Under the pieces are notes generated by a model, which worked only from the letters and a program-made list of their open reading frames with translations, was not told where the DNA came from and did not search any database. This document shows positions 1-64,000 of a DNA stretch of 64,000 nt, in pieces. This stretch comes from Desulfolithobacter dissulfuricans (GTDB lineage: Bacteria; Desulfobacterota; Desulfobulbia; Desulfobulbales; Desulfobulbaceae), in the NCBI RefSeq assembly GCF_025998535.1, contig NZ_AP024233.1, forward strand, positions 1,835,219 through 1,899,218, in the 5' to 3' direction. A program made the position numbers and the translations under genes. Each line of letters begins with the position of its first letter. Within the stretch, counting starts at the first letter, position 1.

Positions 1-2417
1 TGGTTCCGGCAAGGCCACGGAAAAAGGTGCTGCCGGTAGCATCGAGTACGCTGTTGACCAAAATGGCAACTATACTGCAACTTCTGCGTCGGTCAACGGG
101 GTGAATCCAATAAATTTTGCCACATCGTTACAAAAGCAACGTGTTCAGGCTGCCGCGCATAACCTGGCGAGCAACGAAAATTACTCAAACTTGCTCAACC
201 AACTTTCACAGGACAGCCTGACCAGTACTGAAGCTCGTTCCTTCCAGGATCAACTCAAGAATGTTGAGCAGGAAAAATGGAGCCGTGCCGTAGAAGATGG
301 CTCGGCGTTCTCGATGATTAAAAATCAGTCTGTAAGACAGGCACTGGAAGGTCATCTTAAAGCAGGAGGAGGATGGAATTTTCTGGTTAAATTCGACGCA
401 GGAGGAAAAGCAAGTATTACAGCCCAAGGAGAATCCGGTGAAAAAGTGAGTTTCAATGTATCGGAAAAAGAAGCCCAAATGTTTGAGCAACAGCAAATGC
501 GGCTTCGTACCGAAGCTCTCAGTGAAACATTGCAGGATTCCAAAAATCTTTCTTATGCCAGCAATCTTGCCAAAAACATTGGTGCATCTGATGCTCAGTC
601 CTATTTGGAGCAGGCTAAAACCGTAGAGACAGATTCTGCTACTTATGGAGCAAATCTGATGACAGCTTGGGTGAGGAACTACGCTATCAACAGATTTGGT
701 GATGATTCACCGGAAAACATGCGCCGTGCAGTTGACCATTTTAATTTCCTGGCCACCAGGGGCGGTGAATCAGGAGTGGAACAGCTCCGAAAGGACATAA
801 AAGGTTTTGCAAGCGGATATGATGCGTGGGGTGATACATCTGGATTGGTCAATGAAACCATATCCAGCACGAAACAACAATTGGAAGCTGAAAAGGTCGC
901 ATTGCAAGACCAGGTAAATCCGGTTGCAGACATTGCAGCGGACAAGGCCGCAGCAATCAACGACAACACTTTTACTGATCCGACGAAAGGAAATCTTCAA
1001 GAACCAAGCAGAGATAAAACAATAAAAGCTGCTGATGAAGTCAGAACGTTCAATGAAAAAGAAAAAAATGGTGAAGGACGGATACAAACAAGCATCCCAA
1101 ATATGACAAAAGAAGGACTAAGTTCTGCTATACAGAATATTACCAGCGAATACATGACAAGCATTAAACGTGATGTTCCAAAACCATTTTCTCCGAAAGA
1201 CGTAGTAAAAACAACGACTGTTCCACTTGACTTTGATGAAGCGTTGCGTCAAGAAAATTTGCAAACACAGAGTCACCAGCAAAAACAAGATATAACTTCA
1301 ATACCAGACAATGCGCGGAACATTGCATCTATAAGCGACGGGAAGGTTGAATATACGCAATCTCCTGCCGGAGCCACACCACTGGCTACGGCGACAACAT
1401 CTTCTTCAGGGCCAGTCACGCCCGAAGAGGATCAGAGCCAGGTAAAAGCCACCATCGCCGCTTCTGCGTCCAACGCTGATACCATGCCAAACAGCCAACC
1501 GGTTCAGGCTCCTGAACAGCCTACCGAAGGACCGCAGGGAGCCCTGCCGAACGAACAACCCTATATCGCTCCCCAGGGAACAAAGCAGTCCGGCCAAGCT
1601 ATTGCCGAACAGTCCCAAAACACCGAACAGCCCAAACAGGAGCAATCTCTGCCGCGTTTCCCTGAGTGGGTTACGCAATACATGGAAAACCGCGCACCCG
1701 AAGCAACCGGGCAACCTACGGCTCATGGAGCCACAGGAGACACCGGAACCGGAGCCGGACAGGAACAAGTCATGCCCCATATCACTCCACAGGCAACAAA
1801 ACAACCTGTTGCTTCGCAAGGTGCAGGGCGATCCGGTCAGGCTTCAGAACAAGCTACAGAAGCCGTACCTGAACAGCCGACCGCGGAACAGGCTTATCTT
1901 GCTTCGATAAACGCTGAACAAGGTACAGCAGCTTCCGAGCAGGTAACGAACCAGGGTGCTTCTTTGGAACCACAGCCGGGCGACCAATCTTTTGTCGCTT
2001 CGAGGGGGACGGAACAAGCTGCCGAGCCAGTAGGTTCAGGACAACCCGCCAGCTCCGATACCAAGGGAACCGGAGCCGGGCAGGAACAAACCACGAGCGC
2101 ATCTTCAATGACTGATGGTGCCCAGCAAAATACTCCGACAACAGGAACCTCAGCCCAAGGGCAACCGTCGGAATCACGGTCGGCTGGACAACCACAACCC
2201 CATGTAGCTACCCAGGGCACAGAAAAGCCCGAACAGGCACAGACTGCATCTACCCCACCTGAAGGCACACCGGCAATGACGAACATGATGACGGGAGCCA
2301 ACGGATCGGCTGCTGACCTTGGAACCGCTGGAAACAATATGGAGGCTGGCCCGACCCGACAGCCCGTTACGAGCCAATCCTCGACCCCCGGAACCGCCAC
2401 TGAATACCAGGGGATCA

Positions 2418-4455
2418 ATGTAGAGTAGAGCGCTGTCAACAATGATCTTCAACGACTATGCCCTGCCGCACGCGGCTACTACATATCAGAGGAGGTCTCA
2501 TTGCGGACAGCGCCCCCTCGTCGAACCGGACGTGCGGTTTTACCGCATCCGGCTCTCCGATGATCTCTCGCCTCAAGGCATTCACAGGGAGTTGACGGCT
2601 CTTTTATGCAGATAGACCAGCCCCTTGGACATAAGCGCCTTGTACAACGACGGTCCATCAAGGTGCCGGCAGTGCCGGTGGCTCCGTGTCCTCATAAAGC
2701 GACTGAACCGGGTCTGCACGTACCAATCAATCTTCTTGAACGACACCTTCGGGTATCCGAAGGAAAAGTAGTTGCCCCAGCCAATCAGAAATCGATTGAC
2801 CTGATCAATTACTTTTTCTACCGGCTCTTGAATCCTGCGAATCGTCAGAGCATGTATCCTCTCCCGCGCCCGTTTCAGGCTCTTGGCAGAAGGGACAATG
2901 TTCAAATACCGACCCGCTCCGTACAGACTGCGATCAAAGCGGAACGTAAATCCAAGGAAATCAAAACTACTGCCGGGATCTTTCAAGTTAACTATGGTTG
3001 TCTTGTTCCGATTCAGGATCAGGTCGAGTTCCCCCAGCGTCTTGTCAACAAAGGCGTGAATGCGAGGTCCGATGTACCGAGCCATGATAACCCAGTCGTC
3101 GGCATATCGTACCAGCCTTGCGTTGGCAAAATTGCGGGGACCTTCCGGGCTGTGAAAGCGTTGGTCGAATTCATGGAGAAAGATGTTGGCCAGCAGAGGC
3201 GAGATGACTCCACCCTGTGGCGTACCCTTGCGGGAGCGAGTGATCTTGCGACCGCCCTGCCCATCCTCTTCAACGATATCGCTTTTCAACCACATCCTGA
3301 TCAGCTTCAAAACGGATCGGTCAGCTATTCGACGCTCCAGGCATTGCATCAGTTTGCCATGGTCAATCGTGTCAAAGTAGCTGCTCAGATCCGCATCCAG
3401 GACTTCAGTAAATCCCGCCTTGAGCGCCTGCCGAATCGCGGCGAGAGCATCATGGGCCTTAAGGCCCGGGCGGAATCCGTACGAGCAGTCCTCAAAGTCT
3501 GCCTCGAAAATCGGCTCCAGGATCAACAGGACCGCCATCTGTACAACCCGATCCTTGACGGTCGGGATACCCAGCGGACGCATCTTTCCATTCGCCTTTG
3601 GGATATAGACCCGTTTTACCGGCATGGGCCGGTAGGTCTTATCCTTCAATTCCTGCTGTATTGTTTGCAGCAGGCCTGCTACACCTTCCGAACTCTCCTT
3701 GATGGACGCAAGGCTTACTCCATCCACCCCGGCAGCGCCTCGATTGGCGTAAACCCGGTTCCAGGCACTTTGCAGTACATCTAGGCGATACACCCGGTCG
3801 TACAGGGCATAGAATCGAAACTCCGGTTCCTGCTTGGCCTTGTGGCCCAGTTTCTTTCGCAAGAGGGAGACCTTCGGGCTCAGGCCGAACTCCTGCCCTG
3901 CCCGTTTATCCGTAGTGGGAGACAAACATGTGTACTCCAAGCGGGACTTCCTCCATTGTCAGAAACACGATCAAAGTCCTGCCCCTTCGCTCCACGGGAG
4001 TTACCCCGCTTCAACACTACTATGGGCAGGTCCGACTCCCGGCCGGGACCGCACAGAGGGTTATGCATTCCCCTCCAGCGTTTGGACTCGGGCTATCTGC
4101 TGCCCTGCCCGTCCCGCCGGGTCTCCCAGGTTCCCTGGCGCTCCCTTGAGTACATGCCATCTCCAAACACCCCGGGCGGCCCAACGCAACGCTCCTGTTG
4201 TCTCATCGCGTCAATGACTGGCTTCCCCATGACCTCGGAGGGTCGCCGCCGCCAAATGTGTAACGAGGCCGAATCGAGTTCACAGATGTTACGGCCTATA
4301 CTCTATCTGACCTTACGGCCTTTTCCGACCCTGCTTGACGATTCGGGTTACCCCTACACGCCGGGTCGGCGATTTCGCGGTGAACAGGCAATTACCGCGG
4401 GTGGCATCGCAGCCACCAGATTCGCCAGAGCTTCGCCTGGCACACGAGGCCGCAC
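2418..4455 (-). mobile_element. Group II intron 1, full length, antisense to the traG-like gene
   Basis: On the minus strand the element starts with GTGCGG (the GUGYG-type 5' end) at 4455 and ends ..CTCTACAT at 2418. Domain V lies at about 2519-2561 (GAGCCGGATGCGG, GTAAAACC, GCACGTCCGGTTC) with domain VI between it and the 3' end. The maturase lies in domain IV. Excision restores the frame of the host gene, which fixes both boundaries. Because it lies antisense to the host gene it cannot be spliced out of that gene's mRNA. The joined exons form an 8-bp inverted repeat (TGAATACC / GGTATTCA) whose loop holds the insertion point. Confidence 0.9.
2582..3940 (-). CDS. ltrA: Group II intron reverse transcriptase/maturase (LtrA type)
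   Basis: A 452-residue protein encoded in domain IV of intron 1. It has the N-terminal RT-0/RT-1 region ([13 protein letters not shown]), [11 protein letters not shown], the SYGFRPG motif, [14 protein letters not shown], the [17 protein letters not shown] motif, and the catalytic RYADDWVI motif, followed by the X (maturase) domain with GWGNYFSFG. It ends shortly after X, so no HNH endonuclease domain is visible. Such proteins help splice the intron RNA and copy it into DNA. The frame is intact, so the intron may be active. Its long antisense frames are shadows. Confidence 0.95.
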
Positions 4456-6394
4456 CCGGTATTCAACCGGCTGAACAGTCTCATGCAGTTCCGCAGCAAG
4501 GTATGGAACAAACAGCACAGGCTCCTGAAACATCCTCGATACCTGAAGGTATGCCGGGCATACCGAATGTCATGATGCCTGCCCATGAACCAGGCACCGC
4601 CCAGGTCATGGATGATCAGGTCAGAAACAGAGGAGAACAAGTTGCAGGTGAATCTTTATCGCAAGGAGATACCCAGCAACAGGTTATAGCTACAACCGGC
4701 TTCTATAATGTGGAGCATCAAGACAGCATCCAGGAACAGTCTTCCGTTCAGGGACAATCCGTGGCAACACAGCCGGAAGCTCCCCAGCCGGCTGAACAGT
4801 CTTATATAGCCCCACAAGGCACTGGCCAGCCAACCCAGAGCATGGAAAACACCCCGGCAACGGCAAGTTACCAGAGAACAGGACAGCCTGCCTGGCCGGC
4901 AGGTGCCTCCGCTACAGGTCCCGCTCCGAATGCCGACACCATGGCCGCCAGTCATCAGGCCCAACCCACTGAAGCACAGCAGGAAACCAAACCAACAGGA
5001 CAATCCTTTGTCTCTTCTCAGGGTTTAGAGCAAACCGGCCAGATTGCCACAGGCCAGGCCCAGGTTTACGCAGCACCCGGACCCCAGGTGGCCGCCAGCG
5101 GATTGTCAAGTCCACAACCCCCTGAACAAGCCACAGGCGTTTCCCCTGCAACTGAAGGTGACCAACAAAACATTTCTGGTCAGGCCGATGCGCTGACCAC
5201 AGGCCAACCGGCTGGACAGTCTTTTGCGGTCAACGAAACAGGACAGCAGGGGCCGATTACCGATCAAGGAGCCGAAAACACCCCAGGACCCCAGCCGGTC
5301 GAGCAGCCTTATATAGCTGCCCGTGGTGCGGGACAGGCACAGGGCGAATCCCAGACAGCGGAAACCACTTCAGGCCCGGTCTCGTCCGGGTATTTCAACC
5401 TGGAAGACGGATACAGCGCTCCGGAACAGTCGGATGCGCCCCGGTCGTTTGTTCGTTCCGGCTCCGGCTTCAACACTGAAGCCCCTGCCCCAGAGCAAAC
5501 TGTTGTCCAGGCCGGCGGGACCCCGACGGAGCCTCAGCAAGTTGAACAGCCTTATGTAACCCAACAGGGCATGGAACAACCCGGCCAGGATTTTACAGGA
5601 CAGCACCAGGGCACCGAACAGCCTGTTGGGGCCATACCGGAACCTCATTCTGGTGACCAACCCTTTGCAGCTCCGCAAGGCGTAGAACAGGCGAGCCAGG
5701 TTCAGGAATCCCCTTCAATGCCTGAAGAAGCACCAGTCATGCCGAATGACACGGTATCGTCTCTCCAGGGACCGGATTCCAGCCAAGGCGCAGATTATGG
5801 AGCCAACGGAAGCATCATACCGGAAGCTCAGCCGGTCGAGCAGGCCAATGTAATCCCGCAAGAAGGCGGACTGGCTACCCACGTACCTGAACAACCTACA
5901 GGAAGCACCCCGGAACCCGAACCGGCTGAACACCAGGTTCAGGCCGTTGAAGATACACAGGCAACGGTGAGCTTTCAGGAGCCGGGACAACCTGCCGAGC
6001 CGGTAACTACTCCCGCCGGTAATCCCATGATGGATACTTCTCCTGTTGATATGCCAAACAGCCAGCCGGCTCAAGCTCCTCAACAGACGGTAGAAGAATC
6101 GCAGGAACCCCAGCCGGTTGAACAGCCCAATGTCGCCACGCAAGATGATGGGCAAGCTCAGGATGTGTCTTCGGAGCCTGGAGGCCTCCAGGATAAGACT
6201 TCAGGAGAAGAAGGATCTCAAGGGTCGGCCATGTCCGGAGAGACACCCAACCAGGAGCAGCAGGCTCCTGTAAAAAAGTCCAAAAGTTCTTCGAGCAAGA
6301 TGGACGATTTAATGGCTGACATCCTAACACAGGACGATCAACAGGCTACTGAATCCCGACAGGACGCCTTGCCGTCCGAGGAACCCCAGACAAA

Positions 6395-6562
6395 ATTGCC
6401 TTCTTAAACGCTGAACAAGGTTTTCCTCGCGCACAATATAACCTTGGAATTTTGCATACAGAAGCTGGCGAGTACGATAAGGCAGCCTATTGGTTTCAGA
6501 AAGCTGCTGAACAGGACTTTCGAACGCACAATATTAAAATATTGATTAACACAAATTTATGA
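6395..6562 (+). pseudogene. Sel1-repeat remnant at the 3' end of the TraG-like gene
   Basis: Directly at the traG-like stop codon another frame encodes FLNAEQGFPRAQYNLG, then a Glu/Tyr-rich turn and YWFQKAAEQDF. That is one Sel1-like tetratricopeptide-type repeat (A-EQG-A-YNLG, A--WF-KAAEQ). It has no start codon or ribosome-binding site of its own and stops at 6562. Its stop overlaps the start of the following PilZ gene (ATGA). It could be the eroded end of a longer ancestral protein, or be reached from the traG-like frame by a -1 shift. I favour a remnant. Confidence 0.5.
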
Positions 6563-6912
6563 ACGAACACATTATTGCTTGCAAGGATCGTCGTAAATTC
6601 TCAAGGATTAACCTATGCAGCACTGCCGTAATCTATTGTGATGATGGACGCTATAAACTTGTGCTTACAAAAAATTTAATCCTTGGTGGTATATATGTTT
6701 TGGGAGAATTTAACATAACAATCGGTGAAATATGTACTATAGAAATATTCGCAAGAGATAAAAATATAATCATTACCATGATGGTTACTGCCGAGGTTGT
6801 GCGCAAGGATGATAATGGCCTTGCGCTTAATTTTCTTGAAATGGAACAAGGAACATATAGTCAGCTTCAGGAAATAATCTTGGACAAAGAGCAAGATGAC
6901 GAGGAATTTTGA
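6559..6912 (+). CDS. PilZ domain protein A
   Basis: 117 residues. It begins with the Arg-rich motif DRRKFSRINL (the RxxxR part of the c-di-GMP pocket) at residues 10-19 and continues to a second motif, KNLILGGIYV, in the place of the usual D/NxSxxG, then a beta-barrel ending in DDNGLALNFL. PilZ domains bind cyclic di-GMP and change partner activity. In this copy the Ser of NxSxxG is Ile, so ligand binding may be weakened. The start overlaps the preceding remnant by four bases. A second PilZ gene follows at 7295. What either controls is not shown by the sequence. Confidence 0.82.
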   Translation: MNEHIIACKDRRKFSRINLCSTAVIYCDDGRYKLVLTKNLILGGIYVLGEFNITIGEICTIEIFARDKNIIITMMVTAEVVRKDDNGLALNFLEMEQGTYSQLQEIILDKEQDDEEF

Positions 6913-6946
6913 CAGTTGTGTCTATGTTTTCAAGGAGGTGTAGTTC

Positions 6947-7201
6947 ATGCAGCATTTGAAAAAGAAAATTCAATTGAACTATCGCCCAGGTACCTGGGTG
7001 CGTCAATGCGATATTTGCGATTACTTCGTGCCGGACTTTGAGGTCCGCGACAGCCAATCCGGGTCTTTGCAGTTTGAAGGGCGATGCTCGCTTGTCGGCC
7101 TCAGGAACGACCGGCGCTTAAGGGTCCAGCCGCATTTCGTTTGCGACCGGTTTAGCAACACCCAGCGCATTGCCAGATTCAACAGGCCCTGGCCCTGTTG
7201 A
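6947..7201 (+). CDS. Small Cys-containing protein of unknown function
   Basis: 84 residues with a strong ribosome-binding site (AAGGAGGTG, nine bases before ATG). It contains a CDICDYFVPDF segment (residues 21-31), then single cysteines near residues 47, 66 and 84, an arrangement that could bind a metal. The C-terminal part is basic. I do not recognise the family. It sits between two PilZ genes on the same strand, about 35 bases after the first, which suggests co-transcription. Confidence 0.6.
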   Translation: MQHLKKKIQLNYRPGTWVRQCDICDYFVPDFEVRDSQSGSLQFEGRCSLVGLRNDRRLRVQPHFVCDRFSNTQRIARFNRPWPC

Positions 7202-7294
7202 GATTGAAGCTCCCCTGCCGGTCAGGCATGGATCGAATCGTTCCGCCGCAAAAAGGAACAGAAGAAAGAAATAAACAGGTGGGTGTTCCGGTAG

Positions 7295-7669
7295 ATGTCA
7301 GACAAAAATACAACCGGCAGAGGACGCCGCAGATTCTCCAGAGTAAATTTCAACCGGCTGGCTCGGCTTTATCTGGGAGGCAGGTGGCACGAATACGCGC
7401 AGATTAAAAATCTGAGCCTTGGAGGTGTGTTCATCGAGGGACAGTACGAGGCCGACGTGGGAGAAACCTGCGAGCTGGAATTGTATGAGAATGCCCGCAG
7501 TTCAAGCTTGGTTTTGACGCTTACCGCAAGAGTAGTGCGTGTGGATGACGACGGACTGGGACTTGAATTTGTTGATGTGGAGCCGAATACCTATATGTTT
7601 CTCCAAACCATAGTTCTATATCATTCAGATGATCCGTATGACATTGCCCTGGAATTTCCTGGTAATTGA
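7295..7669 (+). CDS. PilZ domain protein B
   Basis: 124 residues. Both halves of the c-di-GMP signature are present: GRRRFSRVNF at residues 9-18 and KNLSLGGVFIEG (canonical NxSxxG) at about 38-49, followed by a beta-barrel with DDDGLGLEF. Compared with its neighbour at 6559 it keeps the Ser, so it is the better candidate for real c-di-GMP binding. The two proteins align along their whole length (same motif spacing, same ending F-(V/L)-(D/E)-(V/M)-E), which suggests tandem duplication followed by divergence. It is followed by a strong hairpin that could terminate transcription. Confidence 0.86.
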   Translation: MSDKNTTGRGRRRFSRVNFNRLARLYLGGRWHEYAQIKNLSLGGVFIEGQYEADVGETCELELYENARSSSLVLTLTARVVRVDDDGLGLEFVDVEPNTYMFLQTIVLYHSDDPYDIALEFPGN

Positions 7670-8107
7670 CACTTTTCCCTTCCCCCTGCCAGAATAATCT
7701 CCTTTTTCTCTCAACCAAGAATATCGGGCTTCTCGACGTTTCGTGTGGATTTGGTCAAAATATACCAAATCCACACGAAACGTCGAGAAGCCATTTTTTT
7801 TATAATCAGCGTCAAAATAGGTAATTCTACCTATATGAAAAAATCCTGAATTGTGATTAAATGAATGGCTGTTCATTTCCGGAGATAAAATCCGGAAAAG
7901 TACCATCCTTAAAGTTGACAGAAGATTAAGCTTACCGCTGGAAAATTTTCCTTATGGCACGTGGTATTAACTCGTTTCGAAGTATTACTCTCATGTTAAT
8001 GACACCAGATTAAAAAACAAATGGATAGGGGCAGTTTTTTTGTCGGTTGTTACAGATTAGTCAATATATTAGGATAATATATTAATTTGCATTAATAAAG
8101 GTACACT
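7670..8107. other. Intergenic stretch without a gene
   Basis: About 440 bases between the second PilZ gene and the next gene. It holds the 66-bp perfect hairpin described separately. The remainder is AT-rich and contains no convincing coding frame. The segment before 8108 (TTAATTTGCATTAATAAAGG) could hold a promoter and a weak ribosome-binding site. Confidence 0.6.
7727..7792. repeat. Solo ISL3-type end hairpin (66 bp perfect palindrome)
   Basis: Two 29-base arms pair perfectly around an 8-base loop (CAAAATAT). The arm starts GGCTTCTCGACGTTTCGTG and ends TGGATTTGGT. It closely resembles the hairpin just inside the left end of the ISL3 element at 8520-9850 (arms CGACGTTTCGAGTGGATTTGG), but with its own matching changes on both arms. 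No transposase lies next to it. A run of eight T follows, so it can also work as a rho-independent terminator for the PilZ operon. It is either a relic end of a related ISL3 element or an independently maintained element. Confidence 0.7.
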
Positions 8108-8519
8108 ATGAAGCATAAGAGAAGGGATAAAGCGGTTTACGATGAAGCAAAAAAATTTCTGATTTCTAATACACCTGATGAAATTACAGAAGAGGTCATT
8201 GAATCTTACTTGTCGGTTCCAAGGCCAACACCTGACGCACTATCATTAAATAAAATTTATCACAGGCTCTTGGAATCGGCTCAAAATTCCAATATGAAAA
8301 CAGGCGTAATTGGTGGCTCGATAGGTGGCGTAGACAATCTTAGGCAGGTTCTATTTGGTTTTGACCCAAACAAGGTGTTGGAGCAATATTCAGATAATGA
8401 TGAAGAATTGCTTGACAACATCATAAAAACATTAAAACCAAAAGGCAAAATTAGAAGAACCCCAAAAAGCATTTGGCCTAAGTATTGCAAAACTATAATA
8501 TCTGGAGCTGAATTCTTTT

Positions 8520-9850
8520 GGCTCTTCGTCATTTCATGTGGATTTCAGCAGGTTCTGTAACGGAGCAGCGAGAAGGTAGATGATGGTAATGAATGTCTCA
8601 TCGTTTCGGTATCCACGAGCCCGCACCTTGGCGGCCTGGAATATTCCGTTGAGGGCCTCTATGCGTCCATTGCTATGTTCTGATATCCATCTGGCAAGAA
8701 TCTCCTCCCGGTACTTTTCCACTGTGCGCAGCGCCTTTCTGACCGGAGCCAACAGTTTTTTGTCATCGCAAAGCTCATTGGCCAGATTCAAAAACCAGGT
8801 CAGCCGCCATCTGGCCGCCCGCAGATTCGTTGCTCGGCGAACCCAGCGCAGTAGCTCTTTGATGCGCCAGGCTTCGGCTGTGTGCAGGTCCATGGCCTCA
8901 AGCTCTGCCAGCGCATCAAGCTGCTTTTCCGTGAGGTCGCTTTCCGCTGCCTTGAGAGTAGCCCATCTCGCAGCCCGGGGCATGCGTACTTCCTTTGCTT
9001 CCTTGCGGCGCACCTCGTCCACTGCCTTGCTGAACAGCTGGACCACATGGAACCAGTCCACCGTAATATTGCTGTTGACGAAGTGGGTCTTTATGCCGGA
9101 GATGAAGGCTCCGGACATGTCAGAGACCACCTCGACCACATTCTCCGCCTTTCCCTGGTGGTCGGCCAGAAACCGCTTGAATGCCTTCAGTGTCTTTTTG
9201 CCCTTGCCGGGAGTGGCAAAGACTACCGGTTTTTCCTTGCGGTCCAAGTCGATGAACACGGTGATGTAACGATGACCGCGACGGGATTTGGTTTCATCCA
9301 GGCTGAAGGCTTTCAGGCCGCTCAAGTCCATCCGGGCCAGGGCCTGGTTGACATAGTGACGGATGATCCGCCACAACCGCTTGTCTTTCATCTCCAGAAT
9401 CCGAGCGGCGGTGAGTACCGGCATATCACGGACAAATACCATGGCCGCCTGCTCGAAAAGCAGGGTAAACTTGCTGCCTTTGCGAGCCCAGGGAACGGTA
9501 ATCTGTTTCACGCCATGGTGTTCACAACGAATCCTGGGGACAGGGGCGGTGATGTAACAGTGATGTTGGAAAAAATTCAGATGCCGCCATGTCTTCACCT
9601 TGAAATCATGAGCCTTGCACATGGCTCCACAGACAGGGCAAGGATACTTCGCCCCTCGGTCGGCCTTGATGGTAAGGCGCAGTTCATGGGGAACCTTCTC
9701 CGTGTCCAGAATCTGTCCCTTGATTTCCCAGGGGGCTTCCAGGCCAAGTCCAAGACTGATAACGTCACGACTGTTCATCCTGACACCTCCGACGTTTCGA
9801 GTGGATTTGGTCACAAAATATACCAAATCCACTCAAAACGTCGAGGAGCC
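8520..9850 (-). mobile_element. ISL3-family insertion sequence, copy 1 (1331 bp)
   Basis: The ends are imperfect inverted repeats, GGCTCCTCGACGTTTTGAGT at 9850 and GGCTCTTCGTCATTTCATGT at 8520, which converge on GTGGATTT. An exact 8-bp target duplication ATTCTTTT flanks it (8512-8519 and 9851-9858), the size expected for ISL3. Between the 9850 end and the transposase start lies a long hairpin (about 9790-9843). A second copy of the same 1331-bp length, with an identical transposase, lies at 46135-47465. Confidence 0.95.
8534..9778 (-). CDS. tnp: ISL3-family transposase (copy 1)
   Basis: 414 residues from the ATG at 9778, chosen because CGGAGGTGTC lies just upstream; an in-frame upstream codon would read through the end hairpin. 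The N-terminus has an ISL3 zinc-finger region (YPCPVCGAMCKAHD, then RIRCEHHGVKQ). The DDE core shows FSLDETKSRRGH, VVSDMSGAFISGIK and the late Glu in SNGRIEALNGIFQAAK. It catalyses cut-and-paste or replicative movement of the element. It is identical in protein sequence to the copy at 46207. Confidence 0.95.
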   Translation of the reverse strand: MNSRDVISLGLGLEAPWEIKGQILDTEKVPHELRLTIKADRGAKYPCPVCGAMCKAHDFKVKTWRHLNFFQHHCYITAPVPRIRCEHHGVKQITVPWARKGSKFTLLFEQAAMVFVRDMPVLTAARILEMKDKRLWRIIRHYVNQALARMDLSGLKAFSLDETKSRRGHRYITVFIDLDRKEKPVVFATPGKGKKTLKAFKRFLADHQGKAENVVEVVSDMSGAFISGIKTHFVNSNITVDWFHVVQLFSKAVDEVRRKEAKEVRMPRAARWATLKAAESDLTEKQLDALAELEAMDLHTAEAWRIKELLRWVRRATNLRAARWRLTWFLNLANELCDDKKLLAPVRKALRTVEKYREEILARWISEHSNGRIEALNGIFQAAKVRARGYRNDETFITIIYLLAAPLQNLLKST

Positions 9851-10387
9851 ATTCTTTTCTCAGTTTTCAGACTCCAAAGAATTCCTGGAATGGGTTGACC
9901 ATTTTTATAAAGACAAGAAATCACTAGCAGCCCTGCCAATGATATTGGAAGCAGAAATTTATGGTATAGGTTTTCCTTTGGCTTGTGATTTTCTTAAAGA
10001 GCTTGGCTATATTAATTACGGAAAGCCTGATGTTCATATTATCGAAATTTTTGAGGCAATTGGCCTGGTTGAAAAAGGAGCAAGCAACTATCAAATATTA
10101 AAAGCAATTACAAGAATTGCAAAAAATATAAATGTAAGCGTATACAATGTTGACAAATTGTTCTGGCTTATTGGAAGTGGTTATTTTTACAATCATATTC
10201 AAGCAGGTAATAAAGGAAAGGTAGGTAGAATGAAGGAAGCATTTATTGAGTATATGAATTCAAAAAATGCATAATCGGATAACCAAGTGTTTTTCTGCCA
10301 AAACCCTCACAACACCCTGCGTGACAGCTCCGCCCAAGGCAGTTCTCATTACCTGGAATTCATAGTTAGCAACGAGCAACAATAATT

Positions 10388-11883
10388 AGTCGGCCTTGAA
10401 AAAACCTTAACTTATTGAAATTTTGAATTAATTTTGCTAAATTATATCACCATAAATTGCAGGTTATTGCACTTTTACCCTTCAATTTCTGGTGATTTCC
10501 ATGCGTCCAAGACTGAGCAATTCAACCCCCCAGGGAGATCTTTTTCGCAGCAGGCTGGAAAATATTCTCGACCGAACTCATGAGCTGTACCGGCTGGCGG
10601 AACTGCTCCCCTGGGAAATTTTCGAGAAGGAGTTTGGCACACTGTATTCCGAGAAAAAAGGAAGGCCTGGCATCCCCATTCGATTGCTGGCAGGTTTGAC
10701 CTACCTGGGTCATGCCTTTGGTCTTTCCGATGAAGAGGTGGTCAGACGCTGGGTGGAAAATCCCTACTGGCAGTTTTTTTGTGGCGAAAGTTATTTCCAG
10801 CACCATCTGCCCATAGATCCTTCGTCCATGAGCCGCTGGCGCAAGCGGATAGGCGAAAAAGGTGCTCGGCTCATTTTGAAGGCGACAATAGAGGCAGGTC
10901 TTGCAAGCAACTGCATCAAGGATTCCAGCCTGGAACGAGTATCCGTGGATACGACGGTGCAGCGCAAAGCCGTCACCTATCCCACAGATGCCAAATTGTA
11001 CAATCGTAGCCGTGAAAGGCTGGTCAAGCTTGCCAGGAAATTTGACCTGCCCCTTCGCCAAAGTTATGCCCGATTAGGCCCCAAAGCCCTGCTCAAGGTT
11101 GGACGCTACCTGCATGCCCGGCAAATCAAACGAGCCAGGCGTGAGATCAAGCGACTTAAAACCTACCTTGGCCGAGTTTACCGTGACATCAATAGAAAGC
11201 TGGAACAACGGGAAGAACTTCGTTCTGTTTTCAAAGAGGAACTGGCCATGGCAGAGCGGTTGCTCTCTCAGGAACGAAAAGACAAGGACAAGCTCTACAG
11301 TCTCCATGCCCCGGAGGTTGAATGCATTGCCAAAGGCAAGGCCCATAGAAAGTATGAATTCGGGGTCAAGGTCAGCGTGGCGGTCACGAACCGTGACAAC
11401 TTTGTTGTAGGCATGCTTGCCGAGCATGGCAACCCCTACGATGGCCACACCTTGGCCAAGGCTCTGGAGCAGGTCCAGGAACTTACCGGCAAGGTGGTCA
11501 GGCGATGTTATGTTGATCGTGGCTACCGCGGTCACGGAGTGAACACCACCCAGGTGTTTATCTCCGGCAGAAAGCGCGGGATGACTCCCCAGATGAAAAA
11601 GGAGCTCAAGCGACGAAGTGCTATCGAGCCGGTCATTGGCCATATGAAGGCTGATGGCAAGCTGGATCGAAACTACCTGAAAGGAATACTCGGAGATAAA
11701 ATCAACGCACTGCTTTGCGGAGCTGGACAGAATATCCGTATCCTCCTCAGGAAACTGAGGGAAGAACTGTCTTATTTTTTGTTTGTGTCTCTGTTGAAGA
11801 GGTTGGGTCGACTCCATTCATGGAGTCAGCCCTTGGTGACAAGGCTTTTGACGGTCTGAAAATGGGATTTTTCAAGATCGACT
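10388..11883 (+). mobile_element. IS5-family insertion sequence (1496 bp)
   Basis: Terminal inverted repeats AGTCGGCCTTGAAAAAACC at 10388 and AGTCGATCTTGAAAAATCC read inward from 11883. A 4-bp direct repeat AATT flanks it (10384-10387 and 11884-11887), in line with the short target duplications of IS5. One intact transposase gene fills the element. Confidence 0.88.
10501..11859 (+). CDS. tnp: IS5-family transposase
   Basis: 452 residues from the ATG at 10501; an in-frame GTG lies three codons earlier. The N-terminus (LYSEKKGRPGIPIRLLAGL, then YLGHAFGLSDEEVVRRW) is typical of IS5-group transposases. The DDE residues appear as VSVDTTVQRK, YVDRGYRGHG and RRSAIEPVIGHMKADG, the last giving the Glu of the Y-(2)-R-(3)-E-(6)-K type signature. 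The frame is intact. Confidence 0.92.
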   Translation: MRPRLSNSTPQGDLFRSRLENILDRTHELYRLAELLPWEIFEKEFGTLYSEKKGRPGIPIRLLAGLTYLGHAFGLSDEEVVRRWVENPYWQFFCGESYFQHHLPIDPSSMSRWRKRIGEKGARLILKATIEAGLASNCIKDSSLERVSVDTTVQRKAVTYPTDAKLYNRSRERLVKLARKFDLPLRQSYARLGPKALLKVGRYLHARQIKRARREIKRLKTYLGRVYRDINRKLEQREELRSVFKEELAMAERLLSQERKDKDKLYSLHAPEVECIAKGKAHRKYEFGVKVSVAVTNRDNFVVGMLAEHGNPYDGHTLAKALEQVQELTGKVVRRCYVDRGYRGHGVNTTQVFISGRKRGMTPQMKKELKRRSAIEPVIGHMKADGKLDRNYLKGILGDKINALLCGAGQNIRILLRKLREELSYFLFVSLLKRLGRLHSWSQPLVTRLLTV

Positions 11884-11920
11884 AATTAACCATCATATCC
11901 ACGAAGCTTTAAAAATTTCT

Positions 11921-12196
11921 ATGAATATCAACTTCAAGAAAGTCCATTGGAAATGCGGATGGCATGAAAAGGAAATACGACAAAGTAAAGTATGCGGCTG
12001 CTTCCACTGCCTGAGCATATTCCCGCCATCAGAAATTACCATGTGGCTAGATGAGGATGAAAATTGCCCAAGAGGTCCTGGTAAAACAGCGACTTGCCCA
12101 AAATGTGGCATAGACAGTGTTTTGCCAGATACTATTGAATACAAAATCACAGAAAAATTATTAAAGGCCATGCAGAAAGAATACTTTAATTATTAA
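11921..12196 (+). CDS. Small zinc-ribbon-like protein of unknown function
   Basis: 91 residues. It contains a CGCFHCLSIFPPSEI segment (CxCxxC) and a second pair CPRGPG and CPKCGID, giving a possible two-part zinc site, and ends in a charged helix. Similar small proteins are common in mobile accessory DNA; I do not assign a function. It starts 37 bases after the IS5 element, so its original promoter may have been displaced. Confidence 0.62.
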   Translation: MNINFKKVHWKCGWHEKEIRQSKVCGCFHCLSIFPPSEITMWLDEDENCPRGPGKTATCPKCGIDSVLPDTIEYKITEKLLKAMQKEYFNY

Positions 12197-12255
12197 AATA
12201 ACTGCCGCTGGTTCGTCATGTACGGTTTTTAACTTTATAAGAAAATAAGGATTGC

Positions 12256-12732
12256 ATGAAAAAAAAGATAATCACAAATGGATTTACCTGGATTCCAATG
12301 GATAAACGAGTTGACAGGTTTGGATTACCACTTCCACCAAGAAAGCCAGAAAAGAGAAAGCCTTTATTATGGCTGGCTCGCGATGGAAATGAACTCTTTT
12401 TGGTAAATAATTCTGGTGAAATTATCAACTTAATAATATCTAATACCGGTGGGTTCACAACTGCTGATAATGATTACTTAACGGTATCTGAAGGTAATGG
12501 ATACGAATATAACAATGTATTACCAGGGGATGCTGTCAAAGTAGATGAATACGATGGGTTCTATGATTTAGATTATGTGCTTCAAATCACAATCATGTTG
12601 CAATCAACCAAACTAGGAAGCATTGAAATTATTCCACCCGCCGAAAAAGGTGGCGTAGGTGAGACCGTTTTACTTTGGGACACGATGGAAAGCGGAAAAA
12701 ATGTCACCATCAAAAACTGGAAAAAATCATAA
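12256..12732 (+). CDS. Hypothetical protein, beta-rich
   Basis: 158 residues starting MKKKIITNGFTWIPMDKRVD. The sequence alternates short hydrophobic strands with polar turns (NELFLVNNSGEIINLIISN, EGNGYEYNNVLPGDAVKV, GSIEIIPPAEKGGVGETVLL), as in a beta-sandwich. There is no signal peptide or membrane segment. It lies in the same orientation as its neighbours with about 60 bases of AT-rich spacer before it and an AAAATAAGG-like ribosome-binding site. Confidence 0.6.
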   Translation: MKKKIITNGFTWIPMDKRVDRFGLPLPPRKPEKRKPLLWLARDGNELFLVNNSGEIINLIISNTGGFTTADNDYLTVSEGNGYEYNNVLPGDAVKVDEYDGFYDLDYVLQITIMLQSTKLGSIEIIPPAEKGGVGETVLLWDTMESGKNVTIKNWKKS

Positions 12733-12985
12733 CGTTGTGATCCATAGACATCGTTTCACGATTTAGGTGGCAGCAGACAGCCTGCAACAGGGCCACGGAA
12801 AAAGGTAACAGGCACATATGTTATATAAGCCTGGCGGGCTGCCATTTCTCGCCAATCTCCCTCCCCGCTCCACCAAGCATAATATCTTTACTGGGTTTCT
12901 TTTTAGTTTTTGGTATCCATGCCTTTCAACTCTTGGCCACCTTTCCAGCACAGACAGTTTAAACGCAAAAACATGGAGTTCAAAA

Positions 12986-13483
12986 ATGTTAAAAAAAATT
13001 ATCTCCGGTGGTCAAACCGGAGCCGATATTGCCGCAATTGACGCAGCCATTGAATGTAACTTTTCCTATGGCGGCTGGCTGCCTAAAGGTAGAAAAACAG
13101 AAAACGGGCCATTATCAGATAAGTATCAAATGCAGGAAATGACCAGAGGAGGATACCCGAAACGTACCGAACAAAACATCAAAGACTCAAGCGGTACAGT
13201 AATCTTTACCCATAGTAAGCTTACCGGCGGTTCAAGGTTAACCGGCAATTTGGCCGAAAGCTGGGGCAAACCCTGGTTGCACATTAATCTAAGTCAGGTT
13301 GATAACAAGGAGGCAGTTTCAATACTTTCAAGTTGGATCAAGAAAAATCAAGTTGAGATCTTAAACGTAGCTGGATCTCGCGCAAGCAAAGATCCAGAAA
13401 TTTACACCAAAGTTTTTGAGATAATAAAAGCTTTACTGGCATCCTCCTCAGTACGTGATAAATGCGCTGAAAAGACAGCATGA
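12986..13483 (+). CDS. YpsA/SLOG-like 'molybdenum carrier' family protein
   Basis: 165 residues starting at the ATG at 12986, which begins the conserved core MLKKIISGGQTGADIAAIDA; the longer open frame upstream has no family similarity. The GGQTGAD loop is the nucleotide-binding signature of the SLOG/YpsA Rossmann-like fold, followed by GGWLPKGRKTENG and a C-terminal LNVAGSRASKDPEIY segment with the second phosphate-binding region. Members are annotated as putative molybdenum carriers and some SLOG proteins sense nucleotide signals in defence. The role here is unknown. A hairpin with a T-run follows. Confidence 0.82.
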   Translation: MLKKIISGGQTGADIAAIDAAIECNFSYGGWLPKGRKTENGPLSDKYQMQEMTRGGYPKRTEQNIKDSSGTVIFTHSKLTGGSRLTGNLAESWGKPWLHINLSQVDNKEAVSILSSWIKKNQVEILNVAGSRASKDPEIYTKVFEIIKALLASSSVRDKCAEKTA

Positions 13484-13518
13484 TTTTACCATTAACATGG
13501 TGAAAGTCAGACAAAACA

Positions 13519-13577
13519 TTGCAATATCCACCTGTCATAAAAATTCACTTGGCAGGCGAATATTGCAATATTTTTAC
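13519..13577 (+). terminator. Rho-independent terminator after the YpsA-like gene
   Basis: GCAATATCCACCTG (13521-13534) pairs with CAGGCGAATATTGC (13553-13566) with two mismatches, followed by AATATTTTTAC. It lies 36 bases after the stop codon. Confidence 0.6.
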
Positions 13578-13622
13578 TGAATTTTCAATATGTTAATAGC
13601 AAAACAGCGATATTTTACAGCA

Positions 13623-13654
13623 CTTTTGTCACGGATCGAGGTAAATGACAAAAG
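13623..13654. promoter_or_regulatory. 9-bp inverted repeat upstream of the SH3b gene
   Basis: CTTTTGTCA (13623-13631) and TGACAAAAG (13646-13654) are perfect inverted repeats separated by 14 bases, about 30 bases before the start of the next gene. The dyad overlaps a likely promoter (ATTATGATAAAT follows) and could be a repressor-binding site. Confidence 0.45.
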
Positions 13655-13683
13655 AATTATGATAAATAAACAGAGGGATAAAT

Positions 13684-14427
13684 ATGAAGAAGATAGCTAT
13701 AGTTAGTTTTTTTTTATTTCTTGTCTCGACCATTTCTTACGGTGCTTCTCAAAAAGTTTACACAAAATTCAATGTTTCATTGTTTTCTCAACCTACTTTT
13801 GACAGTGATGAGGTTGAGAATTTATCTCCTAATAGTACTGTTATCGTTCAAGGATATAGCAATAGTTGGGTAAGAGTAAAAGCAAAATCTGGGAACGAAG
13901 GTTGGTTGGCAAAAAAATGGGTATCTGAATCAAAGGTAGAAAATCAAGTAATAAAGCCAGCGCATGAAAGATACACAGTAAAGTCAATAGATAAATTTGA
14001 AAAAATAATTTGGTATGAAAATAAGGGACATTTTTTCTTGTCATTAATTTCAAATATAAGAATATATATTGGTAAAAGAGAAAAATCCCCACCTTTTCTC
14101 AGGATGAAAGTAACATATCATGGAGATGACTGGTTGTTTGTCAAATCGTTTTCTGTTTTAGTTGATGGTAAAAAATATGGTCCCTATTTATATGATTTTA
14201 AAAGAGATAATAGCTCTGCTGTATGGGAATGGTGTGATGTATATGTAAGTGGAAAAGAATATAAACTTATTGAAGATATAATAAGTTCAAAAGAAGCAAT
14301 TATACGTTTTTACGGTAGGTTATATATTAAGGACCATACTGTAACCCCAAAAGAGAGAGATTTTCTGAGAAAAATGATGCTTTCTTATAAATCCCTCGGT
14401 GGCAAACCAATACAGGAAGAGAAATGA
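13684..14427 (+). CDS. Secreted or periplasmic SH3b-domain protein
   Basis: 247 residues with a clear signal peptide (MKKIAIVSFFLFLVSTISYGAS). The mature N-terminus holds a bacterial SH3 domain: NVSLFSQPTFDSDEVENL, VIVQGYSNSWVRVKA, NEGWLAKKWVS. The rest (from about residue 95) is a beta-rich region of unknown type with no membrane segment. SH3b domains usually bind cell-wall peptides. An AGAGGGATAAAT ribosome-binding site precedes the ATG. Low GC suggests acquired DNA. Confidence 0.75.
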   Translation: MKKIAIVSFFLFLVSTISYGASQKVYTKFNVSLFSQPTFDSDEVENLSPNSTVIVQGYSNSWVRVKAKSGNEGWLAKKWVSESKVENQVIKPAHERYTVKSIDKFEKIIWYENKGHFFLSLISNIRIYIGKREKSPPFLRMKVTYHGDDWLFVKSFSVLVDGKKYGPYLYDFKRDNSSAVWEWCDVYVSGKEYKLIEDIISSKEAIIRFYGRLYIKDHTVTPKERDFLRKMMLSYKSLGGKPIQEEK

Positions 14428-14481
14428 CAGCACCGTTTTGGGTTAGAATAGGGCCGGGTCTGCTTTTGGCTTTTGGCGGTT

Positions 14482-14736
14482 ATCAGCCCGTTGAAAAACT
14501 CCTTTTTTCCTGCAAAGTGATTGAACCCATTGGTTGATCGGTTACAATACGAAAAAACGTTATCAAACTAGGGAGTTCCGATGACCATAGGTAAACGCAA
14601 CAAGCCAAAACAGAAACCGCTCTGGATAGCGGCCAACGACCTGGCGCCCAAGAGCGGACACCCTTTTTATACCCGCCTGAACCAGCTTCTTGAGAAAGAT
14701 GGTTTCGATGCCTGGCTTGAAGAGGAGTGCGCTCCA
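14482..14736 (+). mobile_element. IS remnant: left end and N-terminus of a transposase
   Basis: The terminal repeat ATCAGCCCGTTGAAAAACTC is followed by an untranslated leader and an ATG at 14581 that encodes KQKPLWIAANDLAPKSGHPF, then [20 protein letters not shown], the start of an IS1182/IS5-like DDE transposase. The coding sequence breaks off near 14736, where it meets an unrelated minus-strand gene. The same end with its leader occurs in reverse at 48157-48259. Confidence 0.72.
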
Positions 14737-14888
14737 TACTCAACCTGGAGCGCGCCAACGACTTTCCCGTTCCGCTCACTGGTCTTGATGGCAAAAACAC
14801 CTTTGCCACCAGGGTTCTGCAGCTTGTACTCGAAAACCGCTGTCCGCTTGCCGTAGCCGTTTTCCGTCACCGTGAATCTCTTCTCCAT
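14725..14888 (-). pseudogene. Truncated unknown gene, N-terminal part
   Basis: It starts at 14888 ([20 protein letters not shown]), overlapping the end of the preceding gene by 22 bases, which suggests a two-gene operon. Homologous-looking sequence ends near 14725 where the IS remnant begins, so only about 54 residues of the original protein remain. I do not recognise the family. Confidence 0.5.
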
Positions 14889-15796
14889 TTTTCCTCTAAT
14901 AACTCTTGTTCTTTCTTTAATTTTTCAAACCAATCAATCGGTGGGGGTTTTGGATATGGTAAGTCATATTCCTTCATTAGTTGTTGCATCCACTCCTCAT
15001 GAATGCCTAAATATATATTACTAAAATATTTAACAACCATCTCATGTACTCCTTTATACTTCACGAGGTGGCTTAGTCTTTTAAAGTTTTTGTTCAATTT
15101 TGATAGCTGCAGATTAACCCATATATTTATGTATTTTTTATTACCTGTCTCTTTGATGCAATTTTCAACTGTTGGAATCAATATGTTTCCATTAAATAGA
15201 ATTTCTACAACATTGTTTTTAGTAGTGCTAATTTCAAATGTCGAAACAATAATAGTTTGATTGTGGAGTATTTTAATATGACATATATTTTCATATAGCT
15301 TTTTTGGTGTGCCATAATTTTTTTTCAAGTAAAAAACTTGTTGTTTCTCATTGCTTAATATCGTACCGGTAACTTTTGAAAAATTGTTTTGTAATTCTTC
15401 TATCATTTCTATTTGAAACGGTTGCCATGAACATAGCATCCAAGATTTATATTGTGATATATTTTTTTTAATTGTTGTAATATCAATATTATTGGTGCAA
15501 AGGTGCTTAGGCCACGGAGGGCCTAAAGAGTCAAAGTATACTTTACCGCCGTACCGCGATTCATAATAAAAAACTGAATTTCCACATACAGGACAAGTTG
15601 CATTTGGATTAACAAAGGATGAATAACTATAATCATAGAATTTAGCTTTAATGGTATTAAAAGAATGTGTAGTTTTATCTATTGATGAGCATGTGAAAGT
15701 CCCCCTATCATCTCTGTTAACGCCGTGTTTTCGAACCCAAAAAGTTGTCCCATTGCTGTTTGTTCTCCAATGCCCTCTCCTTCTAAAGAATGTCAC
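14867..15796 (-). CDS. Unknown protein with an internal zinc-ribbon motif
   Basis: 309 residues. After a basic N-terminus ([20 protein letters not shown]) comes a zinc-binding module [13 protein letters not shown] with a partner PWPKHLC about 20 residues later (residues 68-100); this pair with a [11 protein letters not shown] linker recurs in uncharacterised bacterial proteins. The C-terminal half is AT-rich, Lys/Asn-rich and ends in a charged helix. There are no membrane segments. Very low GC against its surroundings suggests recent acquisition. Function is unknown. Confidence 0.68.
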
Positions 15797-16037
15797 TTGA
15801 ATCTCCTAAAAGTGAAGAATAGTAATTCCTGGGCACAATCCCGTTTTGTCGCAGTTTTTACCAGCAATTCCCGTTTTGAGGTCAAGATCGGTTGTCACCT
15901 AGCAAGATGTTTTCCTGTTATGCGCAGAAAGGAGGTTGATCTTACCTCCTATAAATACAGGTCCTGAGTACCCAGACAGTCAAGAGTCCGTAGCTGCCAT
16001 GAATGCATCGCCTGTCCCGCATTCCTTGCCCTGGCCC

Positions 16038-16634
16038 TCACCGAATGTCAAGTCTCCCTTCTGCAATGCCAGCATAAGCCCCGACACCACGGCGCGCGTC
16101 GTAAATGGTCTGCCGACTGACTTCGTATTCCCTGGCCAGGGCTGCAGCACTATCCTTCCGCTGTCGAATTTCTCTTATCTGGTCGATGGTGAGCCGGCGC
16201 GGACGCCCCAGGTGCTTGCCCCGCTTTTTCGCAGCAAGGATGCCCTCCCGCTGCCTTTCACGGATGATTGCCCGCTCAAACTCGGCCACGGCTCCGATGA
16301 TCTGAAGCTGAAGTTTTTGAAACGGGTTGTCGTCTCCGGTAAAGGTCAGCCCCTCCTTGTGAAAACGAATACCGACACCTTTAGCCAGAAGCTTCTCGAT
16401 GATCCGTTGCAGGTCGAGCAAGTTGCGGGCCAAACGGTCGATGCTGTGAACATGCAGTACATCTCCCTGGCGAAGGTAAGACATACATTCTTGCAATTGG
16501 GGCCGGTCAGCACTGCTGCCGGACGCCTTTTCCTCAAACACCCGGTCGAAGGTCATCCCGGCAAGTTGCCGGGCTGTCTCTTGGTCGGTACTGCTCACCC
16601 TGATATAAGCTACATTTTGACCGTTCACGATCAT
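16038..16634 (-). CDS. Serine recombinase (Tn3-type resolvase / invertase)
   Basis: 198 residues from the ATG at 16634; a TTG three codons earlier is an alternative. The catalytic N-terminal domain starts NVAYIRVSSTDQETARQL, with the nucleophile Ser in RVSS, and contains VHSIDRLARNLLDLQ (the LxRLxR-type motif) and AEFERAIIRERQREG. The C-terminus is a helix-turn-helix DNA-binding domain (AAALAREYEVSRQTIYDAR). It resolves cointegrates or multimers by recombination at a res site, and a candidate site lies directly upstream. Its placement beside ParA fits a plasmid multimer-resolution role. Confidence 0.93.
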   Translation of the reverse strand: MIVNGQNVAYIRVSSTDQETARQLAGMTFDRVFEEKASGSSADRPQLQECMSYLRQGDVLHVHSIDRLARNLLDLQRIIEKLLAKGVGIRFHKEGLTFTGDDNPFQKLQLQIIGAVAEFERAIIRERQREGILAAKKRGKHLGRPRRLTIDQIREIRQRKDSAAALAREYEVSRQTIYDARRGVGAYAGIAEGRLDIR

Positions 16635-16669
16635 TCTCTCCAAAATATGTCAAAAAACGTCTTAACTTT

Positions 16670-16765
16670 TTTGGAAAAATGTCCAAAAATTAAATTTGGA
16701 CCTTTTCGGACAGCTCTAAAGTCGGCCTGAAGCCACTGTCGAAAAGGTGTACCTTTTCAGACAGG
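16670..16765. promoter_or_regulatory. res-like repeat cluster upstream of the resolvase
   Basis: Three copies of a 12-13 base unit lie here: ACCTTTTCGGACA (16700-16712), TGTCGAAAAGGT inverted (16737-16748) and ACCTTTTCAGACA (16751-16763). A further dyad TGTCCAAA / TTTGGACC overlaps the first. Paired inverted units before a serine recombinase gene are what resolvase-binding subsites look like. The region would also contain its promoter, allowing autoregulation. Confidence 0.6.
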
Positions 16766-16957
16766 CGGCAAGACGATACGATTTTGCAAAAGTCGCGCCA
16801 AACCTCCGGGCACAAAAAAACCCGCCAAAGTGTGCGTGCCGCAAGGGCAGAGGCATGGCAGGTGTGTTACTGACAACATAGAACAGCCGCTCGAAGTTTG
16901 CAATTGGCTACACTTCGATAGCCAACGAGAATCATGAAACACGCCCCTGGCCTGGCA

Positions 16958-17275
16958 TCATCCACGCCGCTTTCCTCCTCCAGTCAGTTCGGCGATTTCC
17001 TTTTCAATCTCAGGGATGATTCGCTCGATGATAAACGAGTTCATGCTGTATGGAGAGTTGTCGGCAATGAACTTGAGTTTCAGATAAAGCGGTTCCGGCA
17101 GCCTGATCGGCAAATTTTTCATTACATCATCTCGCACCTGTGGCTCTTCCCAGGGATAAACAGTATCCGTTTCACTTCTGGGCTTACCGGCAGCCGCAGC
17201 AAAGGCATCGAGATCCGTCTTTTTTTTCTTTGCCGGAGCTGAACGAAGCGTGGTCTTCTTTTTATTTGCCACCAT
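16958..17275 (-). CDS. Small ParA partner, ribbon-helix-helix-like DNA-binding protein
   Basis: 105 residues starting at the ATG at 17275, inside the last codons of parA, so the two are translationally coupled. The N-terminus is Lys-rich (MVANKKKTTLRSAPAKKKKT). The C-terminal half (NLPIRLPEPLYLKLKFIADN, then SPYSMNSFIIERIIPEIEKE) has the strand-helix-helix pattern of CopG/Arc-type regulators, where the strand NLPIRLPE would read DNA. In ParA systems of this type the small second protein binds the centromere and represses the operon. Confidence 0.75.
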   Translation of the reverse strand: MVANKKKTTLRSAPAKKKKTDLDAFAAAAGKPRSETDTVYPWEEPQVRDDVMKNLPIRLPEPLYLKLKFIADNSPYSMNSFIIERIIPEIEKEIAELTGGGKRRG

Positions 17276-17915
17276 ATACCTCTTCAAATAACTGAGTTAT
17301 TTCTTGAACCGCCTTTTTATCCTGTTTCCACTCAACAACGGATAAACCGCCCCGGGCCGATTTGCGAAAAGCGATACGGTCACGGAGAAACGAGTCTGCC
17401 ATGGACAGGTACTGATAATCTTCTTCTTCAAAAAAATTTTGAGCTTCCTGATCCTCATGGACAGCGGGATTGGTGGACACCCGGTTCAGGACAATAAAAG
17501 CCTGCAGGTTTTCATTGAAACTCTGAGCCATTTCCACAAGCTCATCCATTTGCTGGATTGTCCAGATGTCAAACTGAAACGGTTGAACAGGAATGTAAAC
17601 CCGGTCACAGACACCAAGGGAATAGCGCAGCTCCATGGAATCCCGACCACCGGCATCTATAATGATTTCATCATATCGTCCTGCCAGGTCTCGGATCTGG
17701 GCCGCCAAACCCTTGCCGAATTTCTGTACACAGGAAATTCGGGGTTCAACCTCTGTCTCCTCACGGACAGCAGCCCAGAAAGAGGCTGTTCCCTGCCGGT
17801 CTGTATCCAGCAGCAATACGTCTTTTCCCTGGAGAGCCAACATGGCTGCCATATTGGTGGCCAGCGTGGTCTTGCCGGTGCCGCCTTTTTCACCTCCGAA
17901 CAATACAACGCTCAT
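17262..17915 (-). CDS. parA: ParA-family partitioning ATPase
   Basis: 217 residues. The deviant Walker A motif GGEKGGTGKTTLATN is at residues 7-21, then LLLDTDRQGTASFWAA (Walker A' with the catalytic Asp) and DEIIIDAGGRDS (Walker B). It lacks the N-terminal helix-turn-helix of larger ParA proteins, so it belongs to the small type Ib-like group. A good ribosome-binding site (AAAAGGAGCG) precedes the ATG. It drives segregation of the element with its small partner. A palindromic site 30-45 bases upstream is a likely operator. Confidence 0.93.
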   Translation of the reverse strand: MSVVLFGGEKGGTGKTTLATNMAAMLALQGKDVLLLDTDRQGTASFWAAVREETEVEPRISCVQKFGKGLAAQIRDLAGRYDEIIIDAGGRDSMELRYSLGVCDRVYIPVQPFQFDIWTIQQMDELVEMAQSFNENLQAFIVLNRVSTNPAVHEDQEAQNFFEEEDYQYLSMADSFLRDRIAFRKSARGGLSVVEWKQDKKAVQEITQLFEEVYGGK

Positions 17916-17944
17916 TTTTTGACGCTCCTTTTCATGGTCGATGG

Positions 17945-17960
17945 CATATCATATGATATA
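17945..17960. promoter_or_regulatory. Palindromic operator candidate for the par operon
   Basis: CATATCATATGATATA is a near-perfect palindrome 30 bases upstream of parA. A related run (ATGATATCATATCATATCAT) occurs at 19284-19305 before the WGR/anti-CRISPR genes, suggesting the same regulator acts at both places. Confidence 0.45.
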
Positions 17961-17997
17961 AATTTATACAATATCAATGCAAAGAAAAAAAATGAGG

Positions 17998-19020
17998 TCA
18001 CTTTACCGGTTTAATTACTGTGGGCAGATCCCTATCATCTGATACCCCAACAGGCACTGGCGGTATCCATTTTAAAACCCGGTTCACCCGGCCTTTGCCA
18101 ACCAGATAGGTATGCCAATGGGCACGGCGCACATGCGGACGTTTTTTGGCCCCTGATCCAGTACCGGCAGAATTTGATTTGTCGCCTGCCTGTTCTGCAC
18201 GCCGCAAAGCGCTGCCGATCCGCACTCCCACATCCCATATTCTGGGAGCCGTGGCCGGGAACACTTTCATCCCTCTCCGTGTTTTAACAGGTTTAGGGTT
18301 GCCAGGAACACCTTGTCCTGAAATTTCAGCATTTGTGCTGCACAGGTACAGGAGCAAAGATATCAACGGCTCGATGCTGGAATTTATCTGTTGCGGCACG
18401 TCTTCCGGTATCGCTTCAAGAAGATTTGAATTGTTTTGCGCTGCATATTCCCGGGCTGTCTGCATAGCCGAGGACACGGCATCCTCCAGGGTGCTGTTCT
18501 CCAGCAGATGCAACGGGATGCCAATCAGGTGGTCCCAGCTGGCTGAACCCAGGTCAAGCAGCAGGCGCAGTTCCGCACGATGCATATTGACATCGTACTC
18601 AAGGTGAGCAAAAAAACCGGCCAGTTTCTCCCCGCTCCATAGAAAACCAGGCGTTTCGATATAAACACACCATTCCGGCAACTGAAAAAGAACCTCGACA
18701 GGCAATTTGCCCGAAACAGGTGTCTCCAGCAGACTGGCGTATAGTGCAGGATCGAACCTGTACACACTCCTGGTCATACGCCATGCGGAAAGAGCGGACA
18801 GGCGGGCTACATCTCCAATTGTACCCACTGAGGACCTGTTGTTACGCCTACCGGACACGACAGCGTATGCGGCGGCCATTGGACAATAACACCAGTCCGG
18901 CCAGTCCGGTAAACCATTCCGGCCTTTGCTCTGGTGGAACTCGGCAAACGATTTCCAGCCTCCTGGAAATCGTTTTTCGGCCTCACGCAAACAATTTTGC
19001 ATCACGCTGACGGTACTCAT
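17998..19020 (-). CDS. acrVA2-like: AcrVA2-like anti-CRISPR protein
   Basis: 340 residues from the ATG at 19020 (an in-frame GTG at 19056 is possible). It matches my memory of the AcrVA2 family at several conserved places: a Trp-rich N-terminus with a CPMAAAYAVVSG segment, FQLPEWCVYIETPGF near residue 125, FFAHLEYDVNMHRAELRLLL, KTRRGMKVFPATAPRIWDVG with RIGSALRRAE, and the C-terminal RPHVRRAHWHTYLVGKG followed by KWIPPVPV. AcrVA2 proteins block type V-A CRISPR by acting on Cas12a expression. It lies between a WGR gene and parA on the same strand, a setting typical of plasmid anti-defence genes. Family assignment is by motif memory only. Confidence 0.8.
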   Translation of the reverse strand: MSTVSVMQNCLREAEKRFPGGWKSFAEFHQSKGRNGLPDWPDWCYCPMAAAYAVVSGRRNNRSSVGTIGDVARLSALSAWRMTRSVYRFDPALYASLLETPVSGKLPVEVLFQLPEWCVYIETPGFLWSGEKLAGFFAHLEYDVNMHRAELRLLLDLGSASWDHLIGIPLHLLENSTLEDAVSSAMQTAREYAAQNNSNLLEAIPEDVPQQINSSIEPLISLLLYLCSTNAEISGQGVPGNPKPVKTRRGMKVFPATAPRIWDVGVRIGSALRRAEQAGDKSNSAGTGSGAKKRPHVRRAHWHTYLVGKGRVNRVLKWIPPVPVGVSDDRDLPTVIKPVK

Positions 19021-19240
19021 GCTTGAGTCGTTTTTTAACCACCCGGTTGTAGTCACCGAACATATCTGATTTGCTCAGATATCGTTTTTTCATGCCGGGG
19101 TGTCCCCTGCTTCCAATCCGTCCCCACTTACGGATCAATACATAGCTGAATAGATCACGCCCGGCGACCACATAGTAAAAAGCTTTCCGGTTTTTCTCGG
19201 GAATGACGCATTCAAAATATGCTTGCTCAAGAAAAATCAT
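18983..19240 (-). CDS. Small WGR-domain protein
   Basis: 85 residues from the ATG at 19240 (MIFLEQAYFECVIPEKNRKA). The core RDLFSYVLIRKWGRIGSRG holds the Trp-Gly-Arg signature; WGR domains bind nucleic acid ends and are often found in small plasmid proteins. The C-terminus is a basic helix (SDMFGDYNRVVKKRLKHEYR). Its end overlaps the start of the AcrVA2-like gene by about 38 bases, so the two are probably expressed together. Confidence 0.85.
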   Translation of the reverse strand: MIFLEQAYFECVIPEKNRKAFYYVVAGRDLFSYVLIRKWGRIGSRGHPGMKKRYLSKSDMFGDYNRVVKKRLKHEYRQRDAKLFA

Positions 19241-19283
19241 GATCCATCCTTCCAAACTTGCGTACTTCTTTGCCCCTTTCCTT

Positions 19284-19305
19284 ATGATATCATATCATAT
19301 CATAT
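19284..19305. promoter_or_regulatory. ATATCAT repeats upstream of the WGR/anti-CRISPR genes
   Basis: Overlapping copies of ATATCAT / ATGATAT (ATGATATCATATCATATCAT) lie 45-65 bases before the WGR start. They resemble the palindrome at 17945 before parA. The site could be an operator of the ParA partner or of another repressor. Confidence 0.4.
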
Positions 19306-19325
19306 TGCAAACTGTTGAGCAAATA

Positions 19326-19412
19326 AAAAAGCCATATCCGCCCCCTTGAAAGGCAGATATGGCTTAAAACACAACCTGATAGAATTACAGGAAAATTCTT
19401 CCCTCCCCATTC
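19326..19412. repeat. Direct repeat 1 flanking higBA: copy of the VWA gene's 3' end and terminator
   Basis: It matches 20048-20137 at most positions. It contains the terminator hairpin (AGCCATATCCGCC, CCCTTGAAA, GGCAGATATGGCT), the spacer AACCTGATAGAATTACA, and a degraded copy of the last codons of the VWA-metallopeptidase gene (minus-strand reading I-P-E-W-G). The higA stop codon lies just beyond it at 19422. Confidence 0.8.
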
Positions 19413-19421
19413 CGGGATGGG

Positions 19422-19727
19422 TCAAGAAGAACAGGGTACTTTTCGACTTTTGAGGGGCTTTATTCGAGGACGTTTGTTTTTTTGGGCCTGCCATAAGTCG
19501 CAGGCGTCCTGCATACGCAGCCAGACCTCGGGACTTGTACCGAGCCACTGAGCAAGACGCAGGGCCATATCAACGGAAACACCGCTTTTGCCATTCAACA
19601 ACCTTGACAGGGTAACGCGGGAAATGCCAAGTTGCCGGGCAGCCTCGGTCACACTGATGCCCTCGGCTTCCAAGACATCTTCTTTAATGATCTCCCCAGG
19701 ATGGGGAGGGTTATACATTGCACTCAT
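19422..19727 (-). CDS. higA: HigA-type antitoxin
   Basis: 101 residues from the ATG at 19727 ([20 protein letters not shown]); an upstream in-frame ATG would overlap higB further. The helix-turn-helix reads [20 protein letters not shown] with LNGKSGVS after it, and the PPHPGE start is diagnostic of HigA/VapI antitoxins. It neutralises HigB and represses the operon. The toxin gene lies first, as usual for higBA. The last residues (KSRKVPCSS) run into the repeated segment that duplicates the VWA gene end. Confidence 0.93.
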
Positions 19728-19737
19728 ATCATGCCTC

Positions 19738-20016
19738 TTAGTGGTAATCAAGGTAATCGACCAACTCTACATCATCACCAACAAAACGAAAAATGACACG
19801 CCAGTTGCCATTAACCCATATCGAAAAAAAACCTTTTTGTTTGCCAGTCAAGGGATGCAACCTGTATCCGGGCAGGTTGACATCTTCAACTTTTGTTGCC
19901 ACATCCAGCAAACCAAGTATCCTTCTCAACTTCGCGGCGTGTTTGGCCTGAATACCGGCTTTACTTCCTGTTTTGTAAAACTTTTCCAGTCCTTTGTGTC
20001 GGAAGCTTATAATCAT
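19738..20016 (-). CDS. higB: HigB-type mRNA interferase toxin
   Basis: 92 residues, RelE/ParE fold. Visible features are [40 protein letters not shown], the [20 protein letters not shown] segment and [22 protein letters not shown], the standard ending of HigB. It cleaves mRNA on the ribosome when free of HigA. The ATG follows AATAAGGC. The pair sits between the two direct repeats described at 19326 and 20048. Confidence 0.94.
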
Positions 20017-20047
20017 GCCTTATTGTAACCTGAGTCTTTACAGTATA

Positions 20048-20137
20048 CAACAAAAAAAGCCATATCCGCCCCCCTTGAAAGGCAGATATGGCTTGAAAGG
20101 TAACCTGATAGAATTACATCGAAATCGCTTCCCCCCA
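20048..20137. repeat. Direct repeat 2: genuine 3' end and terminator of the VWA gene
   Basis: It contains the last codons of the VWA gene (E-W-G-E-A-I-S-M-stop on the minus strand), the spacer AACCTGATAGAATTACA and the terminator hairpin (AGCCATATCCGCC, CCCCTTGAAA, GGCAGATATGGCT with a T-run on the minus strand). The copy at 19326 lies on the other side of higBA. Confidence 0.82.
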
Positions 20138-21295
20138 CTCCGGTATTTTCCAGTGATTGTGCTGCGGATATACCCATAGCACAGGATAATCCGGCTCAGG
20201 AGGATAGCGGTCACAGTAAAGATCAGTCAGATACACCAGGCAAACCGGTGTAACCTGATTGTCCTCAACCCATTGGAAAGGCGGCCTGAAATCAGTTCCA
20301 CCCCCACCAAATGGCTTGAGCTTCAACGGCAGGTCATCCTGGGAAAAACTTTCCACCGCGTTAATATTGTAATCGCAATAGATCACATGCACAGTGGTGT
20401 TGTATTCCTCAAGGATGGCACTGATTTCGGACCCGAACTGATTCAGATCGTCCTGGCTGATGGAACCCGAAGTGTCCACTGCCACGACGACATCTCCCAG
20501 CTCCCTGGAATAGAGAGAAGGGGTATAAAATCCGCGGGCCAGATAGTTCCGGTTGGGCCGGAGCCAGGAATAGTCATTCCGGGCCGCCGTCTCAAGGAAA
20601 TTGCGAAGAACGTCTGCCCAGTTGACTTTCGGCTCCAGCATTTCCTTGACCAGCCGTTCCATTCCACCAGGAACCTTTCCCATGGCTTTCGCCTGGGTCA
20701 ATGCCTGGTTCATAGCTGTCTTCCATTCTCGCTCGGATTGGGCTATTTCTGACGGAGTAGCTGGCCGGCCATCGCTCCCTGGGCAATCGCGTACTTCACC
20801 GCATCCTCCGGGGTCCGTGCCATTGGATTGGCCGGGGCCTGATCCAGATTGACCAGGCTGGTCGGGCTGATCCGGTTGTGGTTCAGATTGGCCAGAGCCA
20901 TCGGAATCCTGTGGCAACAAATTATAGATTCTTTCCGCGCTGTAGCCAGCCCAGGAAGAATCATGCAATGCGCCATCCGGCAGGACGAATCCAGCTTCAA
21001 GCAGCGGCGCATTGACTGCGTAATCACAGGCGATGTTCCAGCGGTCCTTGTTTCGCTGTTGCCGACGGGCATGATGGCCCAAGGCACAGTGCATAACCTC
21101 ATGTGCCAGTATGCCTTTCACCTCGTCAAAAGAGAGGCCGGCAATAAACTCCGGGTTGTACCCCAGAGTTTTGCCGTTCACCCAAGCTGTATCACAGCTT
21201 GGGTCCTCAACCAGCTTCAGCCTCAGCGCCAGGCTGCCAAAGAACGGTTGGCTCAGGACAAGGCTTGTAAGAGCTTTTTTAATTTTTGCTGCCAT
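20114..21295 (-). CDS. DUF2201-type protein: metallopeptidase-like plus VWA-like domains
   Basis: 393 residues. The N-terminal domain has the zinc-protease motif ILAHEVMHCALGHH (HExxH near residue 64). A Gly/Pro/Gln/Ser-rich linker covers about residues 135-180. The C-terminal domain resembles von Willebrand factor A, with a MIDAS motif VVVAVDTSGSIS near residue 265 and YLTDLYCD later. It is the third member of a MoxR ATPase / DUF3150 / VWA set, in which the ATPase and VWA protein usually act as a chaperone pair on an unknown target. The start overlaps the preceding gene by 17 bases. Confidence 0.85.
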   Translation of the reverse strand: MAAKIKKALTSLVLSQPFFGSLALRLKLVEDPSCDTAWVNGKTLGYNPEFIAGLSFDEVKGILAHEVMHCALGHHARRQQRNKDRWNIACDYAVNAPLLEAGFVLPDGALHDSSWAGYSAERIYNLLPQDSDGSGQSEPQPDQPDQPGQSGSGPGQSNGTDPGGCGEVRDCPGSDGRPATPSEIAQSEREWKTAMNQALTQAKAMGKVPGGMERLVKEMLEPKVNWADVLRNFLETAARNDYSWLRPNRNYLARGFYTPSLYSRELGDVVVAVDTSGSISQDDLNQFGSEISAILEEYNTTVHVIYCDYNINAVESFSQDDLPLKLKPFGGGGTDFRPPFQWVEDNQVTPVCLVYLTDLYCDRYPPEPDYPVLWVYPQHNHWKIPEWGEAISM

Positions 21296-22184
21296 TTACA
21301 AACCCTCCCATGTAGCCTTCCATTGCGGCAGTAATGAAAATTGCTGCCTCGGCGGCCTCTTTGCGGGCCACGGGATTCTTCCGCAGCTCCTCCGGTTCGT
21401 AGATGCACAGCGATTCCTCAACGTCACGCCGCATCTGTTCGAGGACCGGATCGTTCGTGAGATTGAGCCGGGGCAACAAATCCACCAGGTCACAGAGATT
21501 GCCCACCAGGGAGTTTTTAAATCTCCCGTCAAGATCTGTTAGCTTGTCAGCCATGTGGCTGACCGCCTTATACAGGCGCTGCCAGAGGTCCTTCATGGCC
21601 TCAACCTGTGCGTCAACCAGCCGGGCTTCCAGGTCCTGCTGGATACGCCGGATTTCCTCATCAGCAATACCGACACGAAAATCCTGGCCAGACGGAAGGG
21701 GAGAAACTGACACAGAAAACTTGAATTTCTCTTCAAGTTTTTCCCATGTCGGGTAGTCCGCATAGCGGAACATATTGCCCAGGAGCAGCTTGGCCTCTTC
21801 ACGGTACTCATCATACCTCTGAAGAAACTCGGCAACGGCTTTCTCAAACTTCAGCTTCAAATCCTGCATATTCTGCGAATAGTGCAGGTAGTTTTCAGCC
21901 GGAAGAATGCGGGCACCGTTGTCATGCCAGGGCAAAGTCTGCTCGTAATGGAACTTCCTGGCAGCGTTGGCACAGGTAGTAATCATCGCCAGTGCCTTTT
22001 TGGGCACGAGCAACTTGTTGTACCGACCAGCCCTGGTATCCGCATGGTACTGTTCTGCGGCAGTTTCAGTAACCTCCTTGTCCAGTTTCCTGGCTGTCCA
22101 TTGGGAGATGGACAGCGTGACTAACATGGCTTTCTCGGTAAGAGAGTTGTTCCGGATCTCAATATTCATAAAAGGTGCAGTCAT
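21279..22184 (-). CDS. DUF3150-like protein of the MoxR/VWA set
   Basis: 301 residues from the ATG at 22184, chosen because TTCAGGAGG lies 8-9 bases upstream. The protein is largely alpha-helical (KLKFEKAVAEFLQRYDEYRE, EIRRIQQDLEARLVDAQVEA, MKDLWQRLYKAVSHMADKL) with no enzyme motif I recognise. The SISQWTARKLDKEVTE start and its place between a MoxR ATPase and a VWA protein match uncharacterised DUF3150 proteins of phages and plasmids. A leader hairpin (22210-22262) precedes it. Confidence 0.72.
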   Translation of the reverse strand: MTAPFMNIEIRNNSLTEKAMLVTLSISQWTARKLDKEVTETAAEQYHADTRAGRYNKLLVPKKALAMITTCANAARKFHYEQTLPWHDNGARILPAENYLHYSQNMQDLKLKFEKAVAEFLQRYDEYREEAKLLLGNMFRYADYPTWEKLEEKFKFSVSVSPLPSGQDFRVGIADEEIRRIQQDLEARLVDAQVEAMKDLWQRLYKAVSHMADKLTDLDGRFKNSLVGNLCDLVDLLPRLNLTNDPVLEQMRRDVEESLCIYEPEELRKNPVARKEAAEAAIFITAAMEGYMGGFVNGSKN

Positions 22185-22209
22185 TTCAAATACCTCCTGA
22201 AGTAAAAAA

Positions 22210-22262
22210 GGGGAAATGCTGCACCTCACCCACACAGGGGAATACAGCACCTCCCCTGTGGG
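22210..22262 (-). promoter_or_regulatory. Dual-hairpin leader a, before the DUF3150-like gene
   Basis: On the minus strand two exclusive pairings are possible. The first is CCCACAGGGGA with TCCCCTGTGTGGG. The second is GGGGAGGTGCTG with CAGCATTTCCCC (12 pairs, two of them G-U), followed by six T and then the ribosome-binding site. The first shares its GGGGA arm with the second. Confidence 0.6.
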
Positions 22263-22291
22263 ATGAAAAAAATCAGATAAAAAGTATATAG

Positions 22292-22462
22292 TTAAAAAGA
22301 ACCTATATCAAACCTGTACAGAAACAGGGTTGATCTTAACCAGGTTTGGAGTTCCCCGATTCTATGGAATCTCCATTCATTTGGTTCAATCCTGTTCCAT
22401 TTTTTCAGAGCTTGAAGCTCTTTGTAAAGAGGATGAGCTTTGATGTAATTTCTTATCATCAT
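22292..22462 (-). CDS. Small basic protein, 56 residues, unknown
   Basis: This short frame fills the gap after the MoxR-like gene. On the minus strand TAGGAGG lies about eight bases before ATG-ATG, and the product starts MMIRNYIKAHPLYKELQALK and ends in LFLYRFDIGSF. It is basic and helical and contains several Trp/Tyr/Phe. The ribosome-binding site, tight spacing after the previous stop codon (10 bases) and matching strand support a real gene. No family is recognised. Confidence 0.6.
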   Translation of the reverse strand: MMIRNYIKAHPLYKELQALKKWNRIEPNEWRFHRIGELQTWLRSTLFLYRFDIGSF

Positions 22463-22471
22463 TTCATCCTC

Positions 22472-23497
22472 CTAAATAAGGACATCCGAATGGTCAGCCG
22501 ACCATTTGATAAATCTCCTGGTATGCTGAATTTCATCAGCGTGATGAATAGCATCCCGAACCAGAAGAACGGAAAACTCTTCCGGCAACCGGTCAGCATA
22601 CGCAAAGAAATTATCAGCCGTCTGAACCGAAACTCTCCGGGCCAATGCCCCGCAAAGCGCATAAAGCGTTGCCGGGTCATCCGGTACCAGGGCGCTATCC
22701 GGGTCCATGAGAACACGGTCCGGATGGGGCAGCTTACGGAAAATTTGCAGGAAGCCGGTAAGCTCCACAGCAAATGCTTCCCCGGCTGCACCGGCGATCA
22801 CCTGGTACTCCAGCTCCTGCGGGATTCCGGCCAGCATCAGTTTCCCAACATTCGCCACTGTCCGGGGACAAGGAGAGTTGGTCATGTCTGATGTTGCCTT
22901 GAAATCCCACAACAGGTTGGGCCGCCAGCGAATGAAGGCGATCAGTTCGCTGGGCATTCCGTTATCCAGTGCCCATTTGATCCAGTCGTCCACATCGGGA
23001 ACCAGTTCCACGATGGTGGCAAACCGGCTTTTGACGGGTTCGAGGATACCGGAAACTCCGGCCTTGTCTGCCTTGCGGTTTGTTGCGGCCACAAAGCAAA
23101 CATGATCGCTCACCCTGTGCCCATTGATCCTGCGGGCCAGGAGCAGTTGCATTGCTGCTGCCTGGACAGCTGGAGGAGCCTGGCCGAGATCGTCAAGGAA
23201 ACAGATCGTCGGCTTATCAGCATCTATGAGGGCTTTCAGGTCACCGAAGGGCAGGAACGATGCCTCGTTCTTGCCGTCGAGCTTGAACCCCAGTCCCTTG
23301 TAGTCGATGGGATCATCGACTACCGGATGCTTGATAATCAGGTCGGTTTCCAGCTCCCTGGCAACCTGTGTGAGAATATCGGATTTACCAACGCCTGGGG
23401 CACCCTTGACCAGTACCGGCAACTGTGCCGGAACGGTTTTTAAAAAAAGGGCCTTCAGTTCGGATGGTTTGAGGGAAACAGAAGAAATAGTTGTCAT
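22472..23497 (-). CDS. MoxR-like AAA ATPase
   Basis: 341 residues. Walker A KGAPGVGKSDILTQ (about residues 32-45), Walker B TICFLDDLGQAPPAVQ (about 95-110), sensor region HVCFVAATNRKADKAG with the ATNR signature, and the arginine-finger helix EPVKSRFATIVELVPD are in the expected order for MoxR ATPases. These proteins work with VWA proteins as chaperones for metal insertion or complex assembly. Here the partner is the VWA gene two genes downstream. The ATG has AAAAGGAGG and a dual-hairpin leader upstream. Confidence 0.9.
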   Translation of the reverse strand: MTTISSVSLKPSELKALFLKTVPAQLPVLVKGAPGVGKSDILTQVARELETDLIIKHPVVDDPIDYKGLGFKLDGKNEASFLPFGDLKALIDADKPTICFLDDLGQAPPAVQAAAMQLLLARRINGHRVSDHVCFVAATNRKADKAGVSGILEPVKSRFATIVELVPDVDDWIKWALDNGMPSELIAFIRWRPNLLWDFKATSDMTNSPCPRTVANVGKLMLAGIPQELEYQVIAGAAGEAFAVELTGFLQIFRKLPHPDRVLMDPDSALVPDDPATLYALCGALARRVSVQTADNFFAYADRLPEEFSVLLVRDAIHHADEIQHTRRFIKWSADHSDVLI

Positions 23498-23517
23498 GGT
23501 CTTGCCTCCTTTTGAAT

Positions 23518-23574
23518 AAAAAAAGGGGCAAAACCCACCCTTTCGGGGCGTGAATTGCCCCTTGTGGAAGGGTG
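23518..23574 (-). promoter_or_regulatory. Dual-hairpin leader b, before the MoxR-like gene
   Basis: Minus strand: first pairing CACCCTT with AAGGGTG enclosing GGGGC with GCCCC. The competing pairing is AAGGGGCAA with TTGCCCCTT followed by a T-run, just before AAAAGGAGG. The second looks like an intrinsic terminator; the first removes its 5' arm. Confidence 0.65.
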
Positions 23575-23589
23575 TTTAAGCAGACAGGT

Positions 23590-23790
23590 TTATTCGCTTT
23601 CTGACCTCGAATGAAAAGCGGTCAACTCTACCTCGATCCCGAGCTTTCGCCCGATCTCGACACATTCCCAGCAGGGGAAAAACATTTTTGACTGGTACAA
23701 AACATTTTCCCTGACGTCTGCCAGAGTCCTTGCACCAGTCTCATGCAGGTGCCGCAATTCCTTTTTGGTCAGTTTTTGTTGCCATCGCAT
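23590..23790 (-). CDS. Small unknown protein with a WEC motif
   Basis: 66 residues from the ATG at 23790 with TAGGAGG about eight bases upstream; an in-frame GTG three codons earlier would overlap that site. The product starts MRWQQKLTKKELRHLHETGA and contains FFPCWECVEIGRKLGIE, a pattern seen in short plasmid and phage proteins. It is helical, has no signal peptide, and its function is unknown. Confidence 0.6.
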   Translation of the reverse strand: MRWQQKLTKKELRHLHETGARTLADVRENVLYQSKMFFPCWECVEIGRKLGIEVELTAFHSRSESE

Positions 23791-23802
23791 AGCAGCCACC
23801 TC

Positions 23803-24180
23803 CTACCGAACCGTGATTAACTCTGCAGTTGTAACGGATTCGACCTCTACCGCATAATGATTACGGGCCATGCGAAGGACTGCCTGAAAATCAATGTCTT
23901 CCTCGACATTGGCAAGGTGCATAAGATCCGTAATCAAATCTATTGCACTGCTTTCAAGATCGAATGATTCGCCCTTGAGTTGCGAATATTCCTCCAACAG
24001 CTTTTTGGCTCGGAGCGCTCGATCTTCGTTGCTCTTTTTGCTATCTTCCCAAAGCTCCTGTGATTCGAGTTGTTCCGCACAAACTCGACACAAGCTGCCG
24101 GAAGCAATATCGTTCCAATACACCTTTATTGTTGCGCCACATCCAGCGCAACAAATAGTTGCTATGGCGGCATCGTTCAT
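23803..24180 (-). CDS. Unknown protein with an N-terminal zinc ribbon
   Basis: 125 residues. CCAGCGATIKVYW and CRVCAEQL in the first 35 residues form a treble-clef-like CxxC...CxxC site. The rest is acidic and helical (ESSAIDLITDLMHLANVEED). It lies 12 bases upstream of the next small gene and shares strand and spacing with neighbours, so it is probably in the same operon. No family is recognised. Confidence 0.6.
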   Translation of the reverse strand: MNDAAIATICCAGCGATIKVYWNDIASGSLCRVCAEQLESQELWEDSKKSNEDRALRAKKLLEEYSQLKGESFDLESSAIDLITDLMHLANVEEDIDFQAVLRMARNHYAVEVESVTTAELITVR

Positions 24181-24203
24181 TGCAAACCTCCCATTTATAC
24201 GGT

Positions 24204-24395
24204 TTAACTTCTGTCAAGCCGGTCCAGGAACTTTTCAATTTCCGAGGCCAGTTGATATGAGTCTTTTTCCAATCCAGGAATAGGGCTGTTCGGTATCATA
24301 TTGAGGGCATACAGGCATTTTTCGAGCAACCGCCTGTACTTCCGTTCCCGCCGAACCAGCTCCTGGATTTGTTTTTTGTCACACTGCACATACAT
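24204..24395 (-). CDS. Small coiled-coil-like protein, unknown
   Basis: 63 residues, highly charged and helical throughout (KKQIQELVRRERKYRRLLEK, then EIEKFLDRLDRS). The start overlaps the end of the preceding gene by 17 bases, suggesting translational coupling. No family recognised. Confidence 0.55.
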   Translation of the reverse strand: MYVQCDKKQIQELVRRERKYRRLLEKCLYALNMIPNSPIPGLEKDSYQLASEIEKFLDRLDRS

Positions 24396-24750
24396 CGCAT
24401 TCCTCCTCCTGTAGCCAGTGATTCATCTCCTCCCTTGCCGTATTCCGGTCGATTGACCGAAAAGTTCCACCTTCTGCCGACACCTCACCAACAAAGAATT
24501 CCGCGTCGTCAAAAGTGGCCAGGGTCTCAAACCAGACTGCTGCGTAACGCAAATCTGTCTGGCTCGGATACAGGTCACGGCAGAAATAATCTGCCGTATT
24601 TTCCCTTTTGACGATCAGAACTTTGCCCCGAAGATCCCGGAGCAGTCCTATTGGTTCGGTGAGCTTCTGGAAATACGTTGTGGAGTGATTGACTGTCTTT
24701 TCCGACAGTTGACGGAAAAAACTGACTACGGCGGGTTGTCTTTCCTGCAT
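24379..24750 (-). CDS. Unknown protein, 123 residues
   Basis: It starts at the ATG at 24750 (MQERQPAVVSFFRQLSEKTV), preceded by GAGGAGG; upstream in-frame codons would cover that site. It has an LRDLRGKVLIVKRENTADYF segment and an acidic C-terminus ending HWLQEEECDVCAV, whose CDVC pair might bind metal. It has no membrane segments and I do not recognise the family. A dual-hairpin leader lies directly upstream. Confidence 0.6.
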   Translation of the reverse strand: MQERQPAVVSFFRQLSEKTVNHSTTYFQKLTEPIGLLRDLRGKVLIVKRENTADYFCRDLYPSQTDLRYAAVWFETLATFDDAEFFVGEVSAEGGTFRSIDRNTAREEMNHWLQEEECDVCAV

Positions 24751-24763
24751 GTCTTGCCTCCTC

Positions 24764-24817
24764 AAAAAAACAGGGGCAAGACTACCCCCAGGGGCCGACT
24801 TGCCCCTGGAAAGGGTT
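24764..24817 (-). promoter_or_regulatory. Dual-hairpin leader c
   Basis: Minus strand: first pairing CCAGGGGC with GCCCCTGG, extended by ACCC with GGGT. The competing pairing is CAGGGGCAAG with CTTGCCCCTG followed by seven T and then GAGGAGG. Same architecture as the other leaders with different sequence. Confidence 0.65.
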
Positions 24818-24821
24818 AATT

Positions 24822-25298
24822 CTACTGTAACAGTCCTAATTCGCTGAATGCCGCAACATCATCACCAATCACCAGATGATCGAGCACCCGGACATCAATG
24901 ACGCCGAGGATTTCTTTCAGCTTCCTGGTGAGTTCAATGTCACTTTGACTGGGCGTACTATCACCCGAGGGATGGTTGTGCGCCAGAATGACGGCACTGG
25001 CATTGAGCCGCAACGCCTCCTTGACCACCTCTCTTGGATGCACCGTGGCTTGGTTAACCGAGCCTCGAAACATCTCGGTGAAAGCCAACACCCGGTGTTT
25101 GGTATCCAGAAACAAACAAGCAAACATCTCGTACTGATAACTGCCAAGTTTCTGCTGAATAACAGCTTTGGCAATATCAGGAGTGGTAATCTCTGCCCCG
25201 CGTCTCAGCCGGTAACTACTAATGCGCTTGGCCTCGGCCAAGACGACCTCTTGGGGAGCAGGAACATAGGTTCCGCATTGATCCTGAACATACAACAT
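24822..25298 (-). CDS. radC: RadC-like JAB-domain protein
   Basis: 158 residues, the size of plasmid and phage RadC proteins that lack the N-terminal HhH domain. The JAB/MPN metal motif is complete: VILAHNHPSGDSTPSQSD (HxH and a later Asp). Upstream are TEMFRGSVNQATVHPREVVK and after it HLVIGDDVAAFSELGLL. The biochemical role of RadC is unsettled; such genes are regular members of conjugative leading regions and antirestriction clusters. A ribosome-binding site GGGAGG precedes the ATG. The class C intron at 25366 lies just upstream of its leader. Confidence 0.9.
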   Translation of the reverse strand: MLYVQDQCGTYVPAPQEVVLAEAKRISSYRLRRGAEITTPDIAKAVIQQKLGSYQYEMFACLFLDTKHRVLAFTEMFRGSVNQATVHPREVVKEALRLNASAVILAHNHPSGDSTPSQSDIELTRKLKEILGVIDVRVLDHLVIGDDVAAFSELGLLQ

Positions 25299-25313
25299 GC
25301 CTTACCTCCCAAA

Positions 25314-25358
25314 GACACAAGGGGCAAGGCTCCCCAGGGGGCCCGCCCCTTGGGGATG
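25314..25358 (-). promoter_or_regulatory. Dual-hairpin leader d, before radC
   Basis: Minus strand: TCCCC with GGGGA enclosing GGGG with CCCC, competing with CAAGGGGC and GCCCCTTG. The downstream T-run is weaker (GTGTCTTT). Group II intron 2 ends eight bases upstream, leaving the leader intact. Confidence 0.55.
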
Positions 25359-25365
25359 TTGCAAT

Positions 25366-27456
25366 ATCGAGTAGGGTGAGGCAAGGTAATTAAGCTTGCC
25401 TCATCCCTCTCACAGAACCGTACGTACGGGCCTCGTATACGGCTCCTGTTTATTTTTCCTTCATACTGAAACAGAAATTCCGGTCTGTACAGATGCGAGG
25501 TCAAAGAGCCCCATTTCCCCATGCAGGCAGCTGTTGGGAAGGGCATAATGGCTCAGTGGACTTGCTGCATTGGCCCAGGAGTTCATCTTGATACTTTTGA
25601 ACTCTCCTCTATAGCCCAGCTGTCTCAGTCTGCGGTGTAGCCTGCACGGCTTTTTCCACAGCTTCAACTGAACAGCACGCAGCCGTCTTCTGATCCACCT
25701 CATCAGCCGAGAAAACTCACCCTTGCAGTTCGCTATCCGAAAGTAGTTGGCAAAACCCCTCAGCAACCGGTTGAGGTCGGCTATCACCTTCTCAAGGTTC
25801 ACCGGGGAGTTACGCCGGGTCATCGCCTTGACCTTTGCCTTGAAGGCCCTCACCTTGCCTCGCTGTATTCGGGTCATCACGGAGTGGATACAAACTCCAA
25901 GAAATTTAATCCCTTTGAGGCTGTGGCTTATATGGGTCTTTTCCTGGTTGACGGTCAACAGCAGTTCTTCTTCAAGATAACGACTGGCCTGGTTCAGTGC
26001 ATTTTCGGCTGCGCTCTTTGACTGGCACAGGATCAGGATGTCGTCCGCATAGCGGACGATGCGGTGGCCACGATTCTTCATAAACTGATCGAAGGAATCA
26101 AGGTATACGTTGGCAATCAACGGGCTGATAACTCCGCCCTGCGGACTGCCGACCTCGCTGGCCTGCCAACCATCTCCTGTCAGAACACCGCTTTTCAAAA
26201 ACTTCTCCAGCAGACCAAGAATACTTCCATCGCTGACCCGGCGACGGAACGAGGCAAGGATCAGGTCATGGTTCAACGTGTCGAAGCATTTCGACAGATC
26301 CATGTCCACTACCCATTTCCGCTCGTACGTCCGGATGAACATCGTGGCTTTGCTGATTGCCTGGTGACAACTCCGACCAGGACGGTAGCCGTAGCTCGAC
26401 GGATGGAAATCGCGGTCAAATATTGGTTGAAGTATATCCAGCAGGGCCTGCTGTACCACACGGTCACGGACTGCAGGTATGCCGAGTAGCCGTTTCCCGC
26501 CGTTCGGCTTCGGGATCTCCACCCGTCGCACGGCCAGCGGCTGGTAGCTCTTGTCCTGCAGTTCCGTCAGGAGATGATCGATATTGGTCGCAAGTGATCC
26601 GGCAAAATCATCGATGGACTGGCCGTCTATACCGGCAGCTCCTTTCGAGGATTTCACCTTGTAGAATGCCTTGACCAGGTTCTCCCGGCTCAGCATTCGA
26701 TCATATAGGCTGTACCAGACGTCAACCATGCTCCTGTCCTGCGTTTCCCTTCCTCTATTTCCACGTGGAGACTTCGGTTCTTCAATGGGCGCGACCGCTT
26801 TCTATCCTCATGGGCAATATACGATCAACACTCCCATCTACTCCGATGAACGGCCAAAATCGGCAGAGGACCTGTCACGGCATACCGCCGATAGCGTGCC
26901 CCGTCCCGTCGGACGGCTTGTGTTCAGTCTGCCAGGTGTCCATAGATTCCGGAAAACCTTCAAATAAACTTCATCCCTTCGCAACAGATATGGCTTTTGG
27001 CTCATAACTGCCCCCAACGAACCAGGCCGTTGGGTCATCCCGGTTTTATCCTCCACACTGTTACCAGGCTTCACAGGCCGGAATTTCATCACTACTACGG
27101 AATCATCTGCCACCTCACACCGCTTCGATCCGCCTTGGATTTCTCCTTGTGCTTCTCTTTTTCCGCTTAATGCGGAAACAGTGCAAGGCTTCCCCGGTTA
27201 AGGCGAACTCCCTGTGAGCGACCACATCCTCAATCACGTATCAGGACTGACCAGGTATCGGGCTTCGCGCTATTTAGGACGCTTACCCTCCTGATACGCC
27301 GAATCAGGTTCGCTTGCGCTATGTGCCGCTCACTTCCTATCGCTTCCTTCAGACCCTGCCGTTACCAGCAACGCCCTTACGATTCGGATTGTCTTCCCCT
27401 GGTCAGGGTGACGCCTGCTTAACACAGGCTGGGTTTGCCCGCCATGCCGGGCAAAC
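25366..27456 (-). mobile_element. Group II intron 2 (class C-like), behind the ssb terminator
   Basis: Minus strand: the 3' end is ..CCTACTCGAT at 25366, domain VI precedes it, and domain V lies at about 25398-25435 (GAGCCGTATACG, AGGCC, CGTACGTACGGTTC). The 5' end is placed at 27456, where GTTTGCCCGGC begins right after the hairpin and T-run that follow ssb; the usual GTGCG is not perfect here, so the 5' base could be off by a few. Insertion after an intrinsic terminator is the hallmark of class C introns. Length is about 2.09 kb. Confidence 0.85.
25461..26729 (-). CDS. ltrA: Group II intron reverse transcriptase/maturase
   Basis: 422 residues. RT motifs are in order: [82 protein letters not shown], and the catalytic RYADDILIL, then the X domain with LRGFANYFRIA. 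There is no HNH endonuclease domain, as expected for class C. It is not closely similar to the maturase of intron 1, so the two introns are different lineages. Confidence 0.95.
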   Translation of the reverse strand: MVDVWYSLYDRMLSRENLVKAFYKVKSSKGAAGIDGQSIDDFAGSLATNIDHLLTELQDKSYQPLAVRRVEIPKPNGGKRLLGIPAVRDRVVQQALLDILQPIFDRDFHPSSYGYRPGRSCHQAISKATMFIRTYERKWVVDMDLSKCFDTLNHDLILASFRRRVSDGSILGLLEKFLKSGVLTGDGWQASEVGSPQGGVISPLIANVYLDSFDQFMKNRGHRIVRYADDILILCQSKSAAENALNQASRYLEEELLLTVNQEKTHISHSLKGIKFLGVCIHSVMTRIQRGKVRAFKAKVKAMTRRNSPVNLEKVIADLNRLLRGFANYFRIANCKGEFSRLMRWIRRRLRAVQLKLWKKPCRLHRRLRQLGYRGEFKSIKMNSWANAASPLSHYALPNSCLHGEMGLFDLASVQTGISVSV

Positions 27457-27495
27457 TAAAAAGCCCAAGCCCCGCCAAGGGGCAGGACTTGGGCT
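27457..27495 (-). terminator. Intrinsic terminator after ssb; class C intron target
   Basis: Minus strand AGCCCAAG...CTTGGGCT enclosing GCCCC...GGGGC, followed by TTTTTA. The group II intron starts directly after the T-run. Confidence 0.75.
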
Positions 27496-27512
27496 ATCAG
27501 TTAAACCTGAAA

Positions 27513-27911
27513 TTAAAAGGGAATATCGTCAACACTAGGCATAGGCGGCTCCATGGGATCGCTCTGGGGCGGGGAATCCGTATTCTCCTGCCTGCTGCCG
27601 AGCATTTCCATCTCGGTGGCAATAATTTCCGTCACATAACGGGGATTGCCACTCTTGTCTTCCCATTTCCTGGTCTGAATAGCTCCTCCAATGTAAACAT
27701 GAGAGCCTTTAGCAAGATATTCACCGCAGATTTCTGCCAACCGTCGCCAGGCCACGATTCGGTGCCATTCAGCTTTCTCCTGCTTTTTACCATCCTTGTC
27801 TCGCCAACGTGTTGTCGTGGCAAGGCTGAAGATGGCGACAGGAATTCCGTCCTGGGTATAGCGGATTTCAGGATCATTTCCGAGGTGACCGATCAACATA
27901 GCTTTATTCAT
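27513..27911 (-). CDS. ssb: Single-stranded DNA-binding protein
   Basis: 132 residues from the ATG at 27911 (MNKAMLIGHLGNDPEIRYTQ), with AAAGGAGAAA upstream; the longer frame reads through the leader. The OB fold shows FSLATTTRWRDKDGK, AEWHRIVAWRRLAEICGEYL and GSHVYIGGAIQTRKWEDKSG. The acidic tail ends MPSVDDIPF, the signature that recruits partner proteins to SSB. Plasmid ssb genes protect incoming single-stranded DNA and prevent SOS induction during conjugation. Neighbouring recombination genes support this role. Confidence 0.95.
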   Translation of the reverse strand: MNKAMLIGHLGNDPEIRYTQDGIPVAIFSLATTTRWRDKDGKKQEKAEWHRIVAWRRLAEICGEYLAKGSHVYIGGAIQTRKWEDKSGNPRYVTEIIATEMEMLGSRQENTDSPPQSDPMEPPMPSVDDIPF

Positions 27912-27930
27912 TTTTTTCTCCTTTAAAATC

Positions 27931-27990
27931 AAGGGGGCGCAAACCCGTCCCCACCGTGGGGAAAAATTCACTCCCCCATTTTTTGGTGGG
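27931..27990 (-). promoter_or_regulatory. Dual-hairpin leader f, before ssb
   Basis: Minus strand: CCCACC with GGTGGG enclosing GGGGA with TCCCC, competing with GGGGGAGTGAAT paired to GTTTGCGCCCCC (G-U pairs and one mismatch). It lies about 20 bases before the ssb start. Confidence 0.6.
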
Positions 27991-28008
27991 TTCGGGTTAC
28001 GTCTTCGA

Positions 28009-28974
28009 TCAGACGACTTTCTTCATTTCCAAAAACGAATAGGGCCTGTTCACCTTGAATTCATCAGGGGAACAACCATTTTCGCTTAGGAAAGCTTCCA
28101 GCCGGTCCATATTGAAGACCTTCCTGTTTCGGGAGACTTCCCGAAGGAAGCATCCCCCTGCTTTAATCGGGCCTCGCTTCGATACGATGGTGAGGAGGCC
28201 CTTCTTATGATATTCAATCTCTTTGGCAAGCTCCTTCTGTCTGGCTTGCAATTCGTCCAGAATCCCTACCAGTTCCGCCAGCTCAGGAACCTCTTCGGCC
28301 TCGAACCTGGGGCAGGTGGAGATATAATTGCAGAAGCCACACAGAGGGCTTGGCTCCGTAGCTAGCTCGATGTCTTCCTCTCTCTTCATCCCCTGGTAAT
28401 CAGACCAGAGCTTTCTGGCCCGATCCATCAGACCGCTGAAGATATTTTCATCCGGGGTATAGCCATTGAAAAATGCCACCTCGCCATAGGCCAGGTTCAG
28501 GCATAAAATAGCCCCCTTATCAACGGTGTAATCGGGATATTTTTTGGCCAACAAGCCCATTTGGAGGTAAAGCTGTTCCTCCCAGGAGCTATATGGAGTG
28601 TCCGGGGTTTTTCCTGGGCTCTTTACCTCTAAAACCGAGAGGGTTTTCTTGGCTTTGGAGAAGAATACGAAATCAAGGTGGGCCTTGATCGGAACATCAC
28701 CGTCATAGACAACTTCCACCTGCCGCTTGAAGTTGGTATAACCAGCGGCAGTGAAAGCATCCGCAACGATGTCTTCCGTCAAGTGCCCTCGTTGGAAATG
28801 GAGAAGAGTCGCCAGGTCGTGATCGACCGGCGATATTTTAGATAGGATTGTCTTTCTCGGGCAGGAACCGATGTCGGACGCGCCGAGATATGAACTACGA
28901 TCTCCTAAAGTTTCTTCAGTGTGTTGCTGTGCCAGCTTACGTAGGCTGGTCAGCAAGGTGTTCCTTATATCCAT
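28009..28974 (-). CDS. Cas4/RecB-type PD-(D/E)XK nuclease
   Basis: 321 residues from the ATG at 28974 (MDIRNTLLTSLRKLAQQHTE) with AAAGGAGG upstream. SYLGASDIGSCPRKTI supplies the first Cys. The nuclease core is KAHLDFVFF and LSVLEVKSPGKTPD (D...ExK), with QLYLQMGLLA as the QhxxY-like helix. LCGFCNYISTCPRF supplies three more Cys, completing a Cas4/AddB-like iron-sulphur cluster site. A helical region follows (LDELQARQKELAKEIEYHKK). It is likely an exonuclease that processes DNA ends alongside the Rad52-like protein. No cas1/cas2 is nearby, so a CRISPR adaptation role is unlikely. Confidence 0.85.
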   Translation of the reverse strand: MDIRNTLLTSLRKLAQQHTEETLGDRSSYLGASDIGSCPRKTILSKISPVDHDLATLLHFQRGHLTEDIVADAFTAAGYTNFKRQVEVVYDGDVPIKAHLDFVFFSKAKKTLSVLEVKSPGKTPDTPYSSWEEQLYLQMGLLAKKYPDYTVDKGAILCLNLAYGEVAFFNGYTPDENIFSGLMDRARKLWSDYQGMKREEDIELATEPSPLCGFCNYISTCPRFEAEEVPELAELVGILDELQARQKELAKEIEYHKKGLLTIVSKRGPIKAGGCFLREVSRNRKVFNMDRLEAFLSENGCSPDEFKVNRPYSFLEMKKVV

Positions 28975-28995
28975 CCATATATCCTCCTTTACAAA

Positions 28996-29050
28996 CGAGG
29001 GAGGATACACGGATTCCCGCCGAGGGAATGGGTATCACTCCCTCATTGGG
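28996..29050 (-). promoter_or_regulatory. Dual-hairpin leader g, before the Cas4-like gene
   Basis: Minus strand: CCC with GGG enclosing GAGGGA with TCCCTC, competing with GAGGGAGTGATAC paired to GTATCCTCCCTC (one bulge). AAAGGAGG follows. Confidence 0.6.
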
Positions 29051-29066
29051 TGTTGTGTTCTATCAG

Positions 29067-29303
29067 TTAAGCGGCCAGGGCAATAGGAACTGCTATTGCC
29101 TCTTCGGCCATCTGGAATGCTTCACGAACAAAATCATTTTTGTCCGTAATCTTTTTGGTAAGCGTGCTTATCACTTTCCCGTGGTGCATGACTGTAACTT
29201 CCAGAAAATCATCACGATCTACAGAAGTAAATATATCATAACATTTGTTGTCATACAGGAAAGGCCAGTTGAAGTCGTATTTAAAATTATCCATGTTCAG
29301 CAT
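29067..29303 (-). CDS. Small unknown protein, 78 residues
   Basis: It starts at 29303 (MLNMDNFKYDFNWPFLYDNK) with a strong ribosome-binding site AAGGAGG six bases upstream. It is acidic in the middle and ends in an alanine-rich helix (AEEAIAVPIALAA). I do not recognise the family. It sits between the Cas4-like and Rad52-like genes on the same strand, so a link to DNA recombination is possible but only by context. Confidence 0.6.
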   Translation of the reverse strand: MLNMDNFKYDFNWPFLYDNKCYDIFTSVDRDDFLEVTVMHHGKVISTLTKKITDKNDFVREAFQMAEEAIAVPIALAA

Positions 29304-29316
29304 AATGCACCTCCTT

Positions 29317-29422
29317 GGTAAAAGATTTAAGGATAGCTGTGAACAGCAACGCCGCTCACGCTATCATCTTAATAGTTGATAAGGTGAGCGGCGTTACCGA
29401 ACGCAGCTCAAGTTCTTTTACC
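29317..29422 (-). promoter_or_regulatory. Large nested hairpin before the 78-residue gene
   Basis: Outer arms GGTAAAAGA and TCTTTTACC enclose a long stem AACGCCGCTCACCTTATC with GATAGCGTGAGCGGCGTT, one mismatch. It ends four bases before the ribosome-binding site. It follows leader h on the same transcript. Confidence 0.6.
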
Positions 29423-29424
29423 GA

Positions 29425-29471
29425 GGATACATTATGCCCCCTTATCCGGGGAAATGTATCCCCGGCAAGGG
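29425..29471 (-). promoter_or_regulatory. Dual-hairpin leader h, behind the Rad52-like gene
   Basis: Minus strand: CCCTT with AAGGG enclosing CCGGGGA with TCCCCGG, competing with GGATACATT paired to AATGTATCC. This is the same two-state design as the other leaders; here a further hairpin separates it from the gene start. Confidence 0.6.
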
Positions 29472-29480
29472 AATGGATTA

Positions 29481-30143
29481 TCAATTAGCAGGAATAGCCC
29501 AAACTTTTTCTGCTTTATCCCAACGGAATCCAGCAGATTTGAGCAGTTCTCTTTTCGAATATACAGCTTTCCCTGTGGCGTAAATGGTGCCATTGGGAAG
29601 CTTCCTGTAGGAAATTCCATCAATCTTGGGGAGCTGTATATCGGAAGAACGATTCTGAGATGGCGGCGTAGGTTGCCTGGCAGGTTGCTTGTCAGGAGAA
29701 GGCTGCCGCTGGCCATTGCGGCCAAGGTAAACCTCTTTCAGCAGTCCTTTGTAGGCATCGCTGCCGATTGATAAGAGGGACATGCACTTCTGGATACCAT
29801 CGGTAATTGCCCCTTTCATGGCATCACCGACGTTCCCCCGGACGATCTGCATCTGTCCGGCCTGCACGCCCTTACACAACCATTCGCCATCGACTCGGAC
29901 AAAGAGTTTCACATCGACAACCGCCTGGTTGTCAAATATCTCTTTGCTTACAACCTCATACCTCCAGTTTTCAGGTCCGATAATGGCGTTGACCGCATCA
30001 AAAACATATTGCGGTTTATAGCCGTAACGGACCTGGCCGATGACCTGGCCGTTTTTTCCGACCATTTTGATTTCCTGCACGGCCTCACGGCCAAAAGACC
30101 TGAGCTGTGCGTTGATCGCTTCGACCTGTTTCGTGATGGACAT
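29481..30143 (-). CDS. Rad52-like single-strand annealing protein
   Basis: 220 residues from the ATG at 30143 (MSITKQVEAINAQLRSFGRE) with GAGGAGG upstream. The core is typical of Rad52/22-type annealing proteins: GYKPQYVFDAVNAIIGPENW, AVVDVKLFVRVDGEWLCKGV and GDAMKGAITDGIQKCMSLLS with IGSDAYKGL. A Pro/Gln-rich linker follows, and the C-terminus (RKLPNGTIYATGKAVYSKRE) ends in a small separate domain. It would anneal complementary single strands and work with SSB and the Cas4-like nuclease. It is the first gene of the minus-strand cluster. Confidence 0.85.
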   Translation of the reverse strand: MSITKQVEAINAQLRSFGREAVQEIKMVGKNGQVIGQVRYGYKPQYVFDAVNAIIGPENWRYEVVSKEIFDNQAVVDVKLFVRVDGEWLCKGVQAGQMQIVRGNVGDAMKGAITDGIQKCMSLLSIGSDAYKGLLKEVYLGRNGQRQPSPDKQPARQPTPPSQNRSSDIQLPKIDGISYRKLPNGTIYATGKAVYSKRELLKSAGFRWDKAEKVWAIPAN

Positions 30144-30165
30144 AGTTATTTCCTCCTCGTGATTA

Positions 30166-30228
30166 CACGGGAGAGAAACACTATGCCCCATCGGGAGCGA
30201 CAAAGTTTCACTCCCGTGGATATGGGGT
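30166..30228 (-). promoter_or_regulatory. Dual-hairpin leader i, before the Rad52-like gene
   Basis: Minus strand: CCCCAT with ATGGGG enclosing CGGGAG with CTCCCG, competing with ACGGGAGTGAAAC paired to GTTTCTCTCCCGT (one mismatch). GAGGAGG follows. Confidence 0.65.
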
Positions 30229-30253
30229 TGTGGATTAACTAAGGATATTTTTC

Positions 30254-30658
30254 ATGTCTGGACGAAACAGCACGCGCGCAAAGCGGCGCAAAAGTCAAAT
30301 GCCAGACATTTTGATTGGGTAGGGAAAAAGACTAAGGATGCAAGGATTCAAGACAGAATCCTGCTACTAACTGCCACATCTGCCTGGTGAAAGGGGAAGT
30401 TCGCAACCGCGATTAAACTGTTCTTCCACAAGAGATGTGGTGGCTTATGAGCCTGGGTTCCAAGGGTCAGTCCTATAGCACAATGGCAACGCAGGAAGTT
30501 CGCAACCGCAATTAAACTATGCGCCGGACAGCCCAGCTATTTCCTCCGGATGGAGGATTATCTCACAAAGAGCGAGATGGAATTATGAGTATATTTTTAG
30601 ACACTGTTTCAGATATTGCAAGAAAAAAATTACCAGACAACGCTGGGCTGTCCGGCGC
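30254..30658. other. Non-coding repeat cluster between divergent operons; candidate oriT
   Basis: In 400 bases there are three inverted repeats: ATGTCTGG / CCAGACAT (30254-30261, 30302-30309), CCACATCT / AGATGTGG (30374-30381, 30433-30440) and a perfect 17-bp pair, GCGCCGGACAGCCCAGC (30521-30537) with its complement at 30642-30658. A 25-base direct repeat, GGAAGTTCGCAACCGCGATT plus AAACT, occurs at 30395 and 30494 with one mismatch. The third inverted repeat is followed by a T-rich run. The region lies between leading-type genes (minus) and the transfer operon (plus), where an origin of transfer would be expected. No nic site is proven. Confidence 0.5.
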
Positions 30659-30753
30659 TTTAATTTTTTTGAAAAAAAATCATTTTTTTCCCGAAAAAAG
30701 GTTCCGCCCCCCGGTAAGAGAGGGTGAGAGACTGTTTTTACGGCAGAAAGAAT

Positions 30754-31530
30754 ATGGACGAAATCATCAACGAGTTCACAAAAAAATACCGGCTTACCAG
30801 GGGGGAAGTCATGGGGGAGATAGAAAAAACATTTTCCTCCATGCTGTCCAGGTGGCACCGGAAAAACGTAGTCGTGTTTTTCGGGGAAGACAGCCTGATG
30901 GCCCAAGCCTATTACAACTCTGACGGGATAATCAGGCAGATTCCGATAGAGCTGACCACCATGCGGGGCTGGAACACGCTCAAGCGGATTTTAAACACCA
31001 ATCTGGCTAAGGCAGCGTGTCTGAAAGAGGTGGCCCGATACAAAAAATGCGAAAAGGAGATGCGGTGGGGCGAGATCATTGGCCGGAATACCGACGGCAG
31101 CCTTCGTGTTGAAATCGAAATCGAAGACGGAAACCCGATTATTGCCACCTGCCCTGGCAACCGGATTGGATTGCACGAACGGGATCGTTTAAGGGTCGGC
31201 CAGAGGCGGGCTTTTAACATTCGAAGAGTTGAGCCTGTCCTGCTGAACAAGACTCCGCGTATCAAGGTTGTTGTGGATCGGGTTTCAAAAAATCTGGTGA
31301 AAAATCTTCTGGAGGACCAACTGGTTGGCGTGGATGTGAAAATTCGTTGCGAAAAACGCTACGTCGGTCGCAAAAGTTTTGTGGTGTCCAACAGGTTCTT
31401 GCCCAGAAAAGCTATCCTGGCGGCGAAGCAGGAGTTTGGCGAGCATATCCAGGTCAGCGTTGTTAATTCCTTGGCAAACAGAAAAAAGGCAAATTCCGGC
31501 AAAAAAACAGATGTCTCGATTTGGCCATAA
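30754..31530 (+). CDS. NusA-like protein heading the transfer operon (S1/KH-type RNA binding, inferred)
   Basis: 258 residues from the ATG at 30754 (MDEIINEFTKKYRLTRGEVM). The order of parts follows NusA: a helical N-terminus with EIEKTFSSMLSRWH and a VVVFFGEDSLMAQAYY strand region, a beta-barrel-like middle (WGEIIGRNTDGSLRVEIEIE, then GQRRAFNIRRVEPV), and a C-terminal KH-like region (VSKNLVKNLLEDQLVGVDVK, VVSNRFLPRKAILAAKQEFG). The similarity is structural guesswork from motif order, not a firm match. A transcription elongation or antitermination role for a long operon would fit its first position. The next gene overlaps it by 20 bases. Confidence 0.55.
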   Translation: MDEIINEFTKKYRLTRGEVMGEIEKTFSSMLSRWHRKNVVVFFGEDSLMAQAYYNSDGIIRQIPIELTTMRGWNTLKRILNTNLAKAACLKEVARYKKCEKEMRWGEIIGRNTDGSLRVEIEIEDGNPIIATCPGNRIGLHERDRLRVGQRRAFNIRRVEPVLLNKTPRIKVVVDRVSKNLVKNLLEDQLVGVDVKIRCEKRYVGRKSFVVSNRFLPRKAILAAKQEFGEHIQVSVVNSLANRKKANSGKKTDVSIWP

Positions 31531-31975
31531 AGTATCCGCAGGGGCTATCGCAGCAACCGCTTTTCTCATGCTGTCATCCTTGTTCTCAGCCTCCATGTTT
31601 GCCGTTGGCTGTCTACTTGGATCGCTGGCCCCGGATTGGCTGGAGGTTGCCTGGTTCAGCAAATGGTTTGGCCGGCAATCGCTGGTTCCGCACAGGACTA
31701 TTACGCATTGGCCTTGGCCGTGGATCATGGCCCTGGCCGCCCTATTCTTTGCTCCTGTGGACGGTCCGGGGTTTTGGCTTGTGGCCGGTTTCCTTGCAGG
31801 TGGACTGCTTCATCTTGTTTTGGACCTGGCGACTCCAGCAGGGATTCCCTTGGGGAAACCTTTTGGAAAAAAACAGAGCTTTTCGCTGTACCGGACGGGC
31901 GGGCCAGGGGAAATTATCGTTTCGGTGGCTTTGTGGGGGCTACCTGCAATCATTTTGCTGGTCAGGATTTTTTAA
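31511..31975 (+). CDS. YdjM-like inner-membrane metal-dependent hydrolase family protein
   Basis: 154 residues from the ATG at 31511 (MSRFGHKVSAGAIAATAFLM). It has about four hydrophobic segments and the family motif HRTITHWPWPW, plus LLHLVLDLATPAGIPL with conserved His/Asp. Homologues are often found directly before TraD in conjugative elements. The start lies inside the end of the preceding gene and the stop shares a base with the TraD start (TAATG), so expression is tightly coupled. Confidence 0.75.
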   Translation: MSRFGHKVSAGAIAATAFLMLSSLFSASMFAVGCLLGSLAPDWLEVAWFSKWFGRQSLVPHRTITHWPWPWIMALAALFFAPVDGPGFWLVAGFLAGGLLHLVLDLATPAGIPLGKPFGKKQSFSLYRTGGPGEIIVSVALWGLPAIILLVRIF

Positions 31976-33330
31976 TGTTTTTTCGCAGAAAACAAAAGGA
32001 GCCCTGGACTCATATAGGAACGGGCATCCATCTGGACGAACCGAAAAAAATTATTCCACTGGGATACCCGGACAGTTACCGGAAGGGACATTTCTGGTGT
32101 TTTGGCACCACCAGGGTCGGTAAAACACGGGTCATGGAAAACATCATCGAGCAGGATATCAGAAAAGGTTACTCGGTGGTGGCCATTGATCCAAAAGGGG
32201 ATATTGATCTCTTTTCAAAAATTACCCAAATCGCCGATGATACAAACAGACTGAATGATCTGATCCTGATTACCCCGATTTTTCCCCAATACAGCGCCAT
32301 TCTCGATCCATTGTCCTCGTACTACATGCCCGAGGAACTGGTTGCCCATATTACCGCCGGTGTAGCCATCGGCAATGAACCATATTTTTTCGGTGTCGCC
32401 TACGAAGTCAGTCTGGTTGTGGTTCAGGCCCTCCTTATGCTGGCAGAACAGGCTGGCGTAACACCATCTTTCAATCTCAATGACGTTAAAAATCATATCG
32501 GTCGGGCTGCCTTGGAAACCCTGAAGGAAAAAATTGACTATCTCGATCATCCGGAGGCAGAGCAGTTGGCAAAAGATATGCAAAAAATTCTTGCCACTCC
32601 ACCGGACTATTACTCCAAGGTGGCAAGCTCGCTCCGGGTTGCGCTCACGGAGCTGACATCCGGCAATGTTGGCCGGATCATCGGCAAGGCTGACGAAAAC
32701 CGTTTCATCAAACGCCTCGAGGAAGGCAAGGGAGTGATCCTGGTGGTGCAGCTCGGGTCACTGCTTACCAAACGGGCAGCATATACCGCCGGAAAAGTAA
32801 TCATTTCCATGCTTCAGGCTTTCGTGGGCCGCAGGTTTTCCAGCGGCAAGAACGTGAACCCTCCCCTAGTGCTGCATATCGACGAGGCTCAGTCCGTCCT
32901 CTATCGGGGTATCGAGGACCTGTTTGCAAAGGCCGGAGGAGCCGGGGTCTTCATACACGGGTACTGCCAGTCCATCAGCCAGTTATTCGCCGAGGTCGGA
33001 GAGGATCACGCCAACACAATTCTGGACAACTGTAACACCAAGCTGTTCATGCGGGTTCCAGACGCCCATACAGCCAACTATGTATCGGAGCATCTGGGCG
33101 AACAGCGCAGGTTCAGCCCCATTATTTCCCTGGGCGGCGGCCTGTCGATCAGGGAAAGCGAGGAAGTCAGAGTCAAGCACACCGAGGTGCTGAATATGGC
33201 ACCGAGGGAGCTGTTCCTGACAACCTATTCCGGTATCTACAAAGGGATCTCCGCCGATGTTGCCGACTCCACTATCCGGGTCGTTTTTCCGGATGTCAAA
33301 GACGGCAAAATTGTTGAGGAGGTGACCTGA
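31975..33330 (+). CDS. traD: TraD-type conjugative coupling ATPase
   Basis: 451 residues. Walker A CFGTTRVGKTRVMEN is near residue 40, with VVAIDPKGDIDLFSK after it. Walker B is PPLVLHIDEAQSVLY near residue 300, and a later FIHGYCQSISQLFAEVG segment carries the Q motif of VirD4/TraD ATPases. No N-terminal membrane helices are present, so membrane anchoring may come from the preceding YdjM-like protein or the HD protein after it. It would couple the relaxosome to the secretion channel. The end overlaps the next start (TGATG). Confidence 0.9.
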   Translation: MFFRRKQKEPWTHIGTGIHLDEPKKIIPLGYPDSYRKGHFWCFGTTRVGKTRVMENIIEQDIRKGYSVVAIDPKGDIDLFSKITQIADDTNRLNDLILITPIFPQYSAILDPLSSYYMPEELVAHITAGVAIGNEPYFFGVAYEVSLVVVQALLMLAEQAGVTPSFNLNDVKNHIGRAALETLKEKIDYLDHPEAEQLAKDMQKILATPPDYYSKVASSLRVALTELTSGNVGRIIGKADENRFIKRLEEGKGVILVVQLGSLLTKRAAYTAGKVIISMLQAFVGRRFSSGKNVNPPLVLHIDEAQSVLYRGIEDLFAKAGGAGVFIHGYCQSISQLFAEVGEDHANTILDNCNTKLFMRVPDAHTANYVSEHLGEQRRFSPIISLGGGLSIRESEEVRVKHTEVLNMAPRELFLTTYSGIYKGISADVADSTIRVVFPDVKDGKIVEEVT

Positions 33331-34754
33331 TGTACCAAGTCCCGCTACACATCGTGCTGCTTGGCGTGGCTGTTTTTTTGGTCCTCATTGCCGTTTTGGT
33401 TCTCATTCTCGGGAGTCGCCAACGGCAAACGGTCATCAAAAAGATTACGTTGCGGGAATTGTCCTCCGTATGGACCAAAAATGGCCCTTGTGAAATCCAT
33501 ATCGCAAACCTTGCTCCACTATGGCGCGATGAAAAGGCACTGGCAGACCAGGAGGCCAGTTCCCTGGTATTCAGCCACAAACGGGTCACAGAGTTTTATG
33601 ACAGGCAAATTAATGCGTCATGGTTTTGCAACGCCGAGCTGCATAAAGAGGTGTGTGGCAAGATATTGCTCCTGCTGGACAAGGAAGGCGATTGTCCATC
33701 CGTGGTCAATGCCGCCGGAGACGTGGAAGGATCATGGGATACCAACACCTTCAACCTGCTCTCACAAATCACACTGCTGAACCATACCCTTAACGTCGCG
33801 GAAGAGACAGTCAAACTGTTGGTCCAGGCTGAAGCCCAGCACATTATCCCGGACGCAATGATCGCGGCCCTTGGCCATGACTTGGGCAAGCTGGAATCTG
33901 TACGCGGGTACCTGTACAGCCTGGGCGAGCATCCATTGGCCGCAGGCAGACCGCTGGCCGAAATTCCGGAGTTCAAAAAGCTTGGCAGGAAAGAGGAGAT
34001 AACCAGGGCTATCAAGCTGCATCACAAAATGCCCGAAGGACTCCTCGGCAAGACACTGAAGAAAGCTGACCAGCGGGCCAGGCAGAAAGAGTTGGAAGAT
34101 GCGATTGAGCGGTTGGGTAAAGATCAGAAACCTGAAAAGTCGGAGGCCGCACCGATCACGAAAAAAGCAAACGAAGAATCGAACTCTGTTCCGGCCCGGG
34201 CCGGAAACGACAGCTCGGCTGCCTGGCAGGCTCAGGCTGATATTTACGGAGATGATGCAGCAGAGACAAAGAAAGAGGCAGCCACACCGGAGCTGATAAA
34301 CATTTCAGCCTGGTTTGATGCTCAGGCGTTCCTGGAGGCGCTGAAACCATACATCAACAAGATGCTTGGCCGGCGGTTCATGGCCTTTTCCATGCCGGAT
34401 GGACACGTTTATGTGCAGGTCAAAGCCATGGAAGAAGTTGCCAGAAAAATGGCTGAACGGGCCGGGGTCATGGAGATCGCTACAATGGCCCAGGGAGATG
34501 CGACCATGCGGAAAGTCCTGTTCACTATCGTTCATCACCTACGGGTTGAACACAATGTGATCGACAGGGGCTTAATCAAGGACGCCTATTTTGGCGGATA
34601 TTTCATGGTTACGACCAGGGACGGTAAATCTTTCAAAGGGTACTACACACCGTTTCACGCAGAGGCATTCGGGTCTATCGCCGAGATGGAAAAGGACAAA
34701 CCAGATAGATTGAAAAAATTTCAGTCAGTAACTGCATACGCAAAAAAACGGTAA
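33330..34754 (+). CDS. Membrane-anchored HD-domain protein of the transfer operon (possible MOBH-relaxase relative)
   Basis: 474 residues. One membrane helix covers residues 5-28 (LHIVLLGVAVFLVLIAVLVL). An HD phosphohydrolase-like domain follows: LLNHTLNVAEETVKLL, MIAALGHDLGKLESV and AIKLHHKMPEG give His-HD-His in order. HD motifs of this kind are found in TraI proteins of the R27/SXT type (MOBH). A charged linker (about 245-320) separates it from a C-terminal domain (ISAWFDAQAFLEALKPYINK to the end) of unknown fold. Whether it is a relaxase or an accessory factor cannot be decided here, and no other relaxase is seen in this window. Confidence 0.65.
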   Translation: MYQVPLHIVLLGVAVFLVLIAVLVLILGSRQRQTVIKKITLRELSSVWTKNGPCEIHIANLAPLWRDEKALADQEASSLVFSHKRVTEFYDRQINASWFCNAELHKEVCGKILLLLDKEGDCPSVVNAAGDVEGSWDTNTFNLLSQITLLNHTLNVAEETVKLLVQAEAQHIIPDAMIAALGHDLGKLESVRGYLYSLGEHPLAAGRPLAEIPEFKKLGRKEEITRAIKLHHKMPEGLLGKTLKKADQRARQKELEDAIERLGKDQKPEKSEAAPITKKANEESNSVPARAGNDSSAAWQAQADIYGDDAAETKKEAATPELINISAWFDAQAFLEALKPYINKMLGRRFMAFSMPDGHVYVQVKAMEEVARKMAERAGVMEIATMAQGDATMRKVLFTIVHHLRVEHNVIDRGLIKDAYFGGYFMVTTRDGKSFKGYYTPFHAEAFGSIAEMEKDKPDRLKKFQSVTAYAKKR

Positions 34755-34766
34755 GAGGTTGAATCA

Positions 34767-35492
34767 ATGTCGAAGGATTCAAACAGCAGAAACGACACCA
34801 ATGCAACAATCGTCACCACTGACCAGGGGCACATTGAACGCCCTAAAAATTTACTGAATGCCATTTCTGACATACAGCAGTTTTATGTGATTGAAAAAGA
34901 AGGTCAGGATATTCCATGTGAATTTCTTACAATAGAACGCACTCTCGATTTTTTTAAAATAGGGATCAAGAGCGGCTTCCATGAGGGTTTAGCATTGGCA
35001 TTGCTCATGCCGTTTATTTCGTTTTACATGCTTCCTTTTATATTAAAAGAACCTGACACGTTTACAAAAATTTTATTTGGATCTCTTCCTTACATGGTGC
35101 TGGTCGTTAATACACTGCTGTGTAGCTATGTCAGCCGTTACTATGTTGGCAACATAACCAGAAAATCTATCAATTCGCTTTTTGGCGGACGAATAATGTC
35201 TTTGATTACAAAAGCGTTCTTAATATATGTATTTTATCTTGTATTGTATCGCATAAGCACTCCAGAAAGAGTGTGGGAACTATCTCAATACATTTCAAAG
35301 AACTTAGGCTTGAATCCAAAATCACTGTATTATGGATACCTGAAAATCAAACCATATTTAGTTCCGGTTGCCACAGAGAGCGCTGTACTGATGGTAGTAG
35401 GAGCGGTGGTCCCATACGGGATGGTATATTCACTGGACATATGGAATCGGTATAAAAGCAAACGTAATGAGCGGATCATTTCCGCAAAATAA
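34767..35492 (+). CDS. Conjugation-associated membrane protein, unknown
   Basis: 241 residues with four likely membrane segments: LALALLMPFISFYMLPFIL, LPYMVLVVNTLLCSY, AFLIYVFYLVLYRI and SAVLMVVGAVVPYGMVYSL. The N-terminal 60 residues are soluble. It starts 12 bases after the HD protein, preceded by AAGAGG. No family is recognised; membership in the transfer operon suggests a role at the inner membrane. Confidence 0.65.
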   Translation: MSKDSNSRNDTNATIVTTDQGHIERPKNLLNAISDIQQFYVIEKEGQDIPCEFLTIERTLDFFKIGIKSGFHEGLALALLMPFISFYMLPFILKEPDTFTKILFGSLPYMVLVVNTLLCSYVSRYYVGNITRKSINSLFGGRIMSLITKAFLIYVFYLVLYRISTPERVWELSQYISKNLGLNPKSLYYGYLKIKPYLVPVATESAVLMVVGAVVPYGMVYSLDIWNRYKSKRNERIISAK

Positions 35493-35522
35493 AACATATC
35501 AAAATGCAAAAGTGGAGGAATC

Positions 35523-35921
35523 ATGGAAAACACCAAGAACTCTGAATCAACGAACGAGAGAAAAGTGGATTGGAACGAAATTGTTGAACGAAAAATATTT
35601 ATGGCAAAAGAACGGGGTTCTCGTGTAATCAGAATCAATTCGCCTTTCGGTTTTATCATGTTCAACATCATGCGCCAGTTTGACCAGGCTTATGCCAACT
35701 TCAAGGGCAAGCTCGGTGAACCTGGCGGCATCACCCATGAGGAAGGTGCCAAGCTCATGGAAGAGGCCCAGGAGATCGCGTTGGCTTTTTCGAGGTTCAC
35801 GGCCCGCCTGAGCAGAAAAGTCGGGTTCAAGTATCGCGTGCCTCGGGATTTAAAGGAGTTCAAGGCACTCAGAGAAGCGGCAGCGGCAGACAGCAAAAAG
35901 ACAGAACCAGTCGAAAATTAA
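35523..35921 (+). CDS. Unknown protein of the transfer operon
   Basis: 132 residues preceded by GTGGAGG. It is basic and helical with VIRINSPFGFIMFNIMRQFD near residue 40 and ALAFSRFTARLSRKVGFKYR near residue 95. Small proteins with this kind of pattern occur next to traD in integrative conjugative elements, but I cannot name the family. It has no membrane segment. Confidence 0.62.
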   Translation: MENTKNSESTNERKVDWNEIVERKIFMAKERGSRVIRINSPFGFIMFNIMRQFDQAYANFKGKLGEPGGITHEEGAKLMEEAQEIALAFSRFTARLSRKVGFKYRVPRDLKEFKALREAAAADSKKTEPVEN

Positions 35922-35960
35922 CCGATTAACGGTAAAAAAAAATTAAAAGGAGAGAAGCTG

Positions 35961-36233
35961 ATGAACAAAGGTGACCTGATCAGCAAGGTGGCTCAGGAAA
36001 ACAACATGAGCAAGGCGGACGCCAAAAGAATGGTGAATAATATCCTGAACACTATCTCCACCGCATTGGTCGACGGTGACAGCAGGGTTTCCCTGGCCGA
36101 TTTCGGTATTTTTACAGTCGTTACCCGGCCAGCACGGGAGGGCCGGAATCCAAAAACCGGCGAGGTTATTCAAATCAAGGAGCGAAAGGCGGTCAAGTTC
36201 AAGCCCAGCACAAAGCTGCTCGAAAAATTCTGA
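35961..36233 (+). CDS. hup: HU-family DNA-binding protein
   Basis: 90 residues, the full length of HU/IHF proteins. It starts MNKGDLISKVAQENNMSKAD and carries the signature FGIFTVVTRPAREGRNPKTG, in which the arginine-rich beta arm is complete, followed by KAVKFKPSTKLLEKF. It bends DNA and could help relaxosome formation or element maintenance. A strong ribosome-binding site (AAAAGGAGAGAAG) precedes it, and a bidirectional terminator follows. Confidence 0.95.
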   Translation: MNKGDLISKVAQENNMSKADAKRMVNNILNTISTALVDGDSRVSLADFGIFTVVTRPAREGRNPKTGEVIQIKERKAVKFKPSTKLLEKF

Positions 36234-36235
36234 CA

Positions 36236-36280
36236 TTGCTGCCACCCCCGCTGCACGGTCTCCAGCAGGGGTGGCAATAA
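36236..36280. terminator. Bidirectional terminator between hup and mucR
   Basis: TTGCTGCCACCCCCGCTG pairs with CAGCAGGGGTGGCAA apart from bulges, between two convergent genes. Confidence 0.7.
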
Positions 36281-36283
36281 CTA

Positions 36284-36742
36284 TCAACCTTTGCCGCTGG
36301 CAGTTCCAGAGCCCTTTGCTCCTTTCTGTTTCCGCGCCTCAATGGCCTTACGCAGATTTTCGGGCAACCCGCGCTCCTTGCCTGATTTGGAACGCCGCTC
36401 GGAAAGGGATTTCGCACACAGGGGCTGGCGAGCGGAAAAACCATATTTTTTCCTGTATTCCTTTGCTGTGAGCCCATGAGACTCCAGATGTTTAGGAGAA
36501 ATCATTTTAAATTCCTGCCCGCACTCAAGACAAACAATAACATTGCGTTTGATGGACTTCTTCGGGTCCATTACAGGCTTATCTTCCTTCGGTTCGTCTA
36601 CTGAAACTTCTGCATCCCTGAGAGATTTAAGGGTATTGAATACCTTACCCAGGGAATCTACCACCTCTTCAGTACTCATCGGATTGACCATGGCCTGAGA
36701 TTTTACGATGCCAGCAGCAATTTCAACAAGAGTTTTTTCCAT
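36284..36742 (-). CDS. mucR: MucR/Ros-family transcriptional regulator
   Basis: 152 residues. The Ros-type zinc finger reads IVCLECGQEFKMISPKHLES with HGLTAKEYRKKYG, giving the C-x2-C...H...H arrangement, and is followed by a basic tail (SLSERRSKSGKERGLPENLR). MucR proteins repress transfer, exopolysaccharide and virulence genes and bind AT-rich DNA. The upstream region contains overlapping TATATATAGCATATA repeats that fit autoregulation. It faces the transfer operon, so it is a plausible regulator of conjugation. Confidence 0.9.
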   Translation of the reverse strand: MEKTLVEIAAGIVKSQAMVNPMSTEEVVDSLGKVFNTLKSLRDAEVSVDEPKEDKPVMDPKKSIKRNVIVCLECGQEFKMISPKHLESHGLTAKEYRKKYGFSARQPLCAKSLSERRSKSGKERGLPENLRKAIEARKQKGAKGSGTASGKG

Positions 36743-36782
36743 AAAAATCCTCCATGAAACTTTAAGTTATTTGCTTAATAAC

Positions 36783-36812
36783 TCATATGGTATATATAGC
36801 ATATATAGTATA
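36783..36812. promoter_or_regulatory. AT-rich repeat region upstream of mucR
   Basis: CATATGGTATATATAGCATA continues into TATAGTATAC, overlapping TATA-type dyads 40-70 bases before the mucR start. AT-rich imperfect repeats are known binding targets of MucR proteins, so this may be an autoregulatory site. Confidence 0.4.
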
Positions 36813-36903
36813 CAAAAAAATATCATCAAGTCAATACGAATGGTCTTGAAAATTTTAATATCAAATAATATTTCTTAATGAAGATATTTACATTGGAGAA
36901 AAA

Positions 36904-37545
36904 ATGAGAAGAAATTCTATTATCCTTTCGTTTATTATTATATTTTCCTGGTTTTCATTGTCCTTCGCATGGAACGGACAAGTGATTGGTGTGGCAGATG
37001 GCGATACCATCACAGTCGTAAAGAATGGTCAAAAAGTTAAGGTCCGGCTCTACGGGATCGACACACCAGAAAAAAGACAACCATTTGGCCAGAAGGCAAA
37101 AAAGTTCACCAATTCATTGGTACGGAAAAAAACAGTATATGTTGAACCGATAGACAAGGACAGGTACGGAAGGACTGTAGGGCTGGTGTACATTAACGGC
37201 CAGAACGTCAACGAACTACTGGTCAAGGAAGGGTATGCCTGGGTTTACCGGAAATATTGCAGAGAATCTTTTTGTGACGACTGGATGCGGCACGAAAAAC
37301 AGGCACAGGATGGAAAGTTAGGATTGTGGGCTGATAGCGCCCCTGTGCCGCCCTGGGAATGGAGGCATAAAAAAAAGAATGATACTGCTGTTGCAGACAG
37401 CATGTATCACGGAAACATCAAGAGCAAAATATTCCACAAAAAATCATGCAGATACTACAACTGCAAAGATTGTGTCGCGTCGTTCAAGAAACGGGAAAAA
37501 GCAATATCGGAAGGATACAGGCCATGCAAGCTATGCAAACCTTAA
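36904..37545 (+). CDS. Secreted thermonuclease (SNase) with C-terminal Cys-rich domain
   Basis: 213 residues. Signal peptide at residues 1-22 (IILSFIIIFSWFSLSFAWNG). The SNase fold is complete: VADGDTITV, KVRLYGIDTPEKRQPFGQKA (catalytic Arg and Asp), DKDRYGRTVGLVYINGQNVN (second Arg) and GYAWVYRKYC. The C-terminal 60 residues carry FHKKSCRYYNCKDCVASFKK and YRPCKLCKP, an Ada-type zinc-binding module seen in secreted nucleases. The stop codon lies inside the target duplication of the next insertion sequence, so the protein is intact. Confidence 0.9.
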   Translation: MRRNSIILSFIIIFSWFSLSFAWNGQVIGVADGDTITVVKNGQKVKVRLYGIDTPEKRQPFGQKAKKFTNSLVRKKTVYVEPIDKDRYGRTVGLVYINGQNVNELLVKEGYAWVYRKYCRESFCDDWMRHEKQAQDGKLGLWADSAPVPPWEWRHKKKNDTAVADSMYHGNIKSKIFHKKSCRYYNCKDCVASFKKREKAISEGYRPCKLCKP

Positions 37546-37550
37546 AAATC

Positions 37551-38980
37551 GGTGCTTCCGGAAATTCAGTGGGTAAATCCCCTGGTTTCATTCCCTCAAC
37601 TACCCCTTCGGGTTGATTGTGAGGGGTAGTTGAGGGAATGAAACTAGTTCCCACCTGGCTCCTGGTGGCGATTTTCAGGCTATCACGCTACATTTGTCTC
37701 CAAACCATGAATTCTGGAGGTGCGATATGCGTGATATTGACCTATACTATCATCTGTTAGGCCTGGAAAAGCCATGGTCTGTTGCCCGTGTTGAACTTGA
37801 TCCCGGGTCCCAGAGGGTAGATATCTGGGTTGACCATCCCCGGGGCGAGAAATGGCCCTGCCCGGAATGTGGAAAGCCCGGAAACCTGCATGACCATGCC
37901 GAAGAAAGAACGTGGCGCCATCTGGACAGCTGCCAGTTTCAGACCTTTCTTCATGCAAGACCACCACGGATGAAGTGTTCCAGGCATGGTGTGCGCCGTG
38001 TACGGCTGCCATGGGCCGAACCACATGCCAGGTTCACCCTGCTGTTTGAAGGGTTTGCTATCGATGTCCTGCTGCACACCTCTATACAGGCGGCCAGGCG
38101 TATCCTGAGGGTCAGCTGGGATGAGGCGTACCATCTCATGGAACGCGCCGTGACCAGGGGACTCAGACGAAAGGGGTGCAAGACCATTCCTGTTATCGGG
38201 GTTGACGAGAAGTCGGTCGGCAAGGGCCAGCGGAACTACGTCACCGTGGTCAGTGACCTTGGCCGCGGCACGGTGGAAGAGGTTATCGTTGGCCGGAGCA
38301 GCAGGAGCCTGGAAACATATTTTCAGCAGCTGACGCCACAACAGCGGGATACCATTGAAGCTGTCTCCATGGACATGTCCAGTGCCTATATCTCGGCGGT
38401 GGAGAAAACGTGGCCGGAGGACGGGAGGGACAAGATCGTTTTTGACCGTTTTCACGTAATGAAACAGCTTGGTGATGCGGTGGACAAGGTGCGAAGACAG
38501 GAGCACAAGGCCCTGCTTCGGGCAGGCAGCAGCCTGCTCACCGGAACCAGATATATCTGGCTCTATGCCAGGGAGAACCTGCCTGAAAAGTACTGGAACA
38601 GGTTCTTCCGTCTGAAGGATGCTGATCTGAAAACAGCGCGAGCCTGGGCCCTCAAGGAGAACATTCGAAAATTGTGGGATTATAAATGTTCCCACTGGGC
38701 CTGGCACCACTGGAAGCGATGGTTTTTCTGGGCAACCCACAGCCGTCTTGAACCTGTGAGAAAAGCGGCCTATACCCTGAAGAACCATCTGTATGGAATC
38801 ATGAATTATTTTAAACATCGCATTACCAATGGTGCCGCCGAGGGAATCAACTCCCGGATCGCAACCCTGCTGAAAACAGCCTGTGGTTTTCGGAACAAGG
38901 CCCGCCTGAGGATTGCTATCCTCTTTCACTTTGGCGGCCTCGAAATGTATCCCGTTACCCACTGAAAACCCGGAAGGACC
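37551..38980 (+). mobile_element. ISL3-family insertion sequence, second type (1430 bp)
   Basis: Inverted repeats GGTGCTTCCGGAAATTCAGT at 37551 and GGTCCTTCCGGGTTTTCAGT read inward from 38980, both continuing GGGTAA. An exact 8-bp duplication TAAAAATC flanks it (37543-37550 and 38981-38988). A perfect 22-bp hairpin (37585-37606 with 37623-37644, loop of 16) lies between the left end and the transposase, the same layout as in the unrelated ISL3 element at 8520. Confidence 0.95.
37727..38965 (+). CDS. tnp: ISL3-family transposase (second type)
   Basis: 412 residues from the ATG at 37727, which has TGGAGGTG upstream. The N-terminal zinc-finger region reads WPCPECGKPGNLHDHAEERT and RMKCSRHGVRRVRLPW. 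DDE motifs are VIGVDEKSVGKGQ, VSMDMSSAYISAVE and the late Glu in GAAEGINSRIATLLKTA. It is clearly different from the transposase at 8534. The frame is intact. Confidence 0.94.
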   Translation: MRDIDLYYHLLGLEKPWSVARVELDPGSQRVDIWVDHPRGEKWPCPECGKPGNLHDHAEERTWRHLDSCQFQTFLHARPPRMKCSRHGVRRVRLPWAEPHARFTLLFEGFAIDVLLHTSIQAARRILRVSWDEAYHLMERAVTRGLRRKGCKTIPVIGVDEKSVGKGQRNYVTVVSDLGRGTVEEVIVGRSSRSLETYFQQLTPQQRDTIEAVSMDMSSAYISAVEKTWPEDGRDKIVFDRFHVMKQLGDAVDKVRRQEHKALLRAGSSLLTGTRYIWLYARENLPEKYWNRFFRLKDADLKTARAWALKENIRKLWDYKCSHWAWHHWKRWFFWATHSRLEPVRKAAYTLKNHLYGIMNYFKHRITNGAAEGINSRIATLLKTACGFRNKARLRIAILFHFGGLEMYPVTH

Positions 38981-39149
38981 TAAAAATCAGACTTGAAGCC
39001 TTCCCTACCCTGAAAGTGGTTGTGCTAACCTAAAATTGACCAGAAAAGAGGTGTTGTGCTAACGGAAAATTGACCACCCTGAGCGCAGAATTTCCGTGTG
39101 TTATGGTAGGAGGAAAAACCATAACCAGGGAGGAGAGGAGTTGCTCAGC

Positions 39150-40640
39150 ATGGATCAGTACGAGTTCATACGGACGGCCCATCGAGTGTATGGCAAGAAC
39201 ATCAGTGAGTTGTCGAGGATGACCGGACATTCCCGCAATACAGTGAAGAAAGCGCTTCGGGGAGAACCTTGGGGCTACAGTGAACGGAAGAATCAGCCGT
39301 ATCCTGTATTAGGGAGGTATCTTGAGGTGATAGACGGTTGGCTGGAAGGTGACAGGGCTGTTCCGAAGAAGCAGCGACATACCTCCCGTCGGATTTACCA
39401 CCGTCTTGTCGAGGAATATGGCTATAGCGGAGGTGAGTCGACAGTCCGTCGCTATGTGAGGATTGCAAAAGCCCGGCTGGGGCTGAACGTCCCCGGGGCC
39501 TTTATCCCCTGTGATCCTGAAGCCGGGCTGGAGGCTGAAGTTGACTGGGGCACGGCCACGGTGGTGCTTGGCGGGAAGAGGCAGACGATCAAGCTGTTCT
39601 GCATGCGGTCCAGGTACTCGGGCAAACACTTTGTCCGCGCCTATCCATGTGAACGTCAGCAGGCTTTTTTCGATGCCCACCAGCATGGTTTTCAGTTTTT
39701 CAGGGGTATTTTCCCTGTCCTGATCTATGACAACCTGACCACGGCTGTACGCAAGGTCCTGCAGGGGCGTAACCGCATCGAGCAGGAGTCGTTTGTCAAA
39801 TTTCGGAGCTACCACAACTTCGAGGCACGCTTCACCAATCCGGCCGCGGGCAATGAGAAGGGCGGCGTCGAAGGTCTGGTGGGTTTTTCCCGGCGCAACT
39901 ACCTGGTTCCCATCCCGGTTGTTGACAGCCTGGAAGAACTCAACAGGAATCTCCTCAAACGGTGCCAGGCCTATGGTGGACATATCATATCAGGCCGGGA
40001 GCACACCGTGAATGAGCTCCATGCCATGGAGAAGGAGCGGCTTCTTACCCTGCCTGACCAGGTATACAGCAACCAGTTATCCACAAGCGGAAAGGTGGAC
40101 AAGTTTGGGACCGTGATTGTCGACAAGAACCGCTATTCGGTCCCGACCAGCCTGGTCGGGCAGCAGGTCAGCATCCTGCTTGGCGTGGACAGAGTATCCA
40201 TTTACCTGAGGAGCCAAAAGGTTGCCGAACATGAACGGGTATTTGGCAACAATAAGTGGCAGCTGGATCCGGACCATTACCTGGATCTGCTCCGGCAGCG
40301 TCCCATGGCCTTTGACAGCGCCCGTCCCATTCGCCAGTGGCGGTCCAGGTGGCCCGCCTGTTACGAGAGTCTTCTGGAACGATTTCAGCAGGCCCAGGGG
40401 GAGACCCGGGGGATCAAGGATTTTCTATCGGTGCTGATGCTGCATCGCCGATATACGGCCACCGAGGTCGAGGCGGCCGTGGAACTGGCCGTGGAACAGG
40501 GGATCAGCTCGAGTGAAGGAGTCCGCCATGTGCTCATTTATGCCAACGAACCCCGGGTGGAGACAGCTCCCCTGGATGGCTGGGAGACCATAGCCCCTGC
40601 CGACATCCGTCAATATGGCCAGTTGGGAGGTGTGCAATGA
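39150..40640 (+). CDS. istA: IS21-family transposase IstA
   Basis: 496 residues starting at the ATG at 39150 with AGGAGAGGAG upstream. The N-terminal helix-turn-helix reads NISELSRMTGHSRNTVKKAL. The DDE core includes AEVDWGTATVVLGGKRQTIK, FPVLIYDNLTTAVRKV and NEKGGVEGLVGFSRRN, giving D, D and E in order. The C-terminus (RYTATEVEAAVELAVEQGIS) is the usual IstA ending. It overlaps istB by four bases (ATGA). Confidence 0.95.
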   Translation: MDQYEFIRTAHRVYGKNISELSRMTGHSRNTVKKALRGEPWGYSERKNQPYPVLGRYLEVIDGWLEGDRAVPKKQRHTSRRIYHRLVEEYGYSGGESTVRRYVRIAKARLGLNVPGAFIPCDPEAGLEAEVDWGTATVVLGGKRQTIKLFCMRSRYSGKHFVRAYPCERQQAFFDAHQHGFQFFRGIFPVLIYDNLTTAVRKVLQGRNRIEQESFVKFRSYHNFEARFTNPAAGNEKGGVEGLVGFSRRNYLVPIPVVDSLEELNRNLLKRCQAYGGHIISGREHTVNELHAMEKERLLTLPDQVYSNQLSTSGKVDKFGTVIVDKNRYSVPTSLVGQQVSILLGVDRVSIYLRSQKVAEHERVFGNNKWQLDPDHYLDLLRQRPMAFDSARPIRQWRSRWPACYESLLERFQQAQGETRGIKDFLSVLMLHRRYTATEVEAAVELAVEQGISSSEGVRHVLIYANEPRVETAPLDGWETIAPADIRQYGQLGGVQ

Positions 40641-41470
40641 ACGAAACTGGCCTGTTTGAGCTCAAGGCGAACCTGAAAGATCTGAAACTGTCGGCCATGG
40701 TCCGGGAACTGGAAACCACTCTCCGGCAGGCCCGGGACTCCGGCATGGGGTATGACGAGCTGCTCATCGATCTGACCCGTCTGGAGATCGCGTCACGGGC
40801 GGCCAACCGTTTGAAACGGAGAATCCGCGAGGCCTGGTTCCCGCTGCTCAAGCCCCTGGAGACCTTTGACCTGTCGGCCGTGCCGGAGCTGGATATCAGG
40901 ATGTTCAGGGAACTGACGACCTGCGAGTACATCCGGGAACATAGGAATGTGATTTTTCTTGGCCCAAGCGGGACCGGCAAGACCCATATGGCCACGGCGC
41001 TTGGCCTGGAGGCCTGCAAGAACAATTACCGGACCCGTTTTGTGACCTGCTACGGCCTAGTCAACGAGCTGATCGAGGCCCGGGAGGATCGTGATCTGCA
41101 ACGGTTGCTGAAACGGTACAGCCGTTACGACCTCCTGATCCTTGACGAGTTGGGGTATATCCCTTTTTCCAAAGAAGGAGCGGAACTGCTCTTTCAGGTT
41201 CTGGCCGAGCGCCATGAAAAGGGCTCGGTGATGATCACCAGCAACCTTGGCTTTGCCGACTGGACCCAGGTCTTTGGGGACCAGGCCATGACCGCGGCCC
41301 TGCTGGACCGGCTGACCCACAAGGCCAGAATCATCAACTGTAACTGGGAGAGCTACCGCCTGAGACAAAGCCTTGCCGACCGTCGTTCAAACGGTTCAGA
41401 AATTTCCCAGAGCTGCGAACAGCCACGACAGGGGCAGGGAACTGATCAGCCGGTATCCGTGACAAGGTAA
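40637..41470 (+). CDS. istB: IS21-family ATPase helper IstB
   Basis: 277 residues, DnaC-like AAA+ ATPase. Walker A NVIFLGPSGTGKTHMATAL is near residue 105, Walker B YDLLILDELGYIPFSKEGAE near 170, and sensor GSVMITSNLGFADWTQVFGD near 205. It assembles on target DNA and recruits IstA. The start overlaps istA. The C-terminal 25 residues (SEISQSCEQPRQGQGTDQPV) are unlike the core and may be an extension. Confidence 0.95.
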   Translation: MNETGLFELKANLKDLKLSAMVRELETTLRQARDSGMGYDELLIDLTRLEIASRAANRLKRRIREAWFPLLKPLETFDLSAVPELDIRMFRELTTCEYIREHRNVIFLGPSGTGKTHMATALGLEACKNNYRTRFVTCYGLVNELIEAREDRDLQRLLKRYSRYDLLILDELGYIPFSKEGAELLFQVLAERHEKGSVMITSNLGFADWTQVFGDQAMTAALLDRLTHKARIINCNWESYRLRQSLADRRSNGSEISQSCEQPRQGQGTDQPVSVTR

Positions 41471-41625
41471 CGAATAGCGTAAACTGCGGCCACCAAGCCT
41501 GGCCAGTAATTCCGGTCGCCCGTAGGGCTCCCTCCATTACTGGCCAGGCTTGAACCGCCATTTTTTAACCAAAGCTCAGGGTGGTCAAATTTGGGTTAGC
41601 ACAGGTGGTCATTTTTCGGTTGTCA

Positions 41626-42129
41626 TTTCCAGAAAGTGCCATAACAACCCCACCTAGTAGATCAAGATCTGTTTCTGGGCTAGATTCTGCAACAGGATCC
41701 CAATCCTCCAATGAAGATGCCACTGTGTCACTCAGCATTGAAAATTGCCCCCCTGTCAGCGTGCCACTGCGGGAAATGCTTTTTTCCACATTTTCCCCAA
41801 ACAGAGGATGGACGTGGGTTCGATTCTCTTTGCCCCACCTCCTGATGTGTTAACGGGAAAAGTCCGGACACGCTCATCCTGGCAGATCCGTTCCCTAGTT
41901 CATAATAGCCACATATTCGGTATAGCTGAAAAGCCGGTTGCGCTTGCGGGAAGTCAACCAAATTAACCTAAAATAGCGCCCTTGCTTATTTTACGATTTC
42001 CATTGATGTTAAAATATCAATCAGGACTGAAAATTATCCACTGAGCCTCCCCACGGCTTAAACCTATAGACCCGCAGGATTACGGCGCGTTCTCCGAAGC
42101 GGACATTACGGAGAAAATAGCCTTGTTGG
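41626..42129. other. Intergenic stretch without a recognisable gene
   Basis: About 500 bases between the IS21 end and the XRE-ImmA promoter. It contains stop codons in all frames at short intervals, a short low-quality minus-strand frame cut by the IS21 end, and a fragment at 41811-41845 that resembles the T-arm and 3' end of a tRNA or tmRNA but does not fold. It may be a degraded junction of an earlier integration. Confidence 0.5.
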
Positions 42130-42165
42130 GTTGACAAAAACAACAAAATAATGATAATTGTCAAC
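42130..42165 (+). promoter_or_regulatory. Promoter with overlapping operator before the XRE-ImmA gene
   Basis: A consensus -35 TTGACA (42131-42136), 16-base spacer and GATAAT (42153-42158) lie inside an 8-bp inverted repeat GTTGACAA / TTGTCAAC (42130-42137, 42158-42165). The encoded XRE protein is the obvious candidate repressor. Confidence 0.7.
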
Positions 42166-42180
42166 CAGAGAGGTGTGATC

Positions 42181-43233
42181 ATGATACATGAATTCGGCAT
42201 ACGGCTTCGTTCCGCCAGGAAGATGGCTGGAATGAGCATGGCTGCCCTGGCCGAGAAGGCCGGGGCGATTGTGAGCAAACAGGCCATCAGCAAATATGAA
42301 AAGGGACAAATCAAGCCAAGCAGTGAAGTGCTGCTTGCCCTGGCTCGCGCTCTGGATGTGAAGGCAGACTATTTTTTCCGGTCCTCCAGAGTTGCCATCA
42401 ACAGTCTGGAATTCAGGAAAAAATCTCGCCTGAGCAAAAAGGCCGAGGAGCAAATAAAATATCAAACCATTAACTTCTTGGAGAAATATCTGGAGTTGGA
42501 GGACATCCTCAATATCCCTCCAGGGTTTGACAATCCGGTTTCAGAGAAGAAAATCCTGAGTTATGCAGATATAGAGCGGGCAGCCAGGGAAATCCGTGAG
42601 AAATGGAAGTTGGGCGAAGGGCCTGTTCCCCATCTGATAGAATTGTTGGAGGACAAGGGATACAAGATTTATGAAGTAGCGGATTTTGAAAATTTTGACG
42701 GCCTTTCTGGTTTTGTTTCCGGTATGGAAATCCCGGTTATCGCTGTCTACAGGAATAGCGACCTTGTACGCAAACGCTTTACTGTCGCCCACGAACTGGC
42801 CCACCTGCTGCTTGATTTTTCGGGAGTGGATGAAAAGTCCACTGAAAAGCTCTGCCATGACTTTGCCGGGGCCTTGCTGCTGCCAGAGAAGGTGTTGCTG
42901 GAAGAGTTGGGCAAACATCGTAACAGGATAACCGAGTGGGAGCTGAAAAAACTGAAAGGTATTTTCGGCATTTCCATGCAGGCCATTATGGCCCGGGCCA
43001 AGAGACTGGGGATCATTTCGGAAAACAGCTACCGGCTTTTCTGCATTTATACCAGCAAACATGGCTGGCGCAAGAAAGAGCCTGGCAGGTATGAGGGCAG
43101 GGAGGTGGCCAACCGCTTCAAACAGCTCGTCTATCATGCGGCGGCAGAACAGATCATCAGTTTCAGCAAGGCTGCCGAGTTGTTAAATAAGTCGGTATCA
43201 GAATTTGAACGAGAGGTCAGTTTCGTCTCATGA
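42181..43233 (+). CDS. XRE regulator fused to an ImmA/IrrE-type metallopeptidase
   Basis: 350 residues from the ATG at 42181 (MIHEFGIRLRSARKMAGMSM) with AGAGAGGTG upstream. The N-terminal helix-turn-helix (AALAEKAGAIVSKQAISKYE) is followed by a helical linker and the zinc-protease motif FTVAHELAHLLLDFSG (HExxH) with the FAGALLLPEKVL segment of the IrrE/ImmA family. Such proteins are antitoxins or repressors that can be cleaved. The end overlaps a PIN-domain gene by four bases, indicating a toxin-antitoxin-like pair. Confidence 0.9.
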   Translation: MIHEFGIRLRSARKMAGMSMAALAEKAGAIVSKQAISKYEKGQIKPSSEVLLALARALDVKADYFFRSSRVAINSLEFRKKSRLSKKAEEQIKYQTINFLEKYLELEDILNIPPGFDNPVSEKKILSYADIERAAREIREKWKLGEGPVPHLIELLEDKGYKIYEVADFENFDGLSGFVSGMEIPVIAVYRNSDLVRKRFTVAHELAHLLLDFSGVDEKSTEKLCHDFAGALLLPEKVLLEELGKHRNRITEWELKKLKGIFGISMQAIMARAKRLGIISENSYRLFCIYTSKHGWRKKEPGRYEGREVANRFKQLVYHAAAEQIISFSKAAELLNKSVSEFEREVSFVS

Positions 43234-43733
43234 TTCTCCTGGTCAATGATGCCAATATTCTGATCGACTTGCTGAAAATTGATTTACTGCCATCATTTTT
43301 CAGGCTGCAATACGAATTTCATGTGACGGACTTTGTGGTGGGAGAAGTTCAAGAATCCAATGTCTCTGATCTGCGCCTTTGTATCGAGAACGGCTCCCTA
43401 AAGATAAAATCGTTCGATTATGAAGAGTTACGGCAAATCCAATCGTTGGAAAGCGAATATAGGCAACTCTCCATTGCTGACTGTTCCTGTCTTTTCCATG
43501 CCAGAACACTTGCGGCCAGGTTGTTGACAGGGGATGCTGCTTTACGCAAAATCGCTGAACAGGCGGAAATTCGGGTTCACGGTATTCTGTGGGTATTGGA
43601 CGAACTTGTTGCGGAGGGGCTTATTTCGAAAACAGAAGCCTGTGAGAAACTGCGTCAACTGATGTCCACGAATTCCAGATTACCTGCCACCGAGTGCCGC
43701 AGCCGGTTAAAGAGATGGAAAAAAGGGGATTGA
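43230..43733 (+). CDS. PIN-domain nuclease, likely toxin partner
   Basis: 167 residues with the PIN fold: LVNDANILIDLLKIDLLPSF (first Asp), TDFVVGEVQES (Glu), LSIADCSCLFHARTLAARLL (Asp) and LLTGDAALRKIAEQAEIRVH (last Asp). The end resembles DUF3368-type PIN proteins (HGILWVLDELVAEGLISKTE). It would cleave RNA. It is translationally coupled to the XRE-ImmA gene (ATGA overlap), the usual order for antitoxin then toxin. Confidence 0.85.
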   Translation: MILLVNDANILIDLLKIDLLPSFFRLQYEFHVTDFVVGEVQESNVSDLRLCIENGSLKIKSFDYEELRQIQSLESEYRQLSIADCSCLFHARTLAARLLTGDAALRKIAEQAEIRVHGILWVLDELVAEGLISKTEACEKLRQLMSTNSRLPATECRSRLKRWKKGD

Positions 43734-43825
43734 CCCTCTCCTCCTCCTGAAAAGGACAAGAGCTTCCTGAAGAGCCAAGTGCGTCAATTCATAGCACACA
43801 GACAGAGATGAGCAATTGTCAAAAA

Positions 43826-43899
43826 ATGGCAGCCCGAGAGGCTCAACTGTAACGTATCCGCCTATCTCAACATCTCATCACCATTTTCCGGGCTGCCAT
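43826..43899. terminator. Long-loop inverted repeat after the PIN gene
   Basis: ATGGCAGCCCG (43826-43836) and CGGGCTGCCAT (43889-43899) are perfect 11-bp inverted repeats about 90 bases after the PIN stop. The loop is 52 bases. It may be a terminator or a remnant of a mobile end. Confidence 0.45.
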
Positions 43900-43988
43900 A
43901 TTGGATCATAGCAGGCAAGTTACCCGTTGTCCAGACCGACAAATCATCATGAGCGGTGTTAACGGCAATCTGAAAATGTACCATTTCT

Positions 43989-44089
43989 GGCGCTTGAACT
44001 CAGTCAGCCGGTACCCGGCTGAAGGTGATTGGATTTTTCGCTCTTACCCTTCTTTTGCGCCTTGACAACCGGGGGCCTTCTAGGTGTTA
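43989..44089. repeat. Repeated ~100-bp element, copy A (beside the AAA-TOPRIM gene)
   Basis: It shares with 59833-59932 the blocks GGCGCTT, CAGTCAGCCGG, CCCGGCTGA, GGTGA, CTTGAC and ACCGGGGGCCTTCTAGGTGT, and both end TTA. Each copy ends within a few bases of the stop codon of a minus-strand gene. The CAGCCGG/CCGGCTG part is a small palindrome. Its identity is unknown; the gene-side end overlaps an attC-like box GTTAAAC (44086-44092). Confidence 0.6.
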
Positions 44090-44096
44090 AACACTT

Positions 44097-45683
44097 TCAT
44101 AGATTACGCAGGGGTAAATGAGCGCTTAACTCCTGTTCAATGAGAGCACCGAGTTCCGACAAAGGATCATCCTCCGCTGCAATGAGCGAGTTACAAACAA
44201 GATCAATATATGAATCAGAAGTCATTCCAAGTTGTTGCGCGGCATCCCTTAAAAACACTTTCCCAGGAAAAAAGGCCATAAAATCTTTCTCGTTATCTGC
44301 TAACGCTGATTCTAGGGCCAATTTTTCTTCATTGAATATAGCCGCAGGCGTCACCCCCCATGTTGACGGCTCAATGGCATTAATATGCTGCGTACAGACA
44401 TCATTGATGTCTGCAGCAATATTCAGCGAATTCAATACCATGTTAAATTCATGCTCACAACGTCGTTTAAATCGCTCCGATACTTGTTTATTAAATAGAC
44501 CCTGATCGAATTTCCTTTTTGCCTTATCAAGGAAGGAACTATAAGCAGCTTCAGATTCCTCTGATTTTTTTCCAAGATGTTTAGCTATACAAAGGAAAAC
44601 ATTTCTAACGCAAACCAGATTCTCAACTTCATGTACCGATAATACTGAAACCGATTCGGGTAAAGCATCAATGAACTTCTGAGGCCAATAATCTCTATCT
44701 ATGATTCCGATAGCATCAACACCAAAAACTAATGTACTTTCAGAGAAAGTAGACGTGCATTTGACAACATCTTTACCAGATCCGGCAGGAACTACTGCTG
44801 TTTCAGGACTACTAAACCATGCTGAATACAAGCGCTGATCCAAGCTATTACCCTCGGTTCCTTCGCAAAAGACTATTCGTCTTGCATGAATAGAAAAAGA
44901 CGCCGCTGCGAGTAATGATTCGGCTAGATCATCTGGAATTCCCTCTTTTAGGCAGACGAGCTGGGGTTCGTTATTTGGTCTTATTATGACAAAATGGGCG
45001 TTGCGTCTAGATAGCGCGAATGGGAGATCGTGTGTAATGTAAACAAATCTACAATCAGGTCTTAGACTCTCTAGCTCTGACCAAAACCTTGAGGCTAGAC
45101 GACTATGAAAGTGGACCTCAGGTTCATCAACTATAATGATTTTTTGCTCAGAATCTAAAACACGTCCAGTCAAGTAGAGTGCAACACGTTCACCATCACT
45201 CATCTGTTGAGCGGGATATTCACTCCCTGATATATTGTAATCAGATCTTACCCGAGGATGATAACCAGAAAAATCTATGTGTCTGCCAGGGAAAAGTCTT
45301 GCCCAAGCATCGGATAAGCGCATTAATTTTGTGATTTCTGGGGATACACTTGGGTCCTCAGCGTGGCGATTACGGAAATCGATAGCAGAAGCCGAATCCT
45401 CGGCCATCAACTTAGAAAAAAGCTCATTTATTTCATTAGAAAGCTCCCAAGGTTGTGAACGACGCCTGTTTAGGTGATTGTTAAGTTCGTTTTTAGCTTG
45501 ATCCATTGACCTCATAACAACATTTGGTGGCAATGCAATATTACGTAATGCAGCTATCATATTCGCATTATTCATACTGACCATAGTGATAGCATGCCTA
45601 GTCTTTCCAGAGCCGTTGGGCCCAATAATCACAATCGGCTCAGTCCCTGGAATAATGATGTTGCCTGATACTGTTACATTCAT
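44097..45683 (-). CDS. AAA ATPase fused to a DUF4435/TOPRIM-like domain (PARIS-like defence protein)
   Basis: 528 residues. The N-terminal ABC-type ATPase (AAA_15/21) has Walker A IIGPNGSGKTRHAIT (near 20-33), signature QQMSDGERVALYLTG (near 180) and Walker B KIIIVDEPEVHFHSRLASRF, then FVYITHDLPFALSRRNAHFV. From about residue 280 a TOPRIM/DUF4435-like domain follows: RRIVFCEGTEGNSLDQRLYS (Glu), GVDAIGIIDRDYWP (DxD) and VLSVHEVENLVCV. This is the fused AriA-AriB layout known from PARIS anti-phage systems, which sense phage anti-restriction proteins and then trigger a nuclease. Boxes GTTTAAC after the stop and TTAAAC before the start are complementary, as in integron cassettes. Confidence 0.8.
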   Translation of the reverse strand: MNVTVSGNIIIPGTEPIVIIGPNGSGKTRHAITMVSMNNANMIAALRNIALPPNVVMRSMDQAKNELNNHLNRRRSQPWELSNEINELFSKLMAEDSASAIDFRNRHAEDPSVSPEITKLMRLSDAWARLFPGRHIDFSGYHPRVRSDYNISGSEYPAQQMSDGERVALYLTGRVLDSEQKIIIVDEPEVHFHSRLASRFWSELESLRPDCRFVYITHDLPFALSRRNAHFVIIRPNNEPQLVCLKEGIPDDLAESLLAAASFSIHARRIVFCEGTEGNSLDQRLYSAWFSSPETAVVPAGSGKDVVKCTSTFSESTLVFGVDAIGIIDRDYWPQKFIDALPESVSVLSVHEVENLVCVRNVFLCIAKHLGKKSEESEAAYSSFLDKAKRKFDQGLFNKQVSERFKRRCEHEFNMVLNSLNIAADINDVCTQHINAIEPSTWGVTPAAIFNEEKLALESALADNEKDFMAFFPGKVFLRDAAQQLGMTSDSYIDLVCNSLIAAEDDPLSELGALIEQELSAHLPLRNL

Positions 45684-46134
45684 TGATTATCTTCTATGTG
45701 TTATCGAGGTAGGACTGCCGGTTACCCAGCAGCCCCCTCGCAGATCCCTGCGTGCGGTTTTCCCGCACAGAGCTCTTCGATATTGCTCGCTTCGTACAGA
45801 AGCATTGATATGCTTCCTTTGCTATTCCCCGCAGTGAGGTTTGCTTGCAGTGTCCAGCCCTTCATGTCCGGTACAAGTTCCCTTTGCAGGCTACGCAATA
45901 CCGTCATCCCCTTCCCCATGTGATCGGCCCTACCGTCTCAGAGTACTATGAGATGATCTGACTCTCTGCCACCCATCAGACGTTCTCCTTGTGGTTGATA
46001 CGTCCTACCTCTGCGGTAAAGCTCGATGCAGAGGAGGTGACAGGGCCTCCCAGGTTCCTGACGCTTCTCTCATTACATGCCACGCTCTCGGACCCCGGCA
46101 GTCCCTCGGGAATCTTACCAAAACGATTCCTTTT

Positions 46135-47465
46135 GGCTCCTCGACGTTTTGAGTGGATTTGGTATATTTTGTGACCAAATCCACTCGAAACGTCGGAGGT
46201 GTCAGGATGAACAGTCGTGACGTTATCAGTCTTGGACTTGGCCTGGAAGCCCCCTGGGAAATCAAGGGACAGATTCTGGACACGGAGAAGGTTCCCCATG
46301 AACTGCGCCTTACCATCAAGGCCGACCGAGGGGCGAAGTATCCTTGCCCTGTCTGTGGAGCCATGTGCAAGGCTCATGATTTCAAGGTGAAGACATGGCG
46401 GCATCTGAATTTTTTCCAACATCACTGTTACATCACCGCCCCTGTCCCCAGGATTCGTTGTGAACACCATGGCGTGAAACAGATTACCGTTCCCTGGGCT
46501 CGCAAAGGCAGCAAGTTTACCCTGCTTTTCGAGCAGGCGGCCATGGTATTTGTCCGTGATATGCCGGTACTCACCGCCGCTCGGATTCTGGAGATGAAAG
46601 ACAAGCGGTTGTGGCGGATCATCCGTCACTATGTCAACCAGGCCCTGGCCCGGATGGACTTGAGCGGCCTGAAAGCCTTCAGCCTGGATGAAACCAAATC
46701 CCGTCGCGGTCATCGTTACATCACCGTGTTCATCGACTTGGACCGCAAGGAAAAACCGGTAGTCTTTGCCACTCCCGGCAAGGGCAAAAAGACACTGAAG
46801 GCATTCAAGCGGTTTCTGGCCGACCACCAGGGAAAGGCGGAGAATGTGGTCGAGGTGGTCTCTGACATGTCCGGAGCCTTCATCTCCGGCATAAAGACCC
46901 ACTTCGTCAACAGCAATATTACGGTGGACTGGTTCCATGTGGTCCAGCTGTTCAGCAAGGCAGTGGACGAGGTGCGCCGCAAGGAAGCAAAGGAAGTACG
47001 CATGCCCCGGGCTGCGAGATGGGCTACTCTCAAGGCAGCGGAAAGCGACCTCACGGAAAAGCAGCTTGATGCGCTGGCAGAGCTTGAGGCCATGGACCTG
47101 CACACAGCCGAAGCCTGGCGCATCAAAGAGCTACTGCGCTGGGTTCGCCGAGCAACGAATCTGCGGGCGGCCAGATGGCGGCTGACCTGGTTTTTGAATC
47201 TGGCCAATGAGCTTTGCGATGACAAAAAACTGTTGGCTCCGGTCAGAAAGGCGCTGCGCACAGTGGAAAAGTACCGGGAGGAGATTCTTGCCAGATGGAT
47301 ATCAGAACATAGCAATGGACGCATAGAGGCCCTCAACGGAATATTCCAGGCCGCCAAGGTGCGGGCTCGTGGATACCGAAACGATGAGACATTCATTACC
47401 ATCATCTACCTTCTCGCTGCTCCGTTACAGAACCTGCTGAAATCCACATGAAATGACGAAGAGCC
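46135..47465 (+). mobile_element. ISL3-family insertion sequence, copy 2 (1331 bp)
   Basis: Same ends and length as the element at 8520-9850, in the opposite orientation. The flanking 8 bases are TTCCTTTT (46127-46134) and TTCCTTTG (47466-47473), a target duplication with one change. It sits inside the ORF-less group II intron. The identical protein sequences suggest recent movement between the two places. Confidence 0.95.
46207..47451 (+). CDS. tnp: ISL3-family transposase (copy 2)
   Basis: 414 residues from the ATG at 46207 (MNSRDVISLGLGLEAPWEIK) after CGGAGGTGTC. Its sequence is identical to the transposase at 8534, with the same zinc-finger region and DDE residues. The hairpin between the left end and the start codon (about 46142-46195) is also identical. 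Confidence 0.95.
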   Translation: MNSRDVISLGLGLEAPWEIKGQILDTEKVPHELRLTIKADRGAKYPCPVCGAMCKAHDFKVKTWRHLNFFQHHCYITAPVPRIRCEHHGVKQITVPWARKGSKFTLLFEQAAMVFVRDMPVLTAARILEMKDKRLWRIIRHYVNQALARMDLSGLKAFSLDETKSRRGHRYITVFIDLDRKEKPVVFATPGKGKKTLKAFKRFLADHQGKAENVVEVVSDMSGAFISGIKTHFVNSNITVDWFHVVQLFSKAVDEVRRKEAKEVRMPRAARWATLKAAESDLTEKQLDALAELEAMDLHTAEAWRIKELLRWVRRATNLRAARWRLTWFLNLANELCDDKKLLAPVRKALRTVEKYREEILARWISEHSNGRIEALNGIFQAAKVRARGYRNDETFITIIYLLAAPLQNLLKST

Positions 47466-47744
47466 TTCCTTTGTACTGGCTTCCGGCACGTTAAAACCGT
47501 CGCCAACTGCATTTATTGCTTCTTACGAGGCTGAATTGCTTAGGGGAGGTACGTCTCCCCTGCGGCCTGCAATGTTCCCTGTGTACGCTTCACCTGTATT
47601 GTTCGTCCAGTACTGCTCTTAAAGGACTCCGCCTCAGGCGCAACACTCGGTACGGGCTACTGGTCAGGCTTTGCCCGATGGGGACTTCCTGCCGAGCCTA
47701 CGGCAGGGCACCCTATAAGAAGCGCCAAGCTGCGCCTGGCGCAC

Positions 47745-47867
47745 TAACGCCCCGCATAACTGGACCAAAAAAGCAGCTCGATTTATTAAAAAAAACACCG
47801 TATGCATGAGAGATAATTACCTGAAAAAAACAAGCTTTTTTTGTTCCAGTTAACGCTATTGTTAGCT
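47745..47867 (-). other. attC: Integron attC recombination site, interrupted at its core by intron 3
   Basis: Minus strand: AGCTAAC (47861-47867), then GCGTTAACTGGAACAAAAAA, an AT-rich middle, and TTTTTTGGTCCAGTTATGCG followed by GGGCGTTA at the intron junction. The two halves are imperfect inverted repeats (TAAC....GC.TAACTGGA.CAAAAAA). The R' core is completed as GTTAAAC only when the intron is removed. Length is about 125 bases, in the range of long attC sites such as those of Vibrio superintegrons. Confidence 0.72.
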
Positions 47868-48601
47868 GTATTATCCATGTTGAACCTCAAATGGTCGTAA
47901 CCTTAAATAGCTAAGAGCTAATAGTGCAGCCAGGTGGGCTTCGTTTTTTTCGACGTGATGACCCGAATCGTGAGAAAGCCGATTTAACAGTCCGTTGAAA
48001 ATATCCATCCCGGCCAGGAAGATCATCCGGTGACCGGCTTCATCACCACAACCGGTTTTCCTGGCCAGACAGGTTGCAGGTTGCGAACATGAGCCGATCT
48101 GGGCGTGAAAATAGTCATCAACAGGCCCATAGTTGCCAGAATAAGCCGCGCCAGGGCATCGGGACTCCTTTGTTTGATAAAGTTTTTCGGTATTTTAACC
48201 GATCAACCGATGGGTTCAATTACTTTGCTGGAAAATGTGAGTTTTTCAACGGGCTGATATGCTACTGTTGCTATGGAGAATCTCGCTGATCTTTGCCAAC
48301 TCTTTCGCCTTGGGGTGGTCAGGGGTTGCTCCTGACAGGGGTAACTGCTGAATGCGTGCTTTTCGCATCGTTTTTGCGACTCCGGAAATTGGTTAATCAC
48401 GTAATTTTGAGAGGTTATGTGTCTTTTCCTTACCACAAATCGTCAAAAACGTCTCCCCAAAAAGGCGATTTCATCTCATAAAATCAAGCAATTATATTTT
48501 CACGGACGGACACAATCTAATCTTCGGTCGAATTGGGCGTCTGTTGAAGAATTGTGCTGGTTGTCGGCAAAGGACAGGGCCATTTTTGTTTGAGACAACC
48601 C
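47868..48601. other. Non-coding stretch with an IS fragment
   Basis: About 730 bases between the attC site and the 3' end of druE. I see no gene with start, ribosome-binding site and coding character. It contains the IS end fragment at 48157-48259 and T-rich sequence near 48480-48500. Part of it may be the tail of a lost cassette. Confidence 0.5.
48157..48259 (-). mobile_element. IS end fragment related to the remnant at 14482
   Basis: Read on the minus strand it begins ATCAGCCCGTTGAAAAACTC and continues through ATTGAACCCATCGGTTGATC to a GGAGTCCCGATG, parallel to the leader and start codon of the transposase remnant at 14482-14583. Coding similarity is lost after the ATG. Confidence 0.7.
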
Positions 48602-51600
48602 TTATCCTCTTTGAATTGCGAGAATTGTTGGAAACGAATTCATTCCTTTTACGGGTAATTTGTTCTTCATTATAAGTTCTTCCAATTTGTCCACTTGATG
48701 TACTGGGCCATCCGAAAAAGGGAAAGACATTCTGTTAGCTGTCTGCCAATATGATAACCCTTGGTCAAATGCGACAACCAGTTTTTTTCCCGATGCAAAT
48801 GTTACGGTCAGAAGGCGTCCATGTTCTATTTGATGTTTATCTCTGTTGAAAACAGAAATATCCAAACCGTATCGCACGAAAATCCCTTTTATTACCTCTT
48901 CGCGCATCCGGTTATCTTTCCAATCATGCCACAGAAAAAAAGAATTCCTTTCATATCGTTCTTGGGTCATGTTGAGGGTAACAAAAGATATGGCAGATTG
49001 TGGCCACCGTTCTTGCCCGACGATACCCCGCAAACCGGATATGAGTTCAACAAACAGAACTCCTGTTAAAGGAGTCTTCAAGTATCGGTCCGTATAACGA
49101 ACGGATACGATATTTTTTATTGAATCGCTCAGCAGATCCTTGCTGGCTGGATGTTGCTCCATAACATGACGCCAGAATCGAGTTCCAAAGCCTTTTACAG
49201 GGCCGTCTAATTCATGATGAATCTGTAAAACACAGTCACTGTTTTCTGTCACAGACGATCGCAATTCATCTGGCTCAAGTCTGGTGAGCGTTACCGCGGC
49301 TGTCTGTTCACCGTCATTTCGTACCAGCATTGCGTCCGCATCTTCTCCCCTACCCCAGAGCTGATTGAAATATTGAGCTGACCGATGCGATGTAGCCCAG
49401 CAACTTTGCATTCGGCCACCGATTGTTTCGGCAAGAAGATATCCCTTACCTGCCTTTGCCGCTTTTTCGGTTAGACAAAAACTGATGTTCGGATGATCGG
49501 CCATGCTTGCAAGAATAAAGCGATCGATAAAATCTAGTTTCTCCATGACCTGACGGGGCAGGACGATTTCCACATTGATATTTTGGCCAGCCAAACCATA
49601 AGCCACTGTACGCAACGATGAAGAAGATAACTCCCACGACTCGACGGATCCGTCTGTATAACAACGAGCGCCTGTACATCCATTCTTACTGATGGAATAA
49701 CGTAGCGCTTCGCTGATACTCTTGTATTCAGGCGAAGATGACGGACCGAAATAGGCATATTCTTCAGGAAGACGCAAATTATGCAGCCACTTGATATCCA
49801 ACCACAGCAGAGCAACGTGCCTGTCCAGACTCTCCATGGCAAAGCGTTGGTCAAAGTCAAGCACACAATGTGGGCAGGCACTATCACATTCTCTGGGGCA
49901 ATTCAATTTCTCGTAGGCCTTATTGAAAAGGTTGGAAAGAAAATTATCGGCCCGCGAAGAATAGCCTGCTGCAAAATGATCAAAAATCAAAATGGACCAA
50001 CAGACGACACCTGGTTCCGGTTGCCCCTGTTTGACCTCACAACCAAGTTCAGTTGCCTGGACGCCGATCAACTCCGCCAGGCTATCGCGCAAGGCAACGG
50101 CGATAGTCCGGGCAGCGATTCGATCATCCAGCCATACACCGTCCTTGTTTTTAAGCTGCAGCTCAAAAATATCCGTGTGCAGCTCGTGTCCTAGACAGAT
50201 TCCCTGTTTGATTTTCCGGTCATCAGCCGGACAGAAGCCTTCTTCATCCTTTGCCCTCCGTAATTTTCTATGAGGACGCGCAAATACTCTTGGCAAATCT
50301 CCGTTTGGAGTCATGGGCTCCGCCCGACCGCAGGATAGGCAGAGTGCATAGCCGGTTCCATGAAGCCCGCGGGAATGATGAAAAACATGTCCAATCGTTG
50401 TACTCCTGAATCGGCCAAGCTCCGGATTACTCAAGGCAACCCAGTCCCCTTGGGCATTGATCCAGGGAGACTCCACTGGAACATACTGCTGAAAGCTAAT
50501 ATCATTGTCAGGTATTGAGTAAAAATCCACGGCAAACCCTGCCGGTTCAAGAAATTCGTGAATGTCTTGCTGTTCGATTTCCTCTCCGCAATAACAGCAT
50601 TCGGCGGCCAGTTTAAGATTGGGACTGGAACCACTGGCACCGCAGTGCCGGCATCTCCAGGCAAAACGGATCTCCTGAACCTCATGAACCTCTTCAGTGT
50701 CAGCCGGAATGTGCCAATTGAGAGTGATACCGGCTGAACGGTAGACTAGGCCATTCATGACCACTTCTGCTCCTGGTGCATATTCCCGCAACGCTGTTGC
50801 CAGATCACGACTGGCCAGATCACGCCGCTGAAAACGGTTATCATCCCGACGGTTCTTCCCCCCGTTTTCCCGTCGAGCCATGCGTGCTCTGAAGCGATCC
50901 ACTGTAAGGTTGTCAAAAGAGGCAATATGGGCGGGAAAACCGTAGGCCGGCAGGTACCCCCGCGTTGCCAGTTCTCTGAGCAGATACTCTTGCGTCAGCC
51001 TGGACAGCCGATAGGTGACTGCCCTGCTGGCAGGTGATTTTTCTCCAGCTACACGGATAAACTCCAGTCGTTCATTTTCCAGGTGTTGCCATTCCAGACG
51101 CCATCGCTCCATTATCTCGGTCATCTTCTCTGCAGCAACAGCGGTATGTTTGGCCAATGGTTTGTTTTCCAGAATAGAATACCGCACCAGACGATTGAGG
51201 CCTTCTGCCAGCTCAGGACTTTTTTCCGGCGAAAAATCATTGCACCATGCACAGTATTGTTCCGCCCAGGGTTCATCGCCAAGAAAGAAAAAACCGCAGT
51301 CAAACTTTATCTGGTCTACCCCGAGACCGGCGAGCTTTTCCGCCAGAAAACGGGTGAGAAGGAAAGAGTTAACATGCCGCTGAACGATAACAGGGCTATC
51401 CAGTGAAACAGAGGGTGCTGCTAAAGGGGTTTCAAAAGCCCACAGCGTATTGGCAAACACAGCCTGATCTAAAGGATTGGCCTTACACAGGGTCAAGGCC
51501 AGAGAGCGGGCTTCCTTTCTGCGGCCGGCCCGGCCGGCCCGCTGCAAATAGTTGGCGGGATGGGGCGGTACATTGTTCATGGATACCTGGCTTATTCCTC

Positions 51601-54600
51601 CGATATCAATGCCCATTTCCATAGTGGTGGAGCAGGAAAGCAGGTTAATGTCTCCTGTTTTGAATTTTCTTTCAAAATGTTCAAGAACCTTTGCCTCCTG
51701 TTGTGCCGAATGTTCCGCTACTCTGAAATAGGGAAACATCTCAATCACCCGATCATGGAGAACAGACCATATACCCCGTTCCCGCAGCTCGGCAATTTCA
51801 GGCTGCTGTTGTAGCCACTTTCGTCCACGTTTTATCCGTTCAACCGCATCGGTTACCCCGCCAAAGGCCTTATCATAAACCGGCATTTCCACCGCTTTGC
51901 ACGACGCCGTATCATCGGTAGGCTTTTTCTCAGGCAGATAGGGCGTAACACCTTTCAGGGTCGTATCGAGCAGACGTCGGGTCACCGGGCAAATCCAGGC
52001 CCTATGTATCGGGAGGAAGGCCAGCTGCTCGAGGGGAAGAACAAAACCGTCTGCCGTCAACTTGAGAATCCGTTTTTCCGTCAATAGCTGCCAGGCTTCC
52101 TGTAATACCGCATCAACCCTGTCCTCTCCTTCCGCCGTCTGGATATCGGTATGCATAACGTAGGCAAGCAGACGCACGAGCATTGATCGCATACCACTGC
52201 GTCGTGCTCGGGGCCAGCGGCGTTGGTTGCTGCCCGCATCCTGTTCATCAGGCTGAACCAACCAGCTTTGCCGGAAAGGCAGCCCCATCCATTGGCGCCA
52301 GGCCGGTATAATATCAAGAGAACCGCCGGAACGGACAAAAAAATCAAGACAGAGTTTCAGAAAATTTTGCCACTCAGACTCGTCAAAGGCAGCCGCCTGT
52401 TTGACCAACTCTGGCACCGTTTCAATACTGTCAAGAGCCGGATAGCAGACTGCCACCATTCCCATGGTTTCCAGACTGTTCAACCGTTTCGGACGGCGTC
52501 CAAATTCCCTCACCAGAAACATACGGGCAAGCTCATGACGACCACTATCGCCCGTGAATACCGCTGGCGCAAATTCACGATATTGGGCCACCATTCTGTC
52601 AAAATCCCTGCCCTCGCCAGTCAACAGATTGGCCAACTCTGTAAACGGAATAGGGGTTGGACGTTGCAACCTCTGCAATTCTTTCTTTTTCCGGGCAATC
52701 ATGTCTGCCAGAGATGACATATTTGCCTTTTCAAGTTCTGCAATGTCAGCGGCCAGTTGAGCGGCCTGTTTCCCGCCGCCACTTGCAGCAAATTGCAAGG
52801 TGTGATGATAAATCAGGCTCCGAATATGTCCACGTTCAGCCTCCTGCTGCAGCTTGATGGCCATGCGCGCTGTCCCTTGCCTACTATCGTTGAAGGTGAG
52901 CAAACGGCGTCCTCGCCACGGATGATCCGCAGGTTTCTTTCCGTCAGGAGCAAACTCCAGCAACGTGGGCAGAATAGTGCTAAGCAGAAAGGGCGCCCCC
53001 AGCCTGCTCATCTGGAACAGCGGCCTCCCTCCGGGGCGATCCTGTTGCTCACAGGCAGGGCATAGCAGGCCTTCCCCGCCATCTTCATGCGCCAGAAGAC
53101 GTAAGGTGTTATCACCTGCCTCGGTTATGCTCCGGGTTTTCTTGTCAATATCCAAGGGACCGACCTGACTGAGGGGGTGGTTGACAATAAGAACGCGATA
53201 GTTGAAAACTGCGGTTGCTTCAATTGTTTCATCGTCTTCATCTCCGGTTTCCACATCAAGTTCAAACTCATCCAGAACCGCTGGGGGCTGGAGCTGAGTA
53301 AGAGAACCATTGTTGTCTTCTGCCAACAGATACACCTTGCCGCAGTCATTGCAACGAACAATTTCAAATACAGGGCTGCCGCAGGAACAGTGTTTGCGAG
53401 GCTCAAGATACACATCCCCATAAGGCCAGTGCGGATCGTTCAGCCGGGTTCCTTCTTTTTGCGGGCAGTCCGGATCTGCACAAGCCCATAGACCACCGAC
53501 GGTCTGATGGAAGAGATGTACGCGAAGCGGAAGAAAACTTTCCGCAATACCACCTTTTTTTTTCTGCTTTCTTGTCCCGGTGAGCACATCCAGCCAGCGC
53601 AGGGACAGCAACTGTTGCTCCCGACTGAAGGTTTGTTCTTTTGGAAACAGCTGCTGACATACAGCGGAAAGTCGAATTACATGTATCCCTAGCGGATCAT
53701 GGGTAAAAAGGCTGCGGATTGCACGGGCTGTGGTATTGCAAGTCAACGCTCTGTAGCGCTGATTGGACACTTCCTGTCCACCATCCATGGCTTCCAGATC
53801 TTCCAGTGAGACAGACGGTTTTCCTTTTTTCTTTTTTGGCAGTTCAGGTACCTGCCGTTGACCCGCAACAAGCTGTACCTGATCTATCCTCACACCGGCC
53901 ACCTCGGCCAGGAAATTACGCAGATCTTGTCCGGCCTTGCCTTCAGGGTCGCCAATGGTTGCTGAGGTCGCAATAAAATGCACCTGTTCCGCCTTGACAC
54001 CGAAAGCGAGCAGAACCCGCCTGATGAGCAGGGCCGCCTCGGCTGCCTGGGAGCCGACATAGGTATGGGCCTCGTCAAGAACCACCCATTCCAGTTTACC
54101 CTGGGACTGTTCCAGAATAGGCGCATCCACTGTCCGCACCAGCATATATTCCAGCATAGTCGGGTTGGTGACCAGCATTGGCGGGGGACTGGCACGCAGG
54201 CGTTTCCGGTCCAGTACCTCGCTGGGAAAATCCTTGTGTTCACGAGCAGGCAACTCTTCGGGAGTATTGCCGTTGTACAGACAAAAACGAATATCTTGAC
54301 CGAAAGTGTGGGTCCAGGCCCGCAATCGTTCCCGTTGGCTGTTGATTAGCGCGTTGAGAGGATAGAGAAACAAGGCCCGGACCCCGACAAGCTGCCCCTG
54401 TTTTTTCTCGCCCAAGCGGACAAGGTGGTCAAGGATAGGCACCATGAAACATTCTGTCTTGCCGGAACCTGTGCCGCTGGTAACGACAAGAGATTTCGGA
54501 GGTTTTTCGGCAAGCAAACGCCATGATTCGACCTGATGGGTATAGGGGCGCAGCTCCTTGGAAAAACGATATTCCCCTGCCAGCTCCTTTGGCGGCCTGT

Positions 54601-54862
54601 CCATGGCTGCCACCAATTCGGGATGGAGTAGCCGTTCCCTGTTTGCCAACTGCTCCATGGATATCTCAGCGGTTTTCCACCCAAATACAGCTTCAAATGC
54701 AGGATCGGCCAGAAAGGTTCCCCTCACCCCATACGGTCTGCTGAAAAGATCGTTGAGGTGTCGTCGCAGAGGAACATTGGCAAATCCCAGACGGCTGATG
54801 GCAGCCTGCTTGCTACGTTCAGCAAGGACTGGAAAAAGCTCGGAGAAAAAGGGCAAACTCAT
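48602..54862 (-). CDS. druE: DruE-like helicase of a Druantia type III defence system
   Basis: 2086 residues. A DEAD/DEAH helicase core has Walker A VVTSGTGSGKTECFMVP (residues 127-143), WVVLDEAHTYVGSQAAEAAL near 260 and HFIATSATIGDPEG after it. Helicase domain 2 reads LLSCSTTMEMGIDIGGISQV and NYLQRAGRAGRRKEARSLAL near residue 1130. The region near 1700 (CPRECDSACPHCVLDFDQRF) is the Cys cluster of DUF1998. Size, domain order and the neighbouring DruH-like gene match DruE of Druantia III, an anti-phage system. The start lies 26 bases after the druH stop, so they form one operon. The frame is intact. Confidence 0.85.
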   Translation of the reverse strand: MSLPFFSELFPVLAERSKQAAISRLGFANVPLRRHLNDLFSRPYGVRGTFLADPAFEAVFGWKTAEISMEQLANRERLLHPELVAAMDRPPKELAGEYRFSKELRPYTHQVESWRLLAEKPPKSLVVTSGTGSGKTECFMVPILDHLVRLGEKKQGQLVGVRALFLYPLNALINSQRERLRAWTHTFGQDIRFCLYNGNTPEELPAREHKDFPSEVLDRKRLRASPPPMLVTNPTMLEYMLVRTVDAPILEQSQGKLEWVVLDEAHTYVGSQAAEAALLIRRVLLAFGVKAEQVHFIATSATIGDPEGKAGQDLRNFLAEVAGVRIDQVQLVAGQRQVPELPKKKKGKPSVSLEDLEAMDGGQEVSNQRYRALTCNTTARAIRSLFTHDPLGIHVIRLSAVCQQLFPKEQTFSREQQLLSLRWLDVLTGTRKQKKKGGIAESFLPLRVHLFHQTVGGLWACADPDCPQKEGTRLNDPHWPYGDVYLEPRKHCSCGSPVFEIVRCNDCGKVYLLAEDNNGSLTQLQPPAVLDEFELDVETGDEDDETIEATAVFNYRVLIVNHPLSQVGPLDIDKKTRSITEAGDNTLRLLAHEDGGEGLLCPACEQQDRPGGRPLFQMSRLGAPFLLSTILPTLLEFAPDGKKPADHPWRGRRLLTFNDSRQGTARMAIKLQQEAERGHIRSLIYHHTLQFAASGGGKQAAQLAADIAELEKANMSSLADMIARKKKELQRLQRPTPIPFTELANLLTGEGRDFDRMVAQYREFAPAVFTGDSGRHELARMFLVREFGRRPKRLNSLETMGMVAVCYPALDSIETVPELVKQAAAFDESEWQNFLKLCLDFFVRSGGSLDIIPAWRQWMGLPFRQSWLVQPDEQDAGSNQRRWPRARRSGMRSMLVRLLAYVMHTDIQTAEGEDRVDAVLQEAWQLLTEKRILKLTADGFVLPLEQLAFLPIHRAWICPVTRRLLDTTLKGVTPYLPEKKPTDDTASCKAVEMPVYDKAFGGVTDAVERIKRGRKWLQQQPEIAELRERGIWSVLHDRVIEMFPYFRVAEHSAQQEAKVLEHFERKFKTGDINLLSCSTTMEMGIDIGGISQVSMNNVPPHPANYLQRAGRAGRRKEARSLALTLCKANPLDQAVFANTLWAFETPLAAPSVSLDSPVIVQRHVNSFLLTRFLAEKLAGLGVDQIKFDCGFFFLGDEPWAEQYCAWCNDFSPEKSPELAEGLNRLVRYSILENKPLAKHTAVAAEKMTEIMERWRLEWQHLENERLEFIRVAGEKSPASRAVTYRLSRLTQEYLLRELATRGYLPAYGFPAHIASFDNLTVDRFRARMARRENGGKNRRDDNRFQRRDLASRDLATALREYAPGAEVVMNGLVYRSAGITLNWHIPADTEEVHEVQEIRFAWRCRHCGASGSSPNLKLAAECCYCGEEIEQQDIHEFLEPAGFAVDFYSIPDNDISFQQYVPVESPWINAQGDWVALSNPELGRFRSTTIGHVFHHSRGLHGTGYALCLSCGRAEPMTPNGDLPRVFARPHRKLRRAKDEEGFCPADDRKIKQGICLGHELHTDIFELQLKNKDGVWLDDRIAARTIAVALRDSLAELIGVQATELGCEVKQGQPEPGVVCWSILIFDHFAAGYSSRADNFLSNLFNKAYEKLNCPRECDSACPHCVLDFDQRFAMESLDRHVALLWLDIKWLHNLRLPEEYAYFGPSSSPEYKSISEALRYSISKNGCTGARCYTDGSVESWELSSSSLRTVAYGLAGQNINVEIVLPRQVMEKLDFIDRFILASMADHPNISFCLTEKAAKAGKGYLLAETIGGRMQSCWATSHRSAQYFNQLWGRGEDADAMLVRNDGEQTAAVTLTRLEPDELRSSVTENSDCVLQIHHELDGPVKGFGTRFWRHVMEQHPASKDLLSDSIKNIVSVRYTDRYLKTPLTGVLFVELISGLRGIVGQERWPQSAISFVTLNMTQERYERNSFFLWHDWKDNRMREEVIKGIFVRYGLDISVFNRDKHQIEHGRLLTVTFASGKKLVVAFDQGLSYWQTANRMSFPFSDGPVHQVDKLEELIMKNKLPVKGMNSFPTILAIQRG

Positions 54863-54888
54863 GGGGAACTCCTCGTTAGAGTAAGATA

Positions 54889-57800
54889 TTATTCACTTGC
54901 TGTTTGGGCCATCAGGCCGTTCGCCAGACAGCGGGCAATGATCAGATTGTAAGCCTCGTCAAACCAGTCAGGATCAAAGGCATGACAGGTTCGCAATAGT
55001 CCTATCCGGGAAGGATCCCCGAGCCATTCTCCCGAAGTGCCATTGGCACATTGAACGGCAAGCAGGATCGGCAGGTTAATGACTAAATCATGAAAGCCGA
55101 ATGAATCTGGACAGAGGTATTCCGAATACAGGGGGTGACGCCGGGCCATGGACAACAGATCAATGTCAGCTTGGGGCCACTGATCCTGGGTGTGATTACG
55201 CAACAGATGTTGCAATGGACTGGCATTTCCTTCAAATAGCCTTGACTTTGCCTCAGGGCCAACGACAAACTGCAAGCCAACACGATTTTGCTGCGCTTCC
55301 GGATCAACAAATCCCCTAGCCAGGCCCAGAATATATTGCAAGGCAGGATGGTCATCAGAGAGTCTCTCTGACACGGTGTTTATGTGCGTCAACAGCACTT
55401 TGCGGCCAAGATGATCACCAAAAGTAGTCAGGCACTGAGTCCGCAGGGTAGCCATAACCTGTTCCCAGATTGAATACGGAACAATCTCCCAGGCAAACGG
55501 TAATTCCTGTGCGAATCGGCGCAAAAAATCACGGGGCAGGCTTCCCAGACGAAAGGCCAGCGCGGCCATGCCTATGGGTGATTGGGCAAAACAACGCCAC
55601 AGGTCAAGAGCTGTCAGGGACAGATGGCCGACCTGTCCGGCCAACTGCTCCACATCCTGCCACATGGGATCCTGAAAATCTGTTGCCAGTTGCTGCACTG
55701 TCTCCAGCAACGCCTTTTGCCGCTGGTTATAATCCGCGTGTTCCATTGCCCTGGCAAGAGGAGTGCTGGCATCCATGTCCCCTTCAATCGGCCATAACAA
55801 TGGACGAATCATTAAGGGGCTGTCAGGGGCCGGATACAGCAACCATGGTCCCGGTTCACGATTTCCCGGATCAACTTCCCAACATCCGCAGGCCACGCCC
55901 TCGCTCATTTGTTGGCGCAGGTCAATGACAGAGTCATCCTGTTGGAGAAGATTTATGGCTTGGATACGAAGAGCGGCCAATGTTTCATGATCCAGGGTTT
56001 GCACGGTATTATCGTTGAGCAGGACTTTGTCGGCATCCCTTTTCAAATGTCCTGTGTACCGGGCCACTTTCAAATGAAAGATCTCTGCTCCGTCAACTAT
56101 GATATCAACCCGTACCGTGGTGTCGAGGTCATCATCCATGGACAAAAGGTGCTGGATATCCTCCAGGTAATTCTGCAGACGAACCACCTGTTGCAGACTG
56201 TCTGTCCCCAGGTGCAGGGTAAAGGATCGATTGGCACCGTCTGCACTTGAACGGAAAACCATCTCCATATGAGCGTTGTACCGTGGAGTATGAATGGTGA
56301 TTCTGGCTCCTAACAGCTGTTGCATGGATATTTTTGTCCCCTCGGGCAATTCTCGCCCTGCCATGTCAAAGGCCCGCACTCCCTGGGCAGGAAACGGCAG
56401 GCGTACTCTGACCGGAGTTGTGGTACGGGGCCAAAACACCTCGATGTCCACCTGTTCCGGTGTATGTTGATCAGGTGCAACGCCAAAGCTCAATTCCAGA
56501 GTGTGGAAAACTTTTACCACATCAAGTAGCACTCCCGAGGTCAACAGTCTGGCCGTGTTCGCTCCCCAGTGTTTCAGGGTAATGGTGCCGGAACGGGGAC
56601 CATGAGCAGTAACATCAATGGTAGCTTGATCTGGCAGGAGAACCATACGGCTGCGAAAAAGCAGTTCTCCGCTTGCCGGATAACGTGCCACAACCGGCCC
56701 AAACGGAAATCCTGCTCCATGACTGTTCGGCGTAAGAAAGGCGGGTTTTCCCGAGGCAGATTTCTGAAAACCAGTCTGGTCAATGATATGCAGTTTCGGT
56801 TTACCGAGAAAGGCCTTAGCGGGACTTATGAAATGTTGCCAGAGTTGCCTGCCACGCCACACATATGCTATTTCCGTGGCATCTGCCCGTCCGGTCTGGA
56901 AACGGAATGAGCCTTGGTCCCCATGAACCTGTATGGCACCTTGAAAACGAACAATCTTCCTGGAATTGAGCAAAAGATCGCCAGCCCTCTCAACCCGGCT
57001 GTCGTTCAGGCTTTCAATCCGCCACTCTTCGGGCAGAGCCAGCAAGGCCTCTGTTTCGGCAATCTTGCCGCTGCCCTGTTTCAACAGGCGAAATTCACCG
57101 TCTACCGAAAAGATCCAGGGCATTTCTATGTCCATTTCTTCGCCATGCACAACCTGGGCAAACCATGTACGACCATTCGGCGCGGCAAGGCAAAGCATGT
57201 GGGCCTCGGCCGCTTCCGATCCTGACCATTCGCATGAAATTCGTTCAATGCGATAGGCATCATGACCAGCGATATGGCGCAGATTCACAATCCGGCTCTG
57301 GTCACCCACCTGAAGAGACAGGTCCATCCGGCGGGGAAAATCGTTCGCCTCCGCGTTAAAAAAACGGGCAAGAATCTGCCGGTCAATGGTTTCCGGCAGG
57401 GAGAATGATGAATACAACTGCCAACCATCTTCACCCTGCTCCAGAAAACGCATCAGCGGGAAAGGAATATTTTGTTTCTCAACTCGCAGCTCAACAGCAT
57501 CGCAAAGCAACTGGGCAACAAGCCCCTGGGCATCCTTATCCTCAAGGGGCAGGGAAAAGCGATCCCGCCAGCCCGGGACACGCTGATCCAAGCGGGCCAC
57601 GGTTTCGGCACTTTTTGTCAGATCGGCTTCTTCCTTGAGCTGAAGTATGGTTATTATTACATCTGCCAGCAGAATATACACTGCCGGCTGACGGTAGCTT
57701 GAGGGTAACAGGCGTTGTAGGCTTTCCACCCATGTTTCAATATCCTGCTGGCTGGCGGTCGTACCCGCGGCAAGTTGCAGCACCCTTTTCAGGAGCCGGC

Positions 57801-58298
57801 CGATGCCGCCCCGCCCCTCGGCAAGAAGACGCAAAGGCAGACCGCCCTGCAGGGCAACGCTGAGAATATATCGCAGCCCCCGTGCTGACGGACTTTTACT
57901 CTCCAGGAGCTCAGACCGTTTTTTACGCAGCGCGACCGTTGCATGGCGTTCCAGGCATCAGGGTCTGCCCGCAGATCATGGAGAATGGGCTCCCAAGAAA
58001 ATCCGGAGCCGTCATAGCGTCGCCGCCACCATTCTGCGCCGTACAGGACAAAAAGTTTGTAAAACAGCGGAACATCGGCCAGCCGGGCAAGATTGTCAAA
58101 CCCGGAAAGGCTCGCAAGCCAGCTTTGCAGGGACTTCTCCAGGTCACCAAATTCCTGCTCCGTCATTCGGTAGCGAAACAGTTCACGACCATCCGGCCGG
58201 GAGAGGCCGCCTCGTTGCAGAAGAAATGTTTTGAGCCATGTTTTTTGGCAGGTATTTTTCATTTCAAGGCCCGTCCTGGGTTTGTTTACTGGGTCCAT
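54889..58298 (-). pseudogene. druH: DruH-like protein of Druantia type III, with a frameshift
   Basis: The protein would be about 1130 residues. The N-terminal part (58298 to about 57940) includes FLLQRGGLSRPDGRELFRYR, LFVLYGAEWWRRRYDGSGFS and WEPILHDLRADPDAW, conserved at the start of STY4851-type DruH proteins. The frame then changes near 57938-57946: the continuing similarity (ATVALRKKRSELLESKSPSA, RGLRYILSVALQGGLPLRLL) is in another frame and runs to 54889, ending DPDWFDEAYNLIIARCLANG. Without correction only a 169-residue N-terminal fragment and a 981-residue C-terminal fragment can be made. It could be a real mutation or a sequencing error. Loss would disable the system. Confidence 0.8.
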
Positions 58299-58302
58299 AC
58301 CC

Positions 58303-58389
58303 CTAGTTGTAGTCCCTGACGTTCAAATCATATTTTTTCAATTGTTCCAGAAAGTCTTCATCCTGGAGCAGCTCGTCGTGTAAGCGTTC
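58303..58389 (-). pseudogene. C-terminal remnant of an unknown gene upstream of druH
   Basis: A 28-codon frame ends at 58303 (HDELLQDEDFLEQLKKYDLN, then VRDYN-stop), four bases before the druH start. No start codon lies in this frame before an upstream stop. The close spacing suggests it was the gene before druH in the operon, cut away when the neighbouring elements arrived. Confidence 0.4.
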
Positions 58390-58458
58390 CCGTTATTTTA
58401 TCATAGCCTGAAAAGTTAAAAAACGGGATCTGCCGGCAAGGCTTAAAGTACATTACAG

Positions 58459-59199
58459 ATGTAGAGTAGAGCGCTAATGAGAACAGACTCCAACGACTAA
58501 GCCCCGCCGCACGCGGCTCCTACATACCAGATGGTTTTCCATTTGCATCAGCGCCCCCTTGTCGGTAGGGTCGAAGGTTGGCGCGGTACTCAAGAGCCCG
58601 TTTCCAACCCCCGCCACGACAAACGCAGCATGCGCATTTCCCGCATTACGCTTTCTCTGTTAATTTCATCTCAAGAATTATGTGTCCTATCAAACCGGCA
58701 GCACTTTCAGACATGGTAGTAACGAACTCCATAATCATTATACAATCCCAGAGTTTCATATAACCAAGCCCTACTCCATCTGTTCCAGCCGAAGCCACGG
58801 CGTTTTCTGGCATACATCAGATGTCGTCTAATCTTTTTCTCCACCCAGTCTTTGACATAGCCAAAACACTTACTGGAGTTACCGACGCGAAAATAGTTTG
58901 CCCAACCCCTTAATATCGGATTGATGAGATACACAACTCGATCCACGGGTTGAAATTGATACCTGCGGAACACATCCTTGAGCTTTCGCAACAGGGTAGT
59001 CCGTGAATTTCATTCGTGGAGTAACTCGTACTCCCCACGCACCACGGCGTATTTTAATCCGCCGAAAATCAAATCCCAGAAAACTAAAGTTCTTATCCTG
59101 GGTAAGATCCACTATGCGTGTCTTTTCTTGATTCAGCTGAACACCCAACTTTTCAAACTCTTCAACAAGACGCTTATCCAGAAGATCACCAGTATACAC
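58459..59199 (-). mobile_element. 3' fragment of a group II intron with a broken maturase
   Basis: Its 3' end (58459) reads ..GCGCTCTACTCTACAT on the minus strand, the same as intron 1 at 2418, and shares the block GCCGCACGCGGCT near it. The maturase remnant covers 58707-59199: DKRLVEEFEKLGVQLNQEKT and FSFLGFDFRRIKIRRG in one frame, then LLRKLKDVFRRYQFQPVDRV and GWANYFRVGNSSKCFGYV in another, so a frameshift lies near 59000. The 5' part of the intron is missing; an IS110 fragment abuts it at 59200. Confidence 0.78.
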
Positions 59200-59307
59200 G
59201 GCAAGGGCAAGGCCCTGTCCATCCTGGCTCATAAACTGGGCCGGGCCGTGGACTTTATGCTCAAAAACAGACAGGGGTTTGATATGAACAGATTTTTTGC
59301 CGCATGA
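59200..59307 (+). pseudogene. C-terminal tail of an IS110-family transposase
   Basis: The frame encodes GKGKALSILAHKLGRAVDFM, then LKNRQGFDMNRFFAA and a stop. This is the conserved end of IS110/IS1111 transposases. The rest of the gene is absent: upstream of 59200 the sequence belongs to the intron maturase on the other strand. IS1111 relatives are known to target attC sites, which would fit this cassette region. Confidence 0.7.
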
Positions 59308-59832
59308 CCTGGAGGGGACGGATGAACCGGACGTCTAACTGGAGCCACCGTTGTTGTTTTTCAGCGAGCATGTGTCTGTACCAGACACTGATGAAGACGC
59401 ATCATGTGGCGCAACCACACCGGTCGGTGCTATGCCGCTTCCCGGCAGCCAATACGATTGATTGGTCGTCCGTCCCGCTCCGTCTGCATACTGATTATTT
59501 GATACGGTTCTGCTCCTCCCCCGAACCCGACACTAGCTCCGGCATGTTTTCTTGTACATGACCACGCTTCTTTGACTGGGACGGCATGAGGGTACGTGAT
59601 TGTTTCTAGGACGCTGCAAGCCCTGCTTGCAGCAGCTGTCACCCGGCAGGAACTGCTTGCAAGTCCGCGGATAATCTGTCCGGTCTACGACGAGCAGTTG
59701 TTGGGCCCATTCTCGACCCGGACTGATTATCCGCTTCGAGTGGTAGCCAACTCCTTTCCTGTTGGCGGGATAGTTGATCCTCAATAGGTGTTTGGTGCAG
59801 AATTGCTGCCACCGAATATGAAACCCAAGACA
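59308..59832. other. Non-coding, strongly structured stretch
   Basis: About 525 bases with no convincing gene. There are several hairpins, for example CTGCAAGCCC / GGGCTTGCAG-like repeats near 59615-59640 and a long imperfect stem around 59670-59735 (GCGGATAATC...GATTATCCGC). It may be the 3' non-coding end of the IS110 element, or domain I of a degraded intron. I cannot decide which. Confidence 0.45.
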
Positions 59833-59932
59833 GGGCGCTTCAAAGATCAGTCAGCCGGTGCCCGGCTGAGGGTGAAGCGATCTCGCCCCTAACTACTTTT
59901 GTAGCTTGACGACCGGGGGCCTTCTAGGTGTT
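59833..59932. repeat. Repeated ~100-bp element, copy B (beside the coiled-coil gene)
   Basis: It matches 43989-44089 over its length (CAGTCAGCCGG, CCCGGCTGA, ACCGGGGGCCTTCTAGGTGT). The gene-side end carries GTTAGCT on the plus strand, an attC-type R'' box, directly at the stop codon of the gene at 59931. Confidence 0.6.
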
Positions 59933-60893
59933 AGCTCTTATTGATAGATTGCGTAAATTTTGTAAACTGCTCCAGCAAATTCCCTACGTTATCTAATGAG
60001 ACATCGGCTGGATGGGCATTCTTTTTCACAAGACCAAAAACATCTTCTAACTCCATAAAAAGCTCTGCCAACTTTTTATTGATTTCCTTTTTCAATTCTT
60101 GATCTTCTGTGCCAATTATCTGAGAAATAAATGTCGCTCCACCACCGAGAAATCCATGCAAATGTGAATAACGCAAACTAATCAATTGATATAATCTATA
60201 TTGCCCATAAAAGAAATAAGAGAGAAAACCTACAGATATTGCGACCCCAAATCTTAGAACATATCTTTCAATCTCGCCATATTGCTTAAAGTATTCCATT
60301 GCGAATGTACTAAATACAAAAAATGGTATAAACATTAGTGATATTATAAATCCAGCCATAAACCAATTCCTATGTCTTACCGATTTTTTTAATTCCTCTT
60401 CGATGTTGCCCTGGAAATTTTTTTGCAATCCAAGCTCTGCTTTAAGATCAAGAACATTCTTTATGCCTTTCTCGACCTGTGAAGATATTTCTGTCTTTAG
60501 CCTAAGTATATCAGACTCAATATTATGAAGTATTTCCTTCTTTAACGCTTCTACATCTGGGCTATGCTTATATCGTTGGACGATCGATTCAACAAATTCA
60601 TCTATTTCACTATATATTTTCTCACCTTCCTCAAAATACTGAATGAGTTGCTGAGCGTTATTTGATCTCTGAATATTTGCCCACTTCTGATTCCAAACAT
60701 TAAACTTTTGATCGAATTCAACAATCTTTCGATTCAACTCATTCCAATAATCAAATATAAAATATTGATTTCTTAGCTGATGATAAAATGCTCGTTTTTG
60801 GTCAAATCTTTGCTTAATCTGTTGTGATACTTGTTGAAGATGAGGACCTGATTTATCCTCAATCTCTTTCCTATCAAATATTTTATTGGACAT
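59931..60893 (-). CDS. Coiled-coil protein with two membrane segments, probable gene cassette
   Basis: 320 residues. The first 170 residues are highly charged and helical (KRFDQKRAFYHQLRNQYFIF, DILRLKTEISSQVEKGIKNV), likely coiled coil. Two membrane helices follow: FMAGFIISLMFIPFFVFSTF (near 180) and VLRFGVAISVGFLSYFFYGQ (near 212). The C-terminus is helical. I do not recognise the family. A box GTTAGCC lies before the start and AGCTAAC after the stop; they are nearly complementary, as expected for an integron cassette. Low GC separates it from neighbours. Confidence 0.68.
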   Translation of the reverse strand: MSNKIFDRKEIEDKSGPHLQQVSQQIKQRFDQKRAFYHQLRNQYFIFDYWNELNRKIVEFDQKFNVWNQKWANIQRSNNAQQLIQYFEEGEKIYSEIDEFVESIVQRYKHSPDVEALKKEILHNIESDILRLKTEISSQVEKGIKNVLDLKAELGLQKNFQGNIEEELKKSVRHRNWFMAGFIISLMFIPFFVFSTFAMEYFKQYGEIERYVLRFGVAISVGFLSYFFYGQYRLYQLISLRYSHLHGFLGGGATFISQIIGTEDQELKKEINKKLAELFMELEDVFGLVKKNAHPADVSLDNVGNLLEQFTKFTQSINKS

Positions 60894-60911
60894 GACCGCT
60901 TCCTTAAAATA

Positions 60912-60990
60912 GGCTAACAGGTTAATAAGTGGAAAATTTCCACTATATTCTCTCTAATATATGCTCATGCCTTCCACTTATTTTATATGC
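60912..60990 (-). other. attC: attC-like site upstream of the coiled-coil gene
   Basis: GGCTAAC at 60912 (core GTTAGCC on the minus strand) is followed by AATAAGTGGAA, which pairs exactly with TTCCACTTATT (60972-60982). The far R'' box is poorly conserved. Layout and position suggest the attC of a preceding cassette, partly eroded. Confidence 0.5.
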
Positions 60991-61510
60991 AAGGCCATAT
61001 AAGGATAAATAGACAAACCCCTATCAACATATTGATCTCAATCCTGACTTTTCCATTTATTGCGATATTCAGTAACAAAGACGGAAAGCTCAAGCTTCTC
61101 CAGGAAACACCTCAGACAGCAAATCATCAGGAGTACCAACTTAACTAGTGGTACCATGTAACGACTTAATATTCCATTGTTTTATAAAAAAATCCCAGAA
61201 ACTATTGCCACACAAGCGGTTTCGAAAGTTCAGCTCCGGAAGATATTGCGGCGGAGTCAAATCAGGTTAAGGTAACGGCATGCGGAGGAAAGAGAAAGGA
61301 GGCCGGACGACCTGAAAGAGATGTTTAAAGGGGTTGAAGCCGGAAGGGAAAAATAACTGAAAACAGCAGCGGGCAGACCACGTTTGCGGACGAAAACGGA
61401 CCGGAGCCTGCCCGGATCACGCTTGATCGCGCGATTTCACGGGCATCCGGGCCTGAGCGATTCCGTTGTTTCTTTCTGCTCACCCTTGTTTTTTATTTTC
61501 CTTACCATAA
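60991..61510. other. Stretch without a recognisable gene
   Basis: About 520 bases between the cassette-like gene and the transposon region. It contains short frames only, including an 11-codon frame after AAAGGAGG near 61295 that is too small to judge. I see no RNA gene. Confidence 0.5.
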
Positions 61511-61560
61511 ATTGACATCCTCCCCGCCCTGAAGGACGGGGATTCCCTGTGCAAACCGAA
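61511..61560 (-). repeat. Right-end hairpin of an older IS605-type element
   Basis: TCCTCCCCGCCCT, a short loop, and GGACGGGGATTCC form the subterminal hairpin usual at the right end of IS200/IS605 elements. It lies directly behind the tnpB fragment on the minus strand. Confidence 0.65.
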
Positions 61561-61962
61561 TTAGCATACAACAGGGAGCGGGCGTGCGTCACCGCTTCCC
61601 GCAGCTTCCTGCTTCATCGCAAGGGCCAACGCCTCCGCTCCACAGGCCAACACCCTGTGCCTCAGGGCTAAAATGTTCCTTGCCGCCACATCATCCGCAT
61701 TGGCCTCATAATCGCATTCGACACAGTGGAACCCGGCCTGCGTCCTGCGGTTATCCCTTGGCACATGACCGCAGCAGGGACAGGCCTGGGAAGTATGCTG
61801 CGGCGGAACCTCCAGCAACATTCCACCCTGCCATGCGAGCTTGTACTCCAGCATGGACACGAACATGCCCCAACCCTGATCCAGAATGGATTTGTTCAAG
61901 CTCGATTTGGCTTTGACATTTCGACCGGGACTGTTCATCGTACCTTTGGCCGAACGGGTCAT
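61561..61962 (-). pseudogene. tnpB: C-terminal fragment of a TnpB (IS605 OrfB) gene
   Basis: It contains GRNVKAKSSLNKSILDQGWG, a zinc ribbon SQACPCCGHVPRDNRRTQAG with FHCVECDYEANADD, and VAARNILALRH, the end of TnpB with the last catalytic Asp. The N-terminal two thirds are missing; the fragment stops where the next IS200/IS605 element begins. It belongs to a different subgroup from the intact TnpB at 62463. Confidence 0.85.
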
Positions 61963-62039
61963 AGAACCTCCGCAAGGAAACTTCCGACTTTAGTCGGGAG
62001 AGGAATTGCGGGCTTGCATGGCAAGCCAGATTTGTTACC

Positions 62040-62462
62040 ATGTGGAGTATGGTAGATGTTGTTTACAAACGTAATTGTGTGTATCAGACAGCATACCATG
62101 TGGTTTGGTGCCCAAAGTATCGCAGGAATGTACTTGTCGGCAAGATAGCGAAAGCGCTTGAAGACATGCTGGATGCAATTTGCGAGAAACGCGGTTGGTT
62201 TGTGATTTCCAGGGAAATCCAACCCGATCACATCCACCTGTTTCTGAGCATTCCGCCTGCCGTGGCCGCTGCCAATGCCGTAAAAATCCTCAAGGGCACC
62301 ACCGCCCGCAAGCTGTTTGCGCGCTTCCCGGCGCTGAAAAAACGGTTGAGGGGCGGACACGTCTGGTCGCCCTCCTATTATGTCGGCACTGCAGGCAATG
62401 TCAGCGCCGAGACCATCCAACGATACATCGAGCGCACGGAACACATCAGGGGACGCCGGTAG
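62040..62462 (+). CDS. tnpA: TnpA, Y1 single-strand transposase
   Basis: 140 residues, typical IS200/IS605 TnpA. The HUH motif is REIQPDHIHLFLSI and the catalytic tyrosine is in AETIQRYIERTEHIR. The N-terminus TAYHVVWCPKYRRNVLVGKI is diagnostic. It cuts and joins the ends as single strands. The next gene begins directly at its stop codon (TAGATG). Confidence 0.94.
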   Translation: MWSMVDVVYKRNCVYQTAYHVVWCPKYRRNVLVGKIAKALEDMLDAICEKRGWFVISREIQPDHIHLFLSIPPAVAAANAVKILKGTTARKLFARFPALKKRLRGGHVWSPSYYVGTAGNVSAETIQRYIERTEHIRGRR

Positions 62463-63575
62463 ATGCAGCGTACGATCTCGATCAAACTGGAAACCTCGCC
62501 GGAACAGCGACGGGCATTGATCGAACTGGCCCATGAGTTCGCCCAGGGATGTAATCTGGTCGCGCGTTTTGCTGCCGAGCGGCGAATCACCAACCGCGTC
62601 AAACTTCACCACCTGGCTTACTACCCGGTGCGCGAAAACACCCGCCTCGGGTCGCAGATGGTCTGTAACGCCATACGGGCAGTGGCCGGCGCCTACAAAG
62701 CCTTGAAAGCCAACAAGCGTTTGCCGAAAGACGGGCCGTTCACCGATATCGTTTTTGGCGGTCGGGGCGCCGTCCATTTCGACAAACGCACCTACAGCAT
62801 CCGGGGCGAAACCCTTTCCCTCTATACACTCGACGGTCGCATCCAAGTGCCGATGCGGCTTGGCGAGTTCCAGCGGGCGTACCTTGATCGCGGCATCCCG
62901 AAGGAAGCCAAACTTGTTCAGAAGCCCAAAGGCTGGTTTTTCCACCTGGTCCTCGATGTTCCAGTTGGAAAGGCCCGCAGCGGCGGAACCCTTGGCGTGG
63001 ACCTCGGCGAGAACAACATTGCCGCAACCAGCACCGGAAAGGTCTTTGGTGGCGGCAAACTTCGATACGACCGGGACCGATACCTTGCCCTTCGCCGGCG
63101 TCTCCAGCGCAACGGTTCGCAATCGGCAAAGCAGTTGCTGAAGCGAATCTCCGGCCGGGAGCGCCGCCATGTGACCCACGTGAATCACGAAGTCAGCAAG
63201 GCCATTGTTACGGAAGCGGTTCGTGTCGGTGCGGGTGTGATTGCGCTGGAGCGGCTGACCCACATCCGTAAGCGGATCAAGGCGGGCAAGCGCCTTCGCT
63301 CCCGTTTGCATCGTTGGGCGTGGGCGCAGCTTCAGGGAATGATCGCCTACAAGGCTGAGGCCATGGGGATTGAGGTGTTGTATGTCAATCCAGCATACAG
63401 TTCCCAGACCTGCAATAATTGTGGGCAGATCGTTACTCGCAAGCGACACACTCTCAGTTGTTCGTGTGGAAACCGGGCGCACTCGGATGTCAATGCGGCA
63501 TTGAATCTTGCTCGGTTGGGAGAGACCGCCGTCTCTTCCAGGGGCGTCGTAAACCGTCCTGATGTGGCAGCTTAG
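62463..63575 (+). CDS. tnpB: TnpB, RNA-guided nuclease
   Basis: 370 residues. RuvC motifs: LGVDLGENNIAATST (Asp), GAGVIALERLTHIRKR (Glu) and SDVNAALNLARLG (Asp). A zinc ribbon YSSQTCNNCGQIVTRKRHTL with SCSCGNRAHS lies before the last motif. All key residues are present, so the protein should be active. TnpB uses RNA from the element's right end to cut the donor site and keep the element in place. Confidence 0.94.
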   Translation: MQRTISIKLETSPEQRRALIELAHEFAQGCNLVARFAAERRITNRVKLHHLAYYPVRENTRLGSQMVCNAIRAVAGAYKALKANKRLPKDGPFTDIVFGGRGAVHFDKRTYSIRGETLSLYTLDGRIQVPMRLGEFQRAYLDRGIPKEAKLVQKPKGWFFHLVLDVPVGKARSGGTLGVDLGENNIAATSTGKVFGGGKLRYDRDRYLALRRRLQRNGSQSAKQLLKRISGRERRHVTHVNHEVSKAIVTEAVRVGAGVIALERLTHIRKRIKAGKRLRSRLHRWAWAQLQGMIAYKAEAMGIEVLYVNPAYSSQTCNNCGQIVTRKRHTLSCSCGNRAHSDVNAALNLARLGETAVSSRGVVNRPDVAA

Positions 63576-63662
63576 CCTGACCATAATAAAAAGCCTCTGA
63601 CTTCAGTCAGGGGTTGTTTACAAAAAATCAGGAAAGGTAGAACAATTTACCATTAGATAAGC

Positions 63663-64000
63663 TTATGTCCAAAGGTCATTGATCCGATCAACGGCTTCCA
63701 GCTTATGATCGTCCAAGAGATGAGTATATCGCCGTACCATCTCCATGGTGCGGTGCCCTAAGATCTCGGCCAGGGTACGCAAATCTACGCCTGCCATGAG
63801 TAAATATGAAGCCGCTGTATGCCTTAGATCGTGCATGGTGAAGTCCTTTATTTCCGCCGCAGCCACTGCATTCTCAAAACTACGCCGAAAAAAAAGATTC
63901 GGTCGGCGCCGGACACTCTCCCCCACCGAGTCCGGCAGGAAGACATACTGATCCGACCGCCAGTTGGGTGGCCGCATCTCCTCCAGCATATGAGCCGCCT
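63663..64000 (-). CDS. int: Tyrosine recombinase/phage-type integrase, C-terminal part
   Basis: The frame is open to the window edge, so the N-terminus is outside. The visible part holds the catalytic box TMHDLRHTAASYLLMAGVDL (HxLR with the second Arg), LGHRTMEMVRRYTHLLDDHK (H...Y) and ends RINDLWT. This is the C-terminal catalytic half of a site-specific integrase, possibly of an integrative element that joins here. No attachment site could be identified in the window. Confidence 0.9.
   Translation of the reverse strand, partial: AAHMLEEMRPPNWRSDQYVFLPDSVGESVRRRPNLFFRRSFENAVAAAEIKDFTMHDLRHTAASYLLMAGVDLRTLAEILGHRTMEMVRRYTHLLDDHKLEAVDRINDLWT

Follow-up and report, generated by a model that had tools for sequence, protein, structure and literature searches.

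A FinQ/AcrVA2-family gene in a plasmid-type maintenance region integrated in the chromosome of Desulfolithobacter dissulfuricans

FinQ has been known since the 1980s as a protein that shuts down the transfer genes of the F plasmid. One review reports that FinQ terminates transcription of the tra operon at multiple sites and independently of Rho (PMC8744291). Its reference plasmid is R621a (PMC5696584). The Moraxella protein AcrVA2 is described, in another review, as recognising the nascent N-terminus of Cas12a (LSKT) and triggering decay of the mRNA during translation through a nuclease that is unknown (PMC13131331). Sequence comparison indicates that AcrVA2 and FinQ are homologous members of one family, with FinQ of R621a matching AcrVA2 independently (E 2.5e-11). 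No paper naming both proteins was found in the literature searched, although others may already have drawn the connection. Here, a further member of this family is described from a 64,000-nucleotide stretch (the window) of the Desulfolithobacter dissulfuricans genome.

The gene occupies positions 17998..19020 of the minus strand, running from an ATG at 19020 to a stop at 17998, and encodes an intact protein of 340 aa; a GTG at 19056 provides an alternative start. It is present in single copy and lies on the 3.6-Mb chromosome, which is assembled as one contig. The two sequence blocks by which the original prediction recognised this open reading frame are both found in it. The first, LPEWCVYIETPGF, spans 18643..18681 (minus strand, residues 114-126), with P115 invariant and Y120 nearly invariant among 17 diverse relatives (alignment A1). 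The second, RPHVRRAHWH, is encoded at 18112..18141 (minus strand, residues 294-303), and in A1 its H296, R298 and R299 are invariant and H301 and H303 nearly so. An AlphaFold2 model (mean pLDDT 91.2, pTM 0.89), for which 84 related sequences served as input, predicts strands at residues 296-298 and 301-307 of this region. The RPHVRRAHWH strand, with its conserved H and R residues, is a candidate effector or RNA-contact strand.

AcrVA2 (7ci1) is the sole significant PDB match of the 340-aa protein (phmmer, E 1.8e-18), through two stretches that cover both blocks. The resemblance extends to the whole length of the fold: the model superposes on AcrVA2 7ci2/7ci1 over 285 residues (VIA-align; Z 24.6, rmsd 3.7, 22% identity), and Foldseek returns an E-value of 2.9e-18 for the same pair. 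In searches of the PDB with both programs AcrVA2 alone is convincing, the missing of other folds being uninformative. Homology and predicted structure thus bear out the description of the protein as AcrVA2-like. Among profile libraries, PHROG 6160 matches the protein (E 5e-55) and has no function assigned there; no model in Pfam, NCBIfam or PADLOC matches it or names the family. The protein shares all family-invariant residues with AcrVA2, but the identity between the two is only about 20-22%.

Kinship with FinQ is also apparent. FinQ of R621a aligns with the window protein over 255 residues at 29% identity (blastp, E 7e-26), and a finQ annotation is found on hundreds of Enterobacteriaceae plasmids among the family matches. 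Twelve residues are common to the window protein, FinQ and AcrVA2 in A1 (W80, Y87, P107, P115, G135, L224, G265, H296, R298, R299, G308 and W318), and these, together with V324, are shared by its 17 diverse members. The selection of A1 did not depend on the C-terminal motif. Conservation of that motif in alignment A2, which has 84 rows, arises partly by construction, because the scans that collected the sequences searched for it, and the claim of motif conservation is therefore based on A1 only. FinQ of the IncI1 plasmids (R621a, R820a and others) carries the same conserved C-terminal block, RPHIRRGHWHTYW.G, and is plasmid-borne, as are relatives of the window protein; it differs in that its gene adjoins the IncI1 transfer genes (trbA). 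One IncI1 finQ (L006:45396-46475) is annotated as 260 aa in a frame that stays open to about 360 aa, and other IncI1 plasmids give a one-piece match for residues 111-359 only, which raises the possibility that some of them carry a broken or misannotated finQ.

Trees were built from 141 and from 45 proteins. In both, the AcrVA2 group and FinQ each sit on a long branch of their own, of about 2.1-2.7 changes per site, and it is in this respect too that both differ from the window protein. The AcrVA2 group includes proteins of Moraxella phage Mcat4 (1.9e-125 to 7ci1) and Shewanella phage Y11. The window protein is found in the core of the trees, among relatives from plasmids, prophages and chromosomes, and its best match there has about 50% identity. 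In AU tests sisterhood was rejected neither with AcrVA2 (p 0.28) nor with FinQ (p 0.53). In these trees the protein shows no special tie to AcrVA2 or to FinQ and appears to be as far from the one as from the other. Its nearest kin, at about 40-51% identity, are PHROG 6160 and relatives on plasmids and prophages (Methylobacter, Thioflavicoccus and Polaromonas plasmids, IMG/VR contigs), but the gene neighbours differ in each lineage examined.

The family is distributed over mobile elements. In tblastn searches relatives occur on 75 phage records and on 781 plasmid records. Of the plasmids, 617 are conjugative, and the plasmid counts are weighted heavily by near-identical IncI1 and Acinetobacter plasmids. 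Geoalkalibacter pGSUB1, a Thermodesulfobacteriota plasmid, is among the carriers. Within the class of the host the family is present in 5 of 258 genomes, which fits an accessory mobile gene. This distribution bears on the proposal that the protein is a fertility inhibitor proper, which either represses transfer genes on a conjugative element in the same cell, in the way FinQ acts on F, or tunes transfer of its own element. Most plasmid relatives do reside on conjugative plasmids, the protein is homologous to FinQ, and the region also encodes, at a distance of about 13 kb, a TraG/TraD-type coupling protein (31636..33330, plus strand; Pfam TraG-D_C, E 5.9e-17). Many other relatives, however, are carried by phages, which have less to gain from fertility inhibition, and the protein is no closer to FinQ than to AcrVA2, leaving this an unlikely explanation.

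No conserved partner gene emerged when neighbours within 6 kb were clustered at 152 dereplicated loci. Only integrases, ParA and resolvases form clusters, at scattered positions, and the upstream genes that overlap family members differ between lineages. The lack of a conserved partner suits a stand-alone effector. Individual loci show varied settings. On Thioflavicoccus mobilis pTHIMO01 (L012:931-6984), an overlapping run of pglZ, brxL, a small ORF and the family gene places the last of these as an appendage to a BREX defence operon, and the small ORF ahead of it recurs at two further loci (L042 and L046). In Lactobacillus phage JCL1032 (L019:3968-4879), the family member has the lysis genes on one side and attP on the other, a position typical of lysogenic conversion.

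In the window, the family gene is preceded by a single-domain WGR gene (18983..19255, minus strand; Pfam WGR, E 1.8e-9), which overlaps its start by 38 nt. An intrinsic-terminator-like hairpin at 19329..19365 (minus strand) separates the pair from the higBA genes, and promoter-like sites of the extended -10 type lie ahead of the pair at 19284..19318 (minus strand; consensus scan only). Because of the overlap, and since both genes follow the hairpin and the promoter-like sites, they probably form one transcription unit, co-transcribed and translationally coupled. The overlap from which a joint action of the two proteins had been suggested is real, but the pairing itself recurs at 0 of 151 other dereplicated loci: in a phmmer search of the fetched flanks, only the WGR gene of the window was found, and the suggested joint action is not supported. 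An annotated WGR gene lies about 4.4 kb from the family gene in Thioflavicoccus.

The next gene downstream encodes a ParA partition ATPase (17262..17915, minus strand; NF041546, E 4.3e-48, below the cut-off of that model), with a promoter-like site of its own at 17977-17948. It is followed by a small ribbon-helix-helix protein of Arc/HicB-like type, a probable ParB-type partner (16958..17287, minus strand; weak Pfam Arc match, E 0.004), and by a serine resolvase (16038..16643, minus strand; Pfam Resolvase, E 5.5e-38). Upstream, the minus-strand cluster begins with an annealing-protein-like ORF (29481-30203) and continues with a RecE/Cas4-like nuclease (28009-29010), an SSB-like ORF (27513-27971, read by eye), a group II intron reverse transcriptase (read by eye), RadC (E 4.8e-43), a MoxR-like AAA protein, DUF3150, DUF2201/VWA and higBA, before reaching WGR, the family gene, ParA, the ribbon-helix-helix protein and the resolvase. 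Most of the same-strand neighbours named in the original prediction (WGR, ParA, RadC and an SSB-like protein) are in place. For the ORF called Rad52-like, at 29481-30203, the PHROG matches are weak and of Erf/annealing type (E about 2e-4). The higBA toxin-antitoxin pair (19422-20016) is flanked by repeats of 85% identity at 19325-19418 and 20053-20146, each with a strong intrinsic terminator hairpin, and resembles a small cassette. A mini-motif (RRGHWR...) apparently shared with the ORF at 14867-15796 was discarded after a profile of the C-terminal block gave no match.

Two ISL3-family insertion sequences, at 8520-9851 and 46134-47465, are inverted and 100% identical. A composite transposon formed by the two copies was considered and rejected, as each has its own short flank repeat, indicating separate insertions. 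No relaxase or T4SS was recognised in the 64-kb window; the TraG/TraD gene is present and the region is chromosomal. The whole is a maintenance region of plasmid type, integrated in the chromosome and interrupted by insertion sequences. Its segment belongs to a 3.6-Mb single-contig chromosome, so "plasmid" can mean plasmid-derived only. An IS-rich chromosomal stretch with a group II intron and ISL3 copies is a setting in which the gene might be a decayed or chance relative that has no function in its present host. Against this, its frame is intact, every family-invariant residue is kept, and its start, operon and neighbours are undamaged, which makes such a relic highly improbable.

The gene had been proposed to encode a type V-A CRISPR inhibitor carried by a plasmid. 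In profile searches Cas12a has no match in the genome of the host, a further difference from AcrVA2, and none in 50 other genomes carrying relatives. The search works, because the same model detects Cas12a in 2 of 150 genomes of Lachnospiraceae; a first control of the model was silent, and the positive control comes from this later search. With FinQ in the same family and AcrVA2 no nearer than FinQ, the proposal is not supported. A working anti-CRISPR against Cas12a could still be retained if the element at times enters hosts with type V-A systems, as fold and family are held in common with AcrVA2 and a mobile element could pass through other hosts. This is improbable in view of the missing Cas12a matches beside a positive control and the separate long branch that AcrVA2 forms with its Moraxella and Shewanella kin. 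Furthermore, the family is carried by IncI1 plasmids of E. coli, a host group that is not known to have V-A systems. Nothing ties the window gene to type V-A CRISPR, and "anti-CRISPR" is too strong a name for it.

The host does have a type I-C locus that looks complete (Cas8c, E 9e-161; Cas7, E 8e-119; Cas5, E 5e-53), with an array of 41 spacers. The protein might accordingly inhibit this system, or another defence of the host, by silencing cas or defence mRNA. Yet 0 of the 41 host spacers match the window, so that no self-targeting calls for an inhibitor. Relatives of the protein also occur in unrelated hosts among which no common system is seen, and the N-termini of the host Cas proteins present no clear LSKT-like peptide, only Cas5 beginning with MSRS. 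An action on the resident type I-C system or on another defence of this host is quite improbable on these grounds. The array itself (L186:4816-7500) contains a duplicated spacer block, in which spacers 6/21, 7/22 and 8/25 are identical.

The reading favoured here, with modest confidence, is that the window gene belongs to a broad mobile-element family of target-specific gene-expression silencers, in which AcrVA2 and FinQ are the two characterised members. In this integrated plasmid-like element the protein most likely acts on a gene that belongs to a rival plasmid or phage, or on some host defence that is not type V-A CRISPR. AcrVA2 and FinQ are homologous and each removes one specific transcript, so one mechanism best explains both; co-translational recognition followed by mRNA loss may then be extended to the window protein. 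In this model, extrapolated from AcrVA2, the protein would recognise the N-terminal peptide of a single target protein while that peptide is emerging from the ribosome. This recognition would lead to loss of the mRNA of that target, and where the target is polycistronic, as in the tra operon, the loss would resemble premature transcription termination. Against a single silencing mechanism stand the published descriptions, which give transcription termination for FinQ and mRNA decay for AcrVA2. LSKT-like peptides occur at the N-termini of F Tra proteins at chance level (1 seen against 0.62 expected, P 0.47), and thus lend no support to a recognition motif common to AcrVA2 and FinQ. With structural identity to AcrVA2 at 20-22%, the window protein may also have diverged in mechanism.

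A wider proposal can be advanced tentatively, as one that may well prove wrong. AcrVA2 and FinQ would be two specialised branches of a single old, mobile family of mRNA silencers guided by nascent chains, which plasmids and phages direct against many rival or host proteins, and the "Rho-independent termination" by FinQ would be the same co-translational destruction of mRNA. The window protein would represent an uncharacterised core member of that family.

The window gene is one among hundreds of relatives, and the weight of the finding lies in the homology of AcrVA2 and FinQ. It merges two puzzles, the machinery by which AcrVA2 destroys mRNA and the shortening of tra transcripts at multiple sites by FinQ, into one question that is testable in E. 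coli. For annotation, labelling members of the family "anti-CRISPR" is unsafe, and the window gene is best filed as a core member of the FinQ/AcrVA2 family of mobile-element expression silencers. More broadly, the homology suggests that targeted mRNA silencing is widespread in the conflicts of mobile elements.
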